A DNA stretch of 33,287 nucleotides from an uncultured delta proteobacterium (lineage in GTDB: Bacteria > Desulfobacterota > WTBG01 > CAIYCZ01 > CAIRTM01): assembly GCA_903911225.1 (NCBI GenBank), contig CAIWCT010000249.1:1-33287 (forward strand), written 5' to 3'. Of the stretch, positions 1 to 33,287 are shown in pieces (positions within the stretch are counted from its first letter, which is position 1; every line of letters starts with the position of its first letter). The notes beneath the pieces were generated by a model, which saw only the letters and a program-made list of their open reading frames with translations, was not told where the DNA came from and made no database searches. Both the position numbers and the translations under genes were made by a program.

Positions 1-126
1 AGCAAACACGTATTATTTAAGCGGTTCATGTTTCTGAAGGTTAGCATTGATGGAGCTGCGCTTGGCAAAGGAGACTACCGGGCGCTTATAGGAACCTGCT
101 CCGGCAAACTAACCCTGGTGAAATAA
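1..126 (+). CDS. C-terminal end of a CDS truncated by the window start (...SKHVLFKRFMFLKVSIDGAALGKGDYRALIGTCSGKLTLVK*), function unknown
   Basis: Frame 1 is open from base 1 to TAA at 124-126 and is followed by a strong terminator hairpin; absent from the ORF track because it has no start in the window. Confidence 0.55.
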   Translation, partial: SKHVLFKRFMFLKVSIDGAALGKGDYRALIGTCSGKLTLVK

Positions 127-169
127 GCCACAGCATCAGAAGCCTTAGGACAATATTTTAAACCTTTAC

Positions 170-208
170 AGCGGTTGGAGATTTGTATTTCTCCAGCCGC
201 TTTTTTTT
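170..208 (+). terminator. Rho-independent terminator
   Basis: agcggttggag-atttgtattt-ctccagccgct followed by a T run; 11-bp stem with one G-U type mismatch. Confidence 0.85.
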
Positions 209-299
209 AGTATCATACTGAAAAATATTTATACACATAGCCATGCAAGTCCTATAAAAAACAACCATAAGTGCTATTGCGCTAATTAATTGTGAGCAT

Positions 300-1910
300 A
301 TGAGATCATCTTTTAATCATGCCGGTTTGCTGTGCATTCTTCTTTTCGTTACGGGCTTTTTCCTTTTTTTCAAGCTTGGTTCGCTCCCGCTTGCCGATCC
401 TGATGAACCCCGCTATGCCGAGTCAGCCCGTGAGATGATCGAACAGGGATCGGTCATGGTCCCATATTTCAATTATGCTCCACGGCTGGAAAAACCGGTA
501 CTCTACTACTGGACCATCTGCTTGAGTTACCTTTTTTTGGGTGTTTCAGAGTTCAGTGCCCGTTTCTCTTCGGTAATTGCAGCTCTACTGGTGCTCTGCG
601 CGGCATTCTTTTTTATCAAACGGTTTTCAGGGCCTGGCGCTGCGACGCTAAGCTGTGCAATACTCAGCGCAAGTCCCCTATTTTTTGTTCCTGCCAGGCT
701 GTCCATGCCGGATATGGTTTTGGGGCTTTTCATAATTCTTTCCCTATTTTGTTTCTATACAGGCTGGCAAGAACAGGCGCCAAAAAAAAAGACTGTATGG
801 TATATCGGGTTCTATTTTTTTCAGGTACTTGCAGCCTGGACAAAAGGACCCATCGGCATCCTGCTGCCGGTTGCGGTAGCGCTGCTGTCGCTTTTGCGGG
901 AACATGACAAAAAAGAATTCAACAACCTGCGCTTTTTCCGGAGCATGTTATGTGTCCTTCTGGCCTCGCTGCCCTGGTATCTCTATATTTATTTTCGCGT
1001 TGATCCGGCAGCCATGCTCCGGATGTCGGAAAGCGAAACGGCAGGACGTATTTTTGGAGCCATGGATCGCCCTCACGATCCGTTCGGTTTCTACTTCGCT
1101 GTGGCGCTGCCCGGCCTTTTGCCCTGTACCTTTCTGATTCCCTGGGCAATATATAAAAGATGCCGGGACCTTGAAAGCAGCAGGCTTAGAAATTTTTTTG
1201 AGACCTGGTTTTTATGCTTTTTTGTTTTTTTCACAGTCTGTGCCCTAAAAAAACCGCAATACATCGTCTCGCTCTCCTGCGTGTTTGCATGTTGGCTGGG
1301 AACGATTGCATGGGAAGTATTTAGTAAGAATCCGAAAAAAAAAGAACCTGCGTTAATTGTGTCGCTAATCGCGCTGTTTGCCTCAGTGCTTGCGGCAGGT
1401 TCCGTAGGTCTGTGGTGGACTTCCCACCATGCCCCTGAGACTATAGCGGGCGTAACGTTGATACTTACCGCCTTCGGTAGTCCAACAGCCCTGGCGCTCT
1501 TGCTTGCCTCACGCAATCACAAGAGAGCTGCTCTGTTTGCCCTATGCATGGCTACGCTTGCCTCGATTATACCTTTTACAAATTATGGAAACGCATGGCT
1601 TGGCCGCTACCGCTCAATGAGGGATTTTGTACAGGAGTATGAACCGCTGGTTGGTCGCGCCGATAAGATTTACAGCGGTTTCAGAACTTTGAACAGCCTT
1701 GTGTTTTACCTGAGAAGGCCGGTGATTATCGATACTAATAGCGATAGCCTTGAAAAAAGTCTCATCGTATCAAACCGGTGGATATGTTTTATTCCTGCAA
1801 AAAAGTATGAAGAAAACCATGATAAACTCTCCGGCTTTTTTGTGGCTGAAAAATACGGTAAGGTGCTGCTGTCGGATATGCCCGCTGCAAGTGAGAAACC
1901 CCGGATGTAA
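300..1910 (+). CDS. ArnT/PMT-like glycosyltransferase family 39 membrane protein
   Basis: 536 aa, multi-TM; N-terminal LADPDEPRYAESAREMIEQGSVMVPYFNYAPRLEKPVLYYW motif typical of ArnT-like GT39. Confidence 0.88.
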   Translation: MRSSFNHAGLLCILLFVTGFFLFFKLGSLPLADPDEPRYAESAREMIEQGSVMVPYFNYAPRLEKPVLYYWTICLSYLFLGVSEFSARFSSVIAALLVLCAAFFFIKRFSGPGAATLSCAILSASPLFFVPARLSMPDMVLGLFIILSLFCFYTGWQEQAPKKKTVWYIGFYFFQVLAAWTKGPIGILLPVAVALLSLLREHDKKEFNNLRFFRSMLCVLLASLPWYLYIYFRVDPAAMLRMSESETAGRIFGAMDRPHDPFGFYFAVALPGLLPCTFLIPWAIYKRCRDLESSRLRNFFETWFLCFFVFFTVCALKKPQYIVSLSCVFACWLGTIAWEVFSKNPKKKEPALIVSLIALFASVLAAGSVGLWWTSHHAPETIAGVTLILTAFGSPTALALLLASRNHKRAALFALCMATLASIIPFTNYGNAWLGRYRSMRDFVQEYEPLVGRADKIYSGFRTLNSLVFYLRRPVIIDTNSDSLEKSLIVSNRWICFIPAKKYEENHDKLSGFFVAEKYGKVLLSDMPAASEKPRM

Positions 1911-1943
1911 AACCTAAGCAGTGCGTCAGCCGCGGGGGATGGG

Positions 1944-3254
1944 TTACCTTTTTGCCTGATCCAACTGCTTTTCCGAATAATTCTCATAAATTTCCCAGAA
2001 TGTATCATTATGGCTTATAAGAGGCCGACCATGACTGCTGCCAGGATCGCGATGATCACGCAAAACAAGAATCACATCGGAACTCACAGCCGGATTGGTT
2101 TTAAAATACTCATGCGTATCCTTGCCTGTGCCGGCGATATGGGCGTCGATTATCTGTATCCGGGAGTTTTTTTGCAGGAGCGCCAGTTCGTCGACCTCAA
2201 GATCTGACGGTGAAAGCTCGCCGAATCGGGATGCACTGTTGAACACCCAGGAAGCTTTGCGCAGCTCCCGGTCTTGTGATGAAACATAGATCACGCTGTG
2301 ATTTGCCACTTGCCAAAGACGCTCGGCGGTAATGCGCTGTGAGGCAACCTCTATATCGAAATCCGGCGCGGCCAGCATCACGGTGTTGATTTTCAATAAA
2401 ATACGGGGATCTTCGCCGGAAGCGCGCATCTGGATGTTGAGCTCGCGCAGGGCGTCGGCAACAATATCGCCGCCACGGCTGTGGGTGAGAATATTAACGC
2501 AGGCAACATCCGGGCAGGAACCGAGCAGCCGCAGCAACTGCTTGAGATGGTAAACAGTAAATTCACCCGATTCACGGTCATAGGCATAGCCTGTAATGCC
2601 TCGTTTGCTTGCGGGCCAGGAATAGCTTATAGGAAGGGCCGTTCGGCCCATAAAGTGCCAGAGCTCTGCCACGGACTGCAGCGGCTCTTCAAAACCGGTA
2701 TTGAATCCATGAATGTATAAAAGTACCTCTTTAGAGGAACTGCGCACCAACTGCCGGGTCAGGAATATTTTAAAACGTTCATCAGCCTCTTTGCGGGCAG
2801 CAACATTTTTGGGCGATTCGACAATATCACCATCAACCACCATCATGGTGGCCGGAGTCTCCGGAAAACGACCCGCCTCGTCAATACGCGTTACACGAAG
2901 TGCAATCCGTTGCTCGCGCGTTCGCCCACAGCTTGCCTGTACGAGCTCATCCCATGTAAGCCCTTTGCCGAATTCAACCTCGGATATGCCATAGGACATA
3001 TACCGCGAACGATGATGCCCGTACCTGGCGCCGAGCGCAGAAGAGACCTCAGGCAGGCGATCAGTAACGTAGAGTATGTCTGCCCTGCTGTTGCGCAGTG
3101 CAGGCGGTACAGCGGCAAAAGAATTTGCAGTCGACTGCAGATACAAATTGGGAGTAGGCATCATGACGTATTCATCGCTTTCAAAACAGCCGAATAAAAA
3201 AACCGCAATGATGACGATGCTGAAGCGCAGTATGCTTATGAAGAAAAAATTCAT
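1944..3254 (-). CDS. Alpha/beta hydrolase of the DUF900 type, probable lipoprotein
   Basis: LLYIHGFNTGF and ILTHSRGGDIVADAL hydrolase motifs; hydrophobic N-terminus ending in LFGC lipobox. ORF opens at 3308 but the internal ATG at 3254 (MNFFFIS...) gives the signal peptide. Confidence 0.8.
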   Translation of the reverse strand: MNFFFISILRFSIVIIAVFLFGCFESDEYVMMPTPNLYLQSTANSFAAVPPALRNSRADILYVTDRLPEVSSALGARYGHHRSRYMSYGISEVEFGKGLTWDELVQASCGRTREQRIALRVTRIDEAGRFPETPATMMVVDGDIVESPKNVAARKEADERFKIFLTRQLVRSSSKEVLLYIHGFNTGFEEPLQSVAELWHFMGRTALPISYSWPASKRGITGYAYDRESGEFTVYHLKQLLRLLGSCPDVACVNILTHSRGGDIVADALRELNIQMRASGEDPRILLKINTVMLAAPDFDIEVASQRITAERLWQVANHSVIYVSSQDRELRKASWVFNSASRFGELSPSDLEVDELALLQKNSRIQIIDAHIAGTGKDTHEYFKTNPAVSSDVILVLRDHRDPGSSHGRPLISHNDTFWEIYENYSEKQLDQAKR

Positions 3255-3440
3255 GGTGCACTGATTACTGTGATGCGACTGCCGTACTGAAATGTTGTAT
3301 AAATACATGAAGGGAAAGAATAGTCCGTGGGTTCTGTTTTGTCAATCGCCGTTTATAATGCTGAATCTAGTGTTTTTTCACCAGATTCATATATACCGCT
3401 GTTGACGTGTGTCAGCGGCACAGTGTGGCGAAAGCAGTCA

Positions 3441-5147
3441 TTACATTGTATCACTATGAGCAAAGGGCGAATATCCAAGTTTGTGAGCCTTTGCCCATAA
3501 AACAGCGAATCTGCAATTAAGTATAGCAGGGCGATACTCATGATATCCGGCTTCTAGAAACGCTATACCCCCATCATAGGGCCTGCCATCCAGCCAGCCT
3601 GTAACTGTTTTTCTTTCAGCTATGATCACATACGGCGCAGGTATCTGTATATCAAAAAAAATCGGGTTTACAGCATCAGATACAGCTGGAAGCATTTTGC
3701 CGGCAACCCGCAGCGAACCGACAGAAATATAATTTGCATTAAGAAAGTCACGGGCGCGGGCTGGGAACCGGGAATCATCATCTGTTGCAACACAGGTGCG
3801 GGCTGCAATAAGCCGTTCAGGGATATCATCAGTCAGAAGTCCGCGTTTAAATCGTGTTTTGGTGATTTTTTCCATGACATAGTAGGAAGAACGCGGGCGA
3901 AATATGGTTTCTCCTTTCACATCAGCAACAGAATCAGTTGCTTCGGTTAGGAGCAAAACATCTTTAAGCATAGTAAGTTTGTCGTCACCGTGAAAGTATC
4001 CGCGGGCGCAAATCAAGTAAACTTCCACGAGAATTACCAGGGCTGGAACTGCCCAGCCGGGGAGCGGGCGGAACCGAAATTTCCAGACGAACGGCGTGCA
4101 GAGAATAAAAAACAGGGGATAGAATGGAAAAAAATGTTCGGGTTGCATCAATGGGCAAAAAGCAATCAGCGCCGAGAAATACAACCAGCATATTAAAAAG
4201 ATAATAATCCGCCTTGACCGCATGGCATCCTGAACCGTATGCCTGCCAATGAGCCATGCAATCCAGAAAAGCAGTGGCAGTGAAACAGTAAAAACAAAAA
4301 TCTGTTGATACATGCTATCCCATAAACCCAGGCCGGAGATCATGTTGTGTTGTATGGTTTGATAGAAAAAGGGGGTAAGTGCATCTTGTGTGTAAAAGAA
4401 AAATATGAGCGCACCGGGGATTATGGAGATCCCGGCTGACAGCGCCAGCCCGTATTTGATAAGTCTGTTGAAAGCAGGCCTGGCGATATTAAAAGTTGCC
4501 GGAAAAATAATTATTGCCAGCGCAGCGGCCCCAAGCGAGGCGATCAGAAAGGTCGTCTTAACAGACACCCCCAGCGCAGCTCCCATCAAAACACCCATCC
4601 AAAACCCGCGTGATGCCTGCAGCCCCCCTTTGATTAATATAACAATCGCCACCAGCCAGAACACGGCCCAGAGATCATCCGGTCGATACTCAGCAGAACA
4701 CAAAAAATAATAAAACCATAGACCGGTGAATACCGCAGCCCACAAACCGCATCGGTCAGAGAAAACCTCCCTGCCGAGCACATACGTGCACCAAAGCACG
4801 ATACAATAGAGAGGAACCATTGCCAGCCGCATTGCAAACAGAGTGTTTGCGCTTTCACCAAAGGCAGTAAGAAGTGGAACGCAGAGCATATGAAAAAACG
4901 GGGCATGGTTATCGAAAACATCACGGTACTGAAGAAAACCGTGAGCCCAGCCCCACACGATATGCAGGTGTTGGCATTCATCAGTGTCAAAGCGATACAG
5001 GAATGCGGCAGCAACCTTCAACAGCACGGTCAGCGCCAGCAAGGCATACGCAATGACCCGCTCCCCTTGCTGCACTTCCCGGCAGTACCGGGGCTCTTTT
5101 TTTATTTTGTAAAACAAAGCAGATTTTGATTCCATCATGACACACAT
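3441..5147 (-). CDS. GT39-like polytopic membrane glycosyltransferase, paralogue of 9323-11068
   Basis: 568 aa; FDTDECQHLHIVWGWAHGFLQYRDVFDNHAPFFHML motif, many TM segments, conserved C-terminal domain shared with the 581-aa ORF. Confidence 0.78.
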   Translation of the reverse strand: MCVMMESKSALFYKIKKEPRYCREVQQGERVIAYALLALTVLLKVAAAFLYRFDTDECQHLHIVWGWAHGFLQYRDVFDNHAPFFHMLCVPLLTAFGESANTLFAMRLAMVPLYCIVLWCTYVLGREVFSDRCGLWAAVFTGLWFYYFLCSAEYRPDDLWAVFWLVAIVILIKGGLQASRGFWMGVLMGAALGVSVKTTFLIASLGAAALAIIIFPATFNIARPAFNRLIKYGLALSAGISIIPGALIFFFYTQDALTPFFYQTIQHNMISGLGLWDSMYQQIFVFTVSLPLLFWIAWLIGRHTVQDAMRSRRIIIFLICWLYFSALIAFCPLMQPEHFFPFYPLFFILCTPFVWKFRFRPLPGWAVPALVILVEVYLICARGYFHGDDKLTMLKDVLLLTEATDSVADVKGETIFRPRSSYYVMEKITKTRFKRGLLTDDIPERLIAARTCVATDDDSRFPARARDFLNANYISVGSLRVAGKMLPAVSDAVNPIFFDIQIPAPYVIIAERKTVTGWLDGRPYDGGIAFLEAGYHEYRPAILNCRFAVLWAKAHKLGYSPFAHSDTM

Positions 5148-5177
5148 AGATGCAAAAAATAGTGTGAATGGCCTGTT

Positions 5178-6701
5178 TCATTTTTTCGGCTCATTCTCCG
5201 CCGGTTGCATGCTGCGGGCCTGCCAGATCCTGGTGTCAAGAACTTTACCGTCAATATCAAATGCCTTAATCTCACAAGTCGCGCCATGAATCTGGAAGAC
5301 GGCAATGTTGAAAGCTTTGACGTAAATTTTTGAATACGGGTTCTGCTTCTGTGCATTTTCGTGCTCATTCATAAGACCCGCGCCAGCTCCTGCGGTGGTG
5401 ATCAGGCTGACACCTCCATTAAGTTCGGAGCGCTCATAGCTGTGGGAATGGCCGGCGATTATAGCCGTAATATGATGACTTACAAGAAGCGGCAAAATAG
5501 TGTCATGAATTTGTCGCGCCGTTTCCTCACCCGGCTCATCACCGGACAATTTTCCATGCCGGGCAGAGCTATACGGCGGATAATGCGTTACCAGAAAGAT
5601 GAACGGTGCTGTTGATCTGTTCAAAACATTTCTGAGCCACGCGTAGGGCTCGCCGCTTGTGCGCCAGTCAAGCTCGCCATTGATGCCTATTACATGGGCG
5701 GGGCCTATCCGCTGCTCCCAATTCGTTGTGCCCGTTGATGTTTGAAACATACGCTGAAAAATACTGGCATTGTATTCATGGTTGCCGATAACTGGATATA
5801 GCGGCACGCTGGCCAGCACTTCCGCAGCAGGCTCAAACATCTCCCGCTGCCAGTCATCAAAGATAAGCCCCTCCTTAACCATATCGCCTGTATGGATGAA
5901 GAAGGCCGGAGTTTTGCTCCGTATGAGCGCTGCGATCCTGGCCCAGATATCCGGATTGCTGCGGCTGTCACCGCAGGCGGCAAATGTAAGCTCATCACCA
6001 GCTCCGAAGGTCCTGACATGATACGGGCCTGATATTGTTGCCTTTTCCGTAAGCGGATGTACGGCGATGAGCCGGTAATCGTAGTCACGCCCCGGCTGCA
6101 GGCCATCCACGCGCCAGCTATGCACGGCACTCTCAGGCGATTCCAGTGCGCGTCCGGCAACTTCAAGGCGCACGGGCACGGGCATATTGGTCTGGCAGGT
6201 GACCGTAAAAAAATCCTCTCCCGCAAACCCCAGCACGGGACTTATGGTAAACAGGCAGGGGGCTGTAGCGGTTAGACCTGCAAGACGCACTTTAAACCAT
6301 GAATAGTGCGGCTTAAGATTAAACGGCTCACCCGGAAAGTCGACTTGCGGCTGCGGTGTAAACTGTGGCAGCAGCGGCACAGCCACTCGTAAAATGTTTT
6401 TGCCTTTAACCAGAAGCCGGGCCGGAATAGCAGGAATTTTTTCATACTGCATCCCTGCAAAGGGTACCGGAACAGGCCAACCATTAAGGGTCCAGTCATG
6501 CAGTTCTTTGGGAGCAGCAAGCTCCAGTGCCACAAACCGGGCAGGGTCATCTACGGTAAACGTAAAGCTGACCCTCCGCAGAGAAGCGCTTGTAAGGAGT
6601 AACCATGCCGCGTAGGCACAGCCCGATGCAAGCAGGGCAATGGCGAAACACTTGATGATGCGGCTTTTTAACGAGCGTCGCTTGCTGTCAAAATATTTCA
6701 T
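5178..6701 (-). CDS. Metallophosphoesterase, purple-acid-phosphatase-like, membrane-anchored/exported
   Basis: GDSRSN, HTGDMVKEG, VIGNHEYN, THYPPYS, AGHSHSYER metallophosphoesterase motifs; N-terminal TM segment and beta-rich region. Confidence 0.88.
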   Translation of the reverse strand: MKYFDSKRRSLKSRIIKCFAIALLASGCAYAAWLLLTSASLRRVSFTFTVDDPARFVALELAAPKELHDWTLNGWPVPVPFAGMQYEKIPAIPARLLVKGKNILRVAVPLLPQFTPQPQVDFPGEPFNLKPHYSWFKVRLAGLTATAPCLFTISPVLGFAGEDFFTVTCQTNMPVPVRLEVAGRALESPESAVHSWRVDGLQPGRDYDYRLIAVHPLTEKATISGPYHVRTFGAGDELTFAACGDSRSNPDIWARIAALIRSKTPAFFIHTGDMVKEGLIFDDWQREMFEPAAEVLASVPLYPVIGNHEYNASIFQRMFQTSTGTTNWEQRIGPAHVIGINGELDWRTSGEPYAWLRNVLNRSTAPFIFLVTHYPPYSSARHGKLSGDEPGEETARQIHDTILPLLVSHHITAIIAGHSHSYERSELNGGVSLITTAGAGAGLMNEHENAQKQNPYSKIYVKAFNIAVFQIHGATCEIKAFDIDGKVLDTRIWQARSMQPAENEPKK

Positions 6702-6833
6702 GTAGAGTTACCTTGGTTTATAAAAGTAGTAATAGAGGAGTCGAAATATGGTGTTACCCCCGCCCCTCCCCTTCATATTATATAGCACTAAATCAGGCGT
6801 TGCTTCGTGAAATGCCGACTTGTAATATGTTGT

Positions 6834-7451
6834 TCATGATGGGCTTTCCCCTGGCTTTTTTTTAAAATACCTCCGCCGTACAATCAATAAACCCATTAAC
6901 AGAACTGCAAATACAAGAACGCCGATGCCCAGACAGCTGTGAATCTCTTGAGAGGCTTTAAGCCACTCTTCGCCCGCATAATAGCCCAGAGCCACAAAAG
7001 CCGCAGCCCACACAAAACCTGCTGGATAGGTCGCCGCGGCAAACACCACAAAACGTATACCGAACGTGCCAGCCGTAAACGGGGTTGCCTGCCGAAGCCC
7101 CGGCATGAAATAGCTAAAGGGCATCGCCCACCTGCCCCTGCTGCCTATCAGCGCAACGGCATTACCCAAACGATCCTGGCTGATATTAAAAAAACTAAAA
7201 ATTTTTTTTATAAGATAATATCCGCCGGTGCGGCCCAGAAAGTATGTTATCGTAATGCCGCAGCTGCTTCCGAGAAAAGCCGCCATGGCAGCCCCTGGGC
7301 CGTTCAGGCTTCCTTTAAAAACGAGATAGCCTGCAAGCATCAGTAGCATTTCATCCGGCACGGGTATACCGATAAGACCACCGGCAAAAAATGTGAAGAT
7401 TGCGATATAGCCCCATGAAGAAATCCAGTGTAAAACAGCATCCAGCGGCAT
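6834..7451 (-). CDS. DedA family membrane protein
   Basis: IPVPDEMLLMLAGYLVFKG and GRTGGYYLIKK, MPGLRQATPFTAG motifs. ORF opens at 7490; ATG at 7451 (MPLDAVLHW) lies just downstream of the preceding stop and has a plausible RBS. Confidence 0.85.
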   Translation of the reverse strand: MPLDAVLHWISSWGYIAIFTFFAGGLIGIPVPDEMLLMLAGYLVFKGSLNGPGAAMAAFLGSSCGITITYFLGRTGGYYLIKKIFSFFNISQDRLGNAVALIGSRGRWAMPFSYFMPGLRQATPFTAGTFGIRFVVFAAATYPAGFVWAAAFVALGYYAGEEWLKASQEIHSCLGIGVLVFAVLLMGLLIVRRRYFKKKPGESPS

Positions 7452-7459
7452 GCCTGCTG

Positions 7460-9307
7460 TCAGCTTTCCACGAAGCCATGTTCCGCACACTGGGCGCGGA
7501 AGCAGAAAAATGCCTGGTAAATCCGCAGCGCGTCTGCAATAGGCTGGAAATGAGACGACCTGTTATTGCCGAAATAGATGGTCGGTATCGGTACCGTAGC
7601 AATCCGTTTATGGCTCTCCAGCGCAAACAGAAGCATAATCAGTTCCGTCTCGTAGCGCCCTCCTTTGACGTTCAGCAAAACTTCCTGCAAAAAACTTTTT
7701 TTGAAAGCACGAAAGCCTGATTGCGTATCATGGGGGATGAGGGGATAAAAAAAGCGCATAAATTTATATGTCAGCATGTTGCCCAGACAGCTGCGAATGG
7801 GGATTGAGCCTGGGCGGCTCTTAACCCGGCCCCCGATGACCATGTCTGCATTGTTTTGATGGCACTCATGCACGAGCCTGGGGATGTCGGCAGGGCGATG
7901 TTGCCGATCGCCGTCAATTGTAACAAGAACATCGAATGGTATGTTCTCAAGTGCGTATCGAAACCCCTCAAGCAGGACCACGCCTTTGCCCCGGTTTACG
8001 GGACACGAGACAATATGCAGCCGCCCGTTCATTTCCGCAGCCAGCGATTGTAGAATTGCGCCTGTTTCATCTATGGAACCGTCATTTATTGCAAGTACAT
8101 GCCGGGAGTACTTCAACGCCTCACGGATTACCTCCGCGCATGAATAGGCGACATTATAGCAGGGAATCAGACAGCACACTTCAGCAGGAACAATGCTGTC
8201 AACATGCCAGGCAGTTGGAACCGGCAGGCTGAATGTTTGTTGCTGCGGTACGGGAATTTCCCGCCAGCCTGCGGTATCGAAAAAAAGAAATCGCTGTTCC
8301 AGCTTCACAAAAACCCTTTGCATGGGTGGAAAAACCGAAAGAGGAATCACAATATCTCCATGTCGGCGACCACCGTGGTAGGATGCTTCGGCCACGACCA
8401 TGCCAGAGGCGATATCGCGAAGTTCAATTTTTCCGGAAGCTGCAGGGATCGTCATAACATAGCCTGCGCCGCCATCTATTGAATGGTAGGTAAAGATATA
8501 CAGTTGTGCCTTCCCTATTCCAGCCAGACGATTTTTTAAGGAAATCGAGAGCAACAGTGATGTATTATTTGTAACTAGCGCCATGTGCACCGGGTGCCTC
8601 GTATCGCATTCGACGGGCTTTGTTGAGGGCATATAAAGTTCCTGATCGGAGGCATAGGGTAAAAAACGGATACGGCTGAGTTTCATTTGCGTATTATGGC
8701 GTTCAATGGCGTTTAGTTTACGGATTTTTTGGGCTGGCAATAACGGCAGGTAAATAAGGCTCTGTTGCTTCAGGCCGTTGTGCCCGTAATGCACACAGTA
8801 ATAGATATACTGAAGTCGTGCGGAGGGCTTTGTTATGGTTGCACGGGCAATACTAATAAGGACGCCAAGAGCGCTGTGATCCGGGTGCAGGTCAAGCGGT
8901 GATGGCCCGACAATCAGCGTGGGCTGCCAATCATCGATCTCCGCACTGATACGCTGGAGTATGGCCCCGCTTTCTTTCAGCAAAAGCTCGGTGATTCCCT
9001 GGTCGGGATATCCCCAGAAAACAGCGTTTTCAGGTTGCAAGCCAAGGCAGGCCAGAGAAGCAAGCGCCTCGGCGTTTCGCCGAAAACCCCATCTTATTCT
9101 GTCGGCCGATTCGATACGCCAGCGATGTTCGTCAACCCGTTGCGGCCAGGGATTATTGTCTCCATTGGTCACAAAGATGACTCTGATTGCAGCGCCTGCA
9201 GCGACCGCCTGTTGCAGCAGCCCGCCGGTAGCAAGCGCTTCGTCATCGGGGTGGGCAGCAAAAAGCAATATTCTTGAATTTTCTTGGAATGTCAGGGGTT
9301 TTTTCAT
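7460..9307 (-). CDS. PIG-L (LmbE-like) deacetylase fused to C-terminal GT2 (polyprenol-phosphate mannosyltransferase-like) glycosyltransferase
   Basis: N-terminal AAHPDDEALATGG...HPDHSALG (PIG-L); C-terminal CLIPCYNVAYSCAEVI...INDGSIDETG...VTIDGDRQHRPADIPRL...DTQSGFRAFKK (GT2). Confidence 0.88.
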   Translation of the reverse strand: MKKPLTFQENSRILLFAAHPDDEALATGGLLQQAVAAGAAIRVIFVTNGDNNPWPQRVDEHRWRIESADRIRWGFRRNAEALASLACLGLQPENAVFWGYPDQGITELLLKESGAILQRISAEIDDWQPTLIVGPSPLDLHPDHSALGVLISIARATITKPSARLQYIYYCVHYGHNGLKQQSLIYLPLLPAQKIRKLNAIERHNTQMKLSRIRFLPYASDQELYMPSTKPVECDTRHPVHMALVTNNTSLLLSISLKNRLAGIGKAQLYIFTYHSIDGGAGYVMTIPAASGKIELRDIASGMVVAEASYHGGRRHGDIVIPLSVFPPMQRVFVKLEQRFLFFDTAGWREIPVPQQQTFSLPVPTAWHVDSIVPAEVCCLIPCYNVAYSCAEVIREALKYSRHVLAINDGSIDETGAILQSLAAEMNGRLHIVSCPVNRGKGVVLLEGFRYALENIPFDVLVTIDGDRQHRPADIPRLVHECHQNNADMVIGGRVKSRPGSIPIRSCLGNMLTYKFMRFFYPLIPHDTQSGFRAFKKSFLQEVLLNVKGGRYETELIMLLFALESHKRIATVPIPTIYFGNNRSSHFQPIADALRIYQAFFCFRAQCAEHGFVES

Positions 9308-9322
9308 GGTGTCGCACCTTAT

Positions 9323-11068
9323 TTATGAGAATGGAGAATAACCAAGTGTTTTTGCCTTTGCCCAGACTACAGCCAATTTGCCATTTTGCGCCGCAGGGCG
9401 AAACTCATGCTGCCCTGCCTCCAGAAAACAAGCACTACCGTCATAGGCCTTGCCATCGAGCTGGCCAGCGGTTGAACCGTTTTGTGCAACGATAATATAT
9501 GGTGCAGGTATCCCGATACTAAAGGTTACAGACTGCGCCGCATCGGATGGCGGGGCGAGCAGTTTGCCTGCCACCCGCAGCGAACCGACCGGGATATAAT
9601 TTTCATTGAGAAAAATTCGGGCGCGGCTGGGTAATCGGATGTCATCAAGTGCCGCAACACAAGTGCGTGTGTCAAGCAGCCGTTCCGGAATATCATCGTT
9701 CATGAGGCCGCGCTTGATCCGTGCGCGGGTAATTGTTTCAAGAACATAGTAGGAAGAACGCGGGCGGAAAACAGTTTCCCCCTTCATATCAGCAACAGGA
9801 TCATGCGGACCGGTGAGCCGCAGAATATCGCTGATCAGATTTACCTGCTTAGTTAGACGTTCTTGCCGTGGCGCTACTTCCTGCGCAATTCCCAATATGC
9901 AAATTATCTCAATAAAAACCATACAGGCGGCAATGATGCGTTGCGGCGGGGAAGAAAGCGGATTACAACGCGCGATATGAAGTATACCCTCCGGGAGAAG
10001 CTTCAAGAACACCGGTGTGAGCAAAACTCCTAACAGCGGGTAAAACGGAAGGTAGGACTGCGCGTCTATTACAGGCCAGAACGCATTCAGCGCAAAAAAG
10101 TAAATGCCGCAAACGAAAAGAATAAAAATACGCCGTGTCCGTAAACTGGCAAGAGCCGTTTTTTTACCCATGATTTGTGCAATCGCGTATAGTGCTATAA
10201 GCGATACGGGGAAAATAAGCATGCGCAAATAAGCTTGTTTGTGCCACTTGCCCAGGCCGTGAAGAATATTATGCTGCACTGTTCCATAGTACAATGGCGC
10301 CAAAGCGTCTTTGAAATAAAAGACAAGCACTAATGCTGCAGGTACAATGCATAGACCCGCCAGCAGTGCTGCAGTAAATTTGCCAAAACGGCCGCGGGCC
10401 TGCCGTGAAATATACTGACGGGGGGAAAGAACGACCACAGCCAGTGCGCCGCCTCCCAGGGAACCAAGCAGCAAAGTAGTCTTCATGGATACCCCCAGCG
10501 CCGTACCCAGAAAAAAACCTGCCCAGAAACACTTTGCCGATGTTAACTTTCCGCAAATGAGTAAAGCAAGGGACAGCATCCAGAACATGGCCCAAAGATT
10601 ATCAGTGCGGAACGTACCTGAAAGAATGAAACAAAAGGGGTAAAAGGCCGTAAGCACCGCAGCCCAGAGGCCATAGCGCGCAGAAAAAAGCTCCCGCCCT
10701 ATTAAAAAAACGCACCACAGCGTAATGCAGTACAGCGGGATCATGGTCATCCGCATAGCAAATACCGTGCTCGTGCTTTCTCCAAGAAGCATCAAGAGCG
10801 GAGCATAGAGCATATGAAAAAGAGGGGCATGATTATCGAAAATGTCACGGTATTGCAGGAAACCGTTGGCCCACCCCCACACGACATGGAGATGCTGGGT
10901 TTCATCAGTATCAAAATGGTAATAGAATACAAAGAGCGCCTTCCAAGAAAGGCACAGCGCCAGAGCCAGACAGCCGGCAGCCATTTCGCTTCCGGGTATC
11001 TGAGCCTTTGCTGCAGATTCTGCATGTAACCGACCTGGCAGCGAAAAAAATATTTTCAAGAACCCCAT
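9323..11068 (-). CDS. GT39-like polytopic membrane glycosyltransferase, paralogue of 3441-5147
   Basis: 581 aa; FDTDETQHLHVVWGWANGFLQYRDIFDNHAPLFHML; C-terminal FRPRSSYYVLETITRARIKRGLMNDDIPERLL and VGSLRVAGKLL shared with paralogue. Confidence 0.78.
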   Translation of the reverse strand: MGFLKIFFSLPGRLHAESAAKAQIPGSEMAAGCLALALCLSWKALFVFYYHFDTDETQHLHVVWGWANGFLQYRDIFDNHAPLFHMLYAPLLMLLGESTSTVFAMRMTMIPLYCITLWCVFLIGRELFSARYGLWAAVLTAFYPFCFILSGTFRTDNLWAMFWMLSLALLICGKLTSAKCFWAGFFLGTALGVSMKTTLLLGSLGGGALAVVVLSPRQYISRQARGRFGKFTAALLAGLCIVPAALVLVFYFKDALAPLYYGTVQHNILHGLGKWHKQAYLRMLIFPVSLIALYAIAQIMGKKTALASLRTRRIFILFVCGIYFFALNAFWPVIDAQSYLPFYPLLGVLLTPVFLKLLPEGILHIARCNPLSSPPQRIIAACMVFIEIICILGIAQEVAPRQERLTKQVNLISDILRLTGPHDPVADMKGETVFRPRSSYYVLETITRARIKRGLMNDDIPERLLDTRTCVAALDDIRLPSRARIFLNENYIPVGSLRVAGKLLAPPSDAAQSVTFSIGIPAPYIIVAQNGSTAGQLDGKAYDGSACFLEAGQHEFRPAAQNGKLAVVWAKAKTLGYSPFS

Positions 11069-11207
11069 AGCTCATTATCCAGAAAGATATGATGAGTAGT
11101 ATATTCCGGCAAAACCTTATATAAGAATCCTTGCCAGAAACACATGCTGCCTTTGTCGAATCGGCAGCATTGCTTTACCATCTACAAGTTAACCATATCA
11201 GCTAAAT

Positions 11208-11235
11208 CTTACGGAATGCTTACAGGAGGGTTAAA
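11208..11235 (-). promoter_or_regulatory. Candidate response-regulator box D (three 11-bp-spaced half sites) upstream of 9323-11068
   Basis: Minus strand TTTAAC-CCTCC-TGTAAG-CATTC-CGTAAG; same phase as sites A-C. Confidence 0.5.
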
Positions 11236-11261
11236 ACAATTTCATTTTTAACTACCAGTAA

Positions 11262-12695
11262 CTAGCAGGATGTTGGGAAAGTTAAGGTAACGGTGGTTCC
11301 GCTCGCAGGTGTGCTCTGGATTTGTATGCTCCCGCCATGGAGATCCATGATTGATTTGGCAATAGCAAGGCCCAAGCCCGTGCCTTGCCCGGAAGCAGTT
11401 TTTGCTTTATCGCTTCTATAAAATCGATCAAAGACCTTATCAATGGCAGACTCTTCTATGCCGATGCCGGTATCCCGTATTTGAACACTGACAGTATCAT
11501 TATAGTGCCCTATGCTGATGTCGATTTTTCCACCCGGTGGCGTATAGCGAATTGAGTTTGATAATATGTTGCTTATGACACGCCGAAACAATGAAAGATC
11601 AGCATTCAGTGATGCTGCGCCCCGACAGGTGACTTCTATATTCTGCTGCTCAATCAGAGCATCATAGTATTCCAGCATGGCCTTTATTTCCCCAAAAACA
11701 TCAAAAACAGTGGGCTCAAGTATAATATCGGTGCTTTCAGCTTTCGCAAGAAAGAGCAGACTTTTGATTATATTTGCCAGCTTATCATACTCTTCAAGAT
11801 TTAGTTCAATATGGTGCTGATACTCCTGGGTTGTTCGGGGTTTGGAAAGTATAACTTCAGCCTCTCCCATAAGCGCGTTGATCGGGTTGCGCAATTCATG
11901 GGCAATATTGGACGAAAACTGAGAAAGCCGGGAAAATGAATTTTGCAGATGATCAAGCATCTGATCAAATGAAGATGCAAGTTCGGTAAGTTCCCTGGGC
12001 CACAGAGATGGATTCACCCGTTCATGCAGTTTCGTGCTTCTTATTCTCCTGATGGCGTCGGTTATATCTTTCAGGGGTTGCATACCTTTGCGGGCAATAA
12101 AAAAACCAGCGGCGGCAGAAAATAAAATCCCCAGAACAAGCATACCGATTACTTGATTTTTATACTCATTGAGCATTCCCTGTTCTCTGGATATATCCAG
12201 TGCAACTTGAAGAAGTCTTTTTTCAGTAGGGGAGACTCCGACATTTGCCCATTCAGACTTTAAAAGATACAATCTTCCATCAGGAGTGCTTTTTTTCCAG
12301 CCTTTCAACGGTTCTTTATCAAATTTCAAAGGCTCTAAAAAAAACGTTGAAAGCAGGGGATTCTCTTTGTTGGAAAATTCAAATACTTTTGCGCCTTTTT
12401 CATCTAAAATCCTGACATAATTAGCAAGGGGAGAGCCTTCCCCTTCATTAACTTCCTCTTGTAACAACTGCAGATTATCAGGATGCTCTTTTAAAATAGT
12501 ACGCAGGTCATGAATTTTCTCGACAAGAAACTCGTTGTCTTCTCCTTCCAGATTATGCATCAAAGCGAAATATAAATAACCGGTTATTGCGGCAAGTATT
12601 CCAAATGCCGAAAGCATGTAGAACAGAGTAAGCCTATAGGTGATTGAGATGGCCTTGTTTTTATTATCTTTTTTCAAAAACATATCCTGCCCCAC
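11262..12695 (-). CDS. Sensor histidine kinase (CusS/PmrB-like, HAMP + HisKA + HATPase)
   Basis: FSSNIAHELRNPINALMGEAE (H box), NILSNSIRYTPPGG (N box), DTGIGIEESAIDKVFDRFYR, GTGLGLAIAKSI; two TM segments. Confidence 0.94.
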   Translation of the reverse strand: MGQDMFLKKDNKNKAISITYRLTLFYMLSAFGILAAITGYLYFALMHNLEGEDNEFLVEKIHDLRTILKEHPDNLQLLQEEVNEGEGSPLANYVRILDEKGAKVFEFSNKENPLLSTFFLEPLKFDKEPLKGWKKSTPDGRLYLLKSEWANVGVSPTEKRLLQVALDISREQGMLNEYKNQVIGMLVLGILFSAAAGFFIARKGMQPLKDITDAIRRIRSTKLHERVNPSLWPRELTELASSFDQMLDHLQNSFSRLSQFSSNIAHELRNPINALMGEAEVILSKPRTTQEYQHHIELNLEEYDKLANIIKSLLFLAKAESTDIILEPTVFDVFGEIKAMLEYYDALIEQQNIEVTCRGAASLNADLSLFRRVISNILSNSIRYTPPGGKIDISIGHYNDTVSVQIRDTGIGIEESAIDKVFDRFYRSDKAKTASGQGTGLGLAIAKSIMDLHGGSIQIQSTPASGTTVTLTFPTSC

Positions 12696-13335
12696 GAACC
12701 GTATGAATAAGCTTTATTTCAAACAGATCATCGACCTTTGCACGAAGCCTGAGTATCGCCACATCAACAATATTTCTATCGCTTTCGAAATTTATATCCC
12801 AAACATGTTCGGCTATAGTCGAGCGAGACAAAACCTGCCCTTGGTTTTGCACGAGATAATTTAATAAAACAAATTCCTTTGGCGTCAACTCAATAAGAGT
12901 TTCTCCACGCATTACTTTATGGGATGCTGAGTCAATCTCAAGGTCTGCTATTTTTATTTTTCCGATCTGTCGTACCTGACCACGCTTCAAAAGAGCATAT
13001 ATCCTAGCAAGGAGTTCAGAAAAGGCAAATGGCTTAATAAGATAATCATCTGCACCCAGTGTCAGCCCCCGTACCCGATCCTGCACTTTGTCGCAAGCGG
13101 TCAGGAAAAGCACCGGCGTTTGTTGCCCTTTCTTTCGCAGCTCGCTTAAAACAGACCACCCATCCAGTTCCGGAAGCATTACATCCAGAACAATAAGATC
13201 ATAATTAATGGTAAGTGCACAATGAAGCCCATCGTCCCCCCGATGCATAGCGTCTACGACAAAACCGTTTTCGGTAAGACCTTTTTTAAGATAATCAGCC
13301 GTACGAATCGAATCTTCAATAATTAAAATTCGCAT
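12664..13335 (-). CDS. OmpR-family response regulator (CusR/PmrA-like)
   Basis: MRILIIEDS...LDVMLPELDGW...TPVLFLTACD...LTLGADDYLIKPFAFSELLARI; winged helix TPKEFVLLNYL...GAGYVFE. ORF GTG at 13350, ATG at 13335 fits the family start; overlaps the kinase ORF. Confidence 0.94.
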   Translation of the reverse strand: MRILIIEDSIRTADYLKKGLTENGFVVDAMHRGDDGLHCALTINYDLIVLDVMLPELDGWSVLSELRKKGQQTPVLFLTACDKVQDRVRGLTLGADDYLIKPFAFSELLARIYALLKRGQVRQIGKIKIADLEIDSASHKVMRGETLIELTPKEFVLLNYLVQNQGQVLSRSTIAEHVWDINFESDRNIVDVAILRLRAKVDDLFEIKLIHTVRGAGYVFEKR

Positions 13336-13383
13336 AATGCCCTGTCCCACTATTAAATTTAGATTAATTAATAGCTTTTGCTG

Positions 13384-13411
13384 ATTACGCGAGAATTAAA
13401 CGGGGATTAAA
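13384..13411 (-). promoter_or_regulatory. Candidate response-regulator box A (autoregulatory) upstream of the response regulator
   Basis: Minus strand TTTAAT-CCCCG-TTTAAT-TCTCG-CGTAAT; followed 10 nt later by TATTAA (-10-like). Confidence 0.6.
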
Positions 13412-13509
13412 TGTTGTTCATATGGATAATGGTTGGAGGAATGGCAATGCCGGCTTGTTCCTGTATCAAAACCGGCTGTCACAGTCTGTTGACTCTTGGG
13501 TGGCACATT

Positions 13510-15504
13510 TTATTTCCGGAGGGCTTCAGGCGGCAGGTGATAGAGCTGGTTGTAGTAGAGATACCCGGGCAGCAGGGCATGCGCCAGGGCATTCTTGGCA
13601 AGCTCGGGGTCAAGTTCCGCAGAAGTCAGCCGCCCATCGGAATAGACAAACTGTTCCGGCTCCATATGGGGCTGCAGCAGGACAACCCGGTTGTCTTCCA
13701 TAAAGGCATTCGTGTCTCCATACTGCATAATGGCCCTGCCTTTGATAGTGTCCGGCAGGCTTAAAAGCGCTCTGCCCGGTACCGGGTGCTCGGTGCTGAT
13801 GCCCATAAGGTCAAGAAGCGTGGGTGTCATATCGATCTGGCTTGCTACCTTATCATAGGTACCGGGTTTGACATTTGGCCCAATAAGCAGTCCTGTAATA
13901 TGAAATTTATGCACGGGTATCAGGTCCTGGCCCTGAAGCCGCGTGCTGTGGTCGGCAATAATCAGAAAAAGCGTATTCTTGTAGTAGGACTCTTTTTTCG
14001 CCATCTCGAAAAATTTTCCAACGGCATAATCAGCATACTTGACAGCATTATTGCGGGTCGCCTTGGGCTGTTCATAGAGGTCGATACGTCCTTCGGGAAA
14101 GTCATACGGGTCGTGGTTCGATGTGGTCAAAACAAGGGCAAAAAAGGGCGCGTCCCCCTTTTTCGTGAATATTTCGTTGGCCTTATTAAAAAGATCCTCA
14201 TCAGAGACGCCCCAGGCGGCGGTAAACAGAGGGCTTTTGATGTCCCCTTTATCATAGATTTCCTGTATGCCGTTGCCGAGGAAAAAACCGCTCATGCTGT
14301 CAAATGTCCGCCTGCCGCCATAGATAAAATCGGTTGCATAGCCCTTGCGGCGCAGCAGCTCGGCGATAGTGAAAAAGTTTTTTTGCGACAGGCCGAGCTT
14401 CACCGTGCTTTCGCCTGCTGTTGGCAGGAACCCTGACATGATGGCCTCAATGCCCCGAATTGTTCTAATGCCGGTGCTGTAGAGTTGTGTCAGCAGCGTT
14501 CCCTCTTTGCTCAGCCGGTCTATGTTCGGCGTCAGTGGCAGGCCGCCCAGACAGCCGACATATTCAGCACCGAGACTTTCCTGAAGGATGATGACAAGAT
14601 TTACCGGCTTCTCCGGGGAAAAACGTGACTGCTGGTAATGCAGCAGCGGTATATCGAGGTTTCTGCATGCCTCTGCGCTAATCCCCTCATGGGAGCGGAT
14701 TTGCGAAAGTATTTCTGCGGGGTTCATGTCGCCATACAGTTTTCGCGGATCGGTTTCCATTTTTAAATTTGTATAGAATGCATAGCAAAGCGAATATGTT
14801 GAGTTGAGAGCAAGCTGGTTTGCAAGATGGTTTGATGAAAAAAAGGCAAGGCTGATATTGGCAGGGTGCTTTATAAATGTCGAACGGGCGCCTATTGTCA
14901 GCAGAATCCCACCGACCGCGAGCAAAAGCAGCCTTTGCTTAAAGGAACGCTCTTTGGCCTGTTTAAAAAGTTTTTGGGAAAATTTGTATACAAACAGAAA
15001 GATGAGCACCACGGCCAGAAGTCCGCAGGCCAGGCTCACCCTGTGCCCCTTCAGTATCATGGCAAAAACCTCACGCACTTGAACCATATGCTCCAAAAAA
15101 ACACGGTCAAGGCGCGTGTCGAACTCATCAATAAAGGGAAAGGTAGCAATTTCAAGAAAAGCAAACACCGATGCAAGGGCTGCGAAACAGACAGAAAACA
15201 CCCAGCATATCTTGGCCATAACCTTTCGGGGCAAAAAAACCACGGCAAGCAACGGGATTATGAGCACGTAGCAGAGCAGTATTGTATCGATCCTGAAACC
15301 GATGGGAATAATCCTAAAATAATTCTTAACTTCTACCAATCTGTTGAAATTTTCCGCACACAGGATAAATCTAAAGAAAGTAAAAATAAAAAGGCCAACA
15401 AGGTAAAAAAGGACCATCGGGGCTAGAGGCTGCAGAAACGACAGCCGCTCTTTAATAAGACTTTTTTTAACGGCTGCATTATGTGGAAGCTGTTTCATAT
15501 TCAT
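13510..15504 (-). CDS. LTA synthase family / sulfatase-type phosphatidyl-headgroup transferase
   Basis: 664 aa; five N-terminal TM segments, LVIILQESLGAEYVGCLGG...TPNIDRLSKEGTLLTQLYSTGIRTIRGIEAIMSGFLP, LIIADHSTRL, SQIDMTPTLLDLMG. Confidence 0.9.
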   Translation of the reverse strand: MNMKQLPHNAAVKKSLIKERLSFLQPLAPMVLFYLVGLFIFTFFRFILCAENFNRLVEVKNYFRIIPIGFRIDTILLCYVLIIPLLAVVFLPRKVMAKICWVFSVCFAALASVFAFLEIATFPFIDEFDTRLDRVFLEHMVQVREVFAMILKGHRVSLACGLLAVVLIFLFVYKFSQKLFKQAKERSFKQRLLLLAVGGILLTIGARSTFIKHPANISLAFFSSNHLANQLALNSTYSLCYAFYTNLKMETDPRKLYGDMNPAEILSQIRSHEGISAEACRNLDIPLLHYQQSRFSPEKPVNLVIILQESLGAEYVGCLGGLPLTPNIDRLSKEGTLLTQLYSTGIRTIRGIEAIMSGFLPTAGESTVKLGLSQKNFFTIAELLRRKGYATDFIYGGRRTFDSMSGFFLGNGIQEIYDKGDIKSPLFTAAWGVSDEDLFNKANEIFTKKGDAPFFALVLTTSNHDPYDFPEGRIDLYEQPKATRNNAVKYADYAVGKFFEMAKKESYYKNTLFLIIADHSTRLQGQDLIPVHKFHITGLLIGPNVKPGTYDKVASQIDMTPTLLDLMGISTEHPVPGRALLSLPDTIKGRAIMQYGDTNAFMEDNRVVLLQPHMEPEQFVYSDGRLTSAELDPELAKNALAHALLPGYLYYNQLYHLPPEALRK

Positions 15505-15647
15505 CCTTATTTTTTATCCGCAGAGCCTGAGGACAATGAGGTTTTTGCCCCTGTATCTGCACTGGCGGTTAATATGCCGGGCTTGATGGGGTCTTGAAGA
15601 TCCATGGTCATTTGTTTTTGTATCTTAAGCTTATTTATATGCGCTAT

Positions 15648-15675
15648 GTTAAACAAGAGTTAAAGACAAATTAAA
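15648..15675 (-). promoter_or_regulatory. Candidate response-regulator box B upstream of 13510-15504
   Basis: Minus strand TTTAAT-TTGTC-TTTAAC-TCTTG-TTTAAC; three half sites at exact 11-bp period, then 8 nt and TATAAA. Confidence 0.6.
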
Positions 15676-15857
15676 TTTATTTCATCACATCAAAATACGC
15701 GAGCATGGCTCACATGTCCACTTAAAAACAATTGAATTTACAGTAAGTTATAGTAATCTTTTTTTTTATTGCATCGTATTGCCTGCATGAAATTTTTTCG
15801 ATTAAGCTATTCAGCCTAACCCACCTTAAATTCGTTTTTTTTAAATCATTACATTTT

Positions 15858-15874
15858 CTTAATTAGCTTTTAAC
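15858..15874 (+). promoter_or_regulatory. Candidate response-regulator box C upstream of 15944-17941
   Basis: CTTAAT-TAGCT-TTTAAC followed after 8 nt by CATAAA; same half-site spacing as boxes A, B, D. Confidence 0.5.
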
Positions 15875-15943
15875 CTTTAATTCATAAACACATGCTAATT
15901 TTCTCAACAATTAAAAAAGTACGCCAACAACAGGAGATACACT

Positions 15944-17941
15944 GTGTGCGATAAAACTGCGCCCCTTCAGCAAAACAGCATTACATCAGCATTAGGCAGT
16001 ATCAAGCATGCCGGGGGCGCCTTTGATTTTGCCTCATCAACGCCATTTTTCAAACTGCTTGCAGCAGTGGCTGCCGTTTTTTTATTTTTATCAACTGGTA
16101 CGCGTTGCACCCTGCTGTGGCAAAGCGCAGCCGAGGTGGACTTCTCGGCATGGATACTTATAAAAACTTTTGTGGCTGGTTTTTTTTATGATGCCGTGAC
16201 ATGCACCTATGTCCTGGCGCCCCTGACGGCGCTACTTGCCTTTGCACCTGCGGATTTGTTTACCGGTCGCAGGCTGAAATTTCTTTTCTATGGCTTTATT
16301 TTTGCGCTATTTGCCGTTCTTGTCTTTACGGCCTGCGCTGAGTATTTTTTCTGGGAGGAGTTTGAAACACGGTTCGATTTTGTAGCTGTCGATTACCTGG
16401 TATATCAGCGTGAAGTTACGGACAATATCAGGCAGTCATATCCTCTCAAAATAATTTTTCCTGCCATCTGCATGGGCACTCTTATGCTTTTTGCCGCGGT
16501 GAAGCGCCCCATCGACCGCTGCCTGCAACAGCCTGCTTTCTGGCAGCACCGGACCGCAATCGGCTGCGTTCTGTTCCTGCTTCCCCTGTGCAGCGCAATC
16601 TTCATCAGCGACTCGTTCAGCAAAATATCGGCCAACAGGCTTAACAACAATCTTGCCATGAACGGGATATACTCTTTTTTTGAAGCTTTGCGGAACAACC
16701 ATATGGACTATACACAGCAGTATGCAACTCTGGACAATGACGAAGTATCCCATCGCTTAAGACTGGCCGTTGACCCGAGCAATAAAACATTTATAAATCC
16801 TCCAGGCTCAGAGCCCGATATTTGGCGTATTACAAAAAACAGCGCAGAACCCGAAACCCGGCATAATGTAGTCGTTGTTGTGATTGAAAGCATGAGTGCA
16901 GAATTCATGCATACTTTTGGCAATCGTGATAACCTTTCCCCCAACCTGGATGAGCTTGCTCAACAGGGGTTGCTCTTTACCAATCTGTATGCCAATGGCA
17001 CCCGAACGGTTCGCGGCCTTGAAGCCATAGCGCTGTCCGTCCCGCCGACGCCTCCCGAATCTGTTGTGAGGCGGCCCAATAATGACGGACTTTTCACTAT
17101 AGCAACACCCTTCATGCGTCGGGGCTATGACGCCATGTTTTTATATGGCGGGTACAGCTATTTCGACAATATGGCGACATTTTTTGGCGGTAACGGCTTT
17201 TCAGTTATTGACCGCGGAGACCTTGCCCGCGATGAAATAAACTTCTCGAATGCCTGGGGTGTCTGCGACCAGGACATGTACCGCCGCGTTGTGCGTGAGG
17301 CCGATACTGTTCAGGGCAGGGGCGGTAATTTTTTTATGGTTGTCATGACCACTTCAAACCACCGGCCGTTCACCTATCCTAAGGGTAAAATCGATATCCC
17401 TTCGGGAAAAGGAAGATCCGGCGGGGTGAAATACAGTGATTTTGCCATCGGCGAGTTTATCAAGAACGCGTCAACACACCCTTGGTTCGACAACACAATT
17501 TTTATATTTGTTGCCGATCACTGCGCTCGCAGCGGCGGCAAGAATGAAATTCCCGTTGACAATTATCATATACCCTGCATATTTTATGCGCCGAAGATAG
17601 TGAAGCCCGGCACGGTCGATGGTATTGCAAGCCAGATAGACATAGCGCCAACACTTTTTGACCTGCTTAACTGGCAGTATACGAGCAGCTTTGTCGGGAA
17701 ATCAGTCTTTAAAATGCAGCCGGAAGAGCACAGGGCCTTCATCAGCAATCATATGACTTTGGGGTATTTAAAGGGTGATATGCTGGTGGCGCTGGAGCCC
17801 GGCGGAAAGGTGAATACCTATAAAGTCGACCCGGCATCGCATACCGAGCAACAGGTTGCCTCTCAGCAACCCGTTATCGATGAAGCCATAACCTATTACC
17901 AGGGCATAAGCAGCATGCTCAACAGCAAGCTAAAACGCTGA
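15944..17941 (+). CDS. LTA synthase family / sulfatase-type transferase (divergent paralogue)
   Basis: 665 aa, GTG start after AACAGGAGATA; VVVVIESMSAEFMHTFG...SPNLDELAQQGLLFTNLYANGTRTVRGLEAIALSVPPTP; FVADHCARSGG; SQIDIAPTLFDLL. Confidence 0.9.
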   Translation: MCDKTAPLQQNSITSALGSIKHAGGAFDFASSTPFFKLLAAVAAVFLFLSTGTRCTLLWQSAAEVDFSAWILIKTFVAGFFYDAVTCTYVLAPLTALLAFAPADLFTGRRLKFLFYGFIFALFAVLVFTACAEYFFWEEFETRFDFVAVDYLVYQREVTDNIRQSYPLKIIFPAICMGTLMLFAAVKRPIDRCLQQPAFWQHRTAIGCVLFLLPLCSAIFISDSFSKISANRLNNNLAMNGIYSFFEALRNNHMDYTQQYATLDNDEVSHRLRLAVDPSNKTFINPPGSEPDIWRITKNSAEPETRHNVVVVVIESMSAEFMHTFGNRDNLSPNLDELAQQGLLFTNLYANGTRTVRGLEAIALSVPPTPPESVVRRPNNDGLFTIATPFMRRGYDAMFLYGGYSYFDNMATFFGGNGFSVIDRGDLARDEINFSNAWGVCDQDMYRRVVREADTVQGRGGNFFMVVMTTSNHRPFTYPKGKIDIPSGKGRSGGVKYSDFAIGEFIKNASTHPWFDNTIFIFVADHCARSGGKNEIPVDNYHIPCIFYAPKIVKPGTVDGIASQIDIAPTLFDLLNWQYTSSFVGKSVFKMQPEEHRAFISNHMTLGYLKGDMLVALEPGGKVNTYKVDPASHTEQQVASQQPVIDEAITYYQGISSMLNSKLKR

Positions 17942-17958
17942 AAGGGGAAATTGACGAG

Positions 17959-19569
17959 ATGACTGAAACATCAGGGGCTGGAATAAATCGCAACTGGGCT
18001 ATTGCCTTCTGCATGCTGAGCGCGGCATTTATTCTTTTTTTTAATCTTGGCGGCAGATCTATTGAAAACAACGATTACCCGCATTTCGCCGAAATCGGAC
18101 GGGAAATCCTTGAAACCGGCGACTGGGTCATCATGCACAGCGGCGGGGAAATATATGTCCAAAAGCCGCCCCTGCATACTATTTTTATAGCTCTTTCAGA
18201 TAAGGTTTTTGGAATCAATGCATTCGCCGGGCGTTTCCCGGCAGCTTTTTTTGCGTTACTCGGGGTCTGCGCAACGCTTTTATTTGGCCTGCGTATGGAC
18301 AGGCAAAAGTGGCAAACCGGTGTTTACGGGGCCATGCTGCTGCTCTCAAGCTACGGCTTTTTCTTTCTGGCGCGCAGGTTTCGCAATGACATAGAGTATG
18401 CGATGCTTTTTTCGCTTGCCCTTTTTTCATTTTATGAGGGGTATGAAGCTCTAATGGCCCGGCGTAAATGGATTTCTTACGGGCTGTTCTGGTTTTTTAT
18501 GGGCCTTGCCGCACTCATTAAAGGGCCTGCGGCGCTCCTGCCGCTTCTTATTATTGCTGTTTTCCTCCTTGTGACTAAAAGCTGGGGCAAGGTAGGCAGC
18601 AAGATATTTTTTGTATCATTTACCGCTTTTTTTGTCGTCGTGGCGCCGTATCTGCTGCTGCTGGTAAGCCATAAGGACTTTGCCCAATTTTCCGAAATGC
18701 TGAGGACTTCAATAATCATGAAACGTAATGCCGGGCTTTTTTATTATATCCCGGTTTTCCCGGCTAAATTTTTCCCAGGGTCTCTTCTTCTTTTTGCCTG
18801 CCTACCTTTGTTCTGGAAAAAGCGCCGCGAGATCGCAGCCAATCCAAAATTGCTCTTCCTTGCCATCTGGTCAGGGCTGTATCTGATTCTAATCCATTTT
18901 ATCAAGGCCAAGGTCTACCGCTACCTGCTGCCTGTTTTTCCGCCGCTGTCGCTCTTAACCGCCTGGGGCATCGGGCAGGTTCTGCCCCTTGAACGGTGGG
19001 CACCCTATGTGAAGCGGTTTTGGAAAATACCCGCCGCGCTTATCTGCCTGGGCTTTCCAATTGCCATCTGCATGAAGTGGGGCTTTATGTGGCAGGCTCT
19101 TGTGCTGGCTGTCGCAGCTTTAGGCATGCTGGCAGTGGCTGGCGGCAAGATGCGCGATGCCGTTGTTCTTCTGTGCACCCTGTGTATTGCCTGTATGCTT
19201 TTTATCGATGTACTGCATACCGCCCGAAACAAAGAGGTTTCTACTAATAAGAAACTGTATGCCATGCTTCAGGAAAGACAAATCAAGGACAATGAAGTGC
19301 TCATCTATAAAACGACCGGCAGGGTACGGTATATACTTTGTTTTTATTTTAACAAACTTATCCATCCTGAAATTGAAGATACCCTCACCCTGCACCCGGG
19401 CATCAGGGCGGTTATTACCGATCCGGGAAACGTGGAGGACGTAACAACAGTGTTTGGCCCTTCTTCCGAGCAGCGCATTGTTAAGGGGCATAAAGGTGAG
19501 GAGAGCGAGGGAGATCATGTGATTATTTTTTACGGTAGCGGGGCTTCTCCCAATCCAGCCGGTGTATGA
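17959..19569 (+). CDS. ArnT/PMT-like GT39 membrane glycosyltransferase
   Basis: 536 aa, IENNDYPHFAEIGREILETGDWVIMHSGGEIYVQKPPLHTIFIAL; LARRFRNDIEYAMLFSLALFSFYEG. Confidence 0.87.
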   Translation: MTETSGAGINRNWAIAFCMLSAAFILFFNLGGRSIENNDYPHFAEIGREILETGDWVIMHSGGEIYVQKPPLHTIFIALSDKVFGINAFAGRFPAAFFALLGVCATLLFGLRMDRQKWQTGVYGAMLLLSSYGFFFLARRFRNDIEYAMLFSLALFSFYEGYEALMARRKWISYGLFWFFMGLAALIKGPAALLPLLIIAVFLLVTKSWGKVGSKIFFVSFTAFFVVVAPYLLLLVSHKDFAQFSEMLRTSIIMKRNAGLFYYIPVFPAKFFPGSLLLFACLPLFWKKRREIAANPKLLFLAIWSGLYLILIHFIKAKVYRYLLPVFPPLSLLTAWGIGQVLPLERWAPYVKRFWKIPAALICLGFPIAICMKWGFMWQALVLAVAALGMLAVAGGKMRDAVVLLCTLCIACMLFIDVLHTARNKEVSTNKKLYAMLQERQIKDNEVLIYKTTGRVRYILCFYFNKLIHPEIEDTLTLHPGIRAVITDPGNVEDVTTVFGPSSEQRIVKGHKGEESEGDHVIIFYGSGASPNPAGV

Positions 19570-19641
19570 GCCTGCATATCGTTATATACATAAAAAAATG
19601 ATCTCAAAACATTAAACAGAAACTAGTAAAGGAGCTTTTTT

Positions 19642-19986
19642 ATGAAGAAAAAAACAGGTGCAATCTATCTGCTGTATTTTTTATGCGCTGCTATCGTGCT
19701 GGCCTCGGGCTGCGATAAACTCGGCAGCGGCAAGCCTGAAAAAGTAAATGGTACCGTTATTTCCCTTGATGAGGCAAAAAAAGAAATAGTAATGAAAGAT
19801 TCCTCATCCGGCAAACAGCGCACCATAACAGTCCAGAATGCAGACCAGATGGCAGCCCTGAAACCGGGCATGGGAATTAAGGTCAAAATCAAGCACGGCG
19901 CTACTATGGCTGATAGAGTTACACCAACGTCGCTAAAGGATACCGGCAAAAAGGGCAAGCAAAAAGCCGGTGAAGATAAAGAGTAA
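19642..19986 (+). CDS. Small putative lipoprotein, possible OB-like domain
   Basis: 114 aa; signal peptide with lipobox LASGC; VNGTVISLDEAKKEIVMKDSSSGKQRTITVQ beta-strand pattern; RBS aaaggag. Confidence 0.75.
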   Translation: MKKKTGAIYLLYFLCAAIVLASGCDKLGSGKPEKVNGTVISLDEAKKEIVMKDSSSGKQRTITVQNADQMAALKPGMGIKVKIKHGATMADRVTPTSLKDTGKKGKQKAGEDKE

Positions 19987-19992
19987 GCAGGT

Positions 19993-20742
19993 ATGAATAA
20001 AGTCGCTCAAGTCACAATCTGCTTTTGGATCATGAAAATCTGCGCAACCACTCTGGGTGAGACGGCTGGAGATCTCCTGTCGATGACGATGAATGTCGGC
20101 TACGCCGTCAGTTCAGCCATTCTGATTGGTTGCTTCCTGGTTTCTGTTTTGTTTCAGCTCAAATCGAACAAATTTAACCCGGTGCTTTACTGGACTGTAA
20201 TCCTTACCACAAGCACTGCCGGCACAACGATGTCTGATTTCATGGATCGAACTCTCGGGCTTGGTTACGCAAAAGGGTCACTGATACTGATTACTTGTTT
20301 GATGGTTGTGCTTGCGGTTTGGCGTTTCAGTGAAAAGACCTTATCCGTTGACAACATCCAAACGGTTAAAGCGGAGCTTTTCTATTGGGTGGCCATATTG
20401 TTTTCAAACACCTTGGGCACGGCCATGGGAGATTTCCTGGCAGATGATTCCGGCCTGGGGTTTTTAGGAGGAGCCGCTCTCATCGGCGGACTGCTCGGAT
20501 TGGTCGTTCTTGCCGCCTGCTTCACCCGGCTTAACAGAGTCATGCTGTTCTGGGTTGCTTTTGTTTTGACCCGTCCGTTCGGCGCAACCTTCGGGGACCT
20601 TCTTACAAAGCCCAGCGCAATGGGCGGACTTAATTTCGGCACAGCCGGTTCTTCCCTGATTCTCGCTTCCCTGCTCGTAGCCTTCATCATTTATTCGATC
20701 ATGACAGAGAAACGTGCGCTCAATGCGGCGCTAAGCGAGTGA
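19993..20742 (+). CDS. COG4705-like membrane protein with fourfold internal repeat
   Basis: Repeats: FWIMKICATTLGETAGDLL / YWTVILTTSTAGTTMSDFM / YWVAILFSNTLGTAMGDFL / FWVAFVLTRPFGATFGDLL. Confidence 0.8.
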   Translation: MNKVAQVTICFWIMKICATTLGETAGDLLSMTMNVGYAVSSAILIGCFLVSVLFQLKSNKFNPVLYWTVILTTSTAGTTMSDFMDRTLGLGYAKGSLILITCLMVVLAVWRFSEKTLSVDNIQTVKAELFYWVAILFSNTLGTAMGDFLADDSGLGFLGGAALIGGLLGLVVLAACFTRLNRVMLFWVAFVLTRPFGATFGDLLTKPSAMGGLNFGTAGSSLILASLLVAFIIYSIMTEKRALNAALSE

Positions 20743-20840
20743 AATTATGCCTGACTGGGCGCTGCATCGCCGTTCGGTGAATCTCGTTAAAAGACAATAA
20801 TAATCCAAGAAATATTTGATTGCTCCAGTAAAATTAAACT

Positions 20841-21623
20841 ATGGAAAATACAACACAGCAGAGCACGGTATCATCAGAAGTATCAACAATGGTGAGGCGA
20901 TTTTTCCTTAGCCCCCGTTCGGCTGTACGGGCAGCACTCCCGATACTGCTGGTTGGGGGAAGTGTGCTGATATTTTGCCTGCCCCAGTTTCGTGAGCAGT
21001 TCGGCCGCATACATGAAATAAGCAGCTATCTTGTGAGCATGGGCTGGGCAGCGCCGCTGATTTTTATTCCGGCTGTGGCCGTTTTAGTGGCAGTCGGCGT
21101 GCCTCGGCTGCTGTTGTGCCCCATAGGGGGCATGGCTTTCGGGTTCTGGCAGGGCCTGCTCTGGGCGCAGCTCGGCACCATGCTGGGTTATTATGCTACA
21201 TTTCTTTTCGTACGCTGGAGTGGCAGGGATTTTATATTGCGCAAATGGCCCCGCCTGAGCCATTATACAAAATTTTCCCGGGAAAAAGGCATGATCTCCG
21301 TGCTGCTCATACGGCTATTGCCCATAACTGGTTTTTATATCAATTTAATGCTTGGTCTGATCCCCCTGTCTCATGCCGATTTTTTGCTGGGTACGGTTAT
21401 TGGCATTCTGCCGGCAGCTGTTCCTGCAACACTCATAGGGTCAGGGGCCACCGCCTTCTCTACGGGGGAAAGCAAACTGTATACGCTTCTGGCAATCGCA
21501 GCAGGTCTTGCTTTTTGGCTTCTGGCCGGCCGCATCCTGCGTTATTATATGAAAAATAAGAAAGCGGGGGAATCGCATGCACCAGATGCGCAAGCTGCCG
21601 ACGTAATTCCTGTCTTGGAATAA
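20841..21623 (+). CDS. TVP38/TMEM64 (SNARE-associated, DedA superfamily) membrane protein
   Basis: AVAVLVAVGVPRLLLCPIGGMAFGFWQGLLWAQLGTMLGYYATFLFVRWSGRDF; RLLPITGFYINLMLGLIPLSHADFLLGTVIGILP. Confidence 0.88.
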   Translation: MENTTQQSTVSSEVSTMVRRFFLSPRSAVRAALPILLVGGSVLIFCLPQFREQFGRIHEISSYLVSMGWAAPLIFIPAVAVLVAVGVPRLLLCPIGGMAFGFWQGLLWAQLGTMLGYYATFLFVRWSGRDFILRKWPRLSHYTKFSREKGMISVLLIRLLPITGFYINLMLGLIPLSHADFLLGTVIGILPAAVPATLIGSGATAFSTGESKLYTLLAIAAGLAFWLLAGRILRYYMKNKKAGESHAPDAQAADVIPVLE

Positions 21624-21797
21624 TCAACATTGAATTAAACGAAGTGTCTCATAACGGGCTAAAACTACGATATTTATCACTGTGCTCAGATAAATACCTT
21701 GTTTTTTACTTTCAAAACTAGCTCTAATCTCATTTTTGCTGTTGTTCTAGAGTTGTTTTCATTGTATAAAAAAATATTTTAAAACTCAACACTCAGG

Positions 21798-22919
21798 ATG
21801 AAAGGAGTCGCCTTGAAAGTACCCTTTGCTGATCTTGCCCGGCAGTTCAAAACCGTGATGCCCGAAATACAAACGGCTATGACAAGTGTTATTGACCGCT
21901 GCGCATTTATTAACGGACCTGAAGTGAAACAGTTTGAAAAGGACATGGCAACCTGGATGGGCATGCCTGAAGTATGCGCCGTTTCAAACTGCACCGTGGC
22001 TCTTGAGTTGACCATGCAGTCTATGGGCATCGGCCCCGGAGACGAAGTCATAACCGTGCCAAACACCGCTTTCCCAACCGCTGAGGCAATCAGCCTCACG
22101 GGCGCGCAGGTGGTGTTTGCCGACATTAAGCCAGGCTATTTCAGCATTGATCCTGACCAGATTGAAAAGAAAATAACTCCCCGCACCAAAGCCATTATAC
22201 CTGTCCATCTGTTCGGCATAGCAGCTGATATGGACCGGATACTTTCAATAGGCAATAAGCATAGTATTCCCGTTATAGAGGACTGCGCACAGGCTCAGGG
22301 CGCACGGTACAAAGGGAATTATGTCGGCACCATGGGTGCCGCGGCATGCTTCAGCTTTTTCCCATCCAAGAACCTCGGCACCTTCGGCGACGGCGGCGCC
22401 ATGACCTCGCCCGACACGGAGCTGATAAAAAAAGTTTGGAGGCTGGCAAACCATGGCCGCAGCGATAAATTTACCCATCAGGTCGTGGGAACCAACAGCC
22501 GCCTGGATACGATCAAGGCGGCGCAGCTCTCCGTCTGTCTGCGACAGCTTGATGCGTGGAACGCCGACCGCCGCCGCGCGGCAGCGTTGTATGGTGATCT
22601 ACTCAAAGACTGCCGGAACATTATTTTAACAAAAGTTCCAGAGGGCTGTGAGCCGATCTGGCATGTATATGTCATACGTCATAAAAGACGCGATGAACTT
22701 GCAGCATTCCTGAAAAAACAGGGCATCGATACGGGCCTGCACTATCCGCTAGGGTTGCACCAGCAGCCGGTGTATGCGCATTTGGGGCTGAAGCCTGAAG
22801 ATCTTCCTGAGGCGACTGCGGCCTGCGCCGAAGTGCTGTCGCTGCCCATGTTCCCGTTTATAACAGAAGAAGAAATAACTGCCGTAACGGATTCAATAAA
22901 AGCATTCTGCGCGCTATAA
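21798..22919 (+). CDS. DegT/DnrJ/EryC1/StrS-family PLP sugar aminotransferase
   Basis: SNCTVALELTMQSMGIGPGDEVITVPNTAFPTAEAI; VIEDCAQAQGARYKG; CFSFFPSKNLGTFGDGGAMTS. TTG at 21813 with AAAGGAG five nt upstream is an alternative start. Confidence 0.93.
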   Translation: MKGVALKVPFADLARQFKTVMPEIQTAMTSVIDRCAFINGPEVKQFEKDMATWMGMPEVCAVSNCTVALELTMQSMGIGPGDEVITVPNTAFPTAEAISLTGAQVVFADIKPGYFSIDPDQIEKKITPRTKAIIPVHLFGIAADMDRILSIGNKHSIPVIEDCAQAQGARYKGNYVGTMGAAACFSFFPSKNLGTFGDGGAMTSPDTELIKKVWRLANHGRSDKFTHQVVGTNSRLDTIKAAQLSVCLRQLDAWNADRRRAAALYGDLLKDCRNIILTKVPEGCEPIWHVYVIRHKRRDELAAFLKKQGIDTGLHYPLGLHQQPVYAHLGLKPEDLPEATAACAEVLSLPMFPFITEEEITAVTDSIKAFCAL

Positions 22920-22936
22920 TAACCAGGGAGGGGGAA

Positions 22937-23665
22937 ATGTCAGCAGTTTCAATATCAGTTGTTTTTCCTGTCTATAATGAAGAAGAAAACTTAATGCCCC
23001 TTATTTCCGAACTTAAAGGAGTGCTAAGCAGGCTCAATACCGGCTTTGAAATGATCTGTATCGATGACTGCAGCACCGATGCCAGCGTATCGGTCATCCG
23101 GGAACTGCAGCTTGAGCATCCCGAGCTGCGCCTTATCCGCCACAGCATCAACAGCGGCGAAAGCGCGGGAACAGCAACCGGCTTTGCACATGCCCGCGGG
23201 GATATTATTATAACCATGGATGCCGACCAGCAGAACGACCCTGCGGATATCCCGGCGCTTATAAATGCCCTTTCGGGTTTCGATGGCGTCTGCGGCGTGC
23301 GCCGCACACGCGAGGATGACTGGGTGAAGCGTATTTCATCAAAAGTCGCCAACTCTTTCCGCAACTGGACCACCAATGACAAAATATCCGATGCGGGCTG
23401 TACCTTCCGGGCTCTTCGCAGAGCGGCCCTTGCCGAGATTCCCGTCTTCAACGGCATGCACCGGTTTCTGCCGACACTGATGCGTCTGCAGGGATTTACC
23501 GTAACCGAGATTCTAGTTAATCATCGCCCGCGCACCCGGGGGGTTTCAAAATACGGCCTTGGCAACCGCATGTTCCGGGGGCTTGTGGATTGCCTTGCCA
23601 TCATGTGGTGGCGCAAGCGCTGCGTGTCGGCAAAGCGCATACAGGAAGAAGAGCCTCGTCCGTAA
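22937..23665 (+). CDS. GT2 glycosyltransferase (ArnC/DPM1-like, no obvious C-terminal TM)
   Basis: VVFPVYNEEENLMPLISEL; CIDDCSTDASVSVI; ITMDADQQNDPADIPALINAL; CTFRALRRAAL. Confidence 0.9.
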   Translation: MSAVSISVVFPVYNEEENLMPLISELKGVLSRLNTGFEMICIDDCSTDASVSVIRELQLEHPELRLIRHSINSGESAGTATGFAHARGDIIITMDADQQNDPADIPALINALSGFDGVCGVRRTREDDWVKRISSKVANSFRNWTTNDKISDAGCTFRALRRAALAEIPVFNGMHRFLPTLMRLQGFTVTEILVNHRPRTRGVSKYGLGNRMFRGLVDCLAIMWWRKRCVSAKRIQEEEPRP

Positions 23666-23696
23666 CCCATAATTCCATCTGACAGGACTTTTATAC

Positions 23697-24476
23697 ATGC
23701 ACCAGACAATGGAGCAGCCAGCCATAGCGCAGGAAACGAAGATGCCTTCTTCTCCTGCCCGGGTAGCGCTTAAAATCGTGCTGCAGGTGCTGCTGCTTGG
23801 GGGAAGTATATTTATTATTTATCTGCCGCCGGTACGCGACCAGCTTGGCCGTATTCATGAAATAAGCGATTACTTGATAGGGCTGGGGTGGATTGGGCCG
23901 CTGATTTTTATTCCTGCAGTGGCTGTTTTAGTTGCGGTGGGAGTTCCCCGATTGTTTTTATGCCCTATCGGCGGGCTTGCTTTCGGCTTCTGGAAAGGCC
24001 TGATAATAACCCAGCTTGCCACTGTCATCGGATTCTACGGAACATTTTTATTCGTACGCTGGAGCGGCAGGGACATGATTCTGCGTAAATTCCCCCGCTT
24101 AAAGAGGTATACAGAATTTTCCCGCCGTAGCGGCATTATTACCGTGCTTTTAATCCGGCAACTTCCGATTACCGGCTTTTATATTAACTTAATGCTCGGC
24201 CTGCTACCGCTGTCTCATGCAGACTTTCTCTTGGGAACGCTCATTGGCATTCTTCCCGAAGCTATTCCCGCAACACTGGCAGGCTCCAGTGCCGTTCATA
24301 TTTCCTCAAACAAAAGCATAAAGTATACAGCCTTTTTAGTTACAGGTCTTGTTATCCTCTGGACAGTATTGGGCAGGATAATGCATAAGTTTGTCCAGAA
24401 GCAAAAGCAGGAACTGGCTTTGGACACGCCGCTTGCTGAAAACGAAAAAACTGTATTAACCGGCGATAAACCTTAA
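23697..24476 (+). CDS. TVP38/TMEM64 (DedA superfamily) membrane protein, paralogue of 20841-21623
   Basis: AVAVLVAVGVPRLFLCPIGGLAFGFWKGL; LFVRWSGRDMILRKFPRLKRYTEFSRRSG; nearly collinear with the 260-aa ORF. Confidence 0.88.
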   Translation: MHQTMEQPAIAQETKMPSSPARVALKIVLQVLLLGGSIFIIYLPPVRDQLGRIHEISDYLIGLGWIGPLIFIPAVAVLVAVGVPRLFLCPIGGLAFGFWKGLIITQLATVIGFYGTFLFVRWSGRDMILRKFPRLKRYTEFSRRSGIITVLLIRQLPITGFYINLMLGLLPLSHADFLLGTLIGILPEAIPATLAGSSAVHISSNKSIKYTAFLVTGLVILWTVLGRIMHKFVQKQKQELALDTPLAENEKTVLTGDKP

Positions 24477-24518
24477 AACGCACTGCTCCACGCAGTGACA
24501 GCTCAGGGAATTTAACTC

Positions 24519-26144
24519 ATGCGTACTGTTTCAGGTTATTGCGTTCTGCTTGTTATTGTATCAGCCTGCGCATTTTTTTACCGGCTCGGGACTCCTGATA
24601 TAGACCATATACGGCTTGAATCACGCCGTGCCGAAATCGCCCGCAACATGCTTGAATCGGGTGACTGGACCGTACCGAAGATCGCCGGCGAGGCGATTCT
24701 GACAAAACCTCCGCTCTATTTCTGGGCAGCTGCGCTCTGCTCCCTAAAAACGGGCTTAAATGAATGCACTGCCCGGATACCCTCGGCAGTGTCCGGAATT
24801 GCAACAGTGGTAATGACCTGTCTTCTGGGCACGCTTCTATTCGGTGGTTCCGCTGGGCTGCTTGCAGGCCTTGCGCTTTTAAGCACCAATATTTTTCTTT
24901 TTGAAGCGCGGTTTGCCGAGCTCGAGTCAATGCTGACGTTTTTTATTACCGGCTCCATCTATTTCTTTTTTCAGTGGTACCGGGATCCTCTGCACAGGAT
25001 GCGGTGGCTGATTGTGTTTTTTTGCATGCTGGGTTTGGGGTTCATGACCAAAGGGCCCTTTGCCTTTACGTTTCCGCTTATTCCCATCGTGGTGTGGCTG
25101 TTCATGTACAGAGAAGCGCGCCTGCTGGCAAACCGGCGGATTTTATGGGGGCTGCTGCTGTCTATTGCGATTGTACTGCCCTGGGGAATTGCCATTTTGA
25201 TAAGACAGCCCGGCTTTCTCGGCGTTGTGCTGTGGGAAACGCTTGCCTATTATGTCAAGGGACAGGGCGGTCACACTGAACCGTTTCCATACTATTTCCG
25301 TACAATTCCCGCGGTACTTTTCCCCTGGTTTCTAATTTTTCCGTTTCTTGCCTGGGTTGCATTTTCAAAAAAACTGAAGTCGGTTCGAAAAGAAAATGTA
25401 TTCCTTCTTGTATGGATAGTGGGAAATTTTATTTTCCTCACCGGCTCTAAATCAAAGCGTGATTTTTATCTTGTACCGCTCGCTCCGGCACTGGCTTTGC
25501 TGGTTGGATCGACCTGGGTGGTCATGTGGGAATATGTGCGTGAAAAGCTAAGGCTCCACGCTTCAAAAAACAGCCTGCTGATGCTTTCTATCGTTGGCGC
25601 TATTCTGACAGGCGCCGGTATTCTTGCCGCCAGGCATGCTCATACGCTTCTGAATCTGCCCGGCAAGGAACTGCCCAGGCCCCCTGAGCTACTCATGTTC
25701 GCCGGATTAATCATGCTTCTGACAGCAGCAGTGAAGCGATTTTTTTCCTCATACCGGTTTGCCCATATTGCTCTGGTGTCTGTTGCGGTGATTATGCTTG
25801 CGTTCCATTTTTTTCAGCTCACCTATACGACGCCAATCCGCAATGCAGATGAATCATCTAAGCAGTTCTATGTCTTTCTTGCAAAAAAGCTTGGGAATGC
25901 GCCTCTTGGCTGGTATGGCAGGGTTGAAAATTTCGCCTTAAGCTTCAATGCCCATCGCCCCGTAACCTATGTGCATGATGAAAAAGAGGCCAATGAATTT
26001 ATGGCCTCCCCGAAAAAAAGCTATATTTTATTTAATGAAAAATCAATTGAGGATATCCCGGCTGGAAAGTGGCGCGAGGTGTTGAGAGAAAACTATTCCG
26101 TTGAGCACCCCGACAGACAGCATATACTGGTCTCAAATTATTAA
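24519..26144 (+). CDS. ArnT/PMT-like GT39 membrane glycosyltransferase
   Basis: 541 aa; RLESRRAEIARNMLESGDWTVPKIAGEAILTKPPLYFWAAAL; MTKGPFAFTFPL. Confidence 0.9.
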   Translation: MRTVSGYCVLLVIVSACAFFYRLGTPDIDHIRLESRRAEIARNMLESGDWTVPKIAGEAILTKPPLYFWAAALCSLKTGLNECTARIPSAVSGIATVVMTCLLGTLLFGGSAGLLAGLALLSTNIFLFEARFAELESMLTFFITGSIYFFFQWYRDPLHRMRWLIVFFCMLGLGFMTKGPFAFTFPLIPIVVWLFMYREARLLANRRILWGLLLSIAIVLPWGIAILIRQPGFLGVVLWETLAYYVKGQGGHTEPFPYYFRTIPAVLFPWFLIFPFLAWVAFSKKLKSVRKENVFLLVWIVGNFIFLTGSKSKRDFYLVPLAPALALLVGSTWVVMWEYVREKLRLHASKNSLLMLSIVGAILTGAGILAARHAHTLLNLPGKELPRPPELLMFAGLIMLLTAAVKRFFSSYRFAHIALVSVAVIMLAFHFFQLTYTTPIRNADESSKQFYVFLAKKLGNAPLGWYGRVENFALSFNAHRPVTYVHDEKEANEFMASPKKSYILFNEKSIEDIPAGKWREVLRENYSVEHPDRQHILVSNY

Positions 26145-26173
26145 ACACCCCGCAGACCTTCTGCAGGGTGTTT
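26143..26173. terminator. Hairpin between convergent genes, possible terminator
   Basis: AAACACCC-C-GCAG-acctt-CTGC-A-GGGTGTTT; overlaps the stop codon of 24519-26144; no clean T run on either side. Confidence 0.45.
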
Positions 26174-26232
26174 AATGGATAAAAAAACGCACTTCTGAAA
26201 ACCTAATTTTTTTAATTCTTACAAGCCGATTT

Positions 26233-27372
26233 TTATTTACGTCCTGCTCTTTTTTTAGATTTGCCGAGCTTTGACTTCACAATGCGGCACCCTGGAATTA
26301 CCACCTTACCGTTGCAGGCTGCAGATTCATAAAGAGCGGTGAGAATCTCAATATCCTTTCGCCCTTCAGGGCCTTCCACAAGGGCCTGTCCGCTGTTTTG
26401 AATCGCACTGATAACATCCTCCATATACGGCTTATGCCCGCGACCGTATACATTCGGGACATCCTGTGAAAATTCTTCAATAATCTGTTCATCCTCCGGA
26501 CCAGGATCAGTAAATTTCCAATAAAGAATCTTATTGACTGCCCGACCGCCTATGATAACGCTTCCCTTTTCTCCCATTAAGCTCAGAGAACCTTCGAGAT
26601 CCTCAGGCCGAGCAGCAACAGTTGCCTCAAAAATACCCAAAGCACCTGATGTAAAGCGAAATAATGCCGCGGCTGTATCATCGACCTCTATTTGCATAAG
26701 CCGTGTCGCTGTCTGGCACTGCATACTCTCGATTGGTCCCATAAACCACTGCAAAAGGTCGAGATGATGACTGGCCTGCTGACTCATAACGCCACCATCA
26801 AGCTCCCAGGTGCCGTGCCAGTTGTCCTGCTCATAATATTTTTGTGTCCGGTGCCAGCGGACGCGAACAGTTCCGAGCACCATTTTCCCGAAGCGGCCTT
26901 CTTCCAGAGCGCGGCGCGCAGCCAGCACCGCTGGGTTAAAGCGGTTTTGCTTGACCACAAACAGCCGGCAGTTGTTTTTGGAACAGGCCTTTATCATGGC
27001 ATCGCAATCAGCAACTGTCAGCGCCATGGGTTTTTCGACAATAATATGCCTGCCATGCTGCGCCAGATCAATGACATGCCGCGCGTGGTAGCCGGTGGGC
27101 GTGGCGATGTGGACGATCTCTATCTCGGGATGGGCGTGCATCATCTTATGATAATCAGTATAAGTGGGGACATGGTTCTTTTCCCCTTTTTCCTGCGCCT
27201 TAATCGGGTCGACATCGCAAACCGCCACAAGGTGCGAAAAAGGGCTGCCGATAATTGCCGCAAGATGATTCTCTGACACCCGCCCGCAGCCGATAAGGGC
27301 TGAATTCATAACAAGTTGCTCGGAGTTCATATCTGCCTCAGTAGAAAAATTATTGTATGTCTGTGAGAGCAT
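26233..27372 (-). CDS. Gfo/Idh/MocA-family NAD(P)-dependent oxidoreductase
   Basis: NSALIGCGRVSENHLAAI...VAVCDVD...EIVHIATPTGYHARHVIDLAQHGRHIIVEKPMALTVADCDAMI (EKP motif); probable start is an internal ATG. Confidence 0.92.
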   Translation of the reverse strand: MLSQTYNNFSTEADMNSEQLVMNSALIGCGRVSENHLAAIIGSPFSHLVAVCDVDPIKAQEKGEKNHVPTYTDYHKMMHAHPEIEIVHIATPTGYHARHVIDLAQHGRHIIVEKPMALTVADCDAMIKACSKNNCRLFVVKQNRFNPAVLAARRALEEGRFGKMVLGTVRVRWHRTQKYYEQDNWHGTWELDGGVMSQQASHHLDLLQWFMGPIESMQCQTATRLMQIEVDDTAAALFRFTSGALGIFEATVAARPEDLEGSLSLMGEKGSVIIGGRAVNKILYWKFTDPGPEDEQIIEEFSQDVPNVYGRGHKPYMEDVISAIQNSGQALVEGPEGRKDIEILTALYESAACNGKVVIPGCRIVKSKLGKSKKRAGRK

Positions 27373-27528
27373 CTCTAAGAGTATATGATTTTCAGTAATT
27401 AAACTTTTTTAATGATAATAAAAAGGCTCAGATTTGCAAGTTAAAACAATGTAATGCTTGCTTGATCATTAGATAAACATCCAATGCTGATGGAATCCAT
27501 GGTCCGGTTATGCGCCGTGCATCATTTT

Positions 27529-30069
27529 TTACTGCTTCGGCTTATGCCGTATTGCCTCTCTGTATTGTTCAAATTTAAATTTCGGATCATCATCAGGCCC
27601 ATGACAGGTTCGGCATATCTGCTCGACAACACAGTTGTCGCATGAACCGCCGAGGCCGACGATGTAGTCCTGACCTTTCTTCTGAGGATCTTTCACATGC
27701 CGTTCTCCAGGCCCGTGACATACCTCACACTGAACACCCTGTGCGCCCGGGGCCGGATAACCGCCGGGGCTGCCCGAGACTGTGATGAAACGATATTTTT
27801 TATCAGACGGAGCAGATGCAGCGGCTGGTGAATTAGCTGCAGCTGCATGGGCGGTTTTAGACCATTGTGCATACTCCTGCTCATGGCACTTCATACATGA
27901 TCCCACACCTGCATACGATGCCGGATTTTCGAAAAGATCGTTTTTGCGCTTATGCTCGCTCAACAATTTCACACGCTGCTCCCGGCTCATGGAAGCAATG
28001 TCGGGGACAAAGCTGTGCAAAACCCTTGGAAAACGACGGGCAAAATTGAAGTTAAGCGATTCCCTTTCCGTATGGCACGACAAACACAGGGCCTTCCATT
28101 CTCCCGCATTTTTCTTTTGCGGCTTAACGCCGGTAAAGGCCGGGCAGGCCTCATGGCCCGGGCCATGGCACACTTCGCACTGTACGCCTTCTAATGTCCT
28201 CGCATCCTTTTTATCGTTAATGGCATAGCCGCCGGGATTGCCCCATCCCGTGACATGGCAGCTCACGCAGGCAGGATCTTCCTCCCTGCCTTTGCGTTGC
28301 AGCGATTTAAACGCATAGGGGTGCCCGGTGAGGCTCCACTGATTATGCTCATTTTCATGACAAATCACGCAGTGATCCTGCCCCGAATATCCTTTGGGAT
28401 CCAGAAGAGGCTTATTCGGCAGTCCGCACAGTTTGCGCAGCCCCATAAGAAACAAATGCATCTTCCGGCCTGAAAAACCTGTATGCTGGGTAAAAATGCG
28501 GCCTGAACGATCTATAATATACCCCATAGGCACAACGCCTGAAAACGACGGAAACAGAGACGAAATTCGATTGTCCGTGTTCAGCACAACAGGGAAAGTA
28601 TAGCCCTGCGATTCAATAAATTTAGCGGTGGTCTCCTGATTAAGACGACTCACAGCAACAAGAAAAAACCTGCCCTTAAATTCCTCTCCCACCATCAGAC
28701 TGTTGAGAAATGCAAGCTCATCACGGCAATGGGGGCATGAGGGAGAAAACACAACCAGTACAACAGGCTTTTTTTCATAGAGCTGCTTAATGTTCATGGT
28801 CGTGTTGTCCATTGCCGTAGCCTCAAAAAAAGGCACTGGCGGCCTGTCGCCAAGGACAGGCTCGTCAGAAGGGATAAAACCAATTTTGATAATACGGTTG
28901 ACGTACACATGCAGAGCCTGGGAGAAATTCGTCTGAGGCGGAATATTTGCAGCAGCCAGGCTGCTCATAAGTTCGCCCTGCTTGTTAAATATATACAGAG
29001 AAAGATCGCCCGCGAGATTCAGGCCTTTTGCCGCCGCTTGCGGATTTTCAAGAAGCAGGGGGAAGGTAACGTTCTGCTGCTGATTGAATGTAACAACCTC
29101 ATCGGTGCGGTTGTCATTGAGATTAAGGCCCAATACCTCCAAATTATATTCACCTTTGATGCGATACATGTCCTGCATAAACATAACAGCTTCGCCTGCG
29201 TAGGGATTGTCGATAGAATAGGCAAGAAGTATGATTGTTTTTCCCTTGTAGAGCTCAGTATCAAAAGGCGCAGATACAGGCTGGCGTGGAGAAATGGGCT
29301 TGACAGGAGCAGTAGCATAAGGCTGCGAAAAAACGGTCCTCACGGTTGGCAGCAATAAGCATAAAAGCGCAGCCACGATAATTTTTTTTCTTATCTCGTG
29401 GCGTTTCTTTCCCTCACGCAACATGGCAAGCCATTTTTCACGGTAAAAAAAGGCCAGCGCTACGGCTACAGCGCTCAGCGCCAGCACGATCACCAGTACT
29501 TTATTGTTATGGTTTCGTGAGCAGCTGCCGGCCAGGGACAGCAGAATAGTACCCAGCAGCCTCCCAACAGTTGAAATCATCATGAAATGGCTGATTTTCA
29601 TATGGCTCAGGCCTATGATGTAGCACAGGGAGTCTTTGGGGAATCCAGGGACCAGAAACAGGACAAACGAGACGAGCGAGCCCTGGTGCTCCATGAAGTC
29701 ATCATACTTCTTTATATGTTCCTGGCTGATTGCTTTCTCGACAAAGGGAAGACCGAATAAACGTGCCAGCAAAAAGGCGAGCCATGAGCCGATGGTGAGA
29801 CCTATGGTCGAGTAAATCGTTCCCCAGAGCGGGCCGTAGAGATAGCCGCCAATAAAACCGGTTACCTCACCGGGGATGGGTGCAACAATCACCTGCGCGA
29901 TCTGAAGGCCGATGAGCATCAGGACGGAATAAGGGCCGAAGGAGTTTATAAGGCGAATCGCCTTTTCTTCCTGGGTGAAGTAGGTGTGCAGATTATACTG
30001 AAAGCAAAAATAGATCCCTGCAGTGACGATAACCAGTAGCAGAACGGTTCTGAGTACGATCTTTTTCAT
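27529..30069 (-). CDS. Fusion: TVP38/DedA-like membrane domain + two thioredoxin-like domains + seven-CXXCH multiheme cytochrome c
   Basis: N-terminal PIPGEVTGFIGGYLYGPLWGTIYSTIGLTIGSWLAFLLARLFG; redoxin FSPSCPHCRDELAFL; CVICH, CVSCH, CEVCH, CLSCH, CMKCH, CEVCH, CRTCH. ORF opens with TTG at 30090; ATG at 30069 preferred. Confidence 0.88.
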   Translation of the reverse strand: MKKIVLRTVLLLVIVTAGIYFCFQYNLHTYFTQEEKAIRLINSFGPYSVLMLIGLQIAQVIVAPIPGEVTGFIGGYLYGPLWGTIYSTIGLTIGSWLAFLLARLFGLPFVEKAISQEHIKKYDDFMEHQGSLVSFVLFLVPGFPKDSLCYIIGLSHMKISHFMMISTVGRLLGTILLSLAGSCSRNHNNKVLVIVLALSAVAVALAFFYREKWLAMLREGKKRHEIRKKIIVAALLCLLLPTVRTVFSQPYATAPVKPISPRQPVSAPFDTELYKGKTIILLAYSIDNPYAGEAVMFMQDMYRIKGEYNLEVLGLNLNDNRTDEVVTFNQQQNVTFPLLLENPQAAAKGLNLAGDLSLYIFNKQGELMSSLAAANIPPQTNFSQALHVYVNRIIKIGFIPSDEPVLGDRPPVPFFEATAMDNTTMNIKQLYEKKPVVLVVFSPSCPHCRDELAFLNSLMVGEEFKGRFFLVAVSRLNQETTAKFIESQGYTFPVVLNTDNRISSLFPSFSGVVPMGYIIDRSGRIFTQHTGFSGRKMHLFLMGLRKLCGLPNKPLLDPKGYSGQDHCVICHENEHNQWSLTGHPYAFKSLQRKGREEDPACVSCHVTGWGNPGGYAINDKKDARTLEGVQCEVCHGPGHEACPAFTGVKPQKKNAGEWKALCLSCHTERESLNFNFARRFPRVLHSFVPDIASMSREQRVKLLSEHKRKNDLFENPASYAGVGSCMKCHEQEYAQWSKTAHAAAANSPAAASAPSDKKYRFITVSGSPGGYPAPGAQGVQCEVCHGPGERHVKDPQKKGQDYIVGLGGSCDNCVVEQICRTCHGPDDDPKFKFEQYREAIRHKPKQ

Positions 30070-30079
30070 GAAACCCGTT

Positions 30080-30283
30080 TCAGCCTGCAACTTTTCCGAA
30101 ATCCGTCTTTTTCGCTCCGGCAGGTGTTTCGGGCTTGTCGAGTTCCTGCATCGACTTCTTGAATTCCCGCATGCCCTTTCCCAATTGCCCGCCGATTTCG
30201 CCCAGTTTTCCAGGGCCGAATATGATAAGTGCTATAATGAGAATCACGATAAGATGCATTGGTTGAAAAAATCCTTCAAACAT
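30080..30283 (-). CDS. tatA: Twin-arginine translocase TatA/E-like subunit
   Basis: 67 aa; [35 protein letters not shown] (TM + FGPGKL hinge + amphipathic helix). Confidence 0.9.
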
Positions 30284-30566
30284 TGCTACATATCCGAAAA
30301 TATTGATCGTTTAATAAATGTAACTATATTTAGAATAATACACTTTATATATTTTTGCAAGACGGGTGCGGAGGCAGGGTACAAGCCTGCACTGAACTAT
30401 TGCCGAGTGTTATGCATCCGGCGCTATCAACACCTGGCGACTATTAGTGACCGTGCGCACCCAAAGCTCCGATCATCATTTTAATATTATCCAACCGCAG
30501 AACTCAATAGCAGCCACGTTGTTCATGTTGTGAACATAACCCTGCTGGCACCATAAGCTGTTCGCA

Positions 30567-31475
30567 CTAGTTTCCCAGGTAGAGATCATCGAAATAAGCG
30601 ATGGCGTGCATGGATGGTGGGTTCGCCGGGTCGATGTTTTCATCGCGCATGTCGGCGCGCAGCTCGAAGAAGATGCGGATACCAGCGAATTTCTCCGGCA
30701 CGAAGCCCCATTGTTCCTTGAAGTCGTTCCGAAGGTCTCGTTCGAAATGTATCCAGCATCCCAGCTCGGGCTGTGTTTTGGTGAGAAAGATAAATTTCCT
30801 GTTGATCATGTTGAAAGGCTGGCGGTCAAGCCCCGTCAGCACGTAGCTTATCTCTGCGGCCGATCCGCCTGCCAACGACTCCGTCCCGCTTGCAATCACA
30901 ACGACCTGCATGTACATTTTTGTGGGACTGCGATCCCACTTCTCGACATAGTAATTTCCTGCAACATGCGAAGGAAAAATTGAAGGCTGGATGGACTGGA
31001 TCAAACCCTGAATGCTGGCTCCCGCGCGCGGCGGGTTCATGGGGTTTATGAGCAGTTCGACCCGCGCCGCCCAGCTGCCGCCCAAGGCCCTTGCCGTTGA
31101 TGTGGTGAAGGAGCCCCAGTGCGAGCGATCCGGAAAGTACCACCATGGCGCAGTGCCATCTTCGAAGCCCGGATTGGTGAGCATGTTGAAGGGACAACCC
31201 TCTGGAATCGCGGGGATGGGAATGGGGGCAGGCGGTGTAAACTTAGTGCCGGAGGTCCATCCGGAGGGAACAGTCGGAACACGCGTCTGTACGCCAGGCC
31301 TCATTAACGAGAAGAGTAGATCTCTGTTACGCAGTGTAAGAATCACAAGCCCTACCAAAAGAATGGCCCCGAGAGTAGTGATAAAAAATACCTTCATCCG
31401 GCGATGTTCAGGCATGGCCAGCAATATTCCTTTATAATGATTAATACAACAGGGAGACATCAACTGAAAATACAA
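30567..31475 (-). CDS. Membrane-anchored exported protein with a possible carbohydrate-binding-like beta-sandwich domain
   Basis: TM near N-terminus (VFFITTLGAILLVGLVILTL) then NMLTNPGFEDGTAPWWYF...AYFDDLYLGN pattern; internal start near 31415 possible. Confidence 0.6.
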   Translation of the reverse strand: MYFQLMSPCCINHYKGILLAMPEHRRMKVFFITTLGAILLVGLVILTLRNRDLLFSLMRPGVQTRVPTVPSGWTSGTKFTPPAPIPIPAIPEGCPFNMLTNPGFEDGTAPWWYFPDRSHWGSFTTSTARALGGSWAARVELLINPMNPPRAGASIQGLIQSIQPSIFPSHVAGNYYVEKWDRSPTKMYMQVVVIASGTESLAGGSAAEISYVLTGLDRQPFNMINRKFIFLTKTQPELGCWIHFERDLRNDFKEQWGFVPEKFAGIRIFFELRADMRDENIDPANPPSMHAIAYFDDLYLGN

Positions 31476-31639
31476 ACTATAATTTTTTCACAAGAAAGAC
31501 TCCCATTGACAAAAAATTACTTAATTCAAAACGGATTGTCAAAGGAAAATAAATTTCTGTGGGCTATGCAGTTCCCGGCATGTCTTTGCTCATAACATCA
31601 ATTGCAGACAAAAGACCGGTTGCTACATGCCATTTCTCA

Positions 31640-31668
31640 TTGACACTTACAGGCTGTGATAGTATCTG
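31640..31668 (+). promoter_or_regulatory. Candidate sigma70 promoter for corA
   Basis: TTGACA-N17-TATCTG upstream of ATG 31726. Confidence 0.4.
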
Positions 31669-31725
31669 GTACAGGCATGGATGATCAAAAAAACAGCTTT
31701 TGTAAAAGCAGGGAGATAGTAGACT

Positions 31726-32793
31726 ATGAGTCCGACCATACAGAAACGATCTGAGAAAGCATGGGCCTCACCCGGAAAACTTGTTTATGTGGGTGAGCAA
31801 CAAAAAGAGGCCGTGGAAATTGCGGCATTTCACTATACCGAAACTGCATGCCATGAGACAGCTCTGAAAACCGCCGATGAGTGCCGTGCACTGCAGAGGG
31901 AGCCCGGCATCACGTGGATCAATATCGAAGGCCTGCACGACACTGTTTTGATGGAACAAATCGGAATTCAGTTCGGACTGCACCCTCTCATTATTGAAGA
32001 TATTCTGAACACCGACCAGCGGCCCAAGCTCGACGATATGGGCGACTATATCTCCGTTGTCTTGAAAATGCTTGATTATGATGAAGACAGCGGCGGCATC
32101 GTGACCGAGCAGGTCAGCCTGATACTTGGGGACAATTTCCTTATCTCCTTCCAGGAAGGGCGGCAGGGCGATCTGTTTGATCCCGTGCGGGAACGCATCC
32201 GCAGCGGCAAAGGAAAAATCAGAAAAATGGGGCCCGACTACCTGGCCTATGCCCTGATAGATGGCATAGTGGACAATTACTTTGCTATCACTGAAAAAAT
32301 AAGCGAAAAAATTGAAGAAATCGAAGAAAAGCTGCTGTCTGATCCGAGCAATGAAACCATTCATGCCATTCATCATCTCAAGCTTGCCATACTTCATCTA
32401 AAAAAATACATCTGGCCCATGCGGGAAATCATAAATGCCCTTGCCAAAGGCGAGTCTCCACTCATCATGGAGTCAACGCTCATATACCTGCGCGATGTCT
32501 ACGACCATATCATCCATGCTATCGATACGATTGAAACTACTCGTGATATGATATCGGGTATGCTCGATATCTATCTCTCATCCGTGAGCAACCGCATGAA
32601 CCAGGTGATGAAGGTGCTTACCGTGATAGCCACGATATTCATCCCTCTTACCTTTATCGCAGGCGTCTATGGCATGAACTTCAAGTATATGCCCGAGCTT
32701 GACTGGCCGTGGGGATATCCGATGGTGATGGGTTTCATGGCAGTGGCTGCCGGTGTGATGCTGCTTTTGTTCAAAAGAAAAAACTGGATGTAG
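31726..32793 (+). CDS. corA: CorA-family magnesium/cobalt transporter
   Basis: C-terminal TM pair with YGMNF motif (FIAGVYGMNFKYMPELDWPWGYP). Confidence 0.95.
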   Translation: MSPTIQKRSEKAWASPGKLVYVGEQQKEAVEIAAFHYTETACHETALKTADECRALQREPGITWINIEGLHDTVLMEQIGIQFGLHPLIIEDILNTDQRPKLDDMGDYISVVLKMLDYDEDSGGIVTEQVSLILGDNFLISFQEGRQGDLFDPVRERIRSGKGKIRKMGPDYLAYALIDGIVDNYFAITEKISEKIEEIEEKLLSDPSNETIHAIHHLKLAILHLKKYIWPMREIINALAKGESPLIMESTLIYLRDVYDHIIHAIDTIETTRDMISGMLDIYLSSVSNRMNQVMKVLTVIATIFIPLTFIAGVYGMNFKYMPELDWPWGYPMVMGFMAVAAGVMLLLFKRKNWM

Positions 32794-32856
32794 CGGCATA
32801 GCTTGCACGAGGCAGTAAGGATTGATAAGAAATGGACATATAAAAAATGGGGTTTT

Positions 32857-33287
32857 ATGAATAAAAAGGGCCTAAAACTATCGATCCTCATCCTGTTTTT
32901 CATAGGGGCGATTGGTTCATTCATCGTCATCAAGACGCTCAATGCCGATACGTATATCGGTTCGCGTTTCAGCAGGGTGTGGAGCACGGTATGTTCAGAC
33001 CCGTATCTTGAGTACCCCCAAACAAAAGTTACGGTTCAAAGTTTTTGGAAGTGGGGTATTAATAAATTATTCCAGTCGGCAGTCAGGACGCTCAATGACC
33101 GAAGTGACCTGCTCCCATATTTCGACAAACTGGTCCACCCAACCGGCATATGTTTAAAGGGAACATGGAACATAACCGAGCAAAATCCATACACCGGATA
33201 TTTCCAAAAAGGAAGCATGGGACTCATCATCGGGCGAGCTTCTATAGCACTTTCATACGCCCCCAGGGGCAAATTCAGGGGATTCGG
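32857..33287 (+). CDS. 5' part of a CDS truncated by the window end; exported/anchored protein, possibly catalase-like superfamily
   Basis: Open frame MNKKGLKLSILILFFIGAIGSFIVIKTLNADTYIGSRFSRVW...KLVHPTGICLKGTWNITEQNPYTGYFQKGSMGLIIGRASIALSYAPRGKFRGF with no stop; not in the ORF track. Family assignment is tentative. Confidence 0.7.
   Translation, partial: MNKKGLKLSILILFFIGAIGSFIVIKTLNADTYIGSRFSRVWSTVCSDPYLEYPQTKVTVQSFWKWGINKLFQSAVRTLNDRSDLLPYFDKLVHPTGICLKGTWNITEQNPYTGYFQKGSMGLIIGRASIALSYAPRGKFRGF

Follow-up and report, generated by a model that had tools for sequence, protein, structure and literature searches.

In enterobacteria, lipid A modification genes, arnT among them, belong to the PmrA regulons, and in pho promoters the box lies at a fixed distance to the -10 element, in place of a -35 element. 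The PmrA box itself consists of head-to-tail hexamer half-sites with a five-nucleotide spacer, CTTAAT-N5-CCTAAG (PMC3973317). The published CusR/CopR-type boxes are palindromic (ATTACA-N4-TGTAAT; ATTCATnnATGTAAT), and the paralogous regulators of the Pseudomonas CusRS, CopRS and CzcRS systems act on one box beside an accessory-system gene (PMC11195947). For AgrR, an additional direct repeat in phase has been described (PMC7380067), a point of resemblance to the locus treated here. The locus described here lies on a 33,287-nt stretch of DNA from an uncultured delta proteobacterium (the window). It shares with PmrA/BasR the head-to-tail hexamers with N5 spacers, and the window has an ArnT-like GT39 gene (17959-19569); it differs in having three half-sites, in a regulator that is not PmrA by the curated model, and in its targets, which are LTA-synthase-like, GT39, GT2, DegT and hydrolase genes. 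With the CusR/CopR/CzcR/AgrR group it has in common the subfamily of its regulator and kinase and the TGTAAT half-site of the CusR-like boxes; unlike the published boxes of that type, however, the repeats are head-to-tail triples, and the neighbours are glycan/lipid genes rather than efflux genes. A sharing of one box by paralogous regulators, as in Pseudomonas, is only inferred here, and it would concern envelope glycan genes instead of copper resistance. Direct repeats, the 11-bp period and the fixed -10 distance also recall the PhoB pho box, but the E. coli half-site is CTGTCAT, and the Pho-linked 11-bp repeats of the same genome read CTTAAC/CTTTAT. The latter are found on contigs C296, C136 and C93 (L142, L140, L138), beside PhoB/PhoR-like genes, PhoU and a DUF3450-ExbB-TonB run, and are probably the Pho box of the lineage.

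The window system comprises a response regulator of the OmpR/PhoB family, CusR/CopR subfamily (12664-13350, minus strand, ATG at 13335; PF00072 and PF00486, TIGR01387), and a sensor histidine kinase of the CusS/CopS subfamily (11262-12695, minus; TIGR01386 394 bits, cutoff 292). The preliminary description had likened box A to the PmrA/BasR box; curated models place the regulator not with PmrA but with CusR/CopR, at 317 bits for TIGR01387 (cutoff 279) and 180 bits for the PmrA model (cutoff 330). A search with the kinase returned only distant matches in the genome contigs, which were left out of the comparison. No metal efflux or resistance genes stand beside the system, whose neighbours are GT39, PIG-L-GT2, DedA and LTA-synthase-like genes, and metal sensing is suggested by its subfamily membership only. 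Elsewhere in the window, an 853-aa ORF (27529-30090, minus) combines VTT/DedA, AhpC/TSA-type thioredoxin and multihaem cytochrome (c554/MtrC-like) domains.

Four triple repeats lie around this system. Box A (TTTAAT-N5-TTTAAT-N5-CGTAAT, 13384-13411, minus) precedes the response regulator gene and is followed by the -10-like element TATTAA (13368-13373, minus). Box B (TTTAAT-N5-TTTAAC-N5-TTTAAC, 15648-15675, minus), with TAAATA at +10 (15632-15637, minus; alternatively TATAAA, two bases nearer), precedes the gene for LTA-synthase/phosphoglycerol-transferase-like membrane protein 1 (13510-15504, minus), which has the PF00884 sulfatase fold and falls below the cutoff of the NCBIfam LtaS and phosphoglycerol transferase models. 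A 34-codon ORF (MTMDLQDPIKPGILTASADTGAKTSLSSGSADKK, 15507-15611, minus) ends just before this gene, in the leader of promoter B, and is possibly a leader peptide or a chance frame. Box C (CTTAAT-N5-TTTAAC-N5-ATTCAT, 15858-15885, plus), followed by TAATTT (15896-15901, plus), precedes the gene for the second protein of this type (15944-17941, plus; PF00884). Box D (TTTAAC-N5-TGTAAG-N5-CGTAAG, 11208-11235, minus) starts 27 nt past the kinase stop and is followed by TATGGT (11192-11197, minus) and by three genes on the same strand, encoding a GT39/PMT-like glycosyltransferase (9323-11068; PF13231), a PIG-L deacetylase fused to a GT2 domain (7460-9307; PF02585, PF00535) and a DedA/VTT protein (6834-7490; PF09335).

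Direct reading agrees exactly with the sequences and coordinates first given for these boxes, and the exact 11-bp half-site period holds in all four. Box C had been described with two half-sites; a third, ATTCAT (15880-15885), had been missed, and the full box reads CTTAAT-TAGCT-TTTAAC-CTTTA-ATTCAT, with a near twin in a genome of the same genus (TTTAAT-tagct-TTTAAC-cggta-ATTCAT, G001:C369). Each box therefore has three half-sites at an exact 11-bp period, and the -10-like hexamer, which had been placed 8-11 nt behind the last half-site, is present in every case but begins, with TA, exactly 10 nt later. The PmrA-box form YTTAAK-N5-YTTAAK, also proposed earlier, is matched exactly by the pair in box A and by none of B, C and D.

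To examine period and spacing outside the locus, we took the 11 half-sites of the window as the only source of a half-site matrix and scored with it the regions upstream of 14 LTA-synthase genes that lie elsewhere than in the window locus; one of these is on another contig of the same genome, and 13 come from other genomes in the family and class. The best triple score averaged 13.7 at period 11 against 2.5-5.7 at periods 7-10 and 12-18, and a score of at least 12 was reached by ten of the 14 regions at period 11 and by none to two at any other period from 7 to 18, so that the matrix scan of related loci called for by the preliminary description gave a unique peak. TA stood at +10 in 13 of 13 external sites (ten from the automatic scan and three operon-start or divergent sites from a wider scan, none picked by its -10) and at other offsets in 0-3. 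Over 676 kb of loci, 61 period-11 triples scoring at least 12 were intergenic and four coding, with 1-7 intergenic at other periods, a count that is biased upward because some loci entered the set by matching the motif.

Genome-wide counts, which rest on pattern searches, gave a similar contrast with the reversed control. Three half-sites followed by N10 and TA occur seven times in the 4.86-Mb genome against two in the control, four of the seven being boxes A-D; this number is partly circular, as the pattern was drawn after A-D were seen, while the other tests are not circular. In nine family genomes the same pattern gives 42 matches against seven. The simple two-half-site motif is not enriched genome-wide (10 vs 7), so the third half-site and the spacing carry the signal. 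The YTTAAK-N5-YTTAAK pair has 10 matches in the genome against 14 in the reversed control. With a period of 11 and 10 nt to the -10 in all 13 external sites and in A-D, the data support a reading of the four as OmpR/PhoB-type direct-repeat promoter boxes that are kept in related genomes before lipid/glycan-modification genes.

The four boxes had been presented as a single motif, which scoring with two class matrices, made from sites of other genomes plus one hydrolase site of the same genome, rules out. The glycan-type matrix gives 25.0, 26.2 and 21.5 bits for A, B and C and 7.7 for D, while the CusR-like matrix gives 1.6, 2.7 and -4.4 bits for A, B and C and 20.7 for D. By sequence, then, A, B and C match a family-wide glycan box and D a different, CusR-like box. 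When own-genome sites are left out of the glycan matrix, matches of at least 15 bits are found in the window only at A, B and C, with about 0.06 expected in its intergenic DNA; the 20.7 bits of box D come from the CusR-like matrix of other genomes, and in 3 Mb of simulated intergenic DNA no score rose to 20. Taking a match to the other-genome matrix together with an envelope glycan/lipid gene, A, B and C belong to a family-wide glycan/LTA box regulon and D does not. The CusR-like box reads TGTAAT-N5-TGCAAT-N5-TGTAAK, and three of the five examples have TATACT 10 nt further on; such boxes were found near CusR-like systems in genomes G002, G004 and G005.

The position of box D is shared with these systems. 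A period-11 triple starts -4 to +32 nt from the kinase stop in seven of nine CusR-like systems (the window, C450 of the same genome, G001:C69, G002, G005:C125, G007:C46 and G054), for which the chance is about 0.0004 per locus, on the assumption that loci are independent, which related genomes are not. Cognate-looking boxes directly behind the kinase lie at L133 9839-9866, L130 9522-9549, L134 11093-11120, L132 2279-2306, L288 3434-3461 and in L129. Box D is the window copy of this CusR-like arrangement, and its place behind the kinase gene gives good support to control by the window system. The kinase pair had been proposed to control itself plus the surrounding lipid and glycan genes; that part of the proposal which concerns D is supported, whereas control of A-C, which score as glycan-type, is possible. 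A separate clade, the C293/C112-type systems, carries TTTAAT-like triples 11-12 nt behind the kinase (L286 9463-9490 and L287 9595-9622, in G001 and G003); the small ORFs that follow, which like all context ORFs were called mechanically, have no Pfam match. In the same genome as the window, a sister system at C43 adjoins a Ca/Mg-type P-type ATPase and has a weak triple repeat upstream (L137 1595-1611, 1711-4386).

The glycan box is widespread in related genomes. It precedes LTA1-like genes in G001:C70, G005:C114, G006:C32, G007:C25, G007:C95 and G011:C3, and LTA2-like genes in G003:C90, G005:C77, G006:C277 and G007:C58. In G003:C165 it precedes a GT39/PMT gene whose product is 57% identical to that of 17959-19569 in the window, in G009:C297 a GT2-PMT, in G005:C77 a DegT-GT2, and in G013:C156 a GT2 behind a C219-like two-component system (gene order RR-HK-box-GT2). 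An alpha/beta hydrolase gene carries it in four genomes (C253 of the same genome, G001:C369, G003:C165 and G005:C77). The box sequence shared by G003:C90:4-43 and G003:C165:99-138, at contig ends that probably overlap, was counted once. The conservation that the preliminary description asked for is thus seen across genera, before LTA-synthase-like, GT39/PMT, GT2, DegT and alpha/beta-hydrolase genes. Among distant LTA-synthase homologues, from families elsewhere in the phylum, no such box was seen. Because spacers and flanks vary while the half-sites, period and -10 spacing are constant, selection appears to act on the box.

Which regulator reads A-C may be approached from its distribution. Members of the C219-type clade occur in the same genome (C219) and at G001:C70, G003:C160, G005:C53, G006:C32, G008:C27, G009:C199, G010:C506 and, as a basal member, G013:C156, and a paralogue of this type is present in most genomes with a glycan box. 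It adjoins LTA1 in G001, G006 and G008 and GT2/PMT in the genome of the window and in G005; in G006, glycan boxes stand at LTA1 and LTA2, and LTA1 lies upstream of the C219-type pair on one strand. Genomes G006, G009 and G013 have glycan boxes and no window-clade regulator, so another regulator must read the boxes there, while G002 and G004 have the window-clade regulator and neither a C219-type regulator nor LTA1/LTA2 matches. Together these distributions favour the C219-type regulator as the reader. There are two exceptions: in G011 one LTA gene carries a glycan box, yet neither clade has a regulator above threshold, and in G007 four LTA promoters carry such boxes, yet no C219-type regulator was detected. 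Further points against this reader are that the C219 operon itself shows no glycan box and that a C293-type system, too, has a TTTAAT-like box behind its kinase. Absences are soft in general, the genome of the window being a 455-contig assembly of 85.5% completeness.

The recognition helices tell a compatible story. They read NVVDVAIRRLR in the CusR-like sisters, NIVDVAILRLR in the window, NIIDVHINRLR in the C219 type and NVIDVYINYLR in the C293 type. In PmrA, base specificity is proposed to be set by the residues that correspond to H and N of the C219-type helix (PMC3973317), and with His at the base-determining position this helix is nearer to PmrA than the window helix is. Against the PmrA model, the C219-type regulator scores 193 bits, also below the cutoff of 330. 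The helix comparison agrees with the C219-type regulator as glycan-box reader and does not prove it. We propose, at a probability of roughly one half, a cascade: the window regulator would drive D, and A-C would form part of a conserved envelope regulon whose main reader is the C219-type regulator.

A rival to this is the single-regulator reading of the preliminary description, in which the window regulator would serve A-D by itself, as autoregulation plus a local regulon; its specificity would then have broadened after its departure from the CusR-like clade. The boxes are all found within 4.7 kb of the regulator gene and share one architecture; the window helix has lost an Arg (AIRRLR to AILRLR) that is kept by the CusR-like sisters reading TGTAAT; and in G007, the exception above, the regulator nearest to the window clade, its closest sister C46, has a behind-kinase box intermediate between the classes. 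Set against this are the CusR-like scores of A-C, at most 2.7 bits compared with 20.7 for D, the persistence of the glycan box in genomes without the window clade, and the absence of such a box before the regulator gene in the paralogues closest by kinase identity, and we regard this reading as rather unlikely. It is more improbable still that A-C are read by another OmpR/PhoB regulator, either the C293/C112-type system or PhoB under phosphate limitation. The triples behind C293-type kinases in G001 and G003 would suit the former, and the related 11-bp repeats of the PhoB/PhoR locus (C296) and PhoU region (C136) the latter, but the Pho-type boxes have different half-sites and reach 9.5-14.0 on the glycan matrix, where A-C reach 21.5-26.2. 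Nor did the C293 clade turn up in G005, G006, G007, G008 or G013, several of which have glycan boxes. A chance origin of the repeats in AT-rich intergenic DNA is hardly credible, since the missing enrichment of the two-half-site motif, which would fit it, is outweighed by the uniqueness of the period, the fixed distance to the -10, the conservation seen across genera and the control counts, which refute it for the set; a single box could nonetheless be inactive, C being the weakest of A-C.

In the proposed cascade, A-D would be four response-regulator-dependent promoters of one architecture and two specificities. The three tandem half-sites would lie at about -51 to -23, the last replacing the -35 element, followed by 10 nt to the -10 hexamer; by analogy with PhoB and PmrA, the phosphorylated regulator would bind the half-sites head to tail and contact RNA polymerase at the -35 position. 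Box D would couple the signal of the window kinase to the PMT, PIG-L-GT2 and DedA run. Boxes A-C would be copies of the family-wide glycan/lipid box, with the C219-type paralogue encoded elsewhere as their most likely main reader; A would put the window system itself under the envelope regulon, and B and C would add the two LTA-synthase-like genes. To the observed sequences, period, spacing, conservation, box classes and location behind the kinase, this scheme adds what we infer, namely the pairing of proteins with boxes, a role in activation and not repression, and the signal.

We found no description of a glycan-box regulon in the open-access literature. It is tempting to speculate, although we hold the idea only tentatively, that a CusR/CopS-like metal-type system was drawn into a regulon for envelope glycans: its promoter would have gained box A, its ancestral box D behind the kinase would now serve glycosyltransferase genes, and the outcome would be a two-tier cascade of paralogous regulators with boxes set apart by a few bases in each half-site. 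A positional rule, by which the cognate box sits immediately after the kinase gene, helps in assigning boxes to regulators, and paralogous regulators with matched boxes of TGTAAT, TTTAAT and CTTAAC type in one genome family would offer a natural series for following how OmpR/PhoB specificity is changed or retained. For this uncultured bacterial lineage, the boxes group LTA-synthase-like, GT39 and aminosugar genes into a regulon that can be put to the test.
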